Shown here piece by piece: positions 1-64,000 of a stretch of 64,000 nucleotides of DNA. The notes under the pieces are model-generated. The model ran no database searches. It saw nothing but the letters and a program-made list of their open reading frames with translations, and was not told where the DNA came from. The DNA is from Clostridia bacterium (GTDB taxonomy: Bacteria; Bacillota; Clostridia; Oscillospirales; Acutalibacteraceae). Within the stretch, counting starts at the first letter, position 1. Each line of letters opens with the position of its first letter. The translations under genes and the position numbers were made by a program. The stretch spans positions 37,846 through 101,845 of the forward strand of contig JAKSQM010000007.1 in assembly GCA_024404115.1 (NCBI GenBank), read 5' to 3'.

Positions 1-235
1 AGCCTGTGCACCATTCAACGCAGTTAGCACCGCAAACAGCAATGTTTGCGTTTTCAAGCCCCATTTTTTGCAAAGAAACGCCAAGAGATTTAACTTTTTT
101 TGCAAAAGTTTTATAACTGATTTCTGTTGTGATTTTTCCTCTTTTTTGCAGAAATGCAGGTGAATCTCCGAAATCCTCTACGCAGGAATTAAGAATGTGA
201 GTAAAGTTTTCAAACTTTTTAGCAGGATATATCAT
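1..235 (-). CDS. AMP-binding (acyl-CoA ligase-like) enzyme, N-terminal fragment
   Basis: This is the first 78 residues of a protein whose remainder lies beyond the left edge. The reading frame starts at ATG 235-233 with GGAGGT directly upstream (239-244). The visible part has the pattern of the N-terminus of ANL-superfamily adenylating enzymes: a 'SYKTFAKKV' segment, a 'LGVSLQKMGLENANIAV' segment and a 'GANCVEW' segment, matching the family's Y-x-x-F, L-x-x-x-G and N-x-x-E-W positions. Such enzymes activate a carboxylate with ATP, usually to make an acyl-CoA. The substrate cannot be told, because the AMP-binding and catalytic motifs are outside the window. It follows the aminotransferase by 14 nt on the same strand, so the two are probably co-transcribed. 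Confidence 0.7.
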   Translation of the reverse strand, partial: MIYPAKKFENFTHILNSCVEDFGDSPAFLQKRGKITTEISYKTFAKKVKSLGVSLQKMGLENANIAVCGANCVEWCTG

Positions 236-249
236 ATTACCTCCAGTTT

Positions 250-1530
250 TTATTCCGCAGTTTCAAGAAGCTTTTCAACAGCGGCAAGTTTTATGCAAAG
301 GCAAAGAATTTCAACAGCAGCCTCCAGCTCGTCAACATCGGGGAATGTGGGAGCAATTCTTATGTTGCTGTCGTCAGGGTCAATGCCATAAGGATATGTT
401 GCGCCAACCTTGGTGAGCGTTACGCCAGCCTCTTTGCAGAGTGCGCCAACTTTCTGGGCGGTGCCAGCCATAACATAAAGGCTGATGAAATAACCGCCGT
501 TAGGAGTTGTCCACCTTGCAATTCCAAGACCGTCAAGCTCATTTGAAAAAGCATTGAGCACTGTTTCAAACTTCGGTCTGATAATTTCAGCGTGCTTTTT
601 CATATGTTCTTTTACATTGCTGAGGTTTTTAAGGTAGCGTGCGTGGCGAAGCTGATTTATTTTATCATGACCGATTATCTGAATGGTCATACGCTTTTTG
701 ATTGCTGCAATATTCTTATCACTTGCCGCAAGGGCAGAAACACCAGCACCGGGGAAAGTGATTTTTGATGTTGAAGTAACTTCAATAAATAAATCCTCGT
801 TGCCATATTCTTTTGCAACATCAAAAATGTTAAGAAGTGAATCGGGGGTATCGTTAAAATCATGAACAACATATGCGTTGTCCCAGATAACTCTGAAATC
901 TTCAGCCGCAGGTTTAAGAGCAGCAAAACGGCGAACAACTTCGTCAGAGAAAGTAATTCCTTCGGGGTTTGTGTATTTAGGTACGCAAATAACACCCTTA
1001 ACATTACTATTCTTAACAAGCTCCTCAATTTTATCCATATCAGGGCCGTCATTGTTCATGGGGATGTTTATCATCTTGATACCAAAATGCTGGAGAATGC
1101 CAAAATGTCTGTCATAACCGGGGGCAGGGCAGAGGAATGTTACATTTTCCTGTGCGCTCCAAGGCTTGCCGCCTGCGCCAAAAATCATGCACTGCGCAAT
1201 GTAGTCATACATAATTGTGAGGCTTGAAGCACCGAAAATAATAATATTTGAATCATCAACGCCGAGAATTTCACCAAAAAGTCTTTTACATTCGGGTATT
1301 CCGTCAAGTACGCCGTAGTTGCGAACATCAATTCCGCTTTCGCATTTATAATCACTGTCTGATTTAAGAATATCATTAAGCTCATTGCTTAAATCAAGCT
1401 GTATTTTGTTTGGCTTACCACGGGACATATCAAGTTTAAGTCCTTTTGCTTTGACTTTTTCAAAGTCCTCAGAGAACTGTTCTTTTAATTTAAGCAGTTC
1501 CTCTTTTTTTAGTTTACTGTAGTCTGACAT
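250..1530 (-). CDS. PLP-dependent aminotransferase, class I/II
   Basis: A 426-residue fold-type I aminotransferase. An in-frame codon four residues upstream (1542) could also start the frame, but GGAGG lies 5 nt before the ATG at 1530, so that start is preferred. Visible features are the 'LDMSRGKP' N-terminal motif, a cofactor-phosphate loop 'FGASSLT', the 'PKYTNPEG' substrate segment, 'IWDNAYVVHDF' with the PLP-contacting Asp and Tyr, and 'TSTSKITFPGAG' with the Schiff-base Lys. This resembles the aminotransferase subgroup often labelled aspartate or alanine-glyoxylate-like. The amino donor is not determined. The gene sits just upstream of the AMP-binding enzyme on the same strand. Confidence 0.85.
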   Translation of the reverse strand: MSDYSKLKKEELLKLKEQFSEDFEKVKAKGLKLDMSRGKPNKIQLDLSNELNDILKSDSDYKCESGIDVRNYGVLDGIPECKRLFGEILGVDDSNIIIFGASSLTIMYDYIAQCMIFGAGGKPWSAQENVTFLCPAPGYDRHFGILQHFGIKMINIPMNNDGPDMDKIEELVKNSNVKGVICVPKYTNPEGITFSDEVVRRFAALKPAAEDFRVIWDNAYVVHDFNDTPDSLLNIFDVAKEYGNEDLFIEVTSTSKITFPGAGVSALAASDKNIAAIKKRMTIQIIGHDKINQLRHARYLKNLSNVKEHMKKHAEIIRPKFETVLNAFSNELDGLGIARWTTPNGGYFISLYVMAGTAQKVGALCKEAGVTLTKVGATYPYGIDPDDSNIRIAPTFPDVDELEAAVEILCLCIKLAAVEKLLETAE

Positions 1531-1625
1531 ATAATCCTCCAAAAGCAGGCAGAAACATCGGCAAAACCCGAATGAAAATAATCAGATTTTGCCGAACTGT
1601 TGCTTTATAAAATAAAATTGCTATG

Positions 1626-2585
1626 TTAAACGGTCTTTACAGCTTCACTGCCCATATGCTGTGCTATGAAGCTCTTAACCTTTGCGTCATACTGCTCTTT
1701 TGCGTTATAGTAGCTGAACGCATGAATTGTATCTGGAACCCACATATAGTCTTTATCAACAGGGCATGCTTCATAAAGCTTCTTGCCAAATTCAAAAGGA
1801 ACATATGTGTCTGATTCGCCGTGAATGAAAAGCATGGGGTTCTTTGCTTTATCCATATTGCCAAGGGGGTCTGCATCTTCAAAGAAATAACCAGCCTTGA
1901 TTTTGCAAACTAAGCTTGCCATTTTAACAAGTGGCTTAAATTTAAAGCCAATCATGCCTTTAAGTGTATCGTTCATTTCTTCAAAGGCTGAGGTGTAACC
2001 GCAATCCTCAATAACAAGCTTAACCTGTTCTGGTGGATTCTTTTCGTTGCAAAGCATAACGGTTGCCGCACCCATTGAAATGCCGTGAAGCACAATTTCA
2101 ATATCCTTGCCAAAGCGGTCAATAAGATAATTAACCCAAAGCAGGATGTTGTCTGAATCGTATGAGCCGAAGCCTATGTATTTTCCATCACTTCTGCCGT
2201 GTGCAGTAAGGTCGGGGAGAAGATAATTAAATCCAAGGTCGTAATGATAAAGGGGCATCATATGACTGAATTCATCGGGGCCGTTGCACTTATGACCGTG
2301 AACGCAGATAACAAACTTGTTAGTTTCTTTCTCTGCGGGTAAAAACCATGCACGCATATCAAGACCGTGAACACTTTTGATTGTTAAATCTTCGGGGTTG
2401 AGGTCATAAAGACGCTGATTGTTTGCTCTTCTTATCTCAGCTCTTTTAATATAAATTTCTTCTGTGGGAGGGGATTGCTTTTTTGGTCTGTTGATTGCAT
2501 ATCCGCAGGCATAAACTGCGGCACCGCTGAGTATTGCAAGCACTGCAGCAAGTACAATAAGTAAAATTTTAACTGTTGTAAGCAT
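1626..2585 (-). CDS. membrane-anchored alpha/beta hydrolase
   Basis: A 319-residue protein with one N-terminal membrane segment (about residues 3-27), then an alpha/beta-hydrolase domain. The oxyanion region 'CVHGHKCNG', the nucleophile elbow 'HGISMG' with its Ser, a late Asp in 'GESDTYVP' and a His in 'DTIHAF' form a complete catalytic triad. The resemblance is to the BAAT/YqiA-like and 'serine aminopeptidase S33' hydrolases found attached to clostridial membranes. The substrate is unknown. ATG 2585 is preferred to GTG 2594 because the AGGAG site (2595-2600) abuts the GTG. It lies 24 nt downstream of nrdR on the same strand and may be read from the nrdR promoter. Confidence 0.8.
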   Translation of the reverse strand: MLTTVKILLIVLAAVLAILSGAAVYACGYAINRPKKQSPPTEEIYIKRAEIRRANNQRLYDLNPEDLTIKSVHGLDMRAWFLPAEKETNKFVICVHGHKCNGPDEFSHMMPLYHYDLGFNYLLPDLTAHGRSDGKYIGFGSYDSDNILLWVNYLIDRFGKDIEIVLHGISMGAATVMLCNEKNPPEQVKLVIEDCGYTSAFEEMNDTLKGMIGFKFKPLVKMASLVCKIKAGYFFEDADPLGNMDKAKNPMLFIHGESDTYVPFEFGKKLYEACPVDKDYMWVPDTIHAFSYYNAKEQYDAKVKSFIAQHMGSEAVKTV

Positions 2586-2609
2586 AATGCACACTCCTCT
2601 AAATATTTA

Positions 2610-3065
2610 TTATTTTTCTCTCAAGAGCTTTGCAAGCTCATCCATAAATGTGTTAATGTCTTTAAACTGACGATAAACAGAGGCAAAGCGAACATATGCA
2701 ACCTCGTCAACTGCCTTGAGCTTATCCATAACCATTTCACCAATGTGAACCGAAGTAACTTCCCTGTCAAGAGAATTCTGAAGAGATGCTTCAATACTGT
2801 CAACAAGGCTGTCGATAGTATCGATTGAAACGGGACGCTTTTCACATGAACGGAGAATACCTCTGAAAAGCTTATCTCGGTCAAATTCTTCACGGGATTT
2901 GTCTTTCTTCACAACGATAATAGGAACATTCTCAATGATCTCATATGTTGTGAAACGCTTGCTGCACTGGGTACATTCTCTGCGGCGGCGGATTCGCTCG
3001 CCTTCGTCTGTCGGTCTTGAGTCAATAACTTTACTTTCCTCAAATCCGCAAAATGGACATTTCAT
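2610..3065 (-). CDS. nrdR: transcriptional repressor NrdR
   Basis: A 151-residue protein of full family length. It has the N-terminal zinc ribbon ('CPFC' at residues 3-6 and 'CTQC' at 31-34), the Arg-rich 'RIRRRREC' DNA-binding stretch and an ATP-cone from about residue 49 ('[16 protein letters not shown]'). NrdR senses dATP/ATP through the cone and represses ribonucleotide reductase genes by binding paired NrdR boxes. Two well-spaced boxes lie in front of nrdD in this window (34660-34706), so that operon is the probable target. AAGGA precedes the ATG. A promoter at 3105-3133 drives the gene, and the hydrolase follows closely. Confidence 0.97.
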
Positions 3066-3104
3066 TGAATCACATCCTTATATTTTGTATAACTATACTG
3101 ATTT

Positions 3105-3133
3105 ATTGTATCATAATTTGTGCAGTATTGCAA
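3105..3133 (-). promoter_or_regulatory. promoter of nrdR
   Basis: On the minus strand, TTGCAA (3133-3128) and TACAAT (3110-3105) are separated by 17 nt, a good housekeeping-sigma match 40 nt upstream of the nrdR start. Confidence 0.65.
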
Positions 3134-3139
3134 TGATTT

Positions 3140-3916
3140 TCAAAGATTTTCTAAGAAAATTCTTGAATTTTTTATCTGATTTTCGTCGGAATAACTCCAG
3201 TTATACAACTCTATTACCGCACTTGAATCATAACCGCCATTTTGAAGTCTTTTGAATAGCTTTTTAAAGTTATATTTGCCCTCTCCGGGGGGAATACAGT
3301 CAAGCTCATTGTTGTAATCGCTCAGATGAACCTGAATAATATCTGACGCAAATCTGTTGATAAAATCAACTTCGCTGACGCCCGACCGCCTGCATTGCTT
3401 GATGTCAAGAACTGTTTTAAACCGTTCGCCCAAAGCGTCTTTCATACGGGAGAGAAAATCAAGATTCTGCCCCATTCTTTTCACAACAATTTCTGTTGCA
3501 GGCAAAACGCCAAAATCCTCTGCGGCATCGCAAAGCTTCGAAAAAACATCAATATAATAATCCTCTTTTTCTTTCATCTCTGGAGGATTACCACCGTGGA
3601 TAATAACCGCTTTTGCGCCTAATTTTTCTGCCGCCTCAAAATATTGCTTGTAATATTCAATAGCTTCGTGAACTTTTCTTTCATATCCGCCAAAAAGCAT
3701 AAATGGCTCTGCAAATGCTGTGAAAGGGTGTATTGTATTCACCGAAACCCCGTAACGCTCTTTTGTGTCAATAAATTTCTGAAGCAGTGGCGGCTTCAGC
3801 TCCTCTGTGCTGTTAAAAAATATTTCTGCTGTTCTGACCCCGAAAGAGCATACTTTTTCAAAGGATTCCTCTGCAAGCATAGGGTAAAAGCATGATGAAG
3901 AGATACCAATTTCCAT
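3140..3916 (-). CDS. sugar phosphate isomerase/epimerase-like TIM barrel
   Basis: A 258-residue protein of the xylose isomerase-like / AP endonuclease family 2 TIM-barrel superfamily. It starts at ATG 3916 (GGTGG just upstream); the in-frame GTG at 3925 overlaps that site. Typical metal-binding positions are visible: 'IHGGN' in the middle, a Glu in 'ATEIVV', 'LDIKQC' and 'VHLSDYN', and a C-terminal Glu in 'VIELYN'. Members act on sugars or sugar phosphates through divalent metals. The exact substrate cannot be read from the sequence. It is a single gene, divergent from thyA and in tandem with nrdR, whose promoter lies at its 3' end. Confidence 0.75.
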   Translation of the reverse strand: MEIGISSSCFYPMLAEESFEKVCSFGVRTAEIFFNSTEELKPPLLQKFIDTKERYGVSVNTIHPFTAFAEPFMLFGGYERKVHEAIEYYKQYFEAAEKLGAKAVIIHGGNPPEMKEKEDYYIDVFSKLCDAAEDFGVLPATEIVVKRMGQNLDFLSRMKDALGERFKTVLDIKQCRRSGVSEVDFINRFASDIIQVHLSDYNNELDCIPPGEGKYNFKKLFKRLQNGGYDSSAVIELYNWSYSDENQIKNSRIFLENL

Positions 3917-3986
3917 AAAAACCACCGTATTTCTTTTTAAAAATATTATATCACATAAGTCAAATGCAATAAATTCAGCAAAAATG

Positions 3987-4015
3987 TTGCATAAATCGTT
4001 TTGTTGTGATATAAT
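3987..4015 (+). promoter_or_regulatory. promoter of thyA-folA
   Basis: TTGCAT (3987-3992) and TATAAT (4010-4015) with a 17-nt spacer lie 31 nt before the thyA start codon. Confidence 0.65.
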
Positions 4016-4045
4016 TAACCGAATATGAATTTAAGGGGAATTAAA

Positions 4046-4876
4046 ATGAGCTACGCAGACAAGGTTTTTGTAGAAAATGTAAATGATATTCTCACAAACG
4101 GATATTCAGATGTGAACGAAAAGGTTCGCCCTGTGTGGGAGGATGGTACTCCTGCTCACACAATCAAAAAATTCTGCGTTGTCAACAGATATGACCTTTC
4201 AAAAGAGTTCCCTGTTATCACTTTAAGAAAGACTTATTTCAAAAGCTGTATTGATGAGCTTTTGTGGATCTGGCAGAAAAAGTCAAACAATGTTAAAGAC
4301 CTTAACAGCAAAATCTGGGATTCATGGGCAGATGAAAACGGCTCAATCGGCAAGGCATACGGCTATCAGCTGGGCGTTAAGCATATTTATCCCGAGGGCG
4401 AATTTGACCAGGTTGACAGAATTCTTTTTGATTTAAAAAACAACCCTGCCAGCCGCAGAATTATGTCAAATATCTATAATCATCACGACCTTCACGAAAT
4501 GGGACTTGCTCCCTGTGCATACAGTATGACTTTCAATGTTGCAGGCGATACACTTAACGCAGTGCTTAACCAGCGTTCACAGGATATGCTCACAGCAAAT
4601 AACTGGAATGTATGCCAGTACGCCGTGCTTACTCATATGATGGCACAGGTCAGCGGATTAAAAGTCGGCGAGTTTGTTCATATTATCGCTGATGCTCATA
4701 TATATGACCGCCATATTCCCATGATTAAAGAAGTTATCAAAAAAGAGCCTCTTCCTGCACCAAAATTCTGGATTGACCCTGAGGTTAAGAATTTCTATGA
4801 CTTCACTGTTGACAGCTTTAAGCTGATTGATTACAAGGCTCACGGGTTTGACGGCAAAATCCCCGTTGCTATTTAA
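4046..4876 (+). CDS. thyA: thymidylate synthase
   Basis: A 276-residue thymidylate synthase making dTMP from dUMP with methylene-tetrahydrofolate. The start at 4046 follows AAGGGGA; an earlier in-frame ATG (4025) has no such site. Visible motifs are the catalytic Cys in 'LAPCAYSM', the dUMP-phosphate Arg pair in 'NNPASRRIM', 'QRSQDML' and 'DAHIYDRH'. The 'GYQLG' segment and the C-terminal 'FYDFTVDSFKLIDYK' resemble the Bacillus subtilis/phage phi3T ThyA type rather than the shorter E. coli type. The folate product is dihydrofolate, which the DHFR gene 9 nt downstream recycles, so the two form an obvious operon. Confidence 0.96.
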   Translation: MSYADKVFVENVNDILTNGYSDVNEKVRPVWEDGTPAHTIKKFCVVNRYDLSKEFPVITLRKTYFKSCIDELLWIWQKKSNNVKDLNSKIWDSWADENGSIGKAYGYQLGVKHIYPEGEFDQVDRILFDLKNNPASRRIMSNIYNHHDLHEMGLAPCAYSMTFNVAGDTLNAVLNQRSQDMLTANNWNVCQYAVLTHMMAQVSGLKVGEFVHIIADAHIYDRHIPMIKEVIKKEPLPAPKFWIDPEVKNFYDFTVDSFKLIDYKAHGFDGKIPVAI

Positions 4877-4885
4877 GGAGAAAAA

Positions 4886-5377
4886 ATGAAACTTATTGTT
4901 GCAGTAGATAATGAATGGAATATCGGCAAGGATGGCGGACTTCTTTTCAGACTTCCTGCTGATATGAAGTTTTTCAGAGAAACAACTACAGGCAGGGTTG
5001 TTGTTATGGGAAGAAAAACGCTTGATAGCTTCCCCAACGGCAAGGCTCTGCCTAAAAGAGAGAATATCGTTCTCACAAATAATAAAGATTTTCAGCGTGA
5101 TAATGTAACAGTTTGCAACAGTGTTGAGGCTGTGCTTGAAGAAATAAAAAAATATAACACCAATGATGTTTTTATTATCGGCGGTGAGGCTGTCTATAAG
5201 CTGTTTTTGCCTTATTGCGACACTGCATATGTTACCCATATAAATGCAGTTGCCGAGGGTGCAGATAAAAAATTCCCCGACCTTTCAGCTTTAAGCGAAT
5301 GGAAGCTTTCAGAAAAAGGCGAGCCCTTTGATGATAACGGTATAGAAATCAGCTTTTGCACCTACACCAAAGGATAA
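4886..5377 (+). CDS. folA: dihydrofolate reductase
   Basis: A 163-residue, full-length DHFR that reduces dihydrofolate with NADPH. The N-terminal 'MKLIVAVDNEWNIGKDGGL' strand-loop, the catalytic Asp in 'LPADMKFF', 'VVMGRKTLDSFP' for NADPH and 'IIGGEAVYKLFLPYCD' are all intact. AAGGAG precedes the start and thyA ends 9 nt upstream, so thyA-folA is one thymidylate-cycle operon. Azl permease genes follow within 4 nt. Confidence 0.96.
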   Translation: MKLIVAVDNEWNIGKDGGLLFRLPADMKFFRETTTGRVVVMGRKTLDSFPNGKALPKRENIVLTNNKDFQRDNVTVCNSVEAVLEEIKKYNTNDVFIIGGEAVYKLFLPYCDTAYVTHINAVAEGADKKFPDLSALSEWKLSEKGEPFDDNGIEISFCTYTKG

Positions 5378-5380
5378 TCT

Positions 5381-6091
5381 ATGACGCAGAAAAAAACAAA
5401 CCTTAAAGCCGCATTCAAAGCGGCCTTTCCAAAAACAATCCCTATATTTGCAGGCTTTTGGTTTTTAGGTATGACATACGGAATACTGATGAATGTATCA
5501 GGCTTCAGTTTCCTCTATCCGTTGTTTATGAGTATGTCAATCTTTGCAGGTTCTATGGAGTTTATTGCCGTGTCCCTGCTTCTTGCCACGTTTCAGCCTT
5601 TGCAGGCATTTCTGATGGCTCTTATGATTAACGCAAGGCACTTGTTCTATGGCATATCAATGCTTGATAAATACAGGGGAACAGGCATTAAAAAGTTTTA
5701 TCTTATTTTTGGTTTGTGCGATGAAACTTTTTCAATAAATTATACAGCACAGATTCCCGAAGGTGTTGACCGTGGCTGGTTTATGTTTTTTGTAACAATT
5801 CTCAACCAGTTTTACTGGGTGTCAGGCTCAACTCTTGGCGGAATTTTAGGCTCGTACATTAAGTTTAACACAGGCGGAATTGAATTTGCCATGACCGCAA
5901 TGTTTGTTGTGATTTTTCTTGACCAGTGGATTAAAGAAAAAAATCACATCAGCGCATTGATTGGTATCGGCGTTTCCGTAGTTTGTCTGCTTGTTTTCAA
6001 AGCAGATAAATTCATAATTCCGTCAATGATTGGTATTGTGGTTATGCTCACTCTTTTGAGAAAGCCTCTTGAAAAGGAGGTGGCGGCATGA
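5381..6091 (+). CDS. azlC: AzlC-family branched-chain amino acid exporter, large subunit
   Basis: A 236-residue polytopic membrane protein with about seven hydrophobic segments. Conserved AzlC features visible include '[15 protein letters not shown]', '[12 protein letters not shown]' and '[13 protein letters not shown]'. Together with AzlD it exports branched-chain amino acids or analogues across the cytoplasmic membrane. It starts 4 nt after folA stops, so it is probably co-transcribed with thyA-folA, and its stop overlaps the azlD start (ATGA), which fits a coupled two-subunit transporter. Confidence 0.93.
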
Positions 6092-6414
6092 CAGTACCAC
6101 AGCATATTATTACAATTGCCGCAATTGTTCTCGGCACAATGCTTACAAGATTTCTGCCGTTTATCGCTTTCAGAGAGGATAAACCCACACCGAAATATAT
6201 CCAGTATCTGGGAAAGGTTTTGCCATCAGCAGTTTTTGCATTGCTTGTGGTTTTTTGCCTTAAAAATGTTTCGTTCGTCAGCGGAAATCACGGATTGCCA
6301 GAAATCATTGCCATTGCAGTTACGGCGGCACTCCATTTCTGGAAAAAGCAGATGCTTCTTTCAATCGCAGGCGGCACAATCTGCTATATGCTTCTTGTGC
6401 AGTTTGTGTTTTAA
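6088..6414 (+). CDS. azlD: AzlD-family branched-chain amino acid exporter, small subunit
   Basis: A 108-residue membrane protein with about four hydrophobic segments and the AzlD signature '[11 protein letters not shown]' near the N-terminus, followed by '[19 protein letters not shown]'. It is the small partner of AzlC and overlaps it by 4 nt after a GGAGG site. Confidence 0.9.
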
Positions 6415-6461
6415 TATCGTTAGCTACGCAAAATGAAAACTTGTTTTTGAGGAGAGGTAAT

Positions 6462-6863
6462 ATGGAAAGAGATATTTCATGTCTTCGTTGCAACACAAAA
6501 ATGAGATTTGCAAAAAGAGAGCATATTCAGCTTGGAGAATATGGCTCAGGTCTTTTGGGCGGTGCTTATTCAAATTTTAAAGCAGGTGCAATGTTGGTGG
6601 ATATTTATATCTGCCTGAAGTGCAAAAAGCTTGAATTCTTTTCAGCAAATGAAGATGAATTTGATCTTGAGTTTGATGAAGAGGATGAATCTGAATCTGA
6701 TGAAGAAGAATTTCCGCAGGATCAGTACCAGACTTATGGCGAATGGAGTGGCTATGACGGGGAAGAATTGCCCCAAAAGAAATGCCCGAATTGTGGAGAA
6801 TGGCACGATTTTGACTATCCAAAGTGTCCTTTCTGCAAATATAAATATGAAGAATATAATTAA
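6462..6863 (+). CDS. zinc-ribbon protein with acidic linker
   Basis: A 133-residue protein of unknown function. The start at 6462 follows GGAGAGG; upstream in-frame codons lack a site. It has an N-terminal 'CLRC' pair and a second 'CLKC' pair (about residues 47-50), a strongly acidic Glu/Asp stretch (about residues 58-85), then a C-terminal ribbon with 'CPNC' and 'CPFC'. Two zinc ribbons joined by an acidic linker suggest a nucleic-acid or protein-binding adaptor, but nothing shows a partner. It ends 12 nt before the RNase P RNA. Confidence 0.7.
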   Translation: MERDISCLRCNTKMRFAKREHIQLGEYGSGLLGGAYSNFKAGAMLVDIYICLKCKKLEFFSANEDEFDLEFDEEDESESDEEEFPQDQYQTYGEWSGYDGEELPQKKCPNCGEWHDFDYPKCPFCKYKYEEYN

Positions 6864-6875
6864 AAGTTAATAATT

Positions 6876-7205
6876 GAGGGTCGGTTGGGCAGTCGCGCAT
6901 CTATGATGTGAGGAAAGTCCGGGCTTCAGAGAGCAGGATAACGGCTAACGGCCGCCGAGGGTAACCTTAGGGAAAGTGCAACAGAGATATACCGCCGCTT
7001 TATGCGGTAAGGGTGGAAAGGCGAGGTAAGAGCTCACCCGTCGGGCGGGAACGCCGCAGACGCTGTAAACCCTATCCGAAGCAACACCAAATGAAACTAT
7101 CGCTTGCTCGGCGTGTTTCGAAAGGTGGCGTGAGCTATGCGGCAACGCATAGTCAAGACAGATGATTGCCTTAAAAGACAGAACCCGGCTTACAGACCGA
7201 CCCTC
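6876..7205 (+). ncRNA. rnpB: RNase P RNA component
   Basis: About 330 nt with the bacterial type A RNase P RNA landmarks. The P1 helix pairs GAGGGTCGG (6876-6884) with CCGACCCTC (7197-7205). The conserved 'GAGGAAAGTCCGGGCT' element lies near 6910-6925, and 'ACAGAACCCGGCTTACAG' with its P4 and CRV contacts near the 3' end (about 7178-7195). It catalyses 5' maturation of tRNAs. The ends are set from P1 and may be off by a few bases. A run of T/A after 7206 may help termination. Confidence 0.95.
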
Positions 7206-7260
7206 CTTTATATATAACATTTCTGACCGCTTTGCGTATTATAATAACGAGGTGGTCATT

Positions 7261-7608
7261 GTGCTTGAAAGCATATTTTACGGAATAGCGGCAGCACTTG
7301 TTTTTTTAGGTCTTGTTTGCGTTGTTTACATAATTATGACAAGAATTTTCAAAACAGATTGCTGCGGTAAATTAATTGTTGTTCTTTCACCCGATAAAGA
7401 AAGTTGTGATATTGGTGCACTGCTTTATGCGGCGCATTTAAGGCTTTCAATATGGGGTGATTGCTGTAACGGAAGAATTATTGTTGTTGATAACGGTCTT
7501 GACGAAAAACAGCTTGATTTGTGCAAAAGAATAATGAGCGAATGTGGCAGTATGGAGCTATGCAAATCCTCTGATATTGCACAGCTGCTCACAGGAAAGG
7601 AACAGTAA
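7261..7608 (+). CDS. small membrane protein of unknown function
   Basis: A 115-residue protein starting at GTG 7261, 8 nt after CGAGG. An in-frame start at 7162 would lie inside rnpB and is rejected. Residues 1-25 form one hydrophobic membrane segment, followed by a basic stretch and a cytoplasmic alpha/beta domain ('KLIVVLSPDKES', 'GRIIVVDNGLD'). Those beta-strand-like segments recall a small Rossmann-like or glycosyltransferase-like fold, but I do not recognise the family. It overlaps recD2 by one base (TAATG), so the two are coupled. Confidence 0.65.
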   Translation: MLESIFYGIAAALVFLGLVCVVYIIMTRIFKTDCCGKLIVVLSPDKESCDIGALLYAAHLRLSIWGDCCNGRIIVVDNGLDEKQLDLCKRIMSECGSMELCKSSDIAQLLTGKEQ

Positions 7609-9833
7609 TGGATTCTCAGCTTGAGGAAGTTTGCGGTATAGTTGAAGAAATAACTTTTCGCAATGCCGAAAATGGATTTTCAGTAATAAGTTTATCTGAC
7701 GACGATGATTATTTCACCGTCGTCGGAGTTTTGCCCGAATTATCCGAGGGAGAGTCTATCAGAGTAAGAGGTGAGTGGGGTTATCACTCAACATTTGGCA
7801 GGCAGTTTAAGGCTCAGCTTTGCGAAAGAAGTATGCCCTCATCCTCTGCTGATTTATTAAAATATTTAAGCTCTGGCGCAATCAAAGGCATAGGCCCTGC
7901 AACAGCTAAAAAAATTATAGAAAAATTTGGCGAAAGGTCATTTGAAATTCTTGAGGATGAGCCTGAAAGACTTGCCGAAATAAAAGGAATTTCTTTGCGT
8001 AAAGCAGAGGATATTTCCAAAATTTTTAAAGAACAGTTTGCCGTAAGGCAGATTATGATAAGCCTTGAAAGATTTGGTATGACACCAAACGAATGCCTTG
8101 AGGCATACAGAATTTACGGCTCAAATGCCGTTGATTTTATTACAACAAATCCTTATATCCTTTGCTCTGATGTTATCGGTGTTGGCTTTGAAAGAGCTGA
8201 TGCAATTGCCGCCGCTCTGCCTGAGCCGCCCGATTCTATTTTCAGAATAAATGCAGGCATAATTCATGTTATAAAACATAATCTTCATAACGGACATACC
8301 TGTATTCCGAGAAAAAAGCTTCTCACCCCAGGCAAAGGACTTCTCAACACGAATGAAGATACAATTGAATCCGCTGTTGATAAACTGATTGAAACAAATC
8401 AGCTTAAAAGCGAAATAATAAACGGCAAAGAGTTTCTGTTTATTCCCAGCATTTATGATGCAGAAAAGAGGGTGGCAGAGCGAATTTTAGTGATGAAAAA
8501 ATTCCCGCCCGCAGGCAGAATAACCACCGTTGAAGATATAGAAAAATTAGAGAAAAACGATAACATAAAGTATGAAGAGAAGCAGAAAGCCGCAATTCTC
8601 ACCGCAATGAATGAGGGTATGCTTATTCTTACAGGCGGACCCGGCACAGGTAAAACCACAACATTAAACGGAATACTCAAGCTTTTTGAAGAAGATGATA
8701 TTGATGTTGCGCTCACTGCGCCCACAGGCAGAGCTGCCAAAAGAATGAGTGAAATCACTGGCAAAGAAGCCAAAACTATTCACCGACTTCTTGAGGTTGA
8801 GTGGGACAAGCACGACAGACCCGTTTTTTCAAGAAATGCAAGAAATCCAATATCTGCAGGTGCAGTTATTGTTGACGAGCTTTCTATGGTTGATGCTTCG
8901 CTTTTCTCAAGTCTGCTTGATGCAATGCCCCTTGGCTGCCGACTTGTAATGGTTGGCGACTCTGACCAGCTCCCTGCCGTTGGCGCAGGCAATGTGCTTC
9001 ACGATTTGATTGATTCGGGCGTAATGCCTGTTGTTGAGCTTAAAGAGGTTTTCCGTCAGGCGATGGAAAGCAGAATTGTTACAAATGCTCACAAGATTGT
9101 TTCGGGTGAAATGCCTGAGCTTAACGATAAAAAGAACGATTTCTTTTTTATGAAAAGAAACACAGCATATGACACCGCAAGAACAGTTGCGGAGCTTTGC
9201 ACTCAGCGACTTCCAAATGCTTACGGCTATTCGCCTGTTAACGATATTCAGGTGCTTTGCCCGTCAAGAAAAGGGGAGTCGGGCACAGTTAATCTTAACA
9301 AGGTGCTTCAAAGCATTATAAATCCTCCAGCGGAGGGAAAAGAAGAAGTCGTTTACGGCTCACGAATTTTCCGTGTTGGCGATAAGGTTATGCAGGTTAA
9401 GAATAACTACAATATCGCATGGACAAAAGATGACGAAGAGGGTACAGGCGTATTTAACGGCGATATCGGCATAATCAAAAAGATTGATAAGCTGGAATCA
9501 AGCCTTGCCATCTGGTTTGATGATAAAGAGGCTGTTTACAGCTTTGATAATTTGCAGGAACTGGAGCACGCTTATGCCATGACAGTTCACAAAAGTCAGG
9601 GCAATGAGTTTGACGCTGTTGTTATTCCTGTTATGGGTGTTGTTCCTCAGCTTTGCTATAGAAATCTTCTTTACACCGCCGTTACAAGAGCCAAAAAGCT
9701 TATGGTTATGGTGGGCAGTGAAAAGCAGATTAAAGATATGGTGGATAATAACACCAGAATGTTAAGATATTCCGCATTAAAGCATTTTTTAACAGAGGAA
9801 TGTGAAGATGAAAATCAATCAAAACTCTTTTAA
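7608..9833 (+). CDS. recD2: RecD2-type ATP-dependent DNA helicase
   Basis: A 741-residue superfamily 1B 5'-3' helicase of the RecD2/TraA-like group. The N-terminal OB-like domain (1-75) is followed by helix-hairpin-helix repeats ('IKGIGPATAKKI', 'IKGISLRKAEDI'), then the motor: Walker A 'GGPGTGKTTT' (about residue 344), 'VDELSMVD', 'GDSDQLPAVG' and the C-terminal 'MTVHKSQGNEFD'. The extended N-terminal region separates RecD2 from the RecBCD subunit RecD. It acts in DNA repair and recombination. It is coupled to the small membrane protein upstream and overlaps comF downstream. Confidence 0.95.
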   Translation: MDSQLEEVCGIVEEITFRNAENGFSVISLSDDDDYFTVVGVLPELSEGESIRVRGEWGYHSTFGRQFKAQLCERSMPSSSADLLKYLSSGAIKGIGPATAKKIIEKFGERSFEILEDEPERLAEIKGISLRKAEDISKIFKEQFAVRQIMISLERFGMTPNECLEAYRIYGSNAVDFITTNPYILCSDVIGVGFERADAIAAALPEPPDSIFRINAGIIHVIKHNLHNGHTCIPRKKLLTPGKGLLNTNEDTIESAVDKLIETNQLKSEIINGKEFLFIPSIYDAEKRVAERILVMKKFPPAGRITTVEDIEKLEKNDNIKYEEKQKAAILTAMNEGMLILTGGPGTGKTTTLNGILKLFEEDDIDVALTAPTGRAAKRMSEITGKEAKTIHRLLEVEWDKHDRPVFSRNARNPISAGAVIVDELSMVDASLFSSLLDAMPLGCRLVMVGDSDQLPAVGAGNVLHDLIDSGVMPVVELKEVFRQAMESRIVTNAHKIVSGEMPELNDKKNDFFFMKRNTAYDTARTVAELCTQRLPNAYGYSPVNDIQVLCPSRKGESGTVNLNKVLQSIINPPAEGKEEVVYGSRIFRVGDKVMQVKNNYNIAWTKDDEEGTGVFNGDIGIIKKIDKLESSLAIWFDDKEAVYSFDNLQELEHAYAMTVHKSQGNEFDAVVIPVMGVVPQLCYRNLLYTAVTRAKKLMVMVGSEKQIKDMVDNNTRMLRYSALKHFLTEECEDENQSKLF

Positions 9834-10521
9834 AGCTGTCAGAGCCTTGCTTTTCCCAAAGAAGTGTATTTTCTGCGGTGAGCTGATATTTGAATCAGAT
9901 AAAAACACTTGTCAGAAATGCACAGAAACGCTTCCGTATGTCAAAGGCAAAATCTGCTATAAATGCGGATGCGAAAAGCACGATTGCTCCTGCACATCAA
10001 CAATCTGCTATTATGATAAGGTGGTAGCTCCGCTTTATTATGAAAACAGCGTGAGAGATTGTATTCACAAAATGAAGTTTGGCAGCAGAGAGAAATATGC
10101 TTCGAGCCTTGCAGAGTATATGTATGATGTTATGAACGAGCGTCTGACAAACGAAAAGTTTGATTTTATCGCATATGTTCCTCTTTATGAATCTGATTAT
10201 AAAATAAGAGGATATAACCAAAGCCGAATAATGGCGGATGTTATTTCAGAAAAAACAGGTATTCCCATTAAAGCAGGCTTGATTAAGAAAATTTACAGAA
10301 CAGATAAGCAATCCCGCCAGTCCTCAGTCAGAAGAAGCGGAAATGTAATGGGTGCATTTGATGTTAAAGAGGATGTCAGCGGTGCATCCGTGTTGCTTAT
10401 AGACGATATAAAGACCTCTGGCTCAACATTAAGCGAGTGTGGCAAAATGCTCTATCTTATGGGTGCAGAGAATGTATGCTGCCTTTGTTCGGCAGTTGTA
10501 AAACACAAAGACAAGGGGTGA
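9808..10521 (+). CDS. comFC: ComF-family phosphoribosyltransferase-like protein
   Basis: A 237-residue protein with an N-terminal double zinc ribbon ('CIFC', 'CQKC', 'CYKC', 'CSC') and a C-terminal type I phosphoribosyltransferase domain with the PRPP loop 'VLLIDDIKTSGST'. The family includes ComFC/GntX, linked to DNA uptake, where it works with the helicase ComFA. No comFA is seen here, and RecD2 overlaps the 5' end by 26 nt. ATG 9808 is chosen over GTG 9802 because GAGG sits 8 nt upstream. Confidence 0.88.
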   Translation: MKINQNSFKAVRALLFPKKCIFCGELIFESDKNTCQKCTETLPYVKGKICYKCGCEKHDCSCTSTICYYDKVVAPLYYENSVRDCIHKMKFGSREKYASSLAEYMYDVMNERLTNEKFDFIAYVPLYESDYKIRGYNQSRIMADVISEKTGIPIKAGLIKKIYRTDKQSRQSSVRRSGNVMGAFDVKEDVSGASVLLIDDIKTSGSTLSECGKMLYLMGAENVCCLCSAVVKHKDKG

Positions 10522-10525
10522 TTTT

Positions 10526-11560
10526 ATGATAGGCACAAGTATTTGCTTTGACCCGGGCACAAGTAATATGACACTTTGGGTTGACGGCAAAGGTATTGTT
10601 ACATCAGAGCCGTCTGTAATTGCGTATGATGCGCAGACGGGCAAAATCAGCGCTATCGGTAAAAAAGCCTATGAAATGACAGGAAGAAATTCCGATTGGA
10701 TAGATATTGTAAGACCAATTAAAGACGGAAGCTTTTTTGACTTGCAGACAGTGCAGAGCGTTCTCAGCTTTTATATTCAAAAGCTTTGTGGCAATAAGGT
10801 TCTTAAACCAAACATACTTGTAAGCATCCCTTGCAGTGCAAACACTGTTGATAAAAGAACGGTTATCGACCTTGCAACATCATCAGGTGCGGCAAGAGCC
10901 TGCGCCGTTGATGAAACACTTGCGGCGGCTGTTGGTGCAGGCGTTGATGTCAACAGCTATAAAGGCACTCTTATTGTTGATATTGGCGGTGGAATAACAG
11001 ATATTTCAGTTATCGCAAAAGGTCTTGTCTGTGTTTCAAGTTCAATTAAAATCGCTGGCAACACTTTTGATGATGCAATTATCAGCTTTGCTAAAAAAGA
11101 AAAAGAGCTGATTATCGGCAAAATTACCGCCGAAAACCTTAAAAAAGAGCTTGGCTGTACCAGCTTCCTTGAAGCGGAAATTGCAATGCGTACAGTTGGC
11201 AAGGATATTCTTACAGGACTTCCAAAAGAAACCGAAATCACTTCAGTAGATGTGTTTATGAGTATCCGTGAGCATCTTGAAAGTATCGCCGAAGAAATAA
11301 GACTTCTGCTTGAAAAAACGCCACCTGAGCTTTCTGCTGATATTTTTGAAAACGGCTTGATTATCACAGGCGGCAGCGCAAAGCTGAAAGGCATAGATAA
11401 ATTCCTTGAATACAGAACGGGCGTGCCTGCAAGAATTGCAGATGAACCCGAAACCTGCGTTATCAGAGGTCTTGCAAAGCTTTCAAAGGCAAAGAAGCTC
11501 CTTGAAAGAAACGCCTGCTTCTATAAAACAAGGCAAGAGTTGGGCTATGACGAATATTGA
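10526..11560 (+). CDS. MreB-family actin-like protein
   Basis: A 344-residue actin-fold protein close to MreB/Mbl in length. The phosphate-1 motif ('CFDPGTSNMTLWVDGKG'), the phosphate-2 motif ('IVDIGGGITDISVI'), the adenosine motif ('IITGGSAKLKG') and the 'EPSVIAYD' segment are all present. MreB forms membrane-bound filaments that place wall synthesis. The sequence is more divergent than a typical MreB (GTSN for GTAN, ITD for TTE), and the usual mreC/mreD partners are absent: comF and a phosphoesterase flank it. It may be an accessory Mbl/MreBH-type or sporulation paralogue rather than the main cell-shape gene. Confidence 0.85.
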   Translation: MIGTSICFDPGTSNMTLWVDGKGIVTSEPSVIAYDAQTGKISAIGKKAYEMTGRNSDWIDIVRPIKDGSFFDLQTVQSVLSFYIQKLCGNKVLKPNILVSIPCSANTVDKRTVIDLATSSGAARACAVDETLAAAVGAGVDVNSYKGTLIVDIGGGITDISVIAKGLVCVSSSIKIAGNTFDDAIISFAKKEKELIIGKITAENLKKELGCTSFLEAEIAMRTVGKDILTGLPKETEITSVDVFMSIREHLESIAEEIRLLLEKTPPELSADIFENGLIITGGSAKLKGIDKFLEYRTGVPARIADEPETCVIRGLAKLSKAKKLLERNACFYKTRQELGYDEY

Positions 11561-11629
11561 TAATTAAATCGCTTTATACCCGAAAGGGATAAAGATAAAT
11601 GCACCTTTTGGTGTGAAAAGGAGAGTATT

Positions 11630-12709
11630 ATGGAAACTTTAAGAAAGATACTGGCTTATGTTCTGATTATACCTCAGATTATTATTCCTTTCTTCTCAGG
11701 TTGGCTTATACCAAATAAGAGCGCAAAATTTGAGAAATGGAATGAGAATCAGAAATTTGAGCGCAGTTATGCAGCTGAACTTAAAAAAGAAAAAGGCAAG
11801 GATTTTGTTATCCTTAATCTTACAGATGTTCAGCTGAGCGACAATGAAGCATATGGCAAATATGGCGAAATGGCAAAGGCTGTTATTGATGAGCTTGTTG
11901 AAGAAACTCAGCCTGACCTTATTACAGTAACAGGTGATAACGGCGGCGGTTGCTATTCATATATTTCCCTCAGCAATTGGCTTGACAGCTACGATATTCC
12001 ATGGGCACTTGTTATGGGCAACCATGACGGAGCTGGTGCTCCAAACGAAACATGGTGTTCCCGTGCAGTTGCCTGCTCTAAAAACGGACTTTTCAAAATG
12101 GGTCCCAAGAGTATGGGATACGGCAATTACATCATCAATATTACAGAGGATGATAAAATTATCCACACTCTGTTTATGATGGATACTCACTCTGGTGCAT
12201 CTGCTGGCGGTATAAACGCAGATCCCGATAATGTAGGCTATGACCATTTCTGGGAGCCTCAGCTTGCATGGTATAAGTGGGCAGTAAACGGTATCAGCGA
12301 AATCAACGGCGGTGTTGTTGAAAGCACAGTGTTTATGCACATCCCTGTATATGAGTATCGCCTTGCATGGGCTTCTCATTATGACACAGCAACAAACAGC
12401 TATAAGCCCGAATATGCAGAGGATGACTTTGGCGTAAACCACGAGGGCATCTGCTCACCCGAAAAGAGCAACGGCTTCTTTGACCTTTGCAAAGAGCTTG
12501 GCAGCACAAAGAATATGATTTGCGGTCATGACCATGTAAACTGTTCATCAATTCTTTATGAGGGAATCTGCCTTTCATACGGTGTTAAGACTGGCGCAGG
12601 CTGCTACTGGGAGCCTGAAATGAGCGGCGGCACAACAATCACAATCAGTGATGACGGCAGTGCAACAGTTCAGCATCATTTCATTGATAAGTCAGATTAT
12701 CTTAACTAA
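11630..12709 (+). CDS. membrane-anchored calcineurin-like metallophosphoesterase
   Basis: A 359-residue protein with an N-terminal hydrophobic anchor (about residues 7-26) and a calcineurin-type phosphoesterase domain. Metal ligands are visible in 'LNLTDVQLSD', 'VTGDNGG', 'MGNHDG', 'FMHIPVYEY' and 'ICGHDHVN', in the right order. It likely hydrolyses a phosphoester outside the membrane. The Asp-x-Gln in place of the usual Asp-x-His in the first motif marks the subgroup related to purple acid phosphatase-like proteins. A bidirectional terminator follows. Confidence 0.85.
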   Translation: METLRKILAYVLIIPQIIIPFFSGWLIPNKSAKFEKWNENQKFERSYAAELKKEKGKDFVILNLTDVQLSDNEAYGKYGEMAKAVIDELVEETQPDLITVTGDNGGGCYSYISLSNWLDSYDIPWALVMGNHDGAGAPNETWCSRAVACSKNGLFKMGPKSMGYGNYIINITEDDKIIHTLFMMDTHSGASAGGINADPDNVGYDHFWEPQLAWYKWAVNGISEINGGVVESTVFMHIPVYEYRLAWASHYDTATNSYKPEYAEDDFGVNHEGICSPEKSNGFFDLCKELGSTKNMICGHDHVNCSSILYEGICLSYGVKTGAGCYWEPEMSGGTTITISDDGSATVQHHFIDKSDYLN

Positions 12710-12723
12710 AACATATAAAAAAG

Positions 12724-12757
12724 AAATTCGCAGATTTTGAAGTCTGCGAATTTTTTT
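12724..12757. terminator. bidirectional rho-independent terminator
   Basis: An 11-bp stem (AAATTCGCAGA with TCTGCGAATTT) has T-runs on both strands and lies between two convergent genes, so it can end both transcripts. Confidence 0.8.
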
Positions 12758-12765
12758 ATGCCCAA

Positions 12766-13485
12766 TTATGAATATTTTTTGATGAAGTTTATAACAGGTG
12801 TCGGGTCATCAAGTCCGTGCGGATGATGGTCGCAACCCTCTTTAATATAAACCTCAAGGGGAATGTTATTTTTTTCATAAATCTCTTTAATGAAAATTCC
12901 GTTTTCATCAAAGGGAACAATCGTGTCGCTGTCGCCTGCAACAATAATTGCAGGAATCCTGTTTTCTGCAAGCTTTGGCAGATTGTCAAGCGGCATATCT
13001 CTGTAAGCCAAAAGCTGCGGAATACCAGCCAAACCAAGAGCTTCTATAATCTCTTCATGGTTTTCGTTAAAGCGAACAGATTTATAAAATCCGCATGGGC
13101 AGCTCATGTAATTCACAACAGGAGCATCAAGATAAATGCAGGCAATTTTTTCTGGGTATCTTGCGGCAAGCTTAACGGCAAAAATTCCACCGCAGCTCAT
13201 GCCAACAGGCACACACTTTTTCTTAATAGAATATTTTTCTGTAACATAGTCAATAAACCTTGCTTTTCTGTCAACATCCTCGTCAATTCCCCAGCGATTT
13301 TTGTTTTTAATAAATCCTAAATAATTGCCCTCTTCAAGAAGCTTTATTTCTGTTTCTGGGAAAGCGTTAAAATATTCTGTCTTTAAAATAAACAGAGCGT
13401 TTTCATTTTTTATGTTTGGCAAAATGACTTTTGCAGGCTGACCCTCAAAGTCAAATTCAATAATTTCAAATCCATTCCAAAGCAT
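12766..13485 (-). CDS. alpha/beta hydrolase
   Basis: A 239-residue soluble alpha/beta hydrolase. The nucleophile elbow is 'GMSCGG', with Asp in 'AGDSDTIVPF' and His in 'CDHHPHG' completing the triad. The Cys inside the elbow and the His-Pro-His C-terminus recall sugar-ester and polysaccharide-related hydrolases. The substrate is unknown. AAGGTG precedes the ATG. It follows the SGNH hydrolase gene by 13 nt, so two esterase-type enzymes are made together, possibly for deacetylating plant polysaccharides; that role is inference. Confidence 0.8.
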   Translation of the reverse strand: MLWNGFEIIEFDFEGQPAKVILPNIKNENALFILKTEYFNAFPETEIKLLEEGNYLGFIKNKNRWGIDEDVDRKARFIDYVTEKYSIKKKCVPVGMSCGGIFAVKLAARYPEKIACIYLDAPVVNYMSCPCGFYKSVRFNENHEEIIEALGLAGIPQLLAYRDMPLDNLPKLAENRIPAIIVAGDSDTIVPFDENGIFIKEIYEKNNIPLEVYIKEGCDHHPHGLDDPTPVINFIKKYS

Positions 13486-13498
13486 ATTATCACCTTTA

Positions 13499-14596
13499 TT
13501 ATAAAAATTTCTTTAAATAATCAGAGAGCTTTTCGCCCCAGATTTTATGACCTGTTTCATTTGGGTGAGGTCCGTAAAGGGACATCTGTGGAGTATCTCC
13601 ACCAACAGATAAAAACTGAACTGTGTCAAAAAGTCCGTCAACCTCTTTGTAAAGAACAGTGCTAATGTATTCGTTTACCTGAAGCCATGTGGCAGTGTTC
13701 TTCTCGTCATAGTCAAACGGAGGAACGGTCTGCAAAATAACAGTAATTCCTTTTTCTTTAAGCTTTTTAACAATAGTGCTAAGGCTTTGCTTTATCTGCT
13801 CCACTGTGAAGCCTTGAAGAATATCGTTAACGCCAAAGCAGACTGTGATTATATCTGTATTTTTCGCCTTATCAAGCCACGCTCCGTCAGTTGCCGCATC
13901 GTTTCCTCTTGCATATCCAATGCCGATGTTCCAGAAAGCGTAATCTTTGCCAAGATTTTCTGCAACAAATGCGGAGTAGTGGAGATATTTATTCTTAGGT
14001 GTTCCGCACCCTTGAGTGATTGAATCGCCAATAAAAGTTATTCTTTTCTGCACTTCTCTGTCGCAGCCAATCATTGCAGGCAGCGGCATTTTAACATTTG
14101 GAATCCATTTGTCATTTTCTTTTCTGAAAACAGGGAGCAGCGTTTCTTCATGATAAGGGATCATCCTGCCGCAAAATTCCATCTCAAAACAGAGAAATTC
14201 ACCTTTTTTAAGGTTCATCTTTATGGGGTCGGTTGCAAAAATTTCCGCAGGTGCAACTGTCTTTTCTATTTTTGAATCAAATGTAAGCTGAATAAAACTG
14301 CTTTCAAGTTCATCATCAACAGGCATTTTTTCGTTTGAACATTCACTGCATTTTGAAACAGCAAGACTTTTTATCTGCCATTCATCAGGCACAACATTGC
14401 ATCTGCAAAGTGAGCCATCACCAAATGTGCTGTCAACAGTGTTGGTGAAAAGGAAAGAATAGTTGTATTCGCCGCCCTCTGTTACCTTAAAAAAGCAACG
14501 GGACGTGAGAATCTCGTCTTTGCTTTCGGGGTAAAAGCAAAGCTGATTCGCTGCCGAGCCTGCACAGTTTGATGTGAAATTTTTATAAAAATCCAT
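13499..14596 (-). CDS. SGNH/GDSL-family esterase
   Basis: A 365-residue protein with an N-terminal beta-rich domain (about 1-185) and a C-terminal SGNH hydrolase domain. The four blocks are visible: 'FIGDSITQG' (Ser), 'NIGIGYARG' (Gly), 'VCFGVNDIL' (Asn) and 'YGPHPNETGH' (His). Two-domain proteins of this shape include carbohydrate esterases that remove acetyl groups. No signal peptide is seen. AAGGAATT precedes the ATG. It is the first gene of a two-gene minus-strand unit with the alpha/beta hydrolase. Confidence 0.82.
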   Translation of the reverse strand: MDFYKNFTSNCAGSAANQLCFYPESKDEILTSRCFFKVTEGGEYNYSFLFTNTVDSTFGDGSLCRCNVVPDEWQIKSLAVSKCSECSNEKMPVDDELESSFIQLTFDSKIEKTVAPAEIFATDPIKMNLKKGEFLCFEMEFCGRMIPYHEETLLPVFRKENDKWIPNVKMPLPAMIGCDREVQKRITFIGDSITQGCGTPKNKYLHYSAFVAENLGKDYAFWNIGIGYARGNDAATDGAWLDKAKNTDIITVCFGVNDILQGFTVEQIKQSLSTIVKKLKEKGITVILQTVPPFDYDEKNTATWLQVNEYISTVLYKEVDGLFDTVQFLSVGGDTPQMSLYGPHPNETGHKIWGEKLSDYLKKFL

Positions 14597-14669
14597 TTAA
14601 ATCACAATTCCTTTAATAAGATTTTTGCTTTAAAAGATTATAACATTTATTTTTATTTTTGCAAAGCTA

Positions 14670-14697
14670 TTGACAAAAATAATTTTGTTGCTATAAT
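14670..14697 (+). promoter_or_regulatory. promoter of the Crp/Fnr regulator gene
   Basis: Perfect TTGACA (14670-14675) and TATAAT (14692-14697) with a 16-nt spacer; the likely transcription start falls within the adjoining palindrome. Confidence 0.8.
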
Positions 14698-14698
14698 T

Positions 14699-14718
14699 AG
14701 TGTATCATTTGATACACT
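14699..14718 (+). promoter_or_regulatory. palindromic operator at the +1 region
   Basis: A perfect inverted repeat, AGTGTATCA-TT-TGATACACT, begins 2 nt after the -10 box and ends 13 nt before the start codon of the Crp/Fnr-family gene. Its position would block initiation, so autorepression is likely. The half-site is related in size to Crp/Fnr operators but is not their classic TGTGA or TTGAT sequence. Confidence 0.7.
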
Positions 14719-14731
14719 TTGAGAGGCTAAT

Positions 14732-15400
14732 ATGACACAATCAGAAGCATTAAATAAGTGCAGTCTTTTTAAAAACACATCTGAAAAGTTAAAAAAGCAG
14801 ATACTTGATGACGATAGAACTGTGTGGCAGACAATCGAAACAGGGCAGTGCATTTTTATCGAAAACAGCGGTGCAGAGCAAAAGCTGTGCATTCTCGCTG
14901 ACGGAGTGCTTACGGTGTTCAGAGAGCATAACGGCAACCGTGTTCTGCTCAATGAAATCAAAGCACCTGGTATCGTTGGTGCGGCGTCGCTTTTTGGTGA
15001 AAGCAGCTTTTATCAGACAACTGTCAAGGCAAAAAAACGCTGTCAGGTTTTGCTTTTACAGCAAAGTCAGATGAATGAGCTGATAAAATCTGACGGTGAA
15101 TTTGCCATGAATTACATCCGCTTTTTGTCAGACAGAATCCGTTTTCTTAATAAAAGAATTGCTTCATTCACTTCTGGCAGTGCCGTTTCAAGGCTTTCTA
15201 TGTATCTTGCAAACCGTCAGATTGACGGAAAATGTGAAATCAGCCGTGCAAGACTTGCCACTGAGCTTGATATAGGGCGTGCTTCGCTTTATCGTGCCCT
15301 TGATACATTAACTCAGCAGGGTATTATTGAAACGGATGGTAAAGTTATAATTATTCTTGATGAAGAAAGATTGATTTCTTTTGGTCAGGATAAAACATAA
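14732..15400 (+). CDS. Crp/Fnr-family transcriptional regulator
   Basis: A 222-residue regulator with an N-terminal cyclic-nucleotide-binding-like beta roll (about 15-120), a dimer helix, and a C-terminal winged helix with the recognition segment 'RARLATELDIGRASLYRALDTL'. The beta roll lacks clear cAMP-contacting residues and the N-terminal Cys cluster of Fnr, so the ligand is unknown. The group resembles those controlling small-molecule uptake in anaerobic clostridia. It is immediately upstream of an ABC importer operon (12-nt gap) and has its own palindrome at 14699-14718, which suggests control of itself and the importer. Confidence 0.88.
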   Translation: MTQSEALNKCSLFKNTSEKLKKQILDDDRTVWQTIETGQCIFIENSGAEQKLCILADGVLTVFREHNGNRVLLNEIKAPGIVGAASLFGESSFYQTTVKAKKRCQVLLLQQSQMNELIKSDGEFAMNYIRFLSDRIRFLNKRIASFTSGSAVSRLSMYLANRQIDGKCEISRARLATELDIGRASLYRALDTLTQQGIIETDGKVIIILDEERLISFGQDKT

Positions 15401-15412
15401 GGAGGATATTTT

Positions 15413-16414
15413 ATGAAAAAAGTATTATCAATTTTCCTTTTAATCGCAATTGTTCTTTCTTTTGCGGCTTGCGGAAAAAAACAGACAAACAACGAAACAC
15501 AGGTTGATTCAACACCTGTAACAACAAGAGTTGCCACCCTCAAAGGCCCCACAGGTATGGGCATGGCAAAGCTTATGGCAGATGATAAAGCAGCAGAAAC
15601 ACACAAGTATGAATTTACACTTTCAGCCGCTCCTGAGGATGTAAAAGCTGGCATACTCAGCGGAAATTTTGACATTGCCGCAATTCCCACAAACCTTGCC
15701 GCAGTTCTTTATAACAAAGCTGGTGCAGATATTTCAGTGCTTGCAGTTAACACTCTCGGTGTTCTCTATGTGCTTGAAAACGGCAATACCATCAACGCTC
15801 TTTCAGACCTCGTTGGCAAAAAAGTTTATGCAACTGGTCAGGGCTCAACTCCCGAATATATCTTTAATTATATCCTTGAAAAGAATGGCATTGATGTTGA
15901 AAAAGATGTTGAGGTTGAGTATCTCACAGAACATTCAGAGCTTGCAACACAGATGACAGCTGGCTCAGTTCAGATTGGCGTTTTGCCTGAGCCAAATGTA
16001 ACAGCTTCAATTGTAGGCTCGCAGACAAAAGAGCTTCGTGTTGCTCTTGATCTTACAAAAGAATGGGAAAAAGCCGCTCCTGGCACAACCGTTATGCAGG
16101 GTTGTATTGTTGTAAATAACTCATTCCTCAAAGAGCATCCCGAAGCAGTTAAAGAGTTTATGGAAGAATACAAAAAATCAGTTGATTTTGTTAATACAAA
16201 TATCCCCGAAGCTGCCCAGCTTTGCGAAGAGGCTGGCATTGTTCCAAAGGCTATGATTGCACAGAAAGCTATTCCAAACTGCAACATCACTTTTGTAACA
16301 GGCGAGGAGCTTAAAACAGGTCTTAACGCATTCTTTAAGGTTCTGTTTGATGCAAACCCCGCTTCTGTTGGCGGAAAGCTTCCTGATGATGCTTTCTATT
16401 ACAACGCAAAATGA
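15413..16414 (+). CDS. ABC importer substrate-binding lipoprotein (NitT/TauT type)
   Basis: A 333-residue lipoprotein: a signal peptide with lipobox 'LSFAAC' (Cys20) precedes a periplasmic-binding-protein fold of the NMT1/NitT-TauT family. Conserved segments such as 'TLKGPTGMGMAKLM', 'FDIAAIPTNLAAVLYN' and 'LAVNTLGVLYVLE' belong to a widespread clostridial type whose ligand is not established. Nitrate, sulfonate or pyrimidine precursors are all bound by relatives. GGAGG precedes the ATG, and the stop overlaps the permease start (ATGA). Confidence 0.88.
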   Translation: MKKVLSIFLLIAIVLSFAACGKKQTNNETQVDSTPVTTRVATLKGPTGMGMAKLMADDKAAETHKYEFTLSAAPEDVKAGILSGNFDIAAIPTNLAAVLYNKAGADISVLAVNTLGVLYVLENGNTINALSDLVGKKVYATGQGSTPEYIFNYILEKNGIDVEKDVEVEYLTEHSELATQMTAGSVQIGVLPEPNVTASIVGSQTKELRVALDLTKEWEKAAPGTTVMQGCIVVNNSFLKEHPEAVKEFMEEYKKSVDFVNTNIPEAAQLCEEAGIVPKAMIAQKAIPNCNITFVTGEELKTGLNAFFKVLFDANPASVGGKLPDDAFYYNAK

Positions 16415-17169
16415 GCACAAAATTAAAAGGATTTTTAAGATCAGCATGCGCCCTTATTTTCTGGATGGGAATATGGGCGTTTGTCTCGTGGAAAGTAAAT
16501 AAAACTGTCTTGATTCCATCGCCGTTTCAAGTGCTGAAAAGGCTCTTTGAACTGTTGCAGGAAAATGAATTTTACCTCACTGTCGGTCAATCTTTGCTCA
16601 ACATTTCTGCTGGATTTTTTGTTGGAGTTTTTGTTGCAATTCTGATAGCAATTCTTTGCCATGTTTCAAAAGTTGCAGATACAATTTTGCGCCCCGTTAT
16701 GACAGTTATAAGAAGCACACCCGTGGCGTCTTTTATTATTCTTGCTCTTGTTTTTATGGGCAAAAAATATGTGCCTACGCTAATTTGTTTTATGATGGTT
16801 TGCCCCGTAGTTTTTTCTGCTGTTTCAAATGGCATAAATCTGAGGAACAAAGATAACCTTGAAATGCTCAATGTTTTTTCTGTGAATCCGCTAAGAAAAA
16901 TGTGGATATTTCACATTCCGTCTATCCTGCCTTTTTTAGGTGAAGGCTGCTCAAATGCGCTGGGTCTTGCATGGAAAGCAGGCATCGCCGCAGAAGTGCT
17001 TTGCACTCCGCAAAACACAATTGGAATAATGCTTTATGAATCAAAAATTTATCTTGAAACAACAGATGTTTTTTGCTGGACTCTTGTTGTGATTATTTTG
17101 AGCCTTGTTCTTGAAAAGTTGTTGAAAACAGTAATAGAAAAAAGTAAAAAGGGGGAATCTGTTAAATGA
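16411..17169 (+). CDS. ABC importer permease (NitT/TauT type)
   Basis: A 252-residue permease with about six membrane segments. The coupling-helix 'EAA'-like loop is visible as 'NALGLAWKAGIAAEVL', preceded by 'TPVASFIILALVFMG'. It pairs with the lipoprotein upstream and the ATPase downstream, overlapping both by 4 nt. The substrate follows that of the binding protein and is unknown. Confidence 0.9.
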   Translation: MSTKLKGFLRSACALIFWMGIWAFVSWKVNKTVLIPSPFQVLKRLFELLQENEFYLTVGQSLLNISAGFFVGVFVAILIAILCHVSKVADTILRPVMTVIRSTPVASFIILALVFMGKKYVPTLICFMMVCPVVFSAVSNGINLRNKDNLEMLNVFSVNPLRKMWIFHIPSILPFLGEGCSNALGLAWKAGIAAEVLCTPQNTIGIMLYESKIYLETTDVFCWTLVVIILSLVLEKLLKTVIEKSKKGESVK

Positions 17170-17744
17170 AAACAATAAATTCTCTCAATTTTTCTTATGG
17201 CAATGATGAAATTTTTTCTGATTTTTCAACACAGTTTGAGGATAAAGGCTTGTACGCAATTTCGGGTGTTTCTGGTGTCGGGAAGTCAACACTTTTGCGA
17301 TTAATTGCAGGACTTGAAAATAATTATCAAGGTGAAATTTCAGGCTTTGAAAAAGATACTTTTTCATACGCTTTTCAATCGCCAAGACTTCTTGATTGGT
17401 TCTCTGCAAAAGAGAATGTTGCGGTAGTTCTTTTTGGTAAACGAAAAGAACGAATGAAAGAAGCTGAAAAGTGGCTTGATATTCTTGAGCTTTCAGAACA
17501 TAAAAATAAAAGACCTCATGAACTATCGGGAGGTCAGCAGCAAAGAGTTTCACTTGCAAGAGCGTTTGCTAAAAAAAGCACTGTTCTTTTGCTGGATGAA
17601 CCCACCACAGGACTTGATGATTTGCTCGCAAAAAAAGTGATGGAGCTTGCAAAAAAAGAGTCAGAAAATCGGCTTGTAATTTATGTAACACACGGTGAAA
17701 AAGAAAAGAATTTTGCAGACAAAATTATTGAAATAAAAAAATAA
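17166..17744 (+). CDS. ABC importer ATPase, compact form
   Basis: A 192-residue ABC ATPase. Walker A 'GVSGVGKSTLLR', the Q-loop 'FQSPRLLDW', signature 'LSGGQQQR', Walker B 'VLLLDEP' and the H-loop 'VTHGEKE' are intact. It is about 50-60 residues shorter than the usual 240-260 of this family and ends just after the H-loop, lacking the C-terminal regulatory tail. The 4-nt overlap with the permease gene shows it energises this importer. Confidence 0.9.
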   Translation: MKTINSLNFSYGNDEIFSDFSTQFEDKGLYAISGVSGVGKSTLLRLIAGLENNYQGEISGFEKDTFSYAFQSPRLLDWFSAKENVAVVLFGKRKERMKEAEKWLDILELSEHKNKRPHELSGGQQQRVSLARAFAKKSTVLLLDEPTTGLDDLLAKKVMELAKKESENRLVIYVTHGEKEKNFADKIIEIKK

Positions 17745-17758
17745 ATTTAATAATTACG

Positions 17759-17808
17759 AAACCCGCCGAAAGAGTAAATGTTTTCCTCGTCGGCGGGTTG
17801 ATTTTTTT
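17759..17808. terminator. rho-independent terminator
   Basis: A 10-bp stem, AACCCGCCGA paired with TCGGCGGGTT, has T-rich sequence on the + side (17803-17808) and lies between convergent genes. Confidence 0.75.
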
Positions 17809-17817
17809 ATTTGTAGA

Positions 17818-19143
17818 TTATACTGCAAACAAAGTTACAAGTGTAAGGATAATTCCCTGAACGATAAAGCAGGGAACAACAGTTCTAAGACTGCCTTCAA
17901 ACCAATTCTTTCTAAGGCAGTTGTCTGCAATGATGTAATAAATCCAATACATCAGCATGTATGCAACAGGGGGAAGCTCGAAAGCAATCTGAAGAATAAC
18001 TGAAATGATAAGCACGATTGCGTAGATTACTGCAAGCATTTTTTTCTTTGGATGATGCTCACCTCTGTCAAAAACAACCTGCTGACCTGCGAGGAAAACG
18101 ATTGAAGAAAATGCAAGCAGCTGTGCAGAAATTCCGTTGCCTAAAAAGATTGGAATTGCAGGCAATGCGAAGAAAATAACTCTTTCAAAAATTTCAAATG
18201 CTCTGCCGTATTTTTCCATTCTTTTTACATACTGGAAAACTGCCAGAAGTGAAACTGCAAAAAGCACCCATGCAATAAGTGCCTGATGCTGAGGATAAGG
18301 ATTCCAGAATCCGTGTGCGTTAATAACATCAAGCCTTTCTTTAAGCATTGTGCCTTTTGTTGCCTCAAAGAATATACCAAATCCAAGACCGCCTGCCGCA
18401 CCGAGGGTATATTCCATAATCTTCCATCCGTCAATATATTTATGGAATTTTCCCAAAATATACTTACCGTTTTTCATTGGATGCACCTGAACATCATAGA
18501 AGAAAATTCCAATAACCCAGCCGATAGCACCCGAAACCATACCTACAAGTGAAAATCCTACAGCATAGAAATCTTTGTTGATAATGCTGATAGCAATGAA
18601 CACTATAAGCATAAGCAGATTTCCACCCCATTCCTCACGGCTTGTAAGTGAAAGGTAAAGCTTTGGAAAAACTTTTTCTTTTGGATTATATGGCTTGTTG
18701 AAAATGCGAACACCGATTGCCTGTATAAAAGGCACGGCAAGGAACAGCACAACTATCTGCAAAGCAGGGTAGTATTTTCCGCTCAGTGCGCTGAATGCCA
18801 TACCGACAATTTCGCCGGCAATGCCAAACCATAACATACCTTTCAGTATAAGACCGAGATAGCCTTTTTTTCTGTTGAAATCTTTGCCATCTCTGTGAAG
18901 AATAAATCCCATTGTCTGAGCATATGGCTCAAATCCGCCGTATGCCATACCAATTGCGCCTGCAGCTGCAAAGAAATAAAATCTTTCAGCTATGTATGCA
19001 CTGCCAGAGAAAAGTGCAAGGAACATACCGAGTAATGCACCAGGGAGTGCGGCTCCTTTTTCACCGCCGATAAGGGCACCTCTCATACCCCAGCCATAGC
19101 TGACTGCAAGGCTGATAACGAATACAATAAAAATACTTTTCAT
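17818..19143 (-). CDS. polytopic membrane protein of unknown function
   Basis: A 441-residue protein made almost entirely of hydrophobic segments (about 11-12). The start at 19143 follows AGAGGTG; upstream in-frame codons are not supported. A glycine-rich N-terminal stretch 'GWGMRGALIGGEKGAALPGALLG' and 'GAIGMAYGGFEPYAQTMG' are the most distinctive parts. I do not recognise the family with certainty; it could be a transporter or an integral membrane enzyme. It is a single gene, facing the ABC operon and divergent from the ThuA gene. Confidence 0.75.
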   Translation of the reverse strand: MKSIFIVFVISLAVSYGWGMRGALIGGEKGAALPGALLGMFLALFSGSAYIAERFYFFAAAGAIGMAYGGFEPYAQTMGFILHRDGKDFNRKKGYLGLILKGMLWFGIAGEIVGMAFSALSGKYYPALQIVVLFLAVPFIQAIGVRIFNKPYNPKEKVFPKLYLSLTSREEWGGNLLMLIVFIAISIINKDFYAVGFSLVGMVSGAIGWVIGIFFYDVQVHPMKNGKYILGKFHKYIDGWKIMEYTLGAAGGLGFGIFFEATKGTMLKERLDVINAHGFWNPYPQHQALIAWVLFAVSLLAVFQYVKRMEKYGRAFEIFERVIFFALPAIPIFLGNGISAQLLAFSSIVFLAGQQVVFDRGEHHPKKKMLAVIYAIVLIISVILQIAFELPPVAYMLMYWIYYIIADNCLRKNWFEGSLRTVVPCFIVQGIILTLVTLFAV

Positions 19144-19254
19144 AAAATCACCTCTTAATATAAATTTACCAAACAGAAAGTTTTTTGTCAACTGCATATT
19201 GATTTAATTTGCCGAAAGTGATAAGATAAATCAAAAATAATAGGAGGTTCGTTT

Positions 19255-19968
19255 ATGATAAATGTAACAATCTGGAACGAAGATTCAATAGAAACATCAG
19301 CGGAGTCTGTGCTTGCGGTTTACCCTGAGGGACTTAACGGAGCTATCAGAGATTTCCTTAAAGTTAATGATGACATGAATGTGAGAACTGCCAATCTTGA
19401 AGAGGATGAATGCGGTTTGCCTGATGAAATCCTAAATTCAACGGATGTTCTCATTTGGTGGGGACACGGCAAGCATCAGAGAGTGCCCGATGAACTTGTT
19501 AAAAAAATTCATAACAGAGTTCTTTGCGGTATGGGTATGATTTTTCTTCATTCTGCTCATTTTTCAAAGCCTTTTATAAGTCTTATGGGCACAACCTGCT
19601 CACTTAAATGGAGAGAGGGCGATCGTGAGCGAATCTGGACAATACTTCCGTACCATCCCATTGCGAAAGGAATCCCTGAACATTTTGAACTTGAATCAGA
19701 AGAAATGTATGGTGAAAGATTTGATATTCCTGCTCCTGATGAGCAAATTTTCCTCGGTTGGTTTGCAGGCGGCGAAGTTTTCCGCTCTGGCAATGTGTGG
19801 AACAGGGGACTTGGCAAGGTTTTCTATTTCCAGCCCGGTCATGAAACAAATGGAAGTTTCCATAATGAGTATGTTCAGCGTATTATCACAAACGGTGTAA
19901 GATATGTTGCTCCTGTTGAAATCGTTGAAAAAATTGAATGTCCGCATTTTGAATCACTCGAAAAATAA
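19255..19968 (+). CDS. ThuA-domain protein (trehalose-utilisation-like)
   Basis: A 237-residue protein covering a full ThuA domain, a glutamine-amidotransferase-like fold. Typical segments are 'DVLIWWGHGKH', 'LCGMGMIFLHSAHFSKPF', 'PYHPIAKGIPEHF' and the C-terminal 'GLGKVFYFQPGHETNG'. ThuA proteins are linked to disaccharide (trehalose, maltose) metabolism, though the chemistry is poorly defined. AGGAGGT precedes the ATG. It stands alone and is followed by a terminator. Confidence 0.88.
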   Translation: MINVTIWNEDSIETSAESVLAVYPEGLNGAIRDFLKVNDDMNVRTANLEEDECGLPDEILNSTDVLIWWGHGKHQRVPDELVKKIHNRVLCGMGMIFLHSAHFSKPFISLMGTTCSLKWREGDRERIWTILPYHPIAKGIPEHFELESEEMYGERFDIPAPDEQIFLGWFAGGEVFRSGNVWNRGLGKVFYFQPGHETNGSFHNEYVQRIITNGVRYVAPVEIVEKIECPHFESLEK

Positions 19969-19976
19969 ATAACAGC

Positions 19977-20014
19977 GTCTGCCAATGTATGTTATATATG
20001 TTGGCAGATTTATT
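19977..20014 (+). terminator. rho-independent terminator after the ThuA gene
   Basis: TCTGCCAA (19978-19985) pairs with TTGGCAGA (20001-20008), followed by a T-rich run. Confidence 0.65.
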
Positions 20015-20148
20015 TATATATAATGCACAAATATTTTCTACAACTTTGTTTATTTTACGAATAGCATTTTTGAAAATATGTGCTATAATGTAAGTGAACA
20101 AAGGGAAAGGAAATAGAGAAAAATAAAAAAGCAAAGGAGGCTTTTAAA

Positions 20149-20205
20149 ATGAGAATAGCAACAAAATTTAAAGGCCGTCTGGTGAACGATAGAACAATTT
20201 ATTAA
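20149..20205 (+). CDS. 18-residue small ORF
   Basis: A short ORF encoding MRIATKFKGRLVNDRTIY, with AAAGGAGG (20133-20140) ideally placed before its ATG. A purine-rich leader and a TATAAT at 20084-20089 lie upstream. It is basic at the N-terminal half and has no membrane segment. It ends immediately before a GCGGC/GCCGC hairpin (20206-20218) and 74 nt before a 67-aa protein. It may be a translated leader peptide or a small functional peptide. Its reality rests only on the strong ribosome site. Confidence 0.5.
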   Translation: MRIATKFKGRLVNDRTIY

Positions 20206-20279
20206 GCGGCTCAGCCGCAAAGACAGTTACCACGACGGCAAATCAATCAAAATTTTAATATTGAGGAGTTGTGGTTAAA

Positions 20280-20483
20280 ATGTCAGAAATGGTAATAAGA
20301 AACCGAAAATCGAAAGAAATCGGATATATAAAAACCGATAGCAGAGGCAAGCAGACGGCATATAATCTGAAGAAAGAAAAAATTGGCTGTTTTGACCCGA
20401 AAACAAACTTGACAAGAGATAAAAATAACAGAGTTTTGGGCAACGGCAATATGCTTGTAGGTATAATTCTTTCAGCCGCCTGA
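20280..20483 (+). CDS. small predicted all-beta protein
   Basis: A 67-residue protein. The ATG at 20280 is 11 nt after GAGGAG; the in-frame GTG at 20271 is too close to that site. The sequence is built from repeated short strands, each with a turn: 'NRKSKEIGYI', 'DSRGKQTAYN', 'KKEKIGCFD', 'NLTRDKNNRVLGNGNM'. The pattern resembles the '4-fold beta flower' type of small proteins. No catalytic residue is evident. The same transcript appears to carry the 18-residue ORF, and a strong terminator follows. Confidence 0.65.
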   Translation: MSEMVIRNRKSKEIGYIKTDSRGKQTAYNLKKEKIGCFDPKTNLTRDKNNRVLGNGNMLVGIILSAA

Positions 20484-20517
20484 GCTAAAAATACAATTGA
20501 ATATTAAGTTATAAAAT

Positions 20518-20545
20518 AAGGCACCGCTTCGCACGGTGCCTTTCT
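20518..20545 (+). terminator. rho-independent terminator
   Basis: A 9-bp GC-rich stem AAGGCACCG/CGGTGCCTT is followed by TTCT and ends the small-ORF transcript. Confidence 0.75.
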
Positions 20546-20710
20546 GCGTTTATAATAACAAAAAAATCTTTGAAATTTGGCAAAAATTAGCGCATATATT
20601 AGCTGGTGAGGGCAAATTTAAAGGAAATATTATTGATTATTTTATAAAATAATGATACAATATTGTGATTGATATTTTTATGTATTTACAGATGAAAGGG
20701 GATTGCGGCA

Positions 20711-22738
20711 ATGAACAGAAAAAAATGGCAGGTTATGCCTATTGATCAGGAAGCTATTATTCAGACTGCCGAGGACCTCAATATTGACCCTCACGCTGTT
20801 TTGCTTGCATACACACGAGGAATAGAGGATGTTTGCGCTGCGGCTGAATTTTTTGGACTTGAACCTTTTGACGAATCCTTTTATCTTGATTTCCCCGATA
20901 TGGAAAAAGCGGCGGACAGAATCAGAAAAGCTGTTGACGATTTTGAAAGCATTGCAATTTATGGCGACTATGATGTTGACGGTGTAACTGCAACGGCTGT
21001 TTTGTATCTTTATCTTGAATCCATTAACGCAAATGTGTCATATTATATCCCTGACAGACATACAGAGGGCTACGGCTTGAGCATGAGTGCAATTGATAAG
21101 CTCCACGAAAGGGGAGTTAAACTGATTGTAACTGTTGATAACGGCATCTCTGCTATTAAAGAAGCGGAGTACATAAAAGAGCTCGGTATGGAGCTTGTTA
21201 TTACCGACCATCATCTTCCCAGTGAAACTTTGCCCGATGCTGTTGCCGTTGTTGACCCTCACAGAGAAGATTGCGGCCTTGAATTTAAAGATTTTGTTGG
21301 CGCAGGTGTTGCGTATAAGCTTATCTGTGCAATTGAGGGCGAATCAAACGAATCCACAGAGAAATATATTGACCTTGTTGCCCTCGGCACTGTTGCAGAT
21401 GTTATGCCTTTGGTTGGCGAAAACAGAAGTATTGTTAAAAGAGGACTTTACAGAATTGCCACTGCTCCGTCTGTTGGTATTTCTGCTTTGCGTGAGGTTG
21501 CAGGAACAACCGACAAAGAGCCTTCATCATCAGAGCTTGCCTTTGCTCTTTCACCAAGAATAAATGCGGCTGGCAGAATGGGAAGCGCAGAGCGTGGACT
21601 TAAACTTCTTGTCAGCAGAGACAGAGAAGAAGCAGCACTTATTGCAGAAGAAATAAGCGAAGAAAACACTTTAAGGCAGAAAACGGAGCAGGAGATAACC
21701 GCCCTTGCACTTCAGCAGATAAGCGAAACACCATCTATGGCTTACGATTCAGTTTTGATTGTTGACGGTGATGACTGGAACGACGGCGTTATCGGCATCG
21801 TTGCCTCCCGACTTGTTGAGCTTTACGGCAAGCCTGCAATTGTTATTTCTAAAAACGGAAGCACTGCAAAAGGCTCTGGCAGAAGCATTGACGGATTTTC
21901 ACTTTATGACGCTCTCAACGCAGTTAAAGAAAATCTTACACATTTTGGCGGTCATAAGTTAGCGGCAGGTCTTGGCATTGAAAGCGAAAAAATTGAGGAT
22001 TTCAGAAAAGCCATAAACGAATACGCATCACAGTTTGAAATGCCTTTTATGACTCAGCGTATCGATTATAAATTAAAGCTTCATTCAATAAACGAAACTT
22101 TACTTGAAATTGCCGAAACTATGGAGCCTTGCGGAGCAGGAAATCCACAGCCTGTTTTTGGTCTTTTCAAAATGAAAATAGAAAACATAACGCCTATCGG
22201 TTCGGGCAAGCATATTCGCCTTGACCTTTCAAAGGGCGGCAATAAAATTCAAGCGGTTAAATTCTCATGCACAGCAGTTGATTTTCCATATGAAAAAGGC
22301 GATTGCGTTGACCTTGCTGTGGGTATTAAGCGAAATGAATATCTTAACCGTGTCAGCGTAAGTATAATTGTGAAAAATATCAGACCTCACGGGGTCAATG
22401 AAGATAAATTGCTTCACGATATAAGACTTTTCGAGCGTCTTATGCGTGGCGATGAAATTACAAACGAGCAGGCAGCGGATATGCTTCCCGACAGAGAACT
22501 TAATGCCGCTGTTTACAGGTTCATCCGCTCAAGAGGAGGCTGGAAACACGGAGTTGAAATTCTGTGCAGCCGACTTAATGTGGAGCGATACGGCGCAGTT
22601 TTTTGCAGCATTGAGGCAATGAAACAGCTCTCCCTTTTAAAGGCAGATGGCGAAAGACTTATACTTCCACCTGCATCATCAAAGGTCAGCTTTGACGATG
22701 CACCTGTTATAAAGAATTTAATCAATTACCAGAGGTGA
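20711..22738 (+). CDS. recJ: single-stranded-DNA-specific exonuclease RecJ
   Basis: A 675-residue RecJ with the DHH phosphoesterase motifs 'YGDYDVDG' (about residue 82), 'VTVDNGI', 'VITDHH' and 'LGTVADVMPL', then the DHHA1 nucleic-acid domain with 'GSGRSIDGFSLYDAL' and 'FGGHKLAAG', and a C-terminal OB-like part. It degrades ssDNA 5' to 3' in recombination and mismatch repair. AAGGGG precedes the ATG. The rel gene follows with a 5-nt gap, a common clostridial arrangement. Confidence 0.96.
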   Translation: MNRKKWQVMPIDQEAIIQTAEDLNIDPHAVLLAYTRGIEDVCAAAEFFGLEPFDESFYLDFPDMEKAADRIRKAVDDFESIAIYGDYDVDGVTATAVLYLYLESINANVSYYIPDRHTEGYGLSMSAIDKLHERGVKLIVTVDNGISAIKEAEYIKELGMELVITDHHLPSETLPDAVAVVDPHREDCGLEFKDFVGAGVAYKLICAIEGESNESTEKYIDLVALGTVADVMPLVGENRSIVKRGLYRIATAPSVGISALREVAGTTDKEPSSSELAFALSPRINAAGRMGSAERGLKLLVSRDREEAALIAEEISEENTLRQKTEQEITALALQQISETPSMAYDSVLIVDGDDWNDGVIGIVASRLVELYGKPAIVISKNGSTAKGSGRSIDGFSLYDALNAVKENLTHFGGHKLAAGLGIESEKIEDFRKAINEYASQFEMPFMTQRIDYKLKLHSINETLLEIAETMEPCGAGNPQPVFGLFKMKIENITPIGSGKHIRLDLSKGGNKIQAVKFSCTAVDFPYEKGDCVDLAVGIKRNEYLNRVSVSIIVKNIRPHGVNEDKLLHDIRLFERLMRGDEITNEQAADMLPDRELNAAVYRFIRSRGGWKHGVEILCSRLNVERYGAVFCSIEAMKQLSLLKADGERLILPPASSKVSFDDAPVIKNLINYQR

Positions 22739-22743
22739 TTTTA

Positions 22744-25086
22744 GTGGGAATTTCTCTTGATGAAACTTCCAAGGCTGACAAAGCATATGTAAAACTTCGT
22801 GAAACTCTTGAAAAGAGTATGAATAAAGAAGAACTTGAAGAAATCGACAGTGCCTATGAATGGGCAAGAGCAGCCCATAGCGGTCAGCTTCGTTACTCAG
22901 GTCAGCCATATATAATTCATCCCATAGCCGTTGCGCAGATTCTTGCTGATTACGGCATGGATAAAGGCTCAATTATTGCGGCACTTCTTCACGATATTGT
23001 TGAAGATACTGACGCAACACTTGACGATGTTAAAAAGAAATACGGTCAGGAAATAGCATCTATTGTTGACGGACTTACAAAGCTCACAAAGGCGGCAAAA
23101 AATCCTGTAAAAGAAAAAGCAGAATCAAAACAGCAGGCACAACAGACTCAAAATGAAGAAATACCACAGGAAAAAGAAGAGCCATCACTTTTAGCTGAAA
23201 TCAAGCCTATAGATTTCTTTAATGCAAAAGAGGTTCAGCAGGCAGAAAATGTTAGAAAAATGCTTCTTGCTATGTCTCAGGATATTCGAGTTATTATTAT
23301 CAAGCTTGCAGACAGAATTCACAATATGCGCACTTTAAGCTTTATGCGCCCGCCAAAACGCAGAGAAAAAGCACTTGAAACTCTTGAAATTTTTGCACCG
23401 ATTGCACACCGCCTTGGTATCAGAACAATGAAAGAGGAACTTGAAGATCTTTCAATCAGTTACCTTGACCCAATTGGCTACAATGATATTCAGGTTAAGC
23501 TTGCAAAACAGCAAAAAGAAAGAACAGCATATCTTGAAAGAATCAAGCAAGAAATTGACGAAAAAATCAAAGATATTGTGCCCGAATACACAATCTCAGG
23601 CAGAATAAAATCTGTTCACGGAATATACCGCAAAATGTATATTCAGAATAAGAGCTTTGATGAAATTTATGATATTTACGCTGTCAGAATAATTGTAAAT
23701 ACTGTTACAGAATGTTATCAGTGCTTCGGTATGATTCACGAAATGTATTCTCCAATTCCCAACAGAATTAAAGACTACATTGCAATGAAAAAACCAAACA
23801 ACTATCAGTCATTGCACACAACAGTTATCGGCAAAGACGGCATACCTTTTGAGGTGCAGATAAGAACAAAAGAAATGCATCAGACAGCTGAATACGGTAT
23901 TGCCGCTCACTGGAAATACAAAGCAGGCATTACAAAAGGCAAACAGCAGTCTTTAGATGATAAACTTGCGTGGATAAGACAGCTCCTTGAAGAGCAGAAC
24001 GAAACAGGCAACCCAGAGGATATTGTCCGCACAATCAAAGATGATTTTATCCCCGAAGAGGTGTTTGTTTTCACTCCCAAGGGTGATGTTGTCAATCTGC
24101 CTGTAGGCTCAACAATTGTTGATTTTGCTTACGGTATCCATTCCGCTGTCGGTCATAAAATGATGGCGGCAAAGGTTGACGGCAGAATTGTTCCGCTTGA
24201 CCATCAGGTTAAAACTGGCGAGATTATTGAAATTATCACATCAAGTCAGCCTGGCAAAGGTCCCAGCAGAGATTGGCTCAATATTGCACGCACAAGCTCC
24301 GCAAGAGCAAAAATCCGTGCATGGTATAAGAAAGAAAAACGAGATGAAAATATCATCGAGGGCAAGCTGATTGTTGAAAGAGAATTTCGCAAAGCAAAAA
24401 TTCGCCTTACTGATGAGCAGAAAGATAAATTTATTCTTTCAATTGCCGCAAAGCAAAGGCTCTCTTCACTTGATGATTTTTATGCAGCACTTGGCTATGG
24501 CGGAATTTCACTTTCAAAGCTGCTGCCAAATATTAAAGATGAATACAATAAGCTTATAAAAGCAATTGAGCAGCAGGAAAATCCCGAAAGCGTAACAGTA
24601 GCATCTGTTCCAACTAAAAAAATCAAGAGCGACGGTGTTATTATTGAGGGTATCGAAAACTGTCTTGTTAAGTATTCACGATGCTGTAATCCCTTGCCTG
24701 GTGATGAAATTATCGGCTATATTACAAGGGGATACGGTGTTTCAATTCATAACAGAAATTGCCCCAATGTTCCTGCTGTTATTGAAAATTCACCTGAGCC
24801 GGAGCGTTGGATTAAAGCGAGCTGGGACAGCGAAAAAGTCAGCTCAACATTCAAGTCAAATCTTACTGTTATGTGCATTAACAGAAGAGCAATGCTTCTT
24901 GACATCACAACTCAGCTTGATATGATGAGGGTTGATTTAATTTCACTTAATGCAAACAATACAAAAGACGGCAATGCCATTTTCCATATGGTTGTTTCAG
25001 TTGAGGGCATTGCACATCTTAATAAGGTTATAGAAAAGCTTAGAAAAATTAACGGTGTGTTTGATGTTTCAAGATCAAATATCTGA
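22744..25086 (+). CDS. rel: bifunctional (p)ppGpp synthetase/hydrolase
   Basis: A 780-residue Rel enzyme with a HD hydrolase domain ('HPIAVAQIL', 'LLHDIVEDTD'), a nucleotidyltransferase synthetase ('RIKSVHGIYRKM', 'YKAG'), TGS ('FVFTPKGDVVNLPVGST'), a zinc-finger-like Cys-Cys segment and a C-terminal ACT domain. It makes and degrades the stringent alarmone. GTG 22744 lies 6 nt after AGAGGTG and is chosen over GTG 22735. A 40-residue Gln/Glu-rich insertion (about residues 115-164) lies inside the HD domain before 'QQAENVRKMLLAM'. The gene is in the recJ-rel-dtd-MBL-hemZ series. Confidence 0.95.
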   Translation: MGISLDETSKADKAYVKLRETLEKSMNKEELEEIDSAYEWARAAHSGQLRYSGQPYIIHPIAVAQILADYGMDKGSIIAALLHDIVEDTDATLDDVKKKYGQEIASIVDGLTKLTKAAKNPVKEKAESKQQAQQTQNEEIPQEKEEPSLLAEIKPIDFFNAKEVQQAENVRKMLLAMSQDIRVIIIKLADRIHNMRTLSFMRPPKRREKALETLEIFAPIAHRLGIRTMKEELEDLSISYLDPIGYNDIQVKLAKQQKERTAYLERIKQEIDEKIKDIVPEYTISGRIKSVHGIYRKMYIQNKSFDEIYDIYAVRIIVNTVTECYQCFGMIHEMYSPIPNRIKDYIAMKKPNNYQSLHTTVIGKDGIPFEVQIRTKEMHQTAEYGIAAHWKYKAGITKGKQQSLDDKLAWIRQLLEEQNETGNPEDIVRTIKDDFIPEEVFVFTPKGDVVNLPVGSTIVDFAYGIHSAVGHKMMAAKVDGRIVPLDHQVKTGEIIEIITSSQPGKGPSRDWLNIARTSSARAKIRAWYKKEKRDENIIEGKLIVEREFRKAKIRLTDEQKDKFILSIAAKQRLSSLDDFYAALGYGGISLSKLLPNIKDEYNKLIKAIEQQENPESVTVASVPTKKIKSDGVIIEGIENCLVKYSRCCNPLPGDEIIGYITRGYGVSIHNRNCPNVPAVIENSPEPERWIKASWDSEKVSSTFKSNLTVMCINRRAMLLDITTQLDMMRVDLISLNANNTKDGNAIFHMVVSVEGIAHLNKVIEKLRKINGVFDVSRSNI

Positions 25087-25103
25087 CGAAAAGAGGAATA
25101 AAA

Positions 25104-25562
25104 ATGAGAGCAGTTGTTCAAAGAGTTACATCTTCAAAAGTGAGTGTTGACGGTAAAGTTATCGGCGAGGTTTCAAAGGGCTTCAATGTGCTTTTGGGTG
25201 TGCAGGATGATGACACAAAGTTTGATGCAGAAATCCTTGCTGCCAAAATTGCAAAGCTTCGCATTTTTGAAGATGATGAAGGCAAAATGAATCTGTCTAT
25301 TCTTGATATAGACGGCGAAATTCTTGTAATTTCGCAGTTCACTCTCTGCGCTGATTTAAAAAAGGGCAACAGACCGTCATTTGTTTTTGCCGCAAGACCC
25401 GAAAAAGCTGTTCCTCTTTATGAATATTTTATGTCCTTGCTTAAAGAAAACGGTGTGAGAAAAATTGAGCACGGTCAGTTTGGTGCAGATATGGCTGTTG
25501 AAATCAACAATGACGGACCTGTTACAATAGTTATGGATACAACTATCTGGAGGAAAAACTGA
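25104..25562 (+). CDS. dtd: D-aminoacyl-tRNA deacylase
   Basis: A 152-residue, full-length DTD that frees tRNA from mischarged D-amino acids and glycine. The two signature loops are intact: 'ILVISQFTLCAD' with the SQFTL active-site motif, and the 'NNDGPVTI' motif with Gly-Pro near the C-terminus. AAGAGGAAT precedes the start. It lies 17 nt after rel, as in many Firmicutes, and its stop overlaps the next start by one base. Confidence 0.96.
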   Translation: MRAVVQRVTSSKVSVDGKVIGEVSKGFNVLLGVQDDDTKFDAEILAAKIAKLRIFEDDEGKMNLSILDIDGEILVISQFTLCADLKKGNRPSFVFAARPEKAVPLYEYFMSLLKENGVRKIEHGQFGADMAVEINNDGPVTIVMDTTIWRKN

Positions 25563-26182
25563 TGAAAATTGAGTCCGCACAGGTTGGTCTGTTAGGCACA
25601 AATTTTTATGTTATAACAGATGAAAAAACAGGTGTCAGTGCCGCTGTTGACCCTGGTAGTGATTATTCAGAAATTGGAAGCCTTGTTAAAGATAAAAATA
25701 TAAAATATATACTTCTTACCCATGGTCATTTTGACCACATCTTTGGCGTTGCAGAGCTTAAAAAGCAAACAGGTGCACAGATTGTTATTGGCGAACTTGA
25801 TGCAGAAAATCTCTATAACGCAGAGAGAAACAGTGCAGGTATGAGGCTGCCGTTTAAGGTTGAGCCAACCGAGGCGGATGTTATTGTGAAAGAGGGCGAT
25901 GAGCTTTCTGTTGGCAATATTAAAATAAATGTTATTGAAACTCCAGGTCATACAGAGGGAAGCGTTTGCTATATTCTGCCAGAAGAAAAAGTTATCTTCA
26001 GCGGAGATACACTTTTTTATCATTCAATCGGAAGAACAGATTTTTCCACAAGTGTACCTGAGAAAATGAACGCATCTCTTAAAAAGCTGGCATCACTTGA
26101 CGGAAACTTTGAGGTTTTCACTGGCCACGGAGATTCAACAGATTTAGACGAAGAAAGATTAAACAATTATTTTTTGAGGTAA
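25562..26182 (+). CDS. MBL-fold (glyoxalase II-like) metallohydrolase
   Basis: A 206-residue metallo-beta-lactamase-fold hydrolase. The metal-binding 'THGHFDH' (residues about 52-58), His in 'ETPGHTEGS', Asp in 'FSGDTLF' and C-terminal His in 'FTGHGDST' are all present. Members of this YcbL-like group hydrolyse thioesters such as S-lactoylglutathione analogues. The substrate here is not defined. The one-base overlap with dtd shows that it is part of the same operon. Confidence 0.88.
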   Translation: MKIESAQVGLLGTNFYVITDEKTGVSAAVDPGSDYSEIGSLVKDKNIKYILLTHGHFDHIFGVAELKKQTGAQIVIGELDAENLYNAERNSAGMRLPFKVEPTEADVIVKEGDELSVGNIKINVIETPGHTEGSVCYILPEEKVIFSGDTLFYHSIGRTDFSTSVPEKMNASLKKLASLDGNFEVFTGHGDSTDLDEERLNNYFLR

Positions 26183-26186
26183 TGAT

Positions 26187-27662
26187 ATGATTCTCAGAAT
26201 TATCGACCATAAATTCCATTATGAAGCAGAAAATCTTTGCCGTGTGTTTTATCCGCACGAAAAAATTGCAGTTGTAAAAGATTTTGAGGGCGAAGATAAG
26301 CTGACCGTTGTTACTGCTCTGAAAGTGAACGGCACATCAGCAGAAATCACAGTGTCTTTTAACTCAGATGGTGAAGAATTTCACGATGAAGCAACTGTAA
26401 ATTCTTCGGTTGCAGATAAAGCCTTTTATGACACCTGCGAAAAGAAAATGATGACAATGCTTTTCGGCATTCTTTCATCAGCCACAGGCTATGTTCCTCA
26501 GTGGGGCATCCTTACAGGTGTTCGCCCCTCAAAGCTTATGACAAGCCTTGTTGCAGAAATGGGCGATGAAAAGGCAAAGAGATATTTTACCGATGAGCTT
26601 CTTGTAAAAAAAGATAAAACTCAGCTTGCATATTCTGTTTCAAAGGCAGAGGAGAAGATTATTTCTCTTTCTCAGAAGCAGTCATTCAGCCTTTATATTT
26701 CAATTCCGTTCTGCCCCACAAGGTGCAACTATTGCTCGTTTGTTTCACATTCAGTTGAGCAGGCAAAGAAGCTTATTCCCGAATATGTGGATAACCTTTG
26801 CAAAGAGCTTGAATACACAGCAGAATATGCCAGAAAGCTTAATCTCAGACTTGAATCAGTTTACTGGGGCGGGGGAACGCCCACAACTCTCAGTGCGGAA
26901 CAGCTTGCAAGAGTTTGCTCTGTAATTTCGCAGAATTTTGATTTGTCATATCTTCGTGAATACACAGTTGAAGCTGGCAGACCTGATACCGTTACAAAAG
27001 AAAAGCTTATTGCACTTAAAATGGCAGGTGTCAGCAGAATCAGCATAAATCCGCAGACCTTCAATGACTCTGTGCTTCATGTTATCGGCAGAAAGCACAC
27101 AAGCGCACAGACTCTTGAAGCATTTGCCGCCGCCCGTGATGCAGGCTTTGATAACATAAATATGGATTTAATTGCAGGACTTACAACAGACACATTCCCG
27201 TCATTCTGCAAAACTCTTGATACAGCCGTTTCACTTAATCCCGAAAACATCACATTACATACCCTTGCTTTAAAGCGTTCTTCAAGAATCGTAACAGGCA
27301 AAATTGATGTTGAAAGCGGTGAGCTTGCAAATAAAATGCTCCGCAGAGCTGAGCGTCAGTTCACACAGAACGGATACGAACCGTATTATATGTACCGCCA
27401 GAGCCGTTCACTTGGCAATCTTGAAAATGTTGGCTGGTGCAAAGAGGGCTATGAGTGCCTTTATAACATCTTTATGATGGAGGAATGTCATACAGTTCTC
27501 GCCGCAGGCGCAGGTGCTGTTACAAAACTCAAGCAATATGGCGTTAACAATATTGAAAGAATATTTAACTTCAAATTTCCGTATGAATACAATACAAGGT
27601 TTGATGAAATTCTTGCAAGAAAAGAAAATATACTTCGCTTTTATGAGCTTTACGGAGGATAA
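26187..27662 (+). CDS. hemZ: radical SAM coproporphyrinogen dehydrogenase-like HemZ
   Basis: A 491-residue protein of the HemZ subgroup of HemN/HemW-like radical SAM enzymes. The [4Fe-4S] motif 'CPTRCNYCSF' is near residue 174, preceded by a long N-terminal domain that HemW lacks, and followed by 'YWGGGTPT' and 'MDLIAGLTTDTF'. HemZ is annotated as an oxygen-independent coproporphyrinogen dehydrogenase, though in anaerobes its real substrate is uncertain. It is translated 4 nt after the MBL gene and 3 nt before the kinase gene. Confidence 0.9.
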   Translation: MILRIIDHKFHYEAENLCRVFYPHEKIAVVKDFEGEDKLTVVTALKVNGTSAEITVSFNSDGEEFHDEATVNSSVADKAFYDTCEKKMMTMLFGILSSATGYVPQWGILTGVRPSKLMTSLVAEMGDEKAKRYFTDELLVKKDKTQLAYSVSKAEEKIISLSQKQSFSLYISIPFCPTRCNYCSFVSHSVEQAKKLIPEYVDNLCKELEYTAEYARKLNLRLESVYWGGGTPTTLSAEQLARVCSVISQNFDLSYLREYTVEAGRPDTVTKEKLIALKMAGVSRISINPQTFNDSVLHVIGRKHTSAQTLEAFAAARDAGFDNINMDLIAGLTTDTFPSFCKTLDTAVSLNPENITLHTLALKRSSRIVTGKIDVESGELANKMLRRAERQFTQNGYEPYYMYRQSRSLGNLENVGWCKEGYECLYNIFMMEECHTVLAAGAGAVTKLKQYGVNNIERIFNFKFPYEYNTRFDEILARKENILRFYELYGG

Positions 27663-27665
27663 AAT

Positions 27666-28589
27666 ATGAAACCATATTACTCATTTGTTGAAATAAACGA
27701 AGCATTAAAAAATGATGCAGAGGGCTTTGTGCGCTCCTGCGAAGATGAATATCATAACAAAATCAATGAGGGCGTAGGCAAAATCCTTGAAAATAACATT
27801 GTTGATATTGTTATGCTTGCTGGCCCCAGCTCCGCAGGCAAAACAACAACTGCCCTTAAAATTGCAGAGGGTATTGCCAAGAGCGGCAAAAATGCTTACA
27901 GAATTTCACTTGACGATTTCTATTTTAACAGGGACGATATTCCGATTAACAGCGACGGTCTGCCCGATTTTGAAAATATAACAGCTCTTGACCTGCCGCT
28001 TATAAAAGAAACATTCAATTCTCTTATCAATAAAAGAGAAGCTGTTTTACCTGTTTTTAATTTTAACACAGGTGAGAGAGAAAAAGACGGCACATACATT
28101 GAGCTTAAAAAGAACGATGTTATTATCGTTGAGGGCATACACGCACTGAATCCTATTATAACAGAGGGCATAGATGCCAGTCATATTTATAAAGTATATC
28201 TCAATGCGTCATCCCGTGTTATAACTCAGAATACACGCAGAGTTCTTCTTACCAAAAGAAATATCCGCTTCACAAGGCGAATGATAAGAGATTTCTATCA
28301 CAGAGGCTCATCTGTTGAGAATACATATTTCCTCTGGTCGGGTGTAAGAAAAGGGGAGGACCAGTTTATTTTCCCGTATAAGAGCAATGCTAATTTCTTT
28401 ATAAATTCTTTCCACCCATACGAGCCGTGCCTTTTTAAGAATGAAGCAGTTAAGCTCCTTTCAGCAATCAGTGATGACAGTCCCTATTCAGATGAAGCCA
28501 CAAGGCTCAGAGAATCAATCAGCAGATTTGATGAAATGGATATTTCTCTGTTGCCTGAGGATTCACTTTTAAGAGAATTTATCGGATAA
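27666..28589 (+). CDS. uridine kinase-like nucleoside kinase
   Basis: A 307-residue P-loop kinase of the uridine kinase/phosphoribulokinase family. Walker A is 'GPSSAGKTTTALK' (about residue 53), with 'ISLDDFYFNRDDIP', 'FNFNTGERE' and 'VIIVEGIHALNP' following. Similar stand-alone kinases in clostridia often carry an extra N-terminal TGS-like domain, which is absent here. It probably phosphorylates uridine, cytidine or a related compound. It is the last gene of the recJ-rel-dtd-MBL-hemZ run. Confidence 0.85.
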   Translation: MKPYYSFVEINEALKNDAEGFVRSCEDEYHNKINEGVGKILENNIVDIVMLAGPSSAGKTTTALKIAEGIAKSGKNAYRISLDDFYFNRDDIPINSDGLPDFENITALDLPLIKETFNSLINKREAVLPVFNFNTGEREKDGTYIELKKNDVIIVEGIHALNPIITEGIDASHIYKVYLNASSRVITQNTRRVLLTKRNIRFTRRMIRDFYHRGSSVENTYFLWSGVRKGEDQFIFPYKSNANFFINSFHPYEPCLFKNEAVKLLSAISDDSPYSDEATRLRESISRFDEMDISLLPEDSLLREFIG

Positions 28590-28611
28590 AACGATATTTT
28601 TAACTTGGGTC

Positions 28612-28640
28612 TTGTCAATTGGCAATTTTTATGATACAAT
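28612..28640 (+). promoter_or_regulatory. promoter of the flippase-mazG-hup-rqcP unit
   Basis: TTGTCA (28612-28617) and TACAAT (28635-28640) with a 17-nt spacer lie 42 nt before the flippase start. Confidence 0.65.
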
Positions 28641-28682
28641 AAATCGTTATCAGTTGAGGTAACCTTGAACGGAGGTTTCATT

Positions 28683-30473
28683 ATGGCAGAAAATAAAAAG
28701 CAGGGTCAGTCAATGCTCAATGGTGCATTTATACTTGTTGTTGCAACTGTTCTTGTTAAGGTAATAGGTGCACTTTACAAAATGCCCCTTACTGCACTTA
28801 TCGGTGGTGTAGGCAGAGGATACTTCTCCCGTGCATACGATATCTATACTCCCGTGTATGCTATTGCAATGGCAGGCTTGCCTGTTGCTGTTTCAAAGCT
28901 TGTATCACAGGAAAAGGCACTTGGTCATTACCGTGATATAAGAGTTATTATGAAAACAGCCCGCAAGATTTTCCTTCTTACAGGCTCTATTGCAACTATA
29001 ATTCTTATGGGTATTGCATATCCCTATTCAAAATTTCTTATTCACGCACCCGATAACTGGTCGAGCATTATGTTCATTGCTCCGTCTGTTTTCTTCTGCT
29101 GCTGTATGTCATCGTACAGAGGCTATTACGAGGGCTTGAGCAATATGGTGCCAACCGCAATTTCTCAGGTTATTGAGGCTCTCGGCAAGCTTGTTCTCGG
29201 TCTTGCTACAGCATATGTTATTATGACTTACGGACTTAAAAGATATGCCGCAGGTCTGCCTGTTTTCGGTCAGAAAGCTTTAACAGAAATGGATGCTCTC
29301 AGTGCGATTTATCCTTACACAGCGGCAGGTGCTATCAGCGGTGTTACCCTCGGCACAGTGCTCGGTCTTATTTTCCTTATAATAAGACATAAAGTTGTGG
29401 GTGATGGCATTTCTGCAGATATGCTTTCAGGCGCACCTGCTCCTCAGGCGGCAAAAAGTTGGGGCAAGCTGATAGTTATAACAGCTCTTCCTGTTGCGGC
29501 TGGTTCACTTATCCTTAATGTTACTAATCTTATTGACTCAGTAACTATTAGTAACAGACTTGCACATGCGTTGAATCTTGATATTGAAACGTTTAAAACC
29601 ATTTATGCAACACAGATAGCCACCTCAAATGTTGCAGACGGTGATATTGCCACTTACCTTTATGGTGCATACACATCTGCACTTGACTTTAAAAATCTTA
29701 TTCCCACAATCACGATGACCCTCGGCATCAGTGCAATTCCTGCACTTTCAGCTGCATGGGCAATCAGAGATAGAAAAAATATAAAAGTAACAATTGAGTC
29801 TGTTATCAGAATCACAATGCTTGTTGCACTTCCAGCTGGTTTTGGTATGGCTGTTCTTGCAGAGCCCATTTTAGGCCTTGTTTATAACGGAACAGATGCA
29901 GGCGATATTGTTACAATTGCTGCACCAATCCTCAGAACATACGGCTTTGCAATCTTCCTTTTTGCAGTTTCTTCACCTGTTACAAATATGCTTCAGGCTG
30001 TCGGCAGAATGGATATTCCGCTTAAATCAATCGTTGTCGGTGCAATTGTTAAGATTATTCTCAACTATATCCTCGTTGGTAATCCTAAAATCAACATCAA
30101 CGGCGCACCTATTGGCTCAATCGTTTGCTATGTAATTATCGTTCTTATAAATGTAGTTGCACTTATAAGAATTACAGATGTCAAGCTTGATTTCAAGTCA
30201 ATTTTCATCAAACCTTTGATTTGCAGTGCTATATGCGGAGCAAGTGCTCTTGCCTGTTATAAGGTATTTGGAACAATCCTTAAAAATGTTGGCGACCCTG
30301 CATCAAGACTTAACGGTGTTACAATCGCAACACTTATCGCTGTTGTAGCCGCTGTTTTTGCATATGTTACAGCTCTTCTTCTTGTAAAGGGAATTTCAAA
30401 AGATGATGTTGAAATGCTTCCTAAAGGAGAAAAAATTGCAAAAGCTCTTGAAAAAAAGGGCATTTTAGGATAA
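28683..30473 (+). CDS. SpoVB/MATE-type polysaccharide flippase
   Basis: A 596-residue integral membrane protein with about 14 hydrophobic segments, in the MOP superfamily of lipid-linked oligosaccharide flippases. The N-terminal 'LNGAFILVVATVLVKVIGALYKMPLT' and 'GGVGRGYFSRAYDIYTPVYAIA' match the SpoVB/YabM group. Members move wall precursors across the membrane during growth or cortex formation. ATG 28683 follows GGAGG. In B. subtilis yabM is likewise next to mazG (yabN) and yabO, so the block is conserved. Which polymer it serves here is not clear. Confidence 0.88.
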   Translation: MAENKKQGQSMLNGAFILVVATVLVKVIGALYKMPLTALIGGVGRGYFSRAYDIYTPVYAIAMAGLPVAVSKLVSQEKALGHYRDIRVIMKTARKIFLLTGSIATIILMGIAYPYSKFLIHAPDNWSSIMFIAPSVFFCCCMSSYRGYYEGLSNMVPTAISQVIEALGKLVLGLATAYVIMTYGLKRYAAGLPVFGQKALTEMDALSAIYPYTAAGAISGVTLGTVLGLIFLIIRHKVVGDGISADMLSGAPAPQAAKSWGKLIVITALPVAAGSLILNVTNLIDSVTISNRLAHALNLDIETFKTIYATQIATSNVADGDIATYLYGAYTSALDFKNLIPTITMTLGISAIPALSAAWAIRDRKNIKVTIESVIRITMLVALPAGFGMAVLAEPILGLVYNGTDAGDIVTIAAPILRTYGFAIFLFAVSSPVTNMLQAVGRMDIPLKSIVVGAIVKIILNYILVGNPKININGAPIGSIVCYVIIVLINVVALIRITDVKLDFKSIFIKPLICSAICGASALACYKVFGTILKNVGDPASRLNGVTIATLIAVVAAVFAYVTALLLVKGISKDDVEMLPKGEKIAKALEKKGILG

Positions 30474-30495
30474 TATAATTCGTCGAGGCTTGAAT

Positions 30496-31299
30496 ATGAT
30501 AGATAATTTTCAGTTTAAAGATAAATATAATGTCTATGATTTAGTGGAAATAATCCGCCTGCTTCGTGCAGAGGGTGGTTGCCCGTGGGATATTGAACAG
30601 ACCCACGAAAGCATTAAAACCTGCCTTATTGAAGAAACATACGAAACAATCGAGGCAATCAATAAAAAAAGCATCCCAATGCTTCGTGAGGAGCTTGGCG
30701 ATGTGCTTATGCAGGTTATTTTCCACGCACAGATAGAAACAGAAAACGGCAATTTCAACATTGACGATGTTGCAGATGAAAATGCAAAGAAGATGATAAT
30801 CCGTCATCCTCATGTTTTTGGCAGTGTTAATGTTGACGGTGTTGATGATGTTCTCACTAACTGGGACGAAATCAAGCGTCAGACTAAAAAGCAGAAATCT
30901 GTATCAGAATCAATTGATTCTATTCCCCGTGAACTCCCCGCTCTTATGAGAGCACAGAAAGTTCAGCATAAAGCTTCAAAGGTTGGCTTTGACTGGTCAG
31001 AGGTTAGCGGAGCAATTGATAAGCATATTGAGGAGCTTGAAGAGCTGAAAGCCGCAATTGAAAAGCAGGATAATGAAAACGCTTTTGAAGAGCTTGGCGA
31101 TTTGCTTTTCTCAGCTGTCAATATTTCAAGATTTATTGATGTTGATTCAGAGGAAGCACTTACCGCCGCAACAGATAAATTTGCTTCAAGATTTAAAAAA
31201 GTTGAAGCCCTCGCAAAAGAAAGAGGAATTGATATGAAATCCTCTCCACTTGAGGAGCTGGACAAGCTTTGGGATGAAGCTAAAAAATCAGAGAAATGA
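30496..31299 (+). CDS. mazG: nucleoside triphosphate pyrophosphohydrolase MazG
   Basis: A 267-residue protein with two tandem MazG domains. The first has 'GGCPWDIEQTHESIK' and 'EETYETIEAI' with 'EELGDVLMQVIFHA', and the second 'KVGFDWS' and 'EELGDLLFSAVNISR' holding the metal-binding Glu/Asp clusters. It hydrolyses non-canonical NTPs such as dUTP or 8-oxo-dGTP to the monophosphate. ATG 30496 is 7 nt after CGAGG, and an in-frame TTG upstream is rejected. It is the equivalent of the C-terminal half of YabN, without the N-terminal methylase domain. Confidence 0.93.
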   Translation: MIDNFQFKDKYNVYDLVEIIRLLRAEGGCPWDIEQTHESIKTCLIEETYETIEAINKKSIPMLREELGDVLMQVIFHAQIETENGNFNIDDVADENAKKMIIRHPHVFGSVNVDGVDDVLTNWDEIKRQTKKQKSVSESIDSIPRELPALMRAQKVQHKASKVGFDWSEVSGAIDKHIEELEELKAAIEKQDNENAFEELGDLLFSAVNISRFIDVDSEEALTAATDKFASRFKKVEALAKERGIDMKSSPLEELDKLWDEAKKSEK

Positions 31300-31352
31300 T
31301 ATACATATTTGTATTTCATAATATATCTATCAACCAGAAAGGAATTTGTTAA

Positions 31353-31625
31353 ATGAACAAGACAGAGTTTATTAACGCAGTTGCCGCAAAAGAAGGCATA
31401 GAAAAGAAATGTGCAGAGAAGGCAGTTAACGCAGTATTTGCAACTCTTACAGAGGAAATCGCTAAAGGCGAAAAAATCCAGCTCGTTGGATTTGGTACAT
31501 TCGAGGTTAGAGAGCGTGCTGAAAAAACAGCTCGTAACCCCAGAACTGGCGAAACAATGACTGTTCCTGCTTCAAAAGTTCCCGCTTTTAAGGCAGGCAA
31601 AGCTCTTAAAGACGCAGTTAAATAA
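31353..31625 (+). CDS. hup: HU-family histone-like DNA-binding protein
   Basis: A 90-residue HU protein that bends and compacts DNA as a dimer. The beta-arm contains 'RNPRTGETMTVPASKVPAFKAGK' with the conserved Arg-Asn-Pro tip, and 'GFGTFEVRERA' precedes it. AGAAAGGAA lies before the ATG. It sits between mazG and rqcP, followed by a hairpin that may let only some transcripts continue into rqcP. Confidence 0.97.
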   Translation: MNKTEFINAVAAKEGIEKKCAEKAVNAVFATLTEEIAKGEKIQLVGFGTFEVRERAEKTARNPRTGETMTVPASKVPAFKAGKALKDAVK

Positions 31626-31636
31626 TTTTCGCAATC

Positions 31637-31663
31637 AAAGGAGCTGTTTAACGGCTCCTTTTT
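31637..31663 (+). terminator. terminator between hup and rqcP
   Basis: The stem AAAGGAGC/GGCTCCTTT is followed by T residues, 12 nt after hup. The next gene starts 20 nt later, so partial read-through is likely. Confidence 0.65.
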
Positions 31664-31682
31664 GCAATATTTGGAGGGTAAT

Positions 31683-31922
31683 ATGAGACTTGATAAATAC
31701 TTAAAAGTTTCCAGAATCATCAAGCGTCGCACTGTAGCAAATGAAGTTTGCGATGCTAAAAGAGTGCTTGTCAACGGCAAGGTTGCAAGAGCCTCTTATG
31801 ATGTTAAGGTTGGCGACGTTATAGAAATTTCAATCGGTGCAAACACAACAAGAATACAGGTCGAAAAAGTCAGCGAATTTGCAAATAAAGACGACGCACC
31901 GTCAATGTATAAAGTATTATAA
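31683..31922 (+). CDS. rqcP: ribosome quality-control S4-domain protein RqcP
   Basis: A 79-residue protein consisting of one S4 RNA-binding domain ('MRLDKYLKVSRIIKRRTVANEVC', 'VLVNGKVARASYDVKVGD'). It matches RqcP/YabO, which helps RqcH elongate nascent chains with alanine tails on stalled large ribosomal subunits. ATG 31683 follows GGAGGGTA; earlier in-frame codons are not supported. In B. subtilis yabO follows yabN (mazG), as here apart from the inserted hup. Confidence 0.93.
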   Translation: MRLDKYLKVSRIIKRRTVANEVCDAKRVLVNGKVARASYDVKVGDVIEISIGANTTRIQVEKVSEFANKDDAPSMYKVL

Positions 31923-31929
31923 TAGATAA

Positions 31930-31963
31930 CACGGATTAGCAAAAAACTAATCCGTGCTTTTTT
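31930..31963. terminator. terminator after rqcP
   Basis: A 10-bp stem, CACGGATTAG with CTAATCCGTG, is followed by CTTTTTTAT. It lies between convergent rqcP and spoIVB. Confidence 0.8.
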
Positions 31964-33182
31964 ATCCCACATTCTGAAAACCGATTAACTCTTCCAACTG
32001 AGTTTGCGTTTTTATCATATTTTCTGCAAAGATACCGTAGCCCTCTTTTGCGTTGTCAACAAAAACATGGGTAACTGCACCAACAAGCATTCCGTTCTGA
32101 ATTATTGGGCTACCGCTCATTCCCTGAACAATACCGCCCGTTTTCGAAATCAAATCATTGTCGATTATTCTGATTATCATATTCCGCTGGTCAGATTCAT
32201 TTTTATAAATCTTTGTTATTTCAATATCGTAGTAATGCGGTCCGTGCTCGTCAATGGTGCTGATAATCTGTGCCTTACCCTCCATTATTTCAGACGGCAT
32301 CGCAACGGGAATGGAATTGTCTGTTTTGCCATAGTGATTCAACACGCCAAAAACACCAGTTTCGCCGTTTATATAAAGTTCACCAAGGGAATCACCGCTG
32401 AAAACTCCGCAAAGCTCACCAGGGGAGCCCTCACTGCCTTTGTAACAGCCTTTAATCACAGCATTTACGGCATCTCCGCCAGAAAGTGGCATTGTTTCGC
32501 CTGTGTCAACATCACATATGGCGTGCCCAAGACCTGCAAAAACACCGCTGGTTCTGTCATAATATGTCATTGTGCCAATGCCTGCCGTGCTGTCCCTTAT
32601 CCATAGACCGCCTTTGTAGTTGGAATCTGACCCCTTAACAGGCGTAAAGTTTATCTGCGAAATTTTGCCGTCTCTTTCTACTTTTAATTTTAGCGTTTTG
32701 CCATCTGATGAAGAAATGTACTTTGAAAGAGAAGCGTTATCTGTTATATCGTTTCCGTCAACAGAAAGAATCATATCGCCCTGTTTAAGTCCTGCTTTTG
32801 CCCCTGGGTTAGCCGTTCCGTGAGGTGTTTGCACACTTTCAATCTTAACCACCATAACACCTTTTGTGTAAAGTCTTATGCCAAAAATGCTGCCGCCGGG
32901 CACAACATATTTTCTCTCTGTAACAGCAACCTTAGTGTTTTTTATGGGAAACAAATTAAAAAGCATAACCGATGTTTCATATTTTTCCCCGTCAGTAACA
33001 GTGGCATTTGCCGATACATCCTCAAGCTCACGGCAAACGAATGTATTCCCCGATGACATATTATCAAACTCCTGCAAAGTGATTTCATTAGGAATATGGG
33101 AATAACCAAAAACAATAAGAGCCATTATGCCAAAACAGCAAAAGCAAAAAATAAAGCTCAGAATGCGAAAAGTCTTTTTCAT
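31962..33182 (-). CDS. spoIVB: SpoIVB serine peptidase
   Basis: A 406-residue secreted serine peptidase, with an N-terminal membrane signal (about residues 7-28), a PDZ domain (about 105-175, 'PGAKAGLKQGDMILSVDG') and a C-terminal S55 peptidase domain. The catalytic His in 'GLGHAICD' and Ser in 'GMSGSPI' are present. In spore formers SpoIVB is made in the forespore, exported and cleaves SpoIVFA to activate sigma-K in the mother cell. Its presence is strong evidence that the organism sporulates. GGAGGTG precedes the ATG. Confidence 0.95.
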   Translation of the reverse strand: MKKTFRILSFIFCFCCFGIMALIVFGYSHIPNEITLQEFDNMSSGNTFVCRELEDVSANATVTDGEKYETSVMLFNLFPIKNTKVAVTERKYVVPGGSIFGIRLYTKGVMVVKIESVQTPHGTANPGAKAGLKQGDMILSVDGNDITDNASLSKYISSSDGKTLKLKVERDGKISQINFTPVKGSDSNYKGGLWIRDSTAGIGTMTYYDRTSGVFAGLGHAICDVDTGETMPLSGGDAVNAVIKGCYKGSEGSPGELCGVFSGDSLGELYINGETGVFGVLNHYGKTDNSIPVAMPSEIMEGKAQIISTIDEHGPHYYDIEITKIYKNESDQRNMIIRIIDNDLISKTGGIVQGMSGSPIIQNGMLVGAVTHVFVDNAKEGYGIFAENMIKTQTQLEELIGFQNVG

Positions 33183-33238
33183 GCGAACACCTCCGCACTT
33201 AACTTTTCCTATTCTGAGCTATTTATTTACGGTAAAGA

Positions 33239-33754
33239 TTATTCTTTTTCTTTTTTATCTTTAAAAATGAAAAGTTTGCTGAAAACATAGTTCATTATAA
33301 CTACAATTACCTGTAAAAAGATTTTTGCAATCATCATTCCGCTGACAGCACCGAAATACATTTTTTTGTCGGCATGAAAAACAAACTGTGCAATAAAGAG
33401 TCCTGCTTCTTCAACTCCCAGTGAAAAAAGTCTTGCTCCAGTGAAAGAAACAATCTCTTTAAAAAGGGTGCTGCCGTCAGTTTTATTTGAATGAAAAACA
33501 AAAAACTTGTTTGTGAAAAATGCAAATGCTACAGCTATTATCCACGAAATAACATTGCTTATAAGTGCAAATTTGGAGCCTAATATTTTATCGAATGCCC
33601 AAAAAGATGCAAGGCTGACAACTGTTGTTAATACCCCAAAAAAAAGATAGTCAAACATTTCTCTGTTTACTATTTTCTTCAAAAAGCTATTTAATTTTTC
33701 TGATTTAAAAAATTTATCAATGATTTTATCGGTAAATTCAAATATCTTATTCAA
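33239..33754 (-). CDS. GtrA-family membrane protein
   Basis: A 171-residue protein with four membrane segments and GtrA features such as 'YLFFGVLTTVVSL', 'SWIIAVAFAFFTNKFFVF' and the basic C-terminus 'YVFSKLFIFKDKK'. GtrA proteins assist glycosylation of surface polymers, perhaps as flippases for undecaprenyl-linked sugars. The start is TTG 33754 with AGAGGTGG 5 nt upstream. The frame continues upstream, but that part coincides with a promoter (33777-33805), so an earlier start is excluded. Confidence 0.8.
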   Translation of the reverse strand: MNKIFEFTDKIIDKFFKSEKLNSFLKKIVNREMFDYLFFGVLTTVVSLASFWAFDKILGSKFALISNVISWIIAVAFAFFTNKFFVFHSNKTDGSTLFKEIVSFTGARLFSLGVEEAGLFIAQFVFHADKKMYFGAVSGMMIAKIFLQVIVVIMNYVFSKLFIFKDKKEKE

Positions 33755-33776
33755 AGGCGCCACCTCTTCCACCAAC

Positions 33777-33805
33777 AGTATATCACATAACTTTAAGACT
33801 TTCAA
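33777..33805 (-). promoter_or_regulatory. promoter of the GtrA gene
   Basis: On the minus strand TTGAAA (33805-33800) and TATACT (33782-33777) are separated by 17 nt, 23 nt before the TTG start. It overlaps the apparent upstream extension of the frame and so fixes the start. Confidence 0.65.
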
Positions 33806-33898
33806 GATAGGTTTAAGAAATATAATTCATTCAGTGATTTTACTAAAAATTATTGATAATTTTTTAATATATTTTGTTACCAAAAGTTTGGAATGTTA

Positions 33899-33927
33899 TT
33901 GTAAAACACACTATGTTGTGGTAAAAT
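33899..33927 (+). promoter_or_regulatory. probable nrdG promoter with degenerate NrdR-like box
   Basis: TTGTAA (33899-33904) and TAAAAT (33922-33927) have a 17-nt spacer. Between them lies ACACTATGTTGTGGT (33908-33922), a weak match to the NrdR box consensus at the same relative place as box 2 of nrdD. ACCAAAAGT occurs at 33879-33887 and again at 33928-33936. Confidence 0.4.
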
Positions 33928-33958
33928 ACCAAAAGTGTGATTTTAGGGAGGCGGTTTT

Positions 33959-34651
33959 ATGGTATTGCACGGATTCCAAAAAATGACCCTTCTCGATTTC
34001 CCGGGAAAGGTTGCCTGCACTGTTTTTACAGGCGGATGCAATTTCAGATGTCCTTTTTGCCATAACGCACTTCTTGTTACCGAGCTTTCAAAATCAGAAT
34101 CTTTTAAAGAGGAAGAGATTCTTGATTTTCTGAAAAAGAGAAAGGGACTGCTTGACGGCGTAGCAATCACAGGCGGCGAACCGCTTATTAGCGATGACAT
34201 TTTGTATTTTGCTGAGAAAGTTAAAAATCTCGGCTTTGCGGTGAAGCTTGACACAAACGGAAGCTACCCTCAAAGGCTTAAAAAAGCCGTAGGCGAGGGG
34301 ATTGTGGACTATGTTGCTATGGATATTAAAAATTCAAAGGAGCTTTATGCCAAAACAGCGGGGCTTAGCTTTTTTGAAATTTCAAATATCGAAGAGTCAG
34401 TTGACTTTCTTCTCAGTGGAAAGGTCGATTACGAATTCCGCACAACTGTTGTTAACGGATTTCACACTGTAGAGAGCATAGAAAATGCCGCAAAATGGAT
34501 AAGCGGCGCAAAGCGTTACTTTTTACAGAACTTCATAGATTCAGGATGTCTTATCGGTGAGGGAATGACTGGTGTATCAAAAGACGAAATGCTTCTTATG
34601 AGGTCTGCCGCCCGCAAATATGTTCATGCAGCTGAACTAAGGGGCGTATAA
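33959..34651 (+). CDS. nrdG: anaerobic ribonucleotide reductase activating protein
   Basis: A 230-residue radical SAM activase of the NrdG class. The iron-sulfur motif is 'CNFRCPFCHN' (residues about 27-36), with the SAM-binding 'ITGGEPL' following. It generates the glycyl radical on NrdD. GGGAGGCGG precedes the ATG. It is immediately upstream of nrdD on the same strand, but nrdD has its own promoter with NrdR boxes. Length and Cys spacing fit the group annotated as anaerobic RNR activating protein rather than pyruvate formate-lyase activase. Confidence 0.9.
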   Translation: MVLHGFQKMTLLDFPGKVACTVFTGGCNFRCPFCHNALLVTELSKSESFKEEEILDFLKKRKGLLDGVAITGGEPLISDDILYFAEKVKNLGFAVKLDTNGSYPQRLKKAVGEGIVDYVAMDIKNSKELYAKTAGLSFFEISNIEESVDFLLSGKVDYEFRTTVVNGFHTVESIENAAKWISGAKRYFLQNFIDSGCLIGEGMTGVSKDEMLLMRSAARKYVHAAELRGV

Positions 34652-34659
34652 CAGTTATT

Positions 34660-34706
34660 CCACAATATATAGTGAATTGTTTATTGACATATACTATATA
34701 TGTGGT
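34660..34706 (+). promoter_or_regulatory. tandem NrdR boxes
   Basis: Box 1 (34660-34675, CCACAATATATAGTGA) and box 2 (34691-34706, ATACTATATATGTGGT) resemble the 16-nt NrdR consensus ACACTATATATAGTGT at 13 and 12 positions by my count. Their centres are 31 nt apart, the three-turn spacing typical of NrdR sites. Box 1 lies upstream of the -35 and box 2 between -35 and -10. Confidence 0.8.
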
Positions 34707-34711
34707 ATAAT
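34684..34711 (+). promoter_or_regulatory. promoter of nrdD-trxB
   Basis: TTGACA (34684-34689) and TATAAT (34706-34711) with a 16-nt spacer, interleaved with NrdR box 2; GGAGAG follows before the ATG at 34744. Confidence 0.85.
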
Positions 34712-34743
34712 GTTAACCGTATTACGAAAAGGAGAGATTAGTA

Positions 34744-37110
34744 ATGTATAATGTTGTTAAGCGAGACGGCAAAATTGTTGATTTTAACCTCGCTAAAATC
34801 AGAGATGCTATTACAAAAGCATTCAATGCGTGCAGCAAGCAGTATAACCCCGACACAGTAGATTTCCTTGCACTTAAAGTTACCGCTGATTTTGAACCCA
34901 AAATCGTAGATAATCAGATTTCAGTTGAAAAGATTCAGGATAGCGTTGAATCAGTTCTTATTAAGGCTGGCTATGATGATATAGCAAAGGCTTATATCCT
35001 TTATCGCAAACAGCGTGAAAAAATCCGCAACATCAACACAACTTTCCTTGATTATAAAGAGATTGTTGATAACTATCTTAATATCAGCGACTGGCGAGTT
35101 AAAGAGAACTCAACAGTTACATATTCTGTTGGCGGTCTTATTCTTTCAAACTCTGGTGCTGTTACAGCTAACTACTGGCTTTCAGAGGTTTATGATGAAG
35201 AAATTGCCAACGCTCACCGTAATGCAGATATTCACATTCATGACCTTTCAATGCTCACAGGCTATTGCGCAGGCTGGTCTTTGAAACAGCTTATTCAGGA
35301 GGGTCTTGGCGGTGTTCCCGGTAAGATTACATCTTCACCTGCAACACATCTTTCAACTCTCTGCAATCAGATGGTAAACTTCCTCGGTATTATGCAGAAT
35401 GAATGGGCAGGCGCACAGGCTTTCTCATCATTTGATACTTACCTTGCTCCATTTGTTAAGGCAGATAACCTCACATATAAAGAGGTTAAGCAGTGCATCC
35501 AGTCATTTATCTATGGCGTAAATACTCCTTCACGCTGGGGCACACAGTCTCCTTTCACCAACATCACTCTGGATTGGACAGTTCCTGCTGACCTTGCAGA
35601 GCTTAACTGTATTGTTGGCGGCAAAGAGGTTGACTTCAAATATAAAGATTGTAAAAAAGAAATGGATATGGTCAACAAAGCTTTTATTGAGCTTATGATT
35701 GAGGGCGATGCTAACGGCAGAGGCTTCCAGTATCCTATCCCCACATATTCAATCACAAGAGATTTCGATTGGTCAGATACTGAAAACAACCGTCTTCTCT
35801 TTGAAATGACAGCAAAATACGGCACACCTTATTTCTCAAACTATATCAACAGCGATATGGAGCCCAGCGATGTTCGCTCAATGTGCTGCCGTCTCCGTCT
35901 TGACCTCCGTGAGCTTAGAAAGAAATCTGGTGGTTTCTTCGGCAGCGGTGAAAGCACAGGTTCAGTTGGCGTTGTTACAATCAATATGCCAAGAATCGCT
36001 CTTCTTGCAAGCGATAAAGAGGATTTCTATAAGCGTCTTGATAAGATGATGGATATTGCTGCACGCTCACTTAAAATTAAGCGTTCAGTTATCACAAGAC
36101 TTCTTGATAACGGTCTGTATCCATACACAAAGAGATATCTTGGCACATTCAATAATCACTTCTCAACAATCGGTCTTGTTGGTATGAACGAAGCTGGCCT
36201 TAACGCAAGCTGGATAAAGAAAGATATGACAAGCAAAGAAACTCAGGATTTCTCAGTTGAGGTTCTTAACCATATGCGTGAGCGTCTTTCAGATTATCAG
36301 GAGCTTTACGGCGACCTCTATAACCTTGAGGCAACACCTGCTGAGTCAACAGCATTCCGCCTTGCAAAGCATGATAAGAAGCGTTTCCCCGAAATTATCA
36401 CAGCTAATGAGAACGGCTCACCTTATTACACCAACTCTTCACATCTTCCTGTTGGTTACACAGAGGATATTTTCTCAGCTCTTGATATTCAGGACGAGCT
36501 TCAGACTCTTTACACTTCAGGTACTGTTTTCCATGCATTCCTTGGCGAAAAGCTCCCCGATTGGAAAGCTGCTGCAGACCTCGTAAGAAAGATTGCAGAG
36601 AACTACAAGCTTCCTTATTACACAATGTCTCCCACATACTCAATCTGCAAGAATCACGGTTATCTTGTTGGTGAGCAGTTCAGATGCCCTGAGTGCGGAG
36701 CAAAAACAGAGGTTTACAGCCGTATCACAGGTTATTATCGTCCTATTCAGAACTGGAATGACGGCAAGAGTCAGGAATATAAAGACCGTAAAGTTTATAA
36801 TATTGCAAATTCAGTTCTCAAGAAAGCTGCTTGCGCTTGCGAAGAAGAGAAAGCAGCACCCGCAGAGGCTCCTGTAGAGGTAGCAGATGACGCAAATATC
36901 CTTTTTGCAACAGCAACCTGCCCCAACTGCAAAATAGCCTGTGCAGCTCTTGATAAAGCAGGATTCCCTTATGTTAAGGTTCTTGCAAATGAGGATCCCG
37001 ACCTTGCAAACAAATTTGCAATCAAGCAGGCTCCCACACTTGTTGTAATTAAAGACGGCAATGTAGCAAAATACGCAGGCGTTTCAGAAATCAAGAAATT
37101 CCTTAAATAA
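34744..37110 (+). CDS. nrdD: anaerobic ribonucleoside-triphosphate reductase with C-terminal redoxin domain
   Basis: A 788-residue class III RNR that makes dNTPs under anoxia. An ATP-cone occupies residues 1-90. The catalytic domain ends with the Zn site ('YSICKNHG', 'CPECG') and the glycyl-radical loop 'RITGYYRP' (Gly about 663) with 'NDGKSQEYKDR'. After an acidic/Ala linker (about 696-716) comes an unusual extra domain of about 70 residues with 'ATCPNCKI' (CPNC, about 726-729) and the cis-Pro 'APTLVV': a thioredoxin/glutaredoxin-like fold. It may reduce the RNR directly. It is co-transcribed with trxB 23 nt downstream and probably repressed by NrdR. Confidence 0.95.
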   Translation: MYNVVKRDGKIVDFNLAKIRDAITKAFNACSKQYNPDTVDFLALKVTADFEPKIVDNQISVEKIQDSVESVLIKAGYDDIAKAYILYRKQREKIRNINTTFLDYKEIVDNYLNISDWRVKENSTVTYSVGGLILSNSGAVTANYWLSEVYDEEIANAHRNADIHIHDLSMLTGYCAGWSLKQLIQEGLGGVPGKITSSPATHLSTLCNQMVNFLGIMQNEWAGAQAFSSFDTYLAPFVKADNLTYKEVKQCIQSFIYGVNTPSRWGTQSPFTNITLDWTVPADLAELNCIVGGKEVDFKYKDCKKEMDMVNKAFIELMIEGDANGRGFQYPIPTYSITRDFDWSDTENNRLLFEMTAKYGTPYFSNYINSDMEPSDVRSMCCRLRLDLRELRKKSGGFFGSGESTGSVGVVTINMPRIALLASDKEDFYKRLDKMMDIAARSLKIKRSVITRLLDNGLYPYTKRYLGTFNNHFSTIGLVGMNEAGLNASWIKKDMTSKETQDFSVEVLNHMRERLSDYQELYGDLYNLEATPAESTAFRLAKHDKKRFPEIITANENGSPYYTNSSHLPVGYTEDIFSALDIQDELQTLYTSGTVFHAFLGEKLPDWKAAADLVRKIAENYKLPYYTMSPTYSICKNHGYLVGEQFRCPECGAKTEVYSRITGYYRPIQNWNDGKSQEYKDRKVYNIANSVLKKAACACEEEKAAPAEAPVEVADDANILFATATCPNCKIACAALDKAGFPYVKVLANEDPDLANKFAIKQAPTLVVIKDGNVAKYAGVSEIKKFLK

Positions 37111-37133
37111 TCCGTTTTTACAGGTGAATTTAT

Positions 37134-38048
37134 ATGTATGATATAATTGTAATCGGCGGTGGTCCTGCGGGGCTTACCGCCGCCCTGTATGCTTGCAGGG
37201 CAAATAAAAGCGTTCTCCTTTTAGAAAAAGAAACATTTGGCGGTCAGATAACATTTTCACCAAAGGTTGAAAATATCCCTGGATTTGTTTCACTTACAGG
37301 CAATGAATTTGCTGAAAAGCTTGTTGAGCAGGTGCTTGAGCAGGGCGCAGATGTTGATTCTGCTGAGGTGCTTTCTGTTAAAGACGGTGAAGTTAAAACT
37401 GTTGTAACAGAGGATGACGAATATCAGGCAAAGGCTGTTATTATTGCCACAGGCGCAAAGCACAGACTTCTTGGCTTAGATAATGAAGAAAACCTCATAG
37501 GCGAGGGCATTTCATTCTGCGCAGTTTGCGACGGTGCTTTTTATAAAGATAAAACTGTTGCCGTTGTTGGTGGCGGTAACTCCGCTTTGCAGGAAGCAAT
37601 TCTTCTTTCTGACCTTGCAAAAAAGGTTTATGTTATTCAGAATCTTGACTTCCTCACAGGCGAAAAGAAGCTTTGCGACCAGCTTTATGCAAAAGAAAAT
37701 ACCGAGGTTATTCTCGGCACTGTTGTGGAGTCTTATGTTGGCGACAGTGAGCTTAAAGGCGTAGTTGTTAAAAACACTGCAAGCGGTGAAACTAAAGAAA
37801 TCGCTCTTGACGGACTTTTCCTTGCGGTTGGTCTTGTTCCGCAGAATGAAGCATTTGCAGATGTAATCAACCTTGATGAGCGTGGATATGTGGCAGCGGA
37901 CGAATCCTGCACTACAGAAAGCAAAGGCATTTTTGTAGCAGGGGATTGCAGAAGCAAGCGTATCAGGCAGGTTACAACAGCGGCGGCAGACGGTGCGGTT
38001 GCGGCTCTTGCGGCGTGCGATTATATTGACTCAGATTCAATTAAATAA
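37134..38048 (+). CDS. trxB: thioredoxin reductase
   Basis: A 304-residue flavoprotein of the low-Mr thioredoxin reductase family. The FAD site 'VIGGGPAGLTAALYACRA', the redox-active 'CAVCDGAF' with its CAVC pair, the NAD(P) site 'VVGGGNSALQEA' and the C-terminal FAD loop 'FVAGDCR' are visible. Directly downstream of nrdD, it very likely reduces the fused redoxin domain of NrdD, giving a route from NAD(P)H to ribonucleotide reduction. The NADPH motif lacks the usual HRR, so the electron donor may differ (NADH or ferredoxin). Confidence 0.9.
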   Translation: MYDIIVIGGGPAGLTAALYACRANKSVLLLEKETFGGQITFSPKVENIPGFVSLTGNEFAEKLVEQVLEQGADVDSAEVLSVKDGEVKTVVTEDDEYQAKAVIIATGAKHRLLGLDNEENLIGEGISFCAVCDGAFYKDKTVAVVGGGNSALQEAILLSDLAKKVYVIQNLDFLTGEKKLCDQLYAKENTEVILGTVVESYVGDSELKGVVVKNTASGETKEIALDGLFLAVGLVPQNEAFADVINLDERGYVAADESCTTESKGIFVAGDCRSKRIRQVTTAAADGAVAALAACDYIDSDSIK

Positions 38049-38061
38049 AATAAAAAAATTA

Positions 38062-38092
38062 ACCCTGTGTTCGTTGAACACAGGGCTTTTTG
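38062..38092 (+). terminator. terminator of nrdD-trxB
   Basis: A strong 10-bp stem CCCTGTGTTC/GAACACAGGG, followed by CTTTTTG, follows trxB and faces a convergent operon. Confidence 0.85.
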
Positions 38093-38105
38093 TTGGGTGT
38101 ATTGA

Positions 38106-38333
38106 TTATTTCTTGCCGAAAAGTCCGCCAATTTTTGAAGCGATATCGCCAACTACATCAGCAGAAAGCTTTGCTTTTGCACCTTCGATAACTTTTTCGA
38201 TAAGCTCATCGGGAAGGTCGATGCCGAGAATATCTTCAACAACCTTAACAGGGTTCTTTTCAAACTTCTCTTTAAGGTTTTTGTCTGCCTTTACTTTTGC
38301 AACGATTTCTTCAATCTTTTCTTTAATATCCAT
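38106..38333 (-). CDS. small conserved helical protein of unknown function
   Basis: A 75-residue, highly charged helical protein ('MDIKEKIEEIVAKVKADKNLKEKF') with a central 'NPVKVVEDILGIDLPDELIEKVIEGAKAKL' segment and a C-terminal Gly-rich tail. The middle is faintly like the Nif11/leader-peptide region of RiPP precursors, but no core Cys or modifying enzyme is present, so that match is probably incidental. It is the last gene of the perR-rubrerythrin unit, so a link to oxidative stress is plausible. GGAGTG precedes the ATG. Confidence 0.6.
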   Translation of the reverse strand: MDIKEKIEEIVAKVKADKNLKEKFEKNPVKVVEDILGIDLPDELIEKVIEGAKAKLSADVVGDIASKIGGLFGKK

Positions 38334-38353
38334 ATTGACACTCCTTGTTTTTA

Positions 38354-38896
38354 TTAGCCAAAATATCTGTCAAGAAGACCTTTAAATGCTTTGCCGTGTC
38401 TTGCTTCGTCCTTTGCCATTTCATGAACTGTGTCATGGATAGCGTCAAGGTTAGCCTCTTTAGCTCTCTTAGCAAGGTCATATTTGCCTGCTGTTGCGCC
38501 GTTTTCAGCTGCTACACGCATTTCAAGGTTTTTCTTTGTGCTGTCAGAGATAACTTCGCCAAGAAGCTCAGCAAATTTAGCTGCGTGCTCAGCCTCTTCA
38601 TAAGCTGCCTTTTCCCAGTAAAGACCGATTTCGGGATAACCCTCTCTGAAAGCTACTCTTGCCATTGCAAGGTACATACCAACCTCTGAGCATTCGCCGT
38701 TGAAGTTAGCACGGAGATCCTCCATAATGTCCTCAGAAACGCCCTGTGCAACGCCTACAACGTGCTCAGCTGCCCATGAAAGACCTTCCTCCTGCTTGTT
38801 GAACTTTGAAGCGGGAACGCCACACTGTGGGCACTTTTCGGGAGCAGCATCTCCTTCAAAAACATAACCGCATACGCTGCATACAAATTTTGCCAT
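38354..38896 (-). CDS. reverse rubrerythrin
   Basis: A 180-residue rubrerythrin with the rubredoxin domain at the N-terminus ('[10 protein letters not shown]', '[11 protein letters not shown]') and the di-iron four-helix domain at the C-terminus with Glu/His ligands in 'ECSEVGMYL', 'EEAEHAAKF' and 'DEARHGKAF'. This reversed order is the clostridial reverse rubrerythrin, an NADH-linked peroxide and oxygen reductase. It lies 12 nt after the Fur-family gene and before the 75-aa protein, as expected for a peroxide-responsive operon. AGGAGGA precedes the ATG. Confidence 0.95.
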
Positions 38897-38908
38897 TGTA
38901 AATTCCTC

Positions 38909-39295
38909 CTATATTTTTTTGCATTCACGGCAAACACCATATAAAGTAACTGCGTACTTTTCAATTGTTCCGTCAACGCTTTTGATTACATCATCAGTTA
39001 TTGGCAGAGATTCATGGGGGAGGGGAATGTCAAACATTCTTTTGCACACTCTGCAAGAAAAATGACAATGAGGCATAACATTTCCGTCGTATCTGTCTGC
39101 GCCGTCAGCAGAGATTTTAACAGCTTCGTTTTCGCTGTCAAGCAACGCAAGGTTTCTGTAAACTGTGCCGAGGCTCAAATTTGGAAAGTCTTTTTTAACG
39201 CTGAGATAAAGCTCTTCAGCAGTCGGGTGGTCGCACCTTGACTGCAATTCGTGAAGCAGTGCATCTCTTTGTTTGCTCTTCTTCTGACCTGCCAT
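38909..39295 (-). CDS. perR: Fur-family peroxide regulator (PerR-like)
   Basis: A 128-residue Fur-family repressor with an N-terminal winged helix ('LSLGTVYRNLALL') and a metal-binding C-terminal domain. 'RYDGNVMPHCHFSCRVC' and 'CRECKK' hold the regulatory His/Asp and the structural Cys-x-x-Cys zinc pairs of PerR. The call as PerR rather than Fur or Zur rests on the operon with rubrerythrin. ATG 39295 follows GGAGGA; an in-frame codon at 39310 lies before that site. A PerR-box-like sequence (39314-39328) is downstream of its promoter, so it probably represses itself. Confidence 0.88.
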   Translation of the reverse strand: MAGQKKSKQRDALLHELQSRCDHPTAEELYLSVKKDFPNLSLGTVYRNLALLDSENEAVKISADGADRYDGNVMPHCHFSCRVCKRMFDIPLPHESLPITDDVIKSVDGTIEKYAVTLYGVCRECKKI

Positions 39296-39313
39296 AAATC
39301 CTCCAATCAATAA

Positions 39314-39328
39314 CGATAATTATTACTG
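39314..39328 (-). promoter_or_regulatory. PerR-box-like operator
   Basis: CGATAATTATTACTG carries the central TAATnATTA-like core of the 15-nt PerR box (10 positions by my count). It lies just downstream of the perR -10 element, where binding would block transcription. Confidence 0.5.
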
Positions 39329-39330
39329 AT

Positions 39331-39358
39331 ATTATATCATAATATTCTGTATTGTCAA
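39331..39358 (-). promoter_or_regulatory. promoter of perR-rubrerythrin operon
   Basis: On the minus strand a perfect TTGACA (39358-39353) and TATAAT (39336-39331) are separated by 16 nt. Confidence 0.75.
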
Positions 39359-39373
39359 TAGAAAATTTGTTTC

Positions 39374-39402
39374 TTTACAAAACACAATCTTTATTATATA
39401 AT
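39374..39402 (+). promoter_or_regulatory. promoter of the small lipoprotein gene
   Basis: TTTACA (39374-39379) and TATAAT (39397-39402) with a 17-nt spacer lie just upstream of the ribosome site of the lipoprotein gene. Confidence 0.6.
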
Positions 39403-39420
39403 CATTCAGAGGTGATTTTA

Positions 39421-39855
39421 ATGAAAAAAACATTTTGCATTGTTTCAGCGATAATAGTAATTCTTTCGGCATTTTGTGCGTGCGGTAAATCAACAAAGTC
39501 AGAGAAAAATAATTTATCCACAACATTAACAACAGCTTCAACCACTGCTTTTACGTCCGGCAAAGAGGTTGCCACGTCTGCGGTAGAGTATAAGAACGAA
39601 ACGCAGGTATTTCATAAAGACGGTGCAGGCAATGACTTGCTCCTTGAACATTATAACAGCGATGGCAAGGTGGAATATTATGAAGAACCTGTTTACAGCA
39701 ATGACGGAAGTGTTGACAGAATCAAGTATTACGATTCCAAGAAAAAGCTTGTTGCCGCAAGCGATAATCAAAACCATTTCTATGATAAAGACGGCAAAGA
39801 AATATCAGAAAATGATTTTATAGTGCTTATGAACAAAGCAAATATAATTAAATAA
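39421..39855 (+). CDS. small secreted lipoprotein of unknown function
   Basis: A 144-residue lipoprotein with a signal peptide and lipobox 'LSAFCAC' (Cys20 acylated), then a Ser/Thr-rich linker and a domain with repeated tyrosine- and glycine-containing turns ('HYNSDGKVEYYEE', 'YDKDGKEISEND'). The C-terminal strands resemble short beta-repeat units of the MORN/YD kind. I do not recognise the family. GAGGTGATTTTA precedes ATG 39421. The gene is alone, divergent from perR. Confidence 0.7.
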   Translation: MKKTFCIVSAIIVILSAFCACGKSTKSEKNNLSTTLTTASTTAFTSGKEVATSAVEYKNETQVFHKDGAGNDLLLEHYNSDGKVEYYEEPVYSNDGSVDRIKYYDSKKKLVAASDNQNHFYDKDGKEISENDFIVLMNKANIIK

Positions 39856-39858
39856 CTG

Positions 39859-39897
39859 AACGCTCCGCAACCCCTTGAGGTAACGGAGCGTATTTTT
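39859..39897. terminator. terminator after the lipoprotein gene
   Basis: ACGCTCCG pairs with CGGAGCGT, followed by ATTTTTTTA, between convergent genes. Confidence 0.75.
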
Positions 39898-41166
39898 TTA
39901 TTCAGCGTTTTTTTCTGTAAGCTCTGCGTATTTTGCAATAAGAAAATCTGCGGTTTTTTCAGCGGCTTCTCCTTTACACATCCATGCAATGTCGCTGTAT
40001 TTCCTTCTGCCTTCTTTGTAAACATCACTGTTGCTTACTTCATCAATAACAGCTTTGATGTTGTCGAAGTCTTTCTCTTCAAGCTCTTTGCCAAGTTCAG
40101 GAAGAATTTGAACACGCCAGTTCACTTCGTCAATCCATGCCGCATCATAAGGCGCTGTGTCCCATGAAGTCTGCGCATAAATAAGAGGCTTGTCAAATAT
40201 AAATGAATAGTCAAACATAATGCCCGAAAAGTCAGTTATCATTATGTCAGATTCAGAGAGAACCTTGAAATTGTCATTATCGGCATTCCAGCTGAACATA
40301 TCAGATTCTGGGAATTTCTTTTTAAGCGAGCTGAGCAGTTCTGGGTCAGAAATCTCTGATTGCGGATGAGGTCTGACAACAATTTTGTATCCTGTTTTTA
40401 CAAGTGAATCAAGAATTTTTTCACCGAATCTGTTAAGGATACTGCCATCACCCCATGACGGAGCAAGAAGAACAGTGAATGGCTTTTCTTCGTTGTTATG
40501 TTTCTCTGCTTCAAGCTTAGCTCTTTTCATCATTTCGTCAAGATATGTGCAGCCAACAACGGTTGTTTCTTTTGCAGGCAGGTTGCGCTTCTCTTCAAGA
40601 ATACGAATATATCTTTCCTGAAAATCGCCCGAAAGGAGCATTGCATCAAAGAAATCACAGCCGAACATACGGTAGCCTGTGTTATCACCAACAGCGTGAT
40701 ATATATGGGCATAATAATCTGTTTTTTTGGAGCGTTTCCACTGATAAACATCAAGACCTGGGGTGGTGGAAAGGCAGATACGGGCATTCATCATATTAAG
40801 CTTTGCAAAAGCTTTGTTGCCCTCGCCGATAAATTCGCATTTTACAAATTTATATGGCTCGTTAAGTGCAGGGTCATCGGGTGATGCTGTCCAGTATCTT
40901 ATTTCTGTTTCTCTTTTTTCAAATTCATCACAGATTGGTTTAAATACATTCCAGTATCTCTTGCTGTCAGAAAAAATTACATAAGGGATTTTTTCGTTAA
41001 CTTTTTCAGCCTTTTCACCGTTTCCACCAGAGAGCCAGAATTTCAGCTTAATAAACTGATTTCTGAAAGCGAAAATCAAGGTTGAAATAACACCGATTAC
41101 AATTGTAGCAAGCATACTGCCTGTGCCGGGGTCAATATAAAAAAGTTTCGGAATCATAAACATCAT
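39898..41166 (-). CDS. CDP-glycerol glycerophosphotransferase-like protein with N-terminal membrane anchor
   Basis: A 422-residue protein: an N-terminal 'YIDPGTGSMLATIVIGVISTLIFAF' membrane segment (residues about 10-35), then a TagF/TarF-type glycosyl/glycerophosphotransferase domain. 'LLAPSWGDGSILNRFGEKIL', 'VVRPHPQS' and 'DIMITDFSGIMFDYSF' are typical of the PF04464 family, which builds poly(glycerol- or ribitol-phosphate) chains. The ATG overlaps the stop of the YidC-phosphatase gene by 4 nt with GGAGG upstream, so the two are coupled. It probably decorates or primes a surface polymer. The substrate is inferred. Confidence 0.85.
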   Translation of the reverse strand: MMFMIPKLFYIDPGTGSMLATIVIGVISTLIFAFRNQFIKLKFWLSGGNGEKAEKVNEKIPYVIFSDSKRYWNVFKPICDEFEKRETEIRYWTASPDDPALNEPYKFVKCEFIGEGNKAFAKLNMMNARICLSTTPGLDVYQWKRSKKTDYYAHIYHAVGDNTGYRMFGCDFFDAMLLSGDFQERYIRILEEKRNLPAKETTVVGCTYLDEMMKRAKLEAEKHNNEEKPFTVLLAPSWGDGSILNRFGEKILDSLVKTGYKIVVRPHPQSEISDPELLSSLKKKFPESDMFSWNADNDNFKVLSESDIMITDFSGIMFDYSFIFDKPLIYAQTSWDTAPYDAAWIDEVNWRVQILPELGKELEEKDFDNIKAVIDEVSNSDVYKEGRRKYSDIAWMCKGEAAEKTADFLIAKYAELTEKNAE

Positions 41167-43871
41167 TTGCCAGCCTCCACTTTCTTCCAGTTGTTTTTGT
41201 CAAAGATATTGTCTTTAACTGTCCACCATTCGCCATCACTTGTGTTAAATGTGTTGCCGCAGTTTGTCAGTATATCATGCTCACATGATGTGGTAATCTG
41301 CTGAGAATGTGCCAGTTTTTCGTTACTGTTAATTTCTTTGCCTGTGAATGGGTTCACAGGATTTTTAACAGCATCTTTAACAGCAAGTGCAGGAGCGTCT
41401 GCGTTTGTCATAAATTCATCAGAAACAGTGAATTCTTTTGCATTAAAATCTTTTACCATAAGCAGCGGGTTAAAAGCTTCAACATCCAATTCATTATCAA
41501 TGTTCATGTAATCAAACTGACCGAGATCTTTGCCGTGGTCGCTGACAATAACTATCCTTGTGTTGTCAAAGGCATCGTTTTCTTTAAGATAATTTATCCA
41601 TGTGCAAACTTTGATAAGGGCGGCAACGTTTGCCTGATAATGATTTATTCTGTCCTTTGAATCCATAAGCATTGTTCTGCCCTGTGAATCCGTTTTGTTT
41701 TCCATTGGGTCGGGTTTATCTTTCTGAGCAGGAGCGAATGTCTTAGCGTCAAGTGTTACAGGCTCATGGGTTGTTGAGTTCTGTATCATAAGGAATGTGT
41801 TACTTCCGTCATTTTTAATTTCAGTCATTTTAGAAAGGTTCTGCAAAACAATATATGATGCAAGGAAGGATTTTATAGAGCCTGAATAGAATGCTGATGA
41901 CCAATAGTAGCCGTGCTGATATATGGTGTTATGCACAGCGAGAGGCGCAACTTTTGCAAGTGGATAAAATGCCGCACTTCTTCTTTGAAGTGTTTCAAAT
42001 GAGCTGGTGTATTCGCCAAATTCTTCACTTGAAACTCTATTTTTTAAAGAATAGGCATTTATTCCGTCATAATCGTTATAAATTGAAAGGTCGGGCACCC
42101 ATTTGTAACCTGCATATGGTGGGTCAACAACGGTAACCTTGTAGCCGTTGTCAGAAAATAATTTAGGCAAAACAGTAAGAGCTTCGTTGTGCTTGCTTGC
42201 AAGAGTTTCGCTATCACGCTTGTTCATTTCTGTGGGAGTGTATTCATATCCGCCAAAAAGAGCAGGGGAGCCGAAGTTTGTTGAATTGCCGAAAGAAATT
42301 GTGTTTGGATAATATGTGAAGCCTTGAAGTGCTTCTTGAATTTCTGGATTTTCTTCAAGAATATACGGAAGATATCCGCTGATTGCTCTGTCAAGCATAA
42401 AGACGATAACATTTTTTCCGTTTTTGCTTATGGGGATAATCTTATCGCTTTTTTCTTTAGCTGCGGATATTGACATATTATCTGACTGGCTTTCATTGCG
42501 GATTGTTTTGCCAATTGAAAGAGAACTGATTACAATTACAACAGAAAGGGTAACGCAGGCAATCTGATATACTCGCTTCAATACTTCTGGCTTTTTAAGG
42601 TAAACTACAAAAACAACTAAAGCCGCAAAAGCGACAACCGCTAAGTTTAATAAAAGCTCTTTTGTTGAAAATTCGGGGTAAACATCATATGCAAAGTTTG
42701 CAGACATAACGCCAAGATTTTTACCAAAGAAAAAATAATCAATCAAACCTGTTGCTGTCAGAATACTTGCAAGAACTGCAAAAACTCTTCTGATTTTTGG
42801 AGGGCTGAAAATATAAAAAATATTAAGCCATACAAAAATGAAACCAATGAAAATGCAGACAGTGTTGAATATCAGACCAAAAGGACCGTAGTTTACACTG
42901 ACAAATTCCATAGGGGAGGACTTAATCGCATCTGTTGGAATAGTAAGTGCCGTAAGCAAAAAGAAAGCACTGATACTGAAATAAAAGAGAGAATTAACAG
43001 CTTTAAGATTGATTTCTTTTTTCTCTTTGATGCTGTTTGATTTTTTGCTTCTGATTGAAAGAATAGCAGGAATCCAGCATAAAACAGCAAAAACAACAGA
43101 ACCGACACGGGTATAAAGCTGGTGCTTTGAAAGAAACACTGTGTAAATCACAGCACCAATTCCAATAAGAATAAGTGTGATGTCAACTGCTCTTCTCGGA
43201 TTTTTAATTAGCTTGAGAAGCACATTCTTGAGCAGTGAGAATAAGTTGTTGAGTGTCCAGTAAAATACAAGTCCTGCAGGGCTCTTATAAAGAATCACAA
43301 GGAAAAGAATTGCAAGACCGTAAGTCTGAACTTTATCTTTCCAAGGCAGACCTCTTGTGTAAATTATGCCAGAGATGATATTAAAAAATGTCATCAGAAC
43401 GGGCAGAAGATTTATTGCAACAGAGCCAAATTGAATAAGTCCGTCTGGCTTGCTTAAATCTGCAATTCCTAAAAATGAAACGCCGTTTAAAACATCAAGG
43501 TGAGAAAGAAAATGATATGCAGCCATAAAGAAAGGAATCTGCAAAAGCAGTGAAACAGAGCCTTTAATTGCATAAAAAGGCTTGTAATCCATTTCTCTGT
43601 AATATGCCTGCTGCATCATAAAACGCTCGTCGCCCTTAAACGTTTTTTTGATGTGGTTAACCCAATGCTCCATAGATTTTTGTTTAAGGCGTTCTTCTTC
43701 CTGAATGTCATCAGCCTTTTTATAAAGCGGAAAAACAAGAATCTGAACAGCGATGCTGACAAAAATAATTGCAATACCTGGATTTTTAAAGAGCGCATTT
43801 GAAAAAGTAAACACGGTTTCAATAAAATATTCCAGTGGGGTTACAACAATGTTGTAAATAGCTGAACCCAT
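41163..43871 (-). CDS. YidC/Oxa1-like domain fused to a sulfatase/LtaS-like domain
   Basis: A 902-residue fusion with about 11 membrane segments. Residues about 1-222 are a YidC/Oxa1 core: 'NPGIAIIFVSIAVQILVFPLYKK', then 'SVSLLLQIPFFMAAYHFL' and 'YKSPAGLVFYWTLNNLFSLLKNVLLK'. Residues about 230-450 are six or so extra membrane helices. Residues about 487-902 form an alkaline-phosphatase-superfamily domain (metal Asp494 in 'FMLDRAISG', candidate nucleophile Thr531 in 'GNSTNFGSPAL', His702 in 'STTHEP', and 'VIVSDHGKDLG', 778-780), as in LTA synthases and phosphoethanolamine transferases. The YidC groove Arg is Gln43. GGAGGC precedes the ATG. It overlaps the glycerophosphotransferase gene. Confidence 0.88.
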   Translation of the reverse strand: MGSAIYNIVVTPLEYFIETVFTFSNALFKNPGIAIIFVSIAVQILVFPLYKKADDIQEEERLKQKSMEHWVNHIKKTFKGDERFMMQQAYYREMDYKPFYAIKGSVSLLLQIPFFMAAYHFLSHLDVLNGVSFLGIADLSKPDGLIQFGSVAINLLPVLMTFFNIISGIIYTRGLPWKDKVQTYGLAILFLVILYKSPAGLVFYWTLNNLFSLLKNVLLKLIKNPRRAVDITLILIGIGAVIYTVFLSKHQLYTRVGSVVFAVLCWIPAILSIRSKKSNSIKEKKEINLKAVNSLFYFSISAFFLLTALTIPTDAIKSSPMEFVSVNYGPFGLIFNTVCIFIGFIFVWLNIFYIFSPPKIRRVFAVLASILTATGLIDYFFFGKNLGVMSANFAYDVYPEFSTKELLLNLAVVAFAALVVFVVYLKKPEVLKRVYQIACVTLSVVIVISSLSIGKTIRNESQSDNMSISAAKEKSDKIIPISKNGKNVIVFMLDRAISGYLPYILEENPEIQEALQGFTYYPNTISFGNSTNFGSPALFGGYEYTPTEMNKRDSETLASKHNEALTVLPKLFSDNGYKVTVVDPPYAGYKWVPDLSIYNDYDGINAYSLKNRVSSEEFGEYTSSFETLQRRSAAFYPLAKVAPLAVHNTIYQHGYYWSSAFYSGSIKSFLASYIVLQNLSKMTEIKNDGSNTFLMIQNSTTHEPVTLDAKTFAPAQKDKPDPMENKTDSQGRTMLMDSKDRINHYQANVAALIKVCTWINYLKENDAFDNTRIVIVSDHGKDLGQFDYMNIDNELDVEAFNPLLMVKDFNAKEFTVSDEFMTNADAPALAVKDAVKNPVNPFTGKEINSNEKLAHSQQITTSCEHDILTNCGNTFNTSDGEWWTVKDNIFDKNNWKKVEAGK

Positions 43872-44062
43872 ATGTTGGTGCCTCCTGAGTAAATAAAATC
43901 AAATTCCATACTATATTATCACAATCGGCATAATAAGTCAATTTTCACTTATATAATAAGCATAATATTTATTGGCATTTTTTTTAGAAAAACTATAGCA
44001 TTATTCAAAAAAGTATAGTATAATATAGCCTAATTTAAAAAAATCGGCTAAGGTGATTGAAA

Positions 44063-44458
44063 ATGGCAAAAATAGATAAAACAGTAAAAAAAGAAACTAT
44101 CTATATTTCCGGCTTTGTGATTGTTTTAAGTGTATTTTTGGAATTAGTTTTCTATATATTTCATGAGTGGGATTACACAGTTCTTCTTGGCAATCTTTTA
44201 GGAGCTGTTGCAGCCATTCTTAACTTTTTCCTTATGGGAATAACAATTCAAAAAGCTGTTTTGCTTGATGAGGATGCTGCAAAAACAAAAGTGAAGCTCT
44301 CACAGATGCTTCGTATGCTTATGCTTGTCATTTTCGCAGTTATCACCTGCGTTTTTGATTGTTTTAATCTTATACCGTTTGTAATAACGCTTCTTTTCCC
44401 AAGAGTTGCGATATTTTTCAGACCGCGTTTTGATAAAATAAAAAACAGTAATAATTAA
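44063..44458 (+). CDS. atpI: ATP synthase subunit I-like membrane protein
   Basis: A 131-residue protein with four hydrophobic segments, first gene of the ATP synthase cluster. AtpI-type proteins help assemble the c-ring. Sequence conservation of this group is low, so the name rests on size, topology ('LLGNLLGAVAAILNFFLMG' near the first pair of helices) and position 16 nt before atpB. ATG 44063 follows AAGGTG; an in-frame TTG at 44057 is too close. The region 43872-44062 holds divergent promoters for this operon and the YidC fusion, with a TATAAT at 44020-44025. Confidence 0.8.
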   Translation: MAKIDKTVKKETIYISGFVIVLSVFLELVFYIFHEWDYTVLLGNLLGAVAAILNFFLMGITIQKAVLLDEDAAKTKVKLSQMLRMLMLVIFAVITCVFDCFNLIPFVITLLFPRVAIFFRPRFDKIKNSNN

Positions 44459-44474
44459 GGGGGTGATTTGAACT

Positions 44475-45383
44475 ATGAAAGATAAAAGTATCGGTTTTCG
44501 CATTGCGGATGCCGCACTTATTATTCTTTCCGTTATACCCATTGCCGCCGCAATTGCTTTGAGAATCCTTACAAACCCTGCTGCGGAGGGGATTCAGATT
44601 GCGGGTGCACACATTTTCTTCACGGTTAAGATGCCTTTGCAGGATATGCCTATAACCGAATCACAGGTCAATTCATGGCTTGTTGTTATTGCGCTGTTTT
44701 TCTTCTGTCTTTATATGACACACGGAATCAGTGAAAAAGGCGGTTTGCGCAGGCAGATGATAGCCGAGTGGATTGTTGAACAGACGGATAGCCTTGTTCA
44801 AAAGAATATGGGTCAGTACTTTAAGGCTTTTTCACCGTTTGTGGGCGGCATAATTGCTCTTTCAGTTTGCTCAAGTCTTTTAACTCTTTTTGGTCTTTAT
44901 CCGCCAACATCTGATTTAAATGTTATTGCAGGCTGGGCAATTCTTGTTTTTGTGCTTATAACTCACTATAAGCTTAAAGGCGGTTTGCTTTGCTACCTTA
45001 AGGGATTCACTGAACCGATACCTGTGTTCACTCCCTTTAACATTATTTCAGAGTTTGCCACACCTGTTTCAATGTCGTTCCGTCATTACGGCAACGTGCT
45101 TTCGGGCTCAGTTATTTCGGCTCTTGTTGCCGCAGGACTTACATCTGTTTCGAGTGTTGTTCTTGGCTGGCTTCCGGGTGTAATTGGTAACTTCCCGCTG
45201 TTCAGGGTTGGTATTCCCGCTGTTCTTTCACTTTATTTTGATATTTTCAGCGGCTGTTTGCAGGCATTTATTTTTGCAATGCTTACAATGCTTTATGTTT
45301 CCGGCGGTTTCCCTGTTGAGGAATGGCAGAAACGCATGAAGCGTAAAAAAGATAAAAAACAAAAAAATATTAAATCAGCATAA
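44475..45383 (+). CDS. atpB: F-type ATP synthase subunit a
   Basis: A 302-residue membrane stator subunit with about six segments. The essential Arg of the ion path is in 'PVSMSFRHYGNVLSG', followed by the C-terminal 'FIFAMLTMLYVSGGF' helix. The N-terminal part carries an extra hydrophobic helix and a long loop before the first canonical segment. Together with the c ring it forms the ion channel. GGGGGTGATTTG precedes the ATG. Confidence 0.95.
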   Translation: MKDKSIGFRIADAALIILSVIPIAAAIALRILTNPAAEGIQIAGAHIFFTVKMPLQDMPITESQVNSWLVVIALFFFCLYMTHGISEKGGLRRQMIAEWIVEQTDSLVQKNMGQYFKAFSPFVGGIIALSVCSSLLTLFGLYPPTSDLNVIAGWAILVFVLITHYKLKGGLLCYLKGFTEPIPVFTPFNIISEFATPVSMSFRHYGNVLSGSVISALVAAGLTSVSSVVLGWLPGVIGNFPLFRVGIPAVLSLYFDIFSGCLQAFIFAMLTMLYVSGGFPVEEWQKRMKRKKDKKQKNIKSA

Positions 45384-45388
45384 GCTGA

Positions 45389-45688
<300 letters not shown>

Positions 45689-45706
45689 TTTCGGGAGTGA
45701 TTAAAA

Positions 45707-46205
45707 ATGCAGTCATTAGAAGTCATATCTGTAAATATATGGGATATTCTGATTTCTCTTTTAAATCTGCTGATAATCTTCCTTCTTTTCAAGCGTTTTC
45801 TTTATAAACCCGTGCGTAAAGTTCTTGATAAAAGAAAGGTTGCTATTGATACACAGTATAGTGAAGCTGAAGACGCAAAGCAGTCCGCACTTAAAGATAA
45901 AGAGATATATGAGCAAAAGCTTAAAGGTGCGCAGGACGAGGCTGATGAAATGATTAAATCAGCAGCATCTGCCGCAGATAAACGCAGCGCAAAAATCATT
46001 GACGATGCCAAAAATAAAGCAGACGGTATTATCCGTCAGGCTCATGGCGAAATTGAGCTTGAAAGAAAGAAAGCTGCTGAAGACATCAAGCACGAAATCG
46101 CTGATGTTTCAACACTTCTTACAGAGAAAATGCTTGAGCGTGAAATCAACGAAAAAGATCATCGTGATTTTATTGACTCCTTTATTGAGGGGATAGGTGA
46201 AGACG

Positions 46206-46222
<17 letters not shown>
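45707..46222 (+). CDS. atpF: F-type ATP synthase subunit b
   Basis: A 171-residue peripheral stalk subunit. One N-terminal membrane helix ('NIWDILISLLNLLIIFLLFKRFLYKPV', about residues 8-32) is followed by a long charged helix ('ADEMIKSAASAADKRSAKIIDDAKNKAD'). It links the F1 head to subunit a. GGGAGTG lies before the ATG. The 3' end overlaps atpH by 17 nt. Confidence 0.94.
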
Positions 46223-48223
<2,001 letters not shown>

Positions 48224-48228
48224 GCGCT

Positions 48229-49032
48229 GTGGGAGCAGATATAAAAGCACTCAGAACAAGAATTAAGAGCGTCGATTCAACTCTGCATCTTACAAAAGCG
48301 ATGGGTCTTGTAGCTTCTTCAAAAATCAGAGGCGCAACAATAGCTATGGAAAACAGCCGTCAGTACCTTGACGCTGTTAACGAAATAATCACACAGCTTT
48401 CATCAAGCAATGAATGTGCCAAAAGCCCATATATGGCTCAGAATAACACAGGCAAAACAAAAATCATCATCATCGCAGGCGACAGGGGACTTGCAGGCGG
48501 CTATAACGCCAATGTTTTCCGTGAAGCTGCACAGTATAGTGATGCTGAGTTTGTGCCAATCGGCAAAAGAGCCTGTGAAAGATTCGGCAAAGATTTTGTT
48601 TCATCAGAAAAATTCAGCGGAGCAGAAAGCTATGAGCTTGCAAAGAAGCTTTGTAAAGAGTTCTGCGACGGCGAGTTTGACCGCCTTGGCATAATCTGCA
48701 CAAAGTATGTTTCAATGATGAAGCAGGAGGCTGTAACAAAGTGGGTTCTTCCTCTTACAAAAACTGAGCCGAAAGGCGGAGCAGGAATTCTTTTTGAGCC
48801 TGAGGAAAGATATATTCTTGACACAGCAGTGCCCGAATATGTTACAGGTATGATTATGGGCGCAGTCAGAGAGAGCTACACCTGCGAGGTTGTTGCCAGA
48901 AGAATGGCAATGGATTCCGCAGGAAAGAATGCCCAGACTATGATTGACGATTTACAGCTTAAATATAACAGAGCCCGTCAGGGCGCAATTACTCAGGAGA
49001 TTACTGAGATTATCGCAGGAAGCAACGTATAA
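48229..49032 (+). CDS. atpG: F-type ATP synthase subunit gamma
   Basis: A 267-residue central rotor shaft. The N-terminal 'DIKALRTRIKSVDSTLHLTKAMGLVASSKI' and C-terminal 'RQGAITQEITEIIAG' coiled-coil ends match the family, and the middle is a Rossmann-like domain ('IIIAGDRGLAGGYNANVF'). GTG 48229 is 6 nt after AGAGGTG and is preferred to GTG 48220, which overlaps the site. Confidence 0.95.
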   Translation: MGADIKALRTRIKSVDSTLHLTKAMGLVASSKIRGATIAMENSRQYLDAVNEIITQLSSSNECAKSPYMAQNNTGKTKIIIIAGDRGLAGGYNANVFREAAQYSDAEFVPIGKRACERFGKDFVSSEKFSGAESYELAKKLCKEFCDGEFDRLGIICTKYVSMMKQEAVTKWVLPLTKTEPKGGAGILFEPEERYILDTAVPEYVTGMIMGAVRESYTCEVVARRMAMDSAGKNAQTMIDDLQLKYNRARQGAITQEITEIIAGSNV

Positions 49033-49061
49033 AGCTTCGCATTTTATATGCATAGGAGTGA

Positions 49062-50459
<1,398 letters not shown>

Positions 50460-50461
50460 TT

Positions 50462-50722
50462 ATGAATACCTTTGTGCTTAATATAACCTCGCCCGAGGGC
50501 AGAGTGTTTTCAGATGATGTTCAGAGCGTTGCCGTCAGAGGAATAGAGGGCGACCTTGCAATTCTTGCAGGTCATATACCTTTTGTAACAACTCTTCAGC
50601 CCTGCGAATGTAAAATTACACTTGCAGACGGAAGCGAAAAGTTGGGCACAACCGACGGCGGAATACTCACAGTTTCCGCAGAGCAGACAACATTGCTGTC
50701 GGGCAGTTTCCAATGGAAATAA
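50462..50722 (+). CDS. atpC: F-type ATP synthase subunit epsilon, short form
   Basis: An 86-residue subunit holding only the N-terminal beta-sandwich ('LNITSPEGRVFSDDVQSVAVRGIEGDLAILAGHIPF', 'DGGILTVSAEQTTLLSG'). Typical epsilon is about 130-140 residues with a C-terminal helical hairpin that can block rotation; that part is absent, and the frame ends in a clean stop 17 nt before the terminator. Subunit c and gamma are still bound by the sandwich. Inhibition through the C-terminal domain is therefore lost. Confidence 0.92.
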   Translation: MNTFVLNITSPEGRVFSDDVQSVAVRGIEGDLAILAGHIPFVTTLQPCECKITLADGSEKLGTTDGGILTVSAEQTTLLSGSFQWK

Positions 50723-50738
50723 ATAGTTTATAAAAAGA

Positions 50739-50786
50739 AAGATGATTATGATGAGCAACAGCTTTCATAATCATCTCTTTTTTATT
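50739..50786. terminator. terminator of the ATP synthase operon
   Basis: An 11-bp stem GATGATTATGA/TCATAATCATC with a 13-nt loop is followed by TCTTTTTTATT. It lies between the convergent atpC and fucosidase genes. Confidence 0.8.
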
Positions 50787-50795
50787 ATGTTTTGT

Positions 50796-52004
50796 TTAGC
50801 TTTGAATCAATTGTATTTCTCCGCAAACTGAAACTTCTTTAATATTTATTTCACCTTTGCTTGTGAATCTGACAGTGGCTCTTCTTGCAATAATATCGGG
50901 GAATGTGAAAATCAGCTTGTGTCCAACACCGATAGCTCTTCCAAGATAAATTTCATCCTTGTTGTTATAAACTGAAACAGAAAAATCAACATTTTCAATG
51001 ATGTTTTCTGTGCTTAATTCTTCTTTGAGGATTATAGCGTTCATCAGTGCATCTTTATCAAAAACAACATTAAGTTCATTGTTCTCAACTACAGGGTTTT
51101 CAATTGTTTTGATTGGTGAGCCAAATCTTCTTTTGATTTCGTTGCCAAATTCAATAACTCTTTCAACATCTTCTTCAGGGAGAAGTCCTCGTCTGTCAGG
51201 ACCGATATTTAAAAGAAGATTTGCACCTCTGCCAACAGAATAAAGATAAATTCCCATCAGCTTGTCAACAGATTTCAGCGTGGGCTTGTCCGCATCGCCA
51301 TAGAACCAGCTTTTGCGGATTCTGCAATCGCATTCATATGGCATATAACGCATTTCGCCCTCGTATTCCCTTATGTTGTAGTTGGGCATATCGCAATAGC
51401 CGGCTTCGTTTTTGCACCACGCAGTGTCGGGGTCCCACATATTAAAAATAAGAATATCAGGCTGTAAACTGCGGATTTCTTTGATAATTCGCTCTTCATC
51501 ATAGCTATGACCCTCGCTTCCGCAGCCGTCAAACCAAAGATAATCAATTTTGCCGTAGTTTGTCAGCAATTCGCTTATCTGATTTATAAAATAATCGTCA
51601 TATTCTTTCGGGCTCATTTTAACAGAGCCAAACTGAGCAGGGGAGTAGTAAAATCCAACCTTGATGCCATACTTGCGGCAGGCTTTAACATATTCATCAA
51701 CAACATCGCCCTTGCCGTCTTTCCAAGGTGTGTTTTTAACAGAGTAATCAGTGTATTTTGACGGCCAGTTTGCAAATCCGTCATGGTGCTTGCATACAAG
51801 CACTGCATATTTTGCCCCAGCCTCTTTAATTGTTTTTATCCAGTTTTCGCAGTCAAGCTCAGTGGGATTGAACCCCTCAACGGGCATTTCTTTTAAATCC
51901 CAGTCAATATGACCCTCATAAAATGTGCGTATTCCAAAATGAAAAAACACACCGAATTCCCAATCAAGAAACTCTTTCTGCTTTTCTTTAATAGTGATTG
52001 ACAT
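50796..52004 (-). CDS. alpha-L-fucosidase (GH29-like)
   Basis: A 402-residue glycoside hydrolase of family GH29. The N-terminal catalytic barrel shows 'WEFGVFFHFGIRTFYEG', 'AKYAVLVCKHHDGFANWPSKYTDYSV', and the nucleophile Asp in 'DYLWFDGCG'. It would release fucose from host mucin or plant glycans. There is no signal peptide, so it acts inside the cell on imported sugars. AGGAGGAAAACA precedes the ATG. It lies downstream of the PHP gene on the same strand with a 15-nt gap. Confidence 0.9.
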   Translation of the reverse strand: MSITIKEKQKEFLDWEFGVFFHFGIRTFYEGHIDWDLKEMPVEGFNPTELDCENWIKTIKEAGAKYAVLVCKHHDGFANWPSKYTDYSVKNTPWKDGKGDVVDEYVKACRKYGIKVGFYYSPAQFGSVKMSPKEYDDYFINQISELLTNYGKIDYLWFDGCGSEGHSYDEERIIKEIRSLQPDILIFNMWDPDTAWCKNEAGYCDMPNYNIREYEGEMRYMPYECDCRIRKSWFYGDADKPTLKSVDKLMGIYLYSVGRGANLLLNIGPDRRGLLPEEDVERVIEFGNEIKRRFGSPIKTIENPVVENNELNVVFDKDALMNAIILKEELSTENIIENVDFSVSVYNNKDEIYLGRAIGVGHKLIFTFPDIIARRATVRFTSKGEINIKEVSVCGEIQLIQS

Positions 52005-52019
52005 TGTTTTCCTCCTTGT

Positions 52020-53564
52020 TTATTGCTTCCAGAATGGAACGCTCAAAACATTGTTAAAATTAAATATATCTCTGAACGGATTGTATCCGAGAGCAAAAAC
52101 TTTAAAAATCCATATAACAGGCGACCATTTAAAGTTAAGCCAGTCAAGAACAGTTACAAGACCTCTTAAAAATGTTGAAACATCGTGTGTCTTTGGAACA
52201 TTCACAGGCTCAAAATCTTCGCCCTCACGCTGAATAACCATCGGCTGAGAATAGCATATTCCGTTTTCGCCCGAAAGATAAAAACGAACAAACATATTTA
52301 TATCATCAAGAAGATTATCACTGTGAAGGTCAAGCTCAGCATAGCCATCCTTGCAATCGTAATCACGAAGCACAACATTGCCGTTTGATACCCATGTGAT
52401 ATAGTCAAAGTTTTCGCCCCATACTTTAATTACATCGTTTTCTTCGTCAACCTCAACCTTTGTAACAAGCGGTGTGTTATCGCTCCACCACTGTGCATTG
52501 TCGCAGTTGCCGTCAAAGCTTTCCATTTCTTTCATGCCGTTAAGCTCATATCCGTTTGAGTAATGCGAAACAGAGAAAAACTCGCCGTTTACCATGCAAT
52601 CCCTTAATGCATCGTTAGAAAGTTCGGGCATATACATCATTGTGTATGCGTCATTTATTGATGTTTCACTGTGTGAATCAGAGAATGTGAATCCCCAAGG
52701 AACAACACCGTTTGGAATTGTTTTTGCAAGAATCTGATCATAAAGAATTCTGTCGCAACGGGTGTGTTCATCTGTTGCACTATTGATTCCCATGCCCACG
52801 CTTGAGCCTGCGTTGTCAAGGAAAAGACGGGCAAATTTGTTTACATAATATTCGTCAACTTTCTGCCCCACATGATCCTCAGAATCCTTGTCAATATAAA
52901 CATACTCGCCAATGTGTGCAAGCATAGAAATTCCGTCTGCAATTCTGACACCTTCGCTCGGTGTTTCATAATCGCCAAAAACGCCTGCAAGACCCTGACC
53001 GTATTCGCTCCAGTAGCCTGTAAGGTGGCAATCTGCAAAAGGCGTTGCCATATTTAATTCGATACCTTTTTCAACATCAAGAATACCGTTTGAATGTGTT
53101 CTCACTCTGCCTGTTGTGATTTTTTCATCACCGCTCATGTATGAAAAATCAACGCTTTCCGCTGTTCCGCCTGTGAATGCTTTGTAATCCTCAGCAGAGA
53201 GGGGAATTATAGGATTTCTTGCGCCGCCTGTGCGCTCTTTTTTTATGGCACGGACAAGCGGAATTGTGTCAGGTGCAGTGTCCCATCCTCTGTTGATTGT
53301 GCCGTGGTCGGTTATGGCAACAGCGTCATAGTCAAGTGCATAATAATCTGTAATAGCCTCTTCGATTGTCTGAAATCCGTCAGAGGCAATTGTGTGGCAG
53401 TGAAGCTGTGTTTTATAAGACTGCCACTTGTCCCAGTCAATATTTTTATACGGGTTGGTTATTACATAATTTTCACCGCTGCTGGCAGATGCCACAAGAG
53501 CCATTGCAGGTGTAAGTAAAATAAATGAAAGTAAAATGCAAAATGTTCTTTTAATTTTATTCAT
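52020..53564 (-). CDS. secreted PHP-domain phosphoesterase
   Basis: A 514-residue exported protein: a signal peptide (residues about 1-28, cleaved near 'ASASSG') is followed by a PHP domain with metal-binding 'LHCHTIASDGF' and 'AVAITDHGTINRG'. A beta-rich C-terminal domain and a hydrophobic C-terminus ('FKWSPVIWIFKVFALG') follow and may attach it to the membrane. PHP enzymes hydrolyse phosphoesters, and this secreted form is of unknown substrate. ATG 53564 is preceded by AGGAGG; the frame continues upstream without support. Confidence 0.82.
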   Translation of the reverse strand: MNKIKRTFCILLSFILLTPAMALVASASSGENYVITNPYKNIDWDKWQSYKTQLHCHTIASDGFQTIEEAITDYYALDYDAVAITDHGTINRGWDTAPDTIPLVRAIKKERTGGARNPIIPLSAEDYKAFTGGTAESVDFSYMSGDEKITTGRVRTHSNGILDVEKGIELNMATPFADCHLTGYWSEYGQGLAGVFGDYETPSEGVRIADGISMLAHIGEYVYIDKDSEDHVGQKVDEYYVNKFARLFLDNAGSSVGMGINSATDEHTRCDRILYDQILAKTIPNGVVPWGFTFSDSHSETSINDAYTMMYMPELSNDALRDCMVNGEFFSVSHYSNGYELNGMKEMESFDGNCDNAQWWSDNTPLVTKVEVDEENDVIKVWGENFDYITWVSNGNVVLRDYDCKDGYAELDLHSDNLLDDINMFVRFYLSGENGICYSQPMVIQREGEDFEPVNVPKTHDVSTFLRGLVTVLDWLNFKWSPVIWIFKVFALGYNPFRDIFNFNNVLSVPFWKQ

Positions 53565-53588
53565 ATTAAAACCTCCTATTTTAAGAAG

Positions 53589-53617
53589 ATAATACCATAT
53601 CAATTCCTTTATTTCAA
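53589..53617 (-). promoter_or_regulatory. promoter of PHP-fucosidase unit
   Basis: On the minus strand TTGAAA (53617-53612) and TATTAT (53594-53589) are separated by 17 nt, 25 nt upstream of the ATG. Confidence 0.6.
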
Positions 53618-53719
53618 CAATAAAAGCATTTATATATATAAAATAAATAAATTTTCTTTACATCGAGTGCTAAATGTGTTAATATTTAGTAAATCAAATT
53701 ATTGGAGGCATTGATTCTT

Positions 53720-55531
53720 ATGAGATCAATTAAAAAGATTATTGCATTGCTTATGGCAGTGATTATGCTTGCTTTTTCATGTTCTGTTGCATCATATGCA
53801 AAAGATAATGAAAAGCAGATTCCATCAATTATTGTCCCCGGCATTTTCCAGAGCGAAGTTTTCTATTATGAAAACGGCGAAAAAGTATGTGATGAAGACG
53901 GCGACCCTCTCAGCCCGCCTTTCTTTATGGATTCAACCGATAAAATCGTAAAGCAGGTTGTGCCGAAGCTCATTTTCCCTCTTCTCAGACTTCTCATAAC
54001 TCAGAAAGATAAAAATGAAATGGCAGCCACCGCTCTTGCAGATGCACTTTGCAGTGTGCTTATGACAAAACAGCTCAGCGATAACAACGGCAAATTCATC
54101 AACGATGTTCGTGCCACAAAATATAATGACAGCTTTGCTGATTTATCAAAGCATGATCAGCAGTATATCCTTGATAATCTTCCTCTTGAAAGATATATCG
54201 AAAAAGGCGGAGCAGACACACTTTATGTTTTCTCATACGCTTCACTTGGCAATATGATTGACACTGCAAATGAGCTTTATGAGTTCATTCAGTTTGTTAA
54301 AAAAGATTCAGGCTCAGATAAAGTTAATATCGTTCCCATAAGTCAGGGCGGCTCAATTGCAAACGCACTTCTTCAGGTTTATGCAGACAAAGGCATCTCA
54401 CTTGCAGAGGATATTAACCGTGTTGTTTATGTTGTTCCTGCTCTTGACGGCTCAATTCTCGTTGGCGAAATCTATGAAAACGGACTTATTGACGATGATA
54501 ACGAGCTTTATCGTGATATGATTCCATCACTTATGGGCGAGGATGACTGGACAGCTTACCTTGTGAATATTCTTCTTCGTATTCTCCCAAATGCAGAGCT
54601 TAACAATATTCTTGATAAAGTTGCAGACACCTTGGCAGGGGAGTACCTTGTAAATTCAACACTTATTTGGGGACTTGTTCCCTCTGGCAATTATCCTGCC
54701 GCAAGAGAAAAATATCTTTCAACTCCAGAGCGTGCAGAGATTGCAAAGCAGACAGATTGGTTCTATAACGCACAGAAAAACCGCTTCAATAATATTCTCA
54801 AAGCAATTGATGACGGCGTTGAAGTTTTTGACATAGTTGATTACAACTATACTCTTTATGAACTTGTCGATTCATGGGATGATGTTAATGCAGACGGCAT
54901 TATTCAGTTAAGCTCAGAGTCAATGGGCTGCTACTCAGCAGGCGTTGATGTTAAGCTCCCTGCGGATTATGTTTCACCTGCAAATAACTGCAAAGACCCA
55001 AAAAATCATGACCATTCAGACCCCAACGGAATAGTTGACGCATATTGTGGACTTTTGCCCGAAACAACATTCTTCTTCTACGGTCAGGATCATGAAAAAA
55101 CGGGCAACAACAATGTTATTATGTATCTTGTTGCGGAGCTTCTCACAAATCCCGAATTTAAGGATGTTCATTCATATCCCGACAGATTCCCTCAGTTCAA
55201 TGTTGCAAGAGAGTCAAAGCATCTTATGCGTGATGTTGCAAAGATGAAAGCTTATAATACATCAGCTTTCACAGCGGAGCAGAAAAAAGAGTTTAATTCA
55301 GCAATCGAAAAGGCAGAGTCAGCTATTGAAAACACAGCTCTTTCAGCAGAAGAATTTGAACTTGCAAAAACAAACTTCTATGAAACAACAAGCAGAATCA
55401 TCAACGGTGACCCTGTACCCGAAAAGCAGAGCTTCGATTTTGAGGCACTTCTCACAAAGATAATGAAGCTTGCAAGTGATGTTATGTTTATGCTCTTTAA
55501 GGGCAAAGGCTTCAGCGAATTATGTAAATGA
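53720..55531 (+). CDS. secreted alpha/beta hydrolase (lipase-like)
   Basis: A 603-residue exported protein with a signal peptide (about residues 1-28, ending 'VASYAK') and a lipase-like alpha/beta hydrolase region. The putative oxyanion loop is 'IIVPGIFQS' and the nucleophile is in 'VPISQGGSIANALL' (Ser in S-Q-G-G). A helical C-terminal tail follows ('FTAEQKKEFNSAIEKAESAIENTALSAEEFELAK'), like a FIVAR-type repeat. The substrate is unknown. ATG 53720 follows TTGGAGG. It is a single gene, divergent from the PHP gene. Confidence 0.75.
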   Translation: MRSIKKIIALLMAVIMLAFSCSVASYAKDNEKQIPSIIVPGIFQSEVFYYENGEKVCDEDGDPLSPPFFMDSTDKIVKQVVPKLIFPLLRLLITQKDKNEMAATALADALCSVLMTKQLSDNNGKFINDVRATKYNDSFADLSKHDQQYILDNLPLERYIEKGGADTLYVFSYASLGNMIDTANELYEFIQFVKKDSGSDKVNIVPISQGGSIANALLQVYADKGISLAEDINRVVYVVPALDGSILVGEIYENGLIDDDNELYRDMIPSLMGEDDWTAYLVNILLRILPNAELNNILDKVADTLAGEYLVNSTLIWGLVPSGNYPAAREKYLSTPERAEIAKQTDWFYNAQKNRFNNILKAIDDGVEVFDIVDYNYTLYELVDSWDDVNADGIIQLSSESMGCYSAGVDVKLPADYVSPANNCKDPKNHDHSDPNGIVDAYCGLLPETTFFFYGQDHEKTGNNNVIMYLVAELLTNPEFKDVHSYPDRFPQFNVARESKHLMRDVAKMKAYNTSAFTAEQKKEFNSAIEKAESAIENTALSAEEFELAKTNFYETTSRIINGDPVPEKQSFDFEALLTKIMKLASDVMFMLFKGKGFSELCK

Positions 55532-55540
55532 TAAAATGCT

Positions 55541-55577
55541 CTCGCTCTCTCACTTTTGTGAGAGGGCGTTTCATTTT
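55541..55577 (+). terminator. terminator after the lipase-like gene
   Basis: An 11-bp stem CGCTCTCTCAC/GTGAGAGGGCG with loop TTTT is followed by TTTCATTTT. It overlaps the end of the convergent yunB. Confidence 0.75.
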
Positions 55578-56194
55578 GTAACCTGCGCCAGTGCATCTGG
55601 TGTTGTGCCAACAATAATACTTTCTGCAATGCAAACATTACTTTTTACTTTATATTTTTCAATTTTTTTACCGAATATCACATACACCTCAACAGAAACA
55701 TTCAGCATAATCTGATGCCTTGTCTGATTAACGCCTGTGCTGTCAAAAACATTCTGAAATTTTGTTGATGCAGTGCCCGTCATTGTAACATAAAATGTCA
55801 TTTTCGGTCCTAATCCAGAAATAATTTCGTCCCCGAAAAAAGATGTCAGAGGAATCTTTACGGGGACGCATTTCATTTCACTTATTCTTTTGTCAACATT
55901 CCTGTTCACCGCATTTGAAACAGTGTTCAGCTTTGCGGTGTCCGTCTGAATTGATTTCACATTTCCGTTTTCATCATTATGTATTTCAACAATATCTGAA
56001 TAATATAAATTAGCCTTTTGCACCGACTCCTCAACGCCGTTAAGTATCGCACTTGCGGCGGCATTTTTTGCGGTAAATTCTGAAAGCTCCGTTCTCACAA
56101 GCTTCATTCTGAATTCAAAAAATATCACAGCGGCAATTGCAAAAATCAGAATAACAAGAATAATCAAAAACACAGTTCGTATGTTTCGTTTCAT
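55571..56194 (-). CDS. yunB: sporulation protein YunB
   Basis: A 207-residue protein with one N-terminal membrane segment (residues about 7-27), then 'AKNAAASAILNGVEESV' and the C-terminal 'NVSVEVYVIFGKKIEKYKVKSNVCIAESIIVGTTPD', typical of the YunB family. YunB is made under mother-cell control in B. subtilis and is needed for efficient sporulation. ATG 56194 follows AGGTGATTAT; the frame continues upstream into the terminator of the SecB-like gene and is not used. It is the second sporulation gene of the window. Confidence 0.85.
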   Translation of the reverse strand: MKRNIRTVFLIILVILIFAIAAVIFFEFRMKLVRTELSEFTAKNAAASAILNGVEESVQKANLYYSDIVEIHNDENGNVKSIQTDTAKLNTVSNAVNRNVDKRISEMKCVPVKIPLTSFFGDEIISGLGPKMTFYVTMTGTASTKFQNVFDSTGVNQTRHQIMLNVSVEVYVIFGKKIEKYKVKSNVCIAESIIVGTTPDALAQVTK

Positions 56195-56218
56195 ATAATC
56201 ACCTGCTTTATTATATGA

Positions 56219-56250
56219 AAACAAAAACAGGATGCCACAAAGCATCCTGT
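56219..56250 (-). terminator. terminator after the SecB-like gene
   Basis: On the minus strand ACAGGATGC/GCATCCTGT is followed by TTTTTGTTTT. It lies between the SecB-like gene and yunB, so these are separate transcripts. Confidence 0.75.
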
Positions 56251-56255
56251 AAAGT

Positions 56256-56657
56256 TTAATCTTCTGCGTCGGGTCGCATATCAATTCTGTAAATTTCCTG
56301 CTTTTCCATATCGATGGGAGGAATGTTGATAGGCGGCATACCAGCGGTAACTGTGAGGTTTGAAATAAAAACTCGTGCGTAGGGGAAAAGCTCCTTAAAT
56401 GTTGCCACGTGAAGTTCTTCTCTTTTCATTGAGCCGTCAGATTGAAAAATGCCCTGCACGGTCAGCTCAATAAGAAAATTCTCATTGCCGTTTTTATCTT
56501 TAACTTCAATTTTCAAAAATCCCTCGCAGATATTGTTCTGCCCATATTTAACATTATATGAATAATTGTTGCCAAGCTCAAGTTTTGTTCCGTTTACAAG
56601 TGTGTTTTTAAATTTCAGATGTGAAATTTTATACGCCTTTAAAACTAACTTTGCCAT
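56256..56657 (-). CDS. SecB-like protein-export chaperone homologue
   Basis: A 133-residue protein with the beta-sandwich pattern of SecB ending in the characteristic 'FKELFPYARVFISNLTVTAGMPPINIPPID', which matches the conserved Pro-Tyr-Ala-Arg and Gly-x-Pro-Pro region. SecB keeps preproteins unfolded for SecA in Gram-negatives; in Firmicutes these relatives are uncommon and their function is mostly unknown. Some are chaperones of toxin-antitoxin systems, but no toxin or antitoxin adjoins it. It is a single gene with its own terminator. Confidence 0.75.
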   Translation of the reverse strand: MAKLVLKAYKISHLKFKNTLVNGTKLELGNNYSYNVKYGQNNICEGFLKIEVKDKNGNENFLIELTVQGIFQSDGSMKREELHVATFKELFPYARVFISNLTVTAGMPPINIPPIDMEKQEIYRIDMRPDAED

Positions 56658-56740
56658 TAAATCACTTCCTTTTAATTATGGTAACACATAATCTTTACAG
56701 TTTCAAGACAAAAATATTACAATTATTTTACATTTCGCTC

Positions 56741-56769
56741 TTGTATGAAAATACATTATGTTGTAAAAT
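56741..56769 (+). promoter_or_regulatory. promoter of the LCP gene
   Basis: TTGTAT (56741-56746) and TAAAAT (56764-56769) with a 17-nt spacer, 31 nt before the LCP start codon. Confidence 0.55.
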
Positions 56770-56800
56770 ATTAGGGATATTAAAACAAAGGTGATTGTAT

Positions 56801-58072
56801 ATGAGTAACTCAGGCAATTCAGATAACAAAAACGGCGAAGGCTTTTTCTCGGATATCAACACTTATAACGAAAATAATTCAAAAAGCGACAATTTCCGTG
56901 TGAATATCCCTGTTAAAGAGGTTATGGATTCCTACAACAAAAATTCGTATTACGAAAATAAAAAAAGCGACCCCAGAGATATACCAATTGGCAAAGGCTA
57001 TTATAACCCTCATAAAGAGGAACGATATGACCACAACGCATATCTCAGAGCTCAGCAGCAAAAAAATCAGCAGGCTCAGCACAAACAGCAGACACAGCAT
57101 ACACAGCTTAAACCGCAGGGCTCTTACAGCAGTGCCACTAAGCAATTCGGCAAGGCAATGAAAAAGAAAAAAAGCGGTTGCGGATGTGGCACAATGTTTG
57201 TTTGCCTTTTGCTTGTTCTGGCAATTGGCTTTGCAGGTCTTTACGGCTATGTTTTCGCAATGGCTGGCAAGGTTCAGTCTGCGGAGCTTCAGGCAGATTA
57301 CAGTGTTGACTTAAAGAGAAGCGATGATGTTTTAAACATTCTTCTTATCGGTCTTGATAAAGCAGACGGCGGAGTTTCACGCTCTGACTCTATGATGCTT
57401 CTTTCAATTGATAAATCCACAAGAACGCTTAAACTCACTTCGTTCCTCCGTGATATGTGGGTTAAAATCCCAGGCTATTATAATGCAAAGCTCAACGCTG
57501 CATATGCCTATGGCGGAGCACAGCTGACAGTTGACACTATCGAGTCAAATTTCAACATTGATATTGACCATTTTGTGCTTGTTGATTTTGATATGTTTGA
57601 GCAGATTATCGACTCCCTCGGCGGTGTTACAGTTGATATAACCGAAAGAGAAGCGGAGTTCCTCAGAACTCATACAAGAGTTAAGGTTCCTGCTGGCGAA
57701 AACACTCTTAACGGTGAATACGCACTTATTTATTCAAGAATCAGAAAGCTGGATTCAGACTTTTACCGCACACAAAGGCAAAGAAAAGTTATGACATCCA
57801 TTATCAACAAAGCTAAGAGGAGCAATCCCATAACGCTTGTTAATATGGTTTCAGACATTATGCCTCTTATTACAACAGATATTAACCGCTCAGAGTTGAC
57901 AGGTCTTGCATTCTCTGCTTTGAAATATATCAGATATGATATTGACCAGCTGCAGGTTCCTGCTGACGGCACATATTCTTCGCAGATGATTTCAGGTCAA
58001 TCTGCTCTTGTTCCAAATATGGAAGCGAATAAAACAAATATTTATAATTTCATTTATAACTCAGGTGATTGA
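56801..58072 (+). CDS. LytR-CpsA-Psr (LCP) wall-polymer ligase
   Basis: A 423-residue LCP protein. A long, Gln/Asn-rich cytoplasmic N-terminus (about 1-120) precedes one membrane helix ('CGTMFVCLLLVLAIGFAGLYGYVFAM') and the LCP catalytic domain: 'LLIGLD', the phosphate-binding Arg in 'TSFLRDMWV', and 'ALIYSRIRKLDSDFYRTQRQRKV'. LCP enzymes transfer undecaprenyl-linked teichoic acid or capsule to peptidoglycan. ATG 56801 is preceded by AAAGGTGATTGT. It precedes the exonuclease by 2 nt. Confidence 0.92.
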   Translation: MSNSGNSDNKNGEGFFSDINTYNENNSKSDNFRVNIPVKEVMDSYNKNSYYENKKSDPRDIPIGKGYYNPHKEERYDHNAYLRAQQQKNQQAQHKQQTQHTQLKPQGSYSSATKQFGKAMKKKKSGCGCGTMFVCLLLVLAIGFAGLYGYVFAMAGKVQSAELQADYSVDLKRSDDVLNILLIGLDKADGGVSRSDSMMLLSIDKSTRTLKLTSFLRDMWVKIPGYYNAKLNAAYAYGGAQLTVDTIESNFNIDIDHFVLVDFDMFEQIIDSLGGVTVDITEREAEFLRTHTRVKVPAGENTLNGEYALIYSRIRKLDSDFYRTQRQRKVMTSIINKAKRSNPITLVNMVSDIMPLITTDINRSELTGLAFSALKYIRYDIDQLQVPADGTYSSQMISGQSALVPNMEANKTNIYNFIYNSGD

Positions 58073-58074
58073 TT

Positions 58075-58932
58075 TTGCATTATATAATACTCGACCTTGA
58101 ATGGAATAATACATATGCACGGCGAATAAAAGGATTTCTCAATGAGATTATTGAAATCGGTGCAGTTATGCTTGATGAAAATCTTAAAGAGATTGATGAA
58201 TTTTCCTGCTTCGTCAATGCGCAGGTGGGCAAAAAGCTCAAAAGCAACATTAAAAGGCTCACCAATATTACAAATGACGATATAAAAAGCGGCATTGTTT
58301 TCACAAAAGCTATGAGCAAATTCAGAGATTGGATAGGCAGCGAAGAGAATGTTGTCCTCACATGGGGCGACAGTGATGTAAGGGTACTTATTGAAAATTT
58401 CAGATACCTTAACGGAATCGAAACAATACCGTTTCTTACAAACTATGTGAATGTGCAATCATATGTTCAGCGAATTTTAGGCGTTCCAATGGCACAGCAG
58501 TTAGGTCTTTCCCGTGCGGCAGAGATGCTTGAAATCAATGAAGATTGCTTTTCTCACCACAGAGCACTTGATGACAGCAAGCTGACCGCAGAGTGCTTTA
58601 AAAAGACTTTTAATAAAGATACTTTTGACCCCATAATCATTCCCTGCAACAGCAATTTTTATGGCAAGCTGGCATTCAAGCCTTACGCAATCAGCTCTTT
58701 GAATAATCCCGCTGTTGATAAATCTCTTTTAAGCTATACCTGCGAAAAGTGCGGCTCAAAGGGAAGAATTGTGAAGAACTGGCGGTATTCCAATCAGTTT
58801 TTCAGAGCAATTTACCGTTGCCCTGTGTGCAAAACAAATGTCAGAGTCTGTGTCAGATATAAAAAGTATTACGACCATGTTGAAACCAAAAAGAATATTT
58901 CAATAATTGAGCCTAATCAGGAAACAGTATAA
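58075..58932 (+). CDS. DEDDh 3'-5' exonuclease with C-terminal zinc ribbon
   Basis: A 285-residue protein with an exonuclease domain of the KapD/RNase T-like DEDDh group: 'YIILDLEWN' (Asp/Glu), 'TWGDSDVRVL' (Asp) and 'SHHRALDDSKLT' (His, Asp). After about residue 215 it carries a small zinc ribbon ('CEKCGSKG', 'CPVC'). The substrate, RNA or DNA, is not clear. It starts at TTG 58075 with AGGTG upstream, 2 nt after the LCP stop; an earlier TTG overlaps that stop. Confidence 0.85.
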   Translation: MHYIILDLEWNNTYARRIKGFLNEIIEIGAVMLDENLKEIDEFSCFVNAQVGKKLKSNIKRLTNITNDDIKSGIVFTKAMSKFRDWIGSEENVVLTWGDSDVRVLIENFRYLNGIETIPFLTNYVNVQSYVQRILGVPMAQQLGLSRAAEMLEINEDCFSHHRALDDSKLTAECFKKTFNKDTFDPIIIPCNSNFYGKLAFKPYAISSLNNPAVDKSLLSYTCEKCGSKGRIVKNWRYSNQFFRAIYRCPVCKTNVRVCVRYKKYYDHVETKKNISIIEPNQETV

Positions 58933-58936
58933 AAAT

Positions 58937-58975
58937 TAACGGGAGCACCCACAAGGATGTTCCCGTTCTTTTTGT
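58937..58975. terminator. terminator after the exonuclease gene
   Basis: AACGGGA and TCCCGTT flank an imperfect hairpin followed by CTTTTTG. It lies between convergent genes. Confidence 0.65.
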
Positions 58976-58981
58976 ATTATT

Positions 58982-59812
58982 TTATTTTGAAATTGCTTGA
59001 ACAGTTATATCTGAACTGGATGAAACTATAAATCCACAGCTGATACTGCCGCCATTCGGTACATATGAATTGCACTGTGATGTAATTTTTAACCCGTCAG
59101 ATGTGCTGTCTGCTGAACAGCTCCATGTTTTTTCAACAGAAGCATCACCGCTCAACTTAACGATAACTGATGAATCGCCAGCTAAGCTTGCACCGTTGTT
59201 TTTCTGTGTCAATTCAATCTGATACATATTTTTGCCGCCCGACTTCCACTTGTTCACAACTCTTGCAGTTGTGTAAACATCATTGTCAGATGTTAAAAAT
59301 GCTGTACTCTTTGAATTGCCCGATTTCACAAGCTCACCGTTGCTGACCGTGGGAGTATTCTCACTTGCTTCTTCTCCGCTTTCAGATGTTTCTGAATTTT
59401 CATCAACTGTGGTGGCAGTAGCCATAGCAGGGGATTCAAGGTTTGTGTTGCCCTTTGCAGGTGTGCCGAGAACATCAGTTGTTTTACTTGAATACTGAAC
59501 AATCAGCATTGCGTCCTGCTCATTTACAACACCGTCGCCGTTTAAGTCAGCGGCACTTTTTTGTGAATCGTCAGCCTTGCCGCCTTTGCTTATGCTGATT
59601 ATTTCAAAAGCATCTGCCGCATCAACCTTGCCGTCGTGGTTAATATCACCTTTTTTGCCGCTTGATGTGTTCAGCGTAATTGATGTTCCGCTTGCAAGAA
59701 TTGAAATTACAAGGAAAATGCTTGAAAGAAGCACAGCAGTTGAAGCATATAAAATAATGGGAAGCTTAGAGCCTGGAACTATTTTTATTAAAGAGCGTTT
59801 TTTCTTTTTCAA
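58982..59812 (-). CDS. membrane-anchored dockerin and CBM-like protein
   Basis: A 276-residue protein with an N-terminal basic stretch and one membrane helix (residues about 17-40), a type I dockerin (about 55-110, with the two Ca-binding loops 'DINHDGKVD' and 'DLNGDGVVN'), a Ser/Thr/Glu-rich linker, and a C-terminal beta domain (about 180-276; 'VVNKWKSGGKNMYQIELT', 'YVPNGGSISCGFIV') resembling a CBM2-type cellulose-binding module. No catalytic domain is present. The start is TTG 59812, with GGTGA 5 nt upstream; ATG 59833 has no site and lies just after the promoter. Confidence 0.82.
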   Translation of the reverse strand: MKKKKRSLIKIVPGSKLPIILYASTAVLLSSIFLVISILASGTSITLNTSSGKKGDINHDGKVDAADAFEIISISKGGKADDSQKSAADLNGDGVVNEQDAMLIVQYSSKTTDVLGTPAKGNTNLESPAMATATTVDENSETSESGEEASENTPTVSNGELVKSGNSKSTAFLTSDNDVYTTARVVNKWKSGGKNMYQIELTQKNNGASLAGDSSVIVKLSGDASVEKTWSCSADSTSDGLKITSQCNSYVPNGGSISCGFIVSSSSDITVQAISK

Positions 59813-59848
59813 AGAATCACCAACTAACTGCATTATTATATATAGTAA

Positions 59849-59877
59849 ATTATAGCAAAAGCGATAGAATTTTGCAA
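59849..59877 (-). promoter_or_regulatory. promoter of the dockerin gene
   Basis: On the minus strand TTGCAA (59877-59872) and TATAAT (59854-59849) are separated by 17 nt, 37 nt upstream of the TTG start. Confidence 0.65.
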
Positions 59878-60001
59878 TAGTTATTATACAAATAAAATAA
59901 ATATATTTATATATTGCACTAATAACTGTATGCTCCTTTGTATATTTTGCGAAAAGTTCATATAAATTTCACAAAAATTGGATAAATTTTATTAAAAATG
60001 C

Positions 60002-60030
60002 TTGAAAAAGGCTTCGACAGATGTTATAAT
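60002..60030 (+). promoter_or_regulatory. promoter of the EF-G-like gene
   Basis: TTGAAA (60002-60007) and TATAAT (60025-60030) with a 17-nt spacer. The apparent upstream extension of the EF-G-like frame begins inside this element, so the real start is further downstream. Confidence 0.7.
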
Positions 60031-60094
60031 TACGAAGATGTCAGTTCTATTGGCATATGTTAGCCGCAGCGGGCGGCACAAGGAGGAAAATAAA

Positions 60095-62137
60095 TTGAAA
60101 ACCTATAACGCAAAAGATATTCGTAACATCGTAATTGCAGGCCACGGCTCAAGAGGTAAAACAACTCTTGCAGAGGCTATGATATTCCTCGCAGGCGGTT
60201 CAGACCGTATGGGCAGAGTTGCAGACGGCAACACAATTCTTGACTTTGACGCAGAGGAAAAGCGCCGTAAAGTTTCTATTTCTACAGCAGTAGCTCCTAT
60301 CGAATGGAAGAATTTCAAATTAAATATAATCGACACTCCCGGTCTTTTTGACTTCGCAGGCGGTATGAGCGAAGGTATCAGAGCAGCAGAATGTGCTCTT
60401 ATCGTTACAGCCGCTGGCTCAGGCTATGATGTTGGCGCAGAGAAAGCATACAAAGCAGCTAAAAAGAGACAGATCGCAAGAATGTTTGCTGTTACAAGAT
60501 GTGATGCTGATAACGCTGACTTCTACAAAACATTTGATGCAATAAAAGAAGAGCATAAGAGCTCTGTTTGCCCCGTTATCGTTCCTCATATGGAAGATGG
60601 CAAAGTTAAATCATATGTTAACCTTGCTTCAAGAAAAGCATATGAATATGTAAACGGCAAAGCCAAAGAAGTTCCAATGCCTGATGACAGCAGAATCACT
60701 GAAATGCTCGACATCCTCACAGAAACAGTTGCTACAAGTGATGATGAGCTTATGGAAAAATTCTTTGAGGGCGAAGAGTTCACACGCGGCGAAATCGCAG
60801 GCGCACTTAATAAGGGCGTTAGCGAAGGTACAGTTTACCCCGTATATGCTTGCTCAGGTTACACAGGCGACGGCGTAGATATGCTCCTTGACGAAATCGC
60901 ATATTCAGCTCCTATTGCTGCTGACCACGCTGGTGAAGGCGATGTTGAGTGTGACGAAAACGGACCTCTTGCTGCTATCTGCTTCAAAACAGTTGCTGAC
61001 CCGTTTGTTGGTAAGATGTCATTCATGAAGGTTGTAAGAGGTAAGATCTCTGCTGATACACCTGCTTATAACGCAAGAACAGGCGAAAGCGAAAGAATGG
61101 GCAAGATTATCACTGTTAAGGGTGGTAAGCAGGAAGATGCTGCTTGCATCCCCGCTGGTGATATCGGTGTTGTTACAAAGCTTTCTGGCTTCAAAACAGG
61201 CGACACAATGTGCGATCCCAAAAATGTTGTTGAGCTTGACGGCGTAGATTTCCCCGTTCCCTGCCTTTCAATGGCTGTTAAGGTTCGCAAAAAAGGCGAA
61301 GAAGAAAAAGTTGTTGCTGGTATCAACCGTCTTGTTGAAGAAGATCCCACAATCAAGTTTGAAATAAATAAAGAAACCCGTGAGCAGGTTATTTACGGTC
61401 TTGGTGAGCAGCACCTTGATATTATCGTATCAAAGCTTAAAGGTAAGTTCGGCGTTGAGGTTGACCTCAAAGTTCCGAAGGTAGCATACAGAGAAGCTAT
61501 CCGTAAGACAGTTCAGGTACAGGGCAGACATAAGAAACAGTCTGGCGGTCATGGTCAGTTCGGTGATGTTTGGATTCGCTTTGAGCCCTATGATGGCAAT
61601 GACCTTGTATTTGAATCAGAGGTTGTTGGTGGCGCAGTTCCCAAGAACTTCTTCCCCGCAGTTGAAAAAGGTCTTAAAGACTGCATGCTCAAGGGCGTTA
61701 TGGCTGGCTATCCTATGGTTGGTCTTAAAGCAGTTCTTTATGATGGTTCATATCATCCTGTTGACTCATCTGAAATGGCATTCAAGACAGCTGCTTCACT
61801 TGCATTCAAGAACGGTATTCCTCAGGCAAGCCCCGTTATCCTTGAACCCGTTGGAACATTAAAGGCTTATATGCCCGACGATAACCTTGGCGACATCATG
61901 GGCGATGTTACAAAGCGTCGTGGCCGTGTTCTTGGTATGGGACCCTCTGGCGAAAAGAAGATGCAGGAGCTCGTTGCTGAAGTTCCAATGGCAGAAATGG
62001 GCGATTTCGCAACAGTTCTCCGTTCTGTAACACAGGGCAGAGGTTATTACTTCCTCGAATTTGCAAGATATGAAGATGCACCTGCAAATGTAGCTGAAAA
62101 AGTTATTGCTGATGCAAAGGTTGACGAAGAAGACTAA
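60095..62137 (+). CDS. elongation factor G paralogue (FusA2-like)
   Basis: A 680-residue translational GTPase with EF-G domains I-V. G1 is 'AGHGSRGKTTL'; G3 is 'DTPGLFDF', where the catalytic His of EF-G ('DTPGH') is Leu; and G4 lacks NKxD and reads 'VTRCDADNADF'. Domain IV is intact ('GRHKKQSGGHGQFGDVWIRFEP'). These changes are known from the EF-G-like proteins of many Firmicutes, which probably have a special role rather than general elongation. The start is TTG 60095 with AGGAGG upstream. A terminator follows at 62158. Confidence 0.88.
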   Translation: MKTYNAKDIRNIVIAGHGSRGKTTLAEAMIFLAGGSDRMGRVADGNTILDFDAEEKRRKVSISTAVAPIEWKNFKLNIIDTPGLFDFAGGMSEGIRAAECALIVTAAGSGYDVGAEKAYKAAKKRQIARMFAVTRCDADNADFYKTFDAIKEEHKSSVCPVIVPHMEDGKVKSYVNLASRKAYEYVNGKAKEVPMPDDSRITEMLDILTETVATSDDELMEKFFEGEEFTRGEIAGALNKGVSEGTVYPVYACSGYTGDGVDMLLDEIAYSAPIAADHAGEGDVECDENGPLAAICFKTVADPFVGKMSFMKVVRGKISADTPAYNARTGESERMGKIITVKGGKQEDAACIPAGDIGVVTKLSGFKTGDTMCDPKNVVELDGVDFPVPCLSMAVKVRKKGEEEKVVAGINRLVEEDPTIKFEINKETREQVIYGLGEQHLDIIVSKLKGKFGVEVDLKVPKVAYREAIRKTVQVQGRHKKQSGGHGQFGDVWIRFEPYDGNDLVFESEVVGGAVPKNFFPAVEKGLKDCMLKGVMAGYPMVGLKAVLYDGSYHPVDSSEMAFKTAASLAFKNGIPQASPVILEPVGTLKAYMPDDNLGDIMGDVTKRRGRVLGMGPSGEKKMQELVAEVPMAEMGDFATVLRSVTQGRGYYFLEFARYEDAPANVAEKVIADAKVDEED

Positions 62138-62157
62138 TATAAAAAACTAAATCATTC

Positions 62158-62188
62158 AATCAGCGTCAGGCAACTGACGCTGATTTTG
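62158..62188 (+). terminator. terminator after the EF-G-like gene
   Basis: A 12-bp stem AATCAGCGTCAG/CTGACGCTGATT with a GCAA loop is followed by TTGG. The T-run is short, so strength is moderate. Confidence 0.65.
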
Positions 62189-62196
62189 GCGTTATT

Positions 62197-63171
62197 ATGA
62201 AAATTATTTATCCCGATTATTATAAAAGCTTTAAATGCGTGGCAGGGGAGTGTATTGACACCTGTTGTGCTGGGTGGGAGGTTGTTGTTGACTCTGCCTC
62301 CGCTCAAAAATATAAAAATGTTGATGGTGCATTTGGTGAAAAACTGAGAAGCGCAATGACAGTTGATGCAGATGGCGATACCATTTTTGCCCCAGTAAAC
62401 GGCAGATGCCCATTCCTCAACAATAAAAATCTCTGCGAAATATACATAAATTGCGGTGAAAATCATCTTTGCCACACCTGCACTATGTTCCCGAGGTTTG
62501 TTGAAGAATTTGGCTCTTTGCGTGAAATCGGTCTTGGTTTCGGCTGCCCCGAAGCTGTGAGAATTATCCTTTCGCAAAAAGAAAAATGGAAGTTTGTTTC
62601 TGAAAATACAGACGAACTGCCAGAACCAAATGACATTGATGCCGACCTTTATTTTGCACTTACAGCTATGAGAAAAAAGCTTTTTGAGCTGATTTTTAAT
62701 AAAGATTTTTCTTTTGATGTTTGCCTTGCAAATGCTGTTGAATTTACAGATGAATGTCAGCAGTTCATTGATGACGAAGAATATGAAAAAAGCGTGGATT
62801 TGTGCGAAAATTTTGTTGTCAACAAGCTGACGAAAACGGAACTTTTTTATGAGGAATGTTCAGAAATTCTTAATAAGCTTGAGGTACTTTCAGATAACTG
62901 GAAGCCAACGCTCAGCAAAGTTGATTTCAAAAGTGAAGTCAGTTATTCAGACGATTTTCGCAACATAAGTGCTTATTATATTTACAGATATTTTTTGAAA
63001 GCTGTCTATGATTATGACGCTATCACACCTGTGAGATTCTGCGCTCTCTCCTGCGAAATAATAAGCCGTCTGCAAAATGCGGGCATTCCGCTTGAAACGG
63101 CGGTGCGAATTTATTCAAAAGAAGCGGAATACTCTGCTGAAAATCTTGAAATGATATACGAATATTTGTAA
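62197..63171 (+). CDS. FliB-like (flagellin lysine-N-methylase family) protein
   Basis: A 324-residue protein whose N-terminal half carries a Cys-rich cluster ('CVAGECIDTCCAGWEVVV', 'CPFLNNKNLCEIY', 'CHTCTMFPRFVE', 'GFGCPEAV') typical of the FliB and YkgJ-type family, in which the cysteines bind metal or iron-sulfur. FliB methylates flagellin lysines in Salmonella. No flagellar genes appear in this window, so here it may modify another protein. It starts only 8 nt after the EF-G-like terminator stem, and no clear ribosome site is visible. Confidence 0.7.
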   Translation: MKIIYPDYYKSFKCVAGECIDTCCAGWEVVVDSASAQKYKNVDGAFGEKLRSAMTVDADGDTIFAPVNGRCPFLNNKNLCEIYINCGENHLCHTCTMFPRFVEEFGSLREIGLGFGCPEAVRIILSQKEKWKFVSENTDELPEPNDIDADLYFALTAMRKKLFELIFNKDFSFDVCLANAVEFTDECQQFIDDEEYEKSVDLCENFVVNKLTKTELFYEECSEILNKLEVLSDNWKPTLSKVDFKSEVSYSDDFRNISAYYIYRYFLKAVYDYDAITPVRFCALSCEIISRLQNAGIPLETAVRIYSKEAEYSAENLEMIYEYL

Positions 63172-63385
63172 TTCAAAATAAATATAAAAAATAAAACCAC
63201 ACAGAATTTGCTGATGTCCGATAAGGATGTTTTTCAAAAATATCTGAATTGAGTGTAGCAAAGGGAAACAGACACCGTGAATTGCAGAAATGCTTTTCAC
63301 GGTGTCTGTTTTTATATGCGTAAATCCACACATTCGATTAATAACCCTCTTGCACCTACAATATAGGCACAGGGAGGCGATAGCT
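63172..63385 (+). other. junction region between chromosome and mobile element
   Basis: This 214-nt gap has no confident gene. An ORF fragment of about 26 codons runs through 63172-63252 and ends 'LLMSDKDVFQKYLN', and may be the C-terminal remnant of a truncated gene. A strong hairpin follows at 63268. From about 63390 the G+C content visibly rises and the gene style changes to that of conjugative transposons. Confidence 0.4.
63268..63315 (+). terminator. rho-independent terminator near element boundary
   Basis: A perfect 14-bp stem, ACAGACACCGTGAA with TTCACGGTGTCTGT, and a 13-nt loop are followed by TTTTTAT. Confidence 0.75.
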
Positions 63386-63574
63386 ATGAAAACTAAACGG
63401 AAATACTTTTACTTGGACGATTTTGAGCACAGGTTGTTAGTCGGGTGCCTTATGACGGCACGGAATGAGTACATCTACGAGGATAAGCCGATAGAGGACG
63501 TCAATGAGCTAATCCTGAAAATCCTTGACGCCCCGACAAAGAAATTGCGGGTTATCGTAAAGGAGGACGCATAA
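63386..63574 (+). CDS. small mobile-element protein of unknown function
   Basis: A 62-residue charged protein ('MKTKRKYFYLDDFEHRLLVG', 'VNELILKILDAPTKKLRVI') of a kind common beside tnpV in clostridial conjugative transposons related to Tn1549 and CTn elements. Its function is not known. AGGGAGGCG precedes the ATG. Its stop overlaps the tnpV start (TAATG). Codon use is richer in G+C than the genes to the left, supporting horizontal transfer. Confidence 0.7.
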   Translation: MKTKRKYFYLDDFEHRLLVGCLMTARNEYIYEDKPIEDVNELILKILDAPTKKLRVIVKEDA

Positions 63575-64000
63575 TGGATAAGTACATAACGGATGAACGA
63601 ACCGGGCTGAAATACGAACTTGTCGGAGATTATTATTTCATTGCAGGTGATGACGAGCCGGAAGAACGTCCCATCGGGATATGGGGGTGCGGGTGTCCGG
63701 TGGACACCTCTGCCAAAGGCAGAAGCACCGACCGAGCCGGCAGGCGAGACCAACGGCACTTGCGGCATCTGAAAAAGCACCGCAGAACAGTTTACGCCGA
63801 GCTGCTGACAAGCGGAAAGCTGAACGGCTACCTTGCCGATCTAAATGGGCAGGCGGAGAATATGTTCTTTCGGTTGGTAAAAGAACTTGCCGAAAAGGAA
63901 GGCATTTCGGAAAAACTCAAAGAGAAAGATCAAATGCTTTGGGTACAGCGGATGAACGCAGTACGGGAAACGGCAACGGAAACAGTCAATAATGATTTGA
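63574..64000 (+). CDS. tnpV: TnpV-family transposon protein, partial, with 21-codon insert
   Basis: An open frame of 142 codons running off the right edge. It has the TnpV pattern: 'TGLKYELVGDYYF', 'RPIGIWG', 'QRHLRHLKKHRRTVYAELLTSGKLNGYLADLNGQA' and 'WVQRMNAVRETATETV'. Between 'GIWG' and 'QRHL' lies an unusual 63-nt in-frame insert (63688-63750) encoding a Cys/Arg-rich stretch and made of two abutting hairpins. TnpV proteins are accessory genes of Tn1549-like elements, of unknown function. The frame stays open, so it is not obviously a pseudogene. Confidence 0.8.
   Translation, partial: MDKYITDERTGLKYELVGDYYFIAGDDEPEERPIGIWGCGCPVDTSAKGRSTDRAGRRDQRHLRHLKKHRRTVYAELLTSGKLNGYLADLNGQAENMFFRLVKELAEKEGISEKLKEKDQMLWVQRMNAVRETATETVNNDL
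63688..63750 (+). repeat. in-frame double-hairpin insert within tnpV
   Basis: GGTGTCC (63692-63698) pairs with GGACACC (63702-63708) across GGT, and TCTGCC (63709-63714) with GGCAGA (63718-63723) across AAA. The insert is 63 nt, a multiple of three, and separates two otherwise contiguous TnpV motifs. It may be a mobile palindromic mini-element; no second copy is seen in this window. Confidence 0.55.

Follow-up and report, generated by a model that had tools for sequence, protein, structure and literature searches.

What does a YidC/Oxa1-type membrane domain do when it is joined, in one chain, to a predicted phosphotransferase outside the cell? The question is raised by P0001, a protein encoded in the 64,000-nucleotide stretch of Clostridia bacterium DNA analysed here (contig JAKSQM010000007.1; the window). 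Throughout, Y denotes the YidC module, G a PF04464 module and A the outer phosphotransferase; P0001 is a Y-A chain.

One chain joins YidC to an outer phosphatase-superfamily domain

The reading frame of P0001 comprises 902 codons on the minus strand and begins with ATG, with AGGAGG directly upstream. A sequence-only reading, which gave no strand, had described a single 902-residue frame with a YidC core at about residues 1-222, extra membrane helices and an outer phosphatase-superfamily domain with its catalytic motifs, and all of these assignments are borne out. The profile check of the YidC core gave 84.6 bits with PF02096 over residues 32-219 (cut-off 35) and 84.9 bits with TIGR03592 (cut-off 84.3), and PF00884 matched residues 486-785 with 33.9 bits (cut-off 25). 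Averaged hydropathy and loop charge predict the YidC helices, a two-helix linker, five more helices and a C-terminal domain outside the cell (Table 1). The helices of an AlphaFold2 model built from 10 sequences (mean pLDDT 71.9, pTM 0.63) agree with this hydropathy, and its C-terminal domain is alpha/beta, confidence being low near the active site.

A survey of the distribution of the fusion found long relatives as a single chain in many assemblies, and P0001 shares 35-48% identity with the others (blastp); P0001 is therefore not an artefact of frame or assembly. A chance or assembly-made fusion is likewise excluded by these relatives and by the conserved residues of the aligned fusions. The fusion cluster holds 46 ORFs, and 40 were aligned after five short or broken ones and one duplicate were dropped; the alignment includes the window's own fusion and L010, an 842-residue piece without the first 74 residues.

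Table 1. Features of the fusion gene and its partner in the window
Feature	Position	Strand	Basis
Y-A fusion gene P0001, 902 aa	41163..43871	minus	alignment of 40 long fusions including the window's
Y module, residues 1-222, interface helix and membrane core	43206..43871	minus	PF02096; E. coli YidC alignment; hydropathy; model helices
Gln43 codon, aligned with the conserved groove Arg (R366 in E. coli)	43743..43745	minus	E. coli YidC alignment
Linker, two membrane helices, residues 223-294	42990..43205	minus	hydropathy/charge; model helices 225-247 and 252-276
A-module membrane helices, five, residues 295-449	42525..42989	minus	hydropathy/charge; model helices
A catalytic domain, residues 486-902, predicted outside the cell	41166..42416	minus	PF00884, 33.9 bits; conserved residues
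G module P0002, 422 aa, PF04464 (CDP-glycerol glycerophosphotransferase-like)	39898..41166	minus	PF04464, 48.7 bits (cut-off 22.1)

The outer domain resembles Thr-type phosphotransferases

Sulfatases carry the formylglycine motif C/S-x-P-x-R, and the other PF00884 protein detected in the window genome has Cys in such a sequence (Cys-Ser-Pro-Ala-Arg). The corresponding site is Thr in all 11 Y-A rows compared, and the sulfatase reading was dropped because this Thr stands where the formylglycine residue would be. LtaS/EptA-type phosphotransferases use a Thr nucleophile with Asp/Glu, Asp and His as metal ligands, and have five membrane helices followed by an outer catalytic domain. In A, the corresponding residues Asp494, Thr531, Asp778 and His779, together with His702, are invariant in all 40 aligned long fusions, and the five-helix layout with an outer domain is predicted from hydropathy, charge and model helices; four stand-alone A proteins also have five membrane helices by hydropathy. 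The likeness in helices, outer domain and Asp, Thr, His and Asp-His residues extends to PptA as described in part of PMC10434233.

Unlike these enzymes, A comes together with YidC and a CDP-alcohol phosphotransferase, either in one chain or as partners, and the curated LtaS, EptA and PptA models found no match in it; NCBIfam gave only weak arylsulfatase and PehA matches far below cut-off. P0001 is thus not established as LtaS, and the earlier description as LtaS-like stands for the architecture. In one genome (G160), a 464-residue A protein of the Y-A type has no YidC part and is encoded next to G and a Y-A gene, so not every A carries a fused Y, which counts against the relay proposed below.

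A predicted TagF-like partner overlaps the fusion gene

The gene for P0002 overlaps that of P0001 by 4 bases. P0002 has a single N-terminal membrane helix with a YIDPGTGS motif, and its profile matches the TagF-like Cps3D (8qoy) weakly (E 0.0036). R265-P266-H267, D312 and S314 are invariant in 38/38 aligned G domains. From these matches we predict that P0002 is a TagF-like CDP-alcohol phosphotransferase. It shares the PF04464 match and the invariant RPH and DxS residues with TagF/TarF-type CDP-glycerol glycerophosphotransferases, but differs from them in the YIDPGTGS membrane anchor of window-type G and in the position of G relatives near choline or phosphonate activation genes.

A G of the P0002 kind is present in 26 of 35 distinct sources and adjoins in 25, the split system described below among them. 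It is out of view in the other nine, six of which are in genomes with G elsewhere, and the 100% complete genome G436, which has a Y-A fusion, gave no P0002 match at 1e-10; both observations weigh against the relay. Promoter-like sites near the operon numbered 21, hardly an excess over the 16.0 (sd 4.2) found in shuffles.

All pairwise module fusions occur among relatives

Across relatives, every pairwise fusion exists: Y-A with G, Y with G-A, and Y-G with a separate A. In the split locus (L089), a separate 232-residue YidC lies beside a single 1042-residue G-A chain whose PF00884 score, 24.1, is slightly below the cut-off of 25; in its A domain, Ser occupies the nucleophile column and the H702 column lacks His, a point against the relay. 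The two Y-G chains that were scanned with Pfam (L108 and L107) exceed the cut-offs of both PF02096 and PF04464. An A gene adjoins Y-G in four of seven loci (L107, L108, L112 and L074), and its absence next to the other three is a further point against the relay. In the genomes of those three (G074, G096 and G172), A-like sequences were matched weakly elsewhere, on different contigs, and one of these matches (L072) is without the Thr; a P0001 query at 1e-8 found no neighbouring A gene at the Y-G loci L117 and L118. Hydropathy of the profiled chains agrees with G inside and A outside.

The YidC module of Y-A chains lacks the groove charge

Like the YidC/Oxa1/Alb3 insertases, whose profiles it matches, the Y module of Y-A chains has an interface helix, a membrane core and a first loop that is long and helical, and it keeps Pro48 and Tyr204-Trp205. 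It differs from them in the groove. At the position of the conserved groove Arg, 32 of the 40 fusions have Asn, four Ser, three Gln (Q43 in the window) and one a gap, whereas Arg or Lys occupies this column in 20/20 stand-alone YidC proteins examined and in 7/7 Y-G chains; the positive residue typical of YidC is absent from 39/40 fusions, the remaining one being the gap. As judged from this alignment, Y-A YidC has lost its groove charge, and Trp205 is kept in all 40. Further differences from the insertases are the fused phosphotransferase, the long branch that leads to Y-A YidC as a group apart, and a second YidC frame of 302-456 residues in 25 of the 27 Y-A, split or Y-G-type genomes searched, a point in favour of the relay; the window genome also holds such a frame. 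The Y module of Y-A chains is a YidC paralogue whose role as an ordinary insertase has probably been lost. The YidC of Y-G chains looks, by sequence, to have been recruited separately, and since it keeps the basic groove residue it may have insertase activity, which weighs against the relay.

These features bear on two other accounts of Y. It might be a private chaperone or insertase that inserts, folds or helps to metalate A or its partners, with A an ordinary lipid-dependent phosphotransferase. Such a role would fit the PF02096 and TIGR03592 scores and the groove charge retained in Y-G YidC, and part of PMC10550928 links exoenzyme metalation during export to the YidC-containing Sec machinery. 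We regard it as unlikely, given the additional YidC in nearly all of these genomes and the Y-G system, in which Y is fused to G and A is a separate protein. The Y-A groove also argues against it: part of PMC8920935 reports that S. mutans YidC2 with a neutral groove residue is inactive and is rescued by replacing the equivalent Trp with Asn or Ser, and Y-A chains have a combination similar to the inactive one. The same source reports that E. coli R366A alone remained functional, which counts against the relay. Alternatively, Y could be a mere scaffold for G and A at the membrane, with the intermediate moved by another flippase, or with independent substrates for G and A. Every pairwise fusion fits simple complex formation of this sort, but a scaffold has no need to conserve N154, T161, N164, S167 and N208, which are kept in 40/40 Y-A fusions, or for YidC to be chosen twice, and we give this account little credence.

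Headgroup-activation genes lie near relatives of the fusion

Of the 35 sources, 15 have headgroup-activation cassettes in the flanking sequence retrieved (six phosphonate, six choline and three LicC/CobD-like), with CMP-aminoethylphosphonate, CDP-choline or a LicC/CobD-like product as predicted products. Representatives exceed the cut-offs of TIGR02320 (PEP mutase), TIGR03297 (phosphonopyruvate decarboxylase), TIGR03301 (AEP aminotransferase) and PF01633 (choline kinase). Cassettes are likewise present next to Y-G in G430 and in G793, a genome from another class. PEP mutase or choline kinase was detected in 10/12 Y-A or split genomes and 19/188 others (Fisher p 4.9e-8, genomes not being independent). 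At 83.8% completeness, the window genome gave no match to PEP mutase or to choline kinase, and the fusion has no cassette nearby, contrary to the relay; that genome has only a LicC-like gene, on a separate contig from the fusion.

LicD-like proteins near some loci could be alternative transferases, again counting against the relay, and they lend themselves to another account, in which A is an LtaS-type enzyme that makes or primes a glycerol-phosphate polymer from phosphatidylglycerol and the nearby choline or phosphonate genes modify this polymer through LicD-like enzymes. The five membrane helices with an outer Thr-type domain, as in LtaS, and the resemblance of G to CDP-glycerol transferases fit this account. 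LtaS models nonetheless give no match, and headgroup genes in Y-A genomes far exceed the background; we consider it very improbable.

The activation genes near fusion relatives are of the same kinds as those of the Lic-1 (CDP-choline) and Pnt (CMP-aminoethylphosphonate) pathways. In the parts of PMC10434233 and PMC6697681 that treat these pathways, the last step of Lic-1 is LicD and none is identified for Pnt; the main texts of both do not mention YidC. CMP-aminoethylphosphonate is said there to be captured "presumably" by carbohydrate or lipid nucleophiles (PMC6697681, in part), and the choline-phosphate donor of the outer transferase PptA is presented as a gap (PMC10434233, in part).

A proposed relay across the membrane

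We propose, at what we judge to be an evenly balanced probability, a three-module surface-decoration system that handles a small phosphorylated or phosphonylated headgroup X, with P0001 as its membrane and outer part. X would be choline, aminoethylphosphonate or similar, varying by genome, and a LicC/PntC-type cytidylyltransferase would convert it to CDP-X or CMP-X. Cytoplasmic G (P0002) would then take phospho-X off the nucleotide and load it onto a lipid of the membrane or a lipid-linked acceptor; Y would carry the loaded lipid outward across the membrane, or position it there; and the outer A domain would form a phospho-Thr531 intermediate and pass phospho-X to a surface glycan or other acceptor. 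The module identities, the conserved residues, the exchange of modules between chains, the predicted topology and the association with headgroup cassettes in relatives come from the sequence data; we infer the lipid intermediate, the crossing by Y and its direction, and the acceptor.

The relay is supported by the 4-base overlap with P0002, the adjacency of G and the pairwise module fusions; by the headgroup cassettes near relatives and their enrichment in the genome survey; by the Thr nucleophile in 40/40 fusions, as against Cys in the genome's other PF00884 protein; and by the missing groove charge with Trp205 kept, seen in the light of S. mutans YidC2. It is also supported by part of PMC10491306, in which YidC and other Oxa1-family proteins scramble phospholipids in vitro. 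More tentatively, and with some doubt, we suggest that the YidC family has twice independently been turned from an insertase into a lipid hand-over unit between G and A, with the headgroup crossing the membrane by way of the YidC groove.

Discussion

The sequence-only reading fares well in its two domains, catalytic residues and transferase interpretation, while its LtaS-like label stands for the architecture. Its idea that the YidC groove holds a lipid during outer head-group transfer is compatible with our data and now better motivated. It did not include the PF04464 partner whose gene overlaps that of P0001, the further fusion types, the cassettes for headgroup activation or the lost groove charge.

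One scan of viral contigs yielded no confirmed relative of the fusion, and plasmid matches of P0001 (9 records) covered the YidC part only, at 26-32% identity, with none for P0002; with viral relatives unconfirmed and plasmid matches limited to the YidC part, a mobile or viral origin is not supported. Among the titles and abstract openings of the matches listed, in a search outside which most subscription papers lie, we found no published account of the fusion.

What emerges looks like a three-part machine that places choline-phosphate-like or aminoethylphosphonate-like groups on the cell surface of some gut Clostridia. The scrambling of lipids by Oxa1 insertases in vitro raises the question of whether this is ever their native job; because YidC is here fused to predicted enzymes of the two membrane faces, and the genes travel with headgroup activation, native lipid handling becomes testable in one protein. 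If true, the relay would give the universal YidC family a new role, dedicated lipid translocation by bacterial members of the Oxa1 family, and would fill in the final steps that are still missing from the use of CMP-aminoethylphosphonate. It offers candidates for the capture of CMP-aminoethylphosphonate discussed in part of PMC6697681 and for the choline-phosphate donor of the outer transferase discussed in part of PMC10434233. Phosphorylcholine and phosphonate coats on gut bacteria are relevant to contact with the host.

One chain carries a YidC domain and a catalytic domain predicted to lie outside

The sequence-only reading had claimed a single 902-residue frame joining a YidC core to a phosphatase-superfamily domain, and our searches bear this out. 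In the encoded fusion, P0001, Pfam places the YidC/Oxa1 module (Y; PF02096) at residues 32-219 (84.6 bits, cut-off 35) and the alkaline-phosphatase-superfamily domain (A; PF00884) at residues 486-785 (33.9 bits, cut-off 25), and the NCBIfam model TIGR03592 scores 84.9 bits against a cut-off of 84.3. By our own reading of the alignment, R366 and Y517 of E. coli YidC correspond to residues 43 and 205. The catalytic residues previously named (Asp494, Thr531, His702 and Asp778-His779) were correct and are invariant in all 40 aligned long fusions, the window's included, a set drawn from a cluster of 46 open reading frames by removing five short or broken ones and one duplicate.

Hydropathy averaged across the 40 fusions, together with loop charge, fits a chain with an interface helix and YidC helices that terminate on the inner side, followed by two linker helices, five further helices and an outer catalytic domain. 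The final two YidC helices form one merged hydropathy peak but are separate in an AlphaFold2 model of middling confidence (pLDDT 71.9, pTM 0.63; below 50 around T531 and H702). Five helices also precede the same kind of domain in the four profiled stand-alone A proteins of a more distant system.

Features of the window and of related loci (Y-A, fusion of Y and A; Y-G, fusion of Y and a PF04464 domain, G)
Feature	Location	Strand	Remarks
Y-A fusion gene P0001	window 41163-43871	minus	single open frame, 902 codons; ATG preceded by AGGAGG
P0002, PF04464 protein	window		422 aa; N-terminal helix, YIDPGTGS motif
ORF	window 53702-55531		609 aa, TTG start; no Pfam match at 0.001
LytR-CpsA-Psr protein	window 56795-58072		13 kb from fusion; enzyme kind attaching glycopolymers to the wall
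Type I dockerin protein	window 58982-59833		hints at cellulosome-like assemblies in the organism
Y-A fusion and partner	L010:1744-5888		each broken across two frames in the assembly; read as pieces only
Y-A fusion	L065:7947-10577		catalytic residues intact; genome (G436) rated complete
A protein of Y-A kind	L088:3176-4570		464 aa; genome G160
LicC-like cytidylyltransferase fused to CobD-like PLP enzyme	L068:1593-3509; L011:6136-7950; L085; L106		614-aa gene in L085, 611-aa gene in L106
Aminotransferase-like gene, DUF2284 protein, LicC-like enzyme	L108:4860-7260; L112:4171-6680		beside Y-G; possibly another headgroup pathway lacking both PEP mutase and choline kinase

Most Y-A fusions are accompanied by a G-type partner

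The start of P0002, the G-type partner gene, overlaps the fusion stop codon by 4 bases, and a profile of its product and five relatives matches the TagF-like polymerase Cps3D (8qoy; E 0.0036). We examined 36 sources, 35 of them distinct after removal of a duplicate and several sharing one genome; 26 of the 35 hold a partner of this kind, adjacent in 25, with the split system L089 counted among these. A genome-wide check of seven of the nine partnerless sources (all but L005 and L006) located a G copy elsewhere for six (G158 twice, G455 twice, G334, G284) and found no P0002 match in the genome of one, G436. By our count, G genes equal or are fewer than fusions in seven multi-fusion genomes (fusions to G genes: G158 and G455, 4 to 1 each; G257, 5 to 4; G284, 4 to 2 plus a stop-containing fragment; G334, 3 to 2; G357, 2 to 1; G312, 2 to 2), which would fit one loading enzyme serving several transferases.

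The three modules are shuffled among chains

In L089 (genome G194), a separate 232-aa YidC lies beside a 1042-aa chain with the G domain first and an alkaline-phosphatase-like domain last (PF00884 24.1 bits, slightly below the cut-off of 25). The more distant system contains Y-G fusions, as in L108 (PF02096 106.4 bits, PF04464 44.3 bits) and L107 (114.3 and 38.4 bits); L110, L111, L112, L113 and L074 are of this type by homology and length, and a genome search with PF02096 recovered the YidC portion within the same reading frame at all seven loci, as well as in G336 and G430. Since Y-A, G-A and Y-G chains all occur, the modules are joined in every pairwise way.

A separate A protein adjoins the Y-G gene in L107, L108, L112 and L074, and all four conserve the Asp, Thr, His and Asp-His residues. 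No adjacent A gene is present in L110, L111 or L113, whose genomes contain weakly matching A-like sequences on different contigs, and a less sensitive search saw none near Y-G in L117 or L118. Two A-like matches of G074 were aligned; Thr is kept in one and missing from the other. G160 encodes an A domain of the Y-A type that lacks YidC and, by our reading, is preceded by just one N-terminal helix, showing that such a domain can exist without YidC; its gene is flanked by a G gene on one side and, on the other, by a Y-A fusion truncated at the end of the contig. The topology of the chains agrees with a cytoplasmic G and an A on the outer side of the membrane.

The Y-A YidC domains have lost the groove charge

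We built a tree from 68 YidC domains (40 Y-A, 1 separate, 7 Y-G, 20 stand-alone; L055 and L061, matches with in-frame stops, excluded), in which a 100/100 branch of length 2.45 divides the Y-A domains and the separate one from all others. The Y-G domains group together (100/100) on the stand-alone side, where their neighbour is the stand-alone YidC of the window genome itself (99/95). The G domains split likewise (9 Y-G versus 28 G and one G-A; 100/100). With midpoint rooting, the YidC tree suggests two recruitments.

The groove residue is R or K in 20/20 stand-alone and 7/7 Y-G domains; it is N in 32, S in four, Q in three and a gap in one of the Y-A domains, and S in the separate YidC. Trp205 is conserved in 40/40 Y-A fusions. 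According to PMC8920935, a chimeric S. mutans YidC2 was inactive once a neutral or negative residue replaced the groove Arg; neutral R73Q was rescued when a nearby Trp became Asn or Ser, not Val or Ile, R73D was rescued by different second-site changes, and E. coli R366A by itself remained functional. The missing charge, the retained Trp205 and these mutant data therefore make loss of the ordinary insertase role likely, though not certain.

Headgroup activation genes co-occur with the system

Within about 8 kb of flank, where the contig allowed, 15 of 35 sources have activation cassettes: six phosphonate, six choline kinase plus LicC-like (some accompanied by a LicB-like carrier) and three with the LicC-CobD-like fusion, in which the CobD model scores below its cut-off and which may synthesise CDP-ethanolamine or CDP-aminopropanol. 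Phosphonate cassettes also occur in G793, from another class of the phylum, and at the G430 Y-G locus.

We surveyed 200 genomes of the family (157 good; 135 genera), identical for every query. Fifteen had any match and 12, from 11 genera, carry a Y-A or split system, the weak matches of G074, G096 and G172 to other A proteins not being counted; a partner of the P0002 kind is present in every one of the 12. Among the 200 genomes, 14 contain PEP mutase and 16 choline kinase; one or both occur in 10/12 Y-A or split genomes versus 19/188 others (Fisher p 4.9e-8, a guide only because the genomes are not independent), and in 13/18 versus 16/182 once six Y-G genomes are added. The two exceptions are G160 and the window genome (83.8% complete), where neither enzyme was matched. 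The latter encodes a 302-aa LicC-like protein, 48% identical to that of the L009 phosphonate cassette, on another contig without adjoining cassette genes. Its single other PF00884 match carries a sulfatase-type Cys; this search could miss A proteins as divergent as that of L108, which Pfam missed.

Seven named relative loci, all metagenome-assembled so that odd placements may be binning errors, fall in Lachnospiraceae (2), Clostridiales (2), Ruminococcus, a Spirochaetales and an Atopobiaceae assembly. In a phylum sample, 3/378 genomes including the window's were positive at 1e-40, and one scan of viral contigs confirmed no relative.

A proposed route for headgroup transfer

We propose that a small headgroup would be activated on a nucleotide inside the cell, with G predicted inside and A outside, so that something must cross the membrane. 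A headgroup-bearing lipid would be the simplest carrier, because known enzymes of A's kind take lipid donors. PMC10434233 agrees, and PMC10491306 describes lipid scrambling by YidC in vitro. The Y module may move or present this lipid, a step we hold tentatively, at a little under an even chance. That A is a phosphotransferase is quite probable. The complete chain of steps we regard as evenly balanced; that the system is linked to headgroup decoration is, in our judgement, quite probable.
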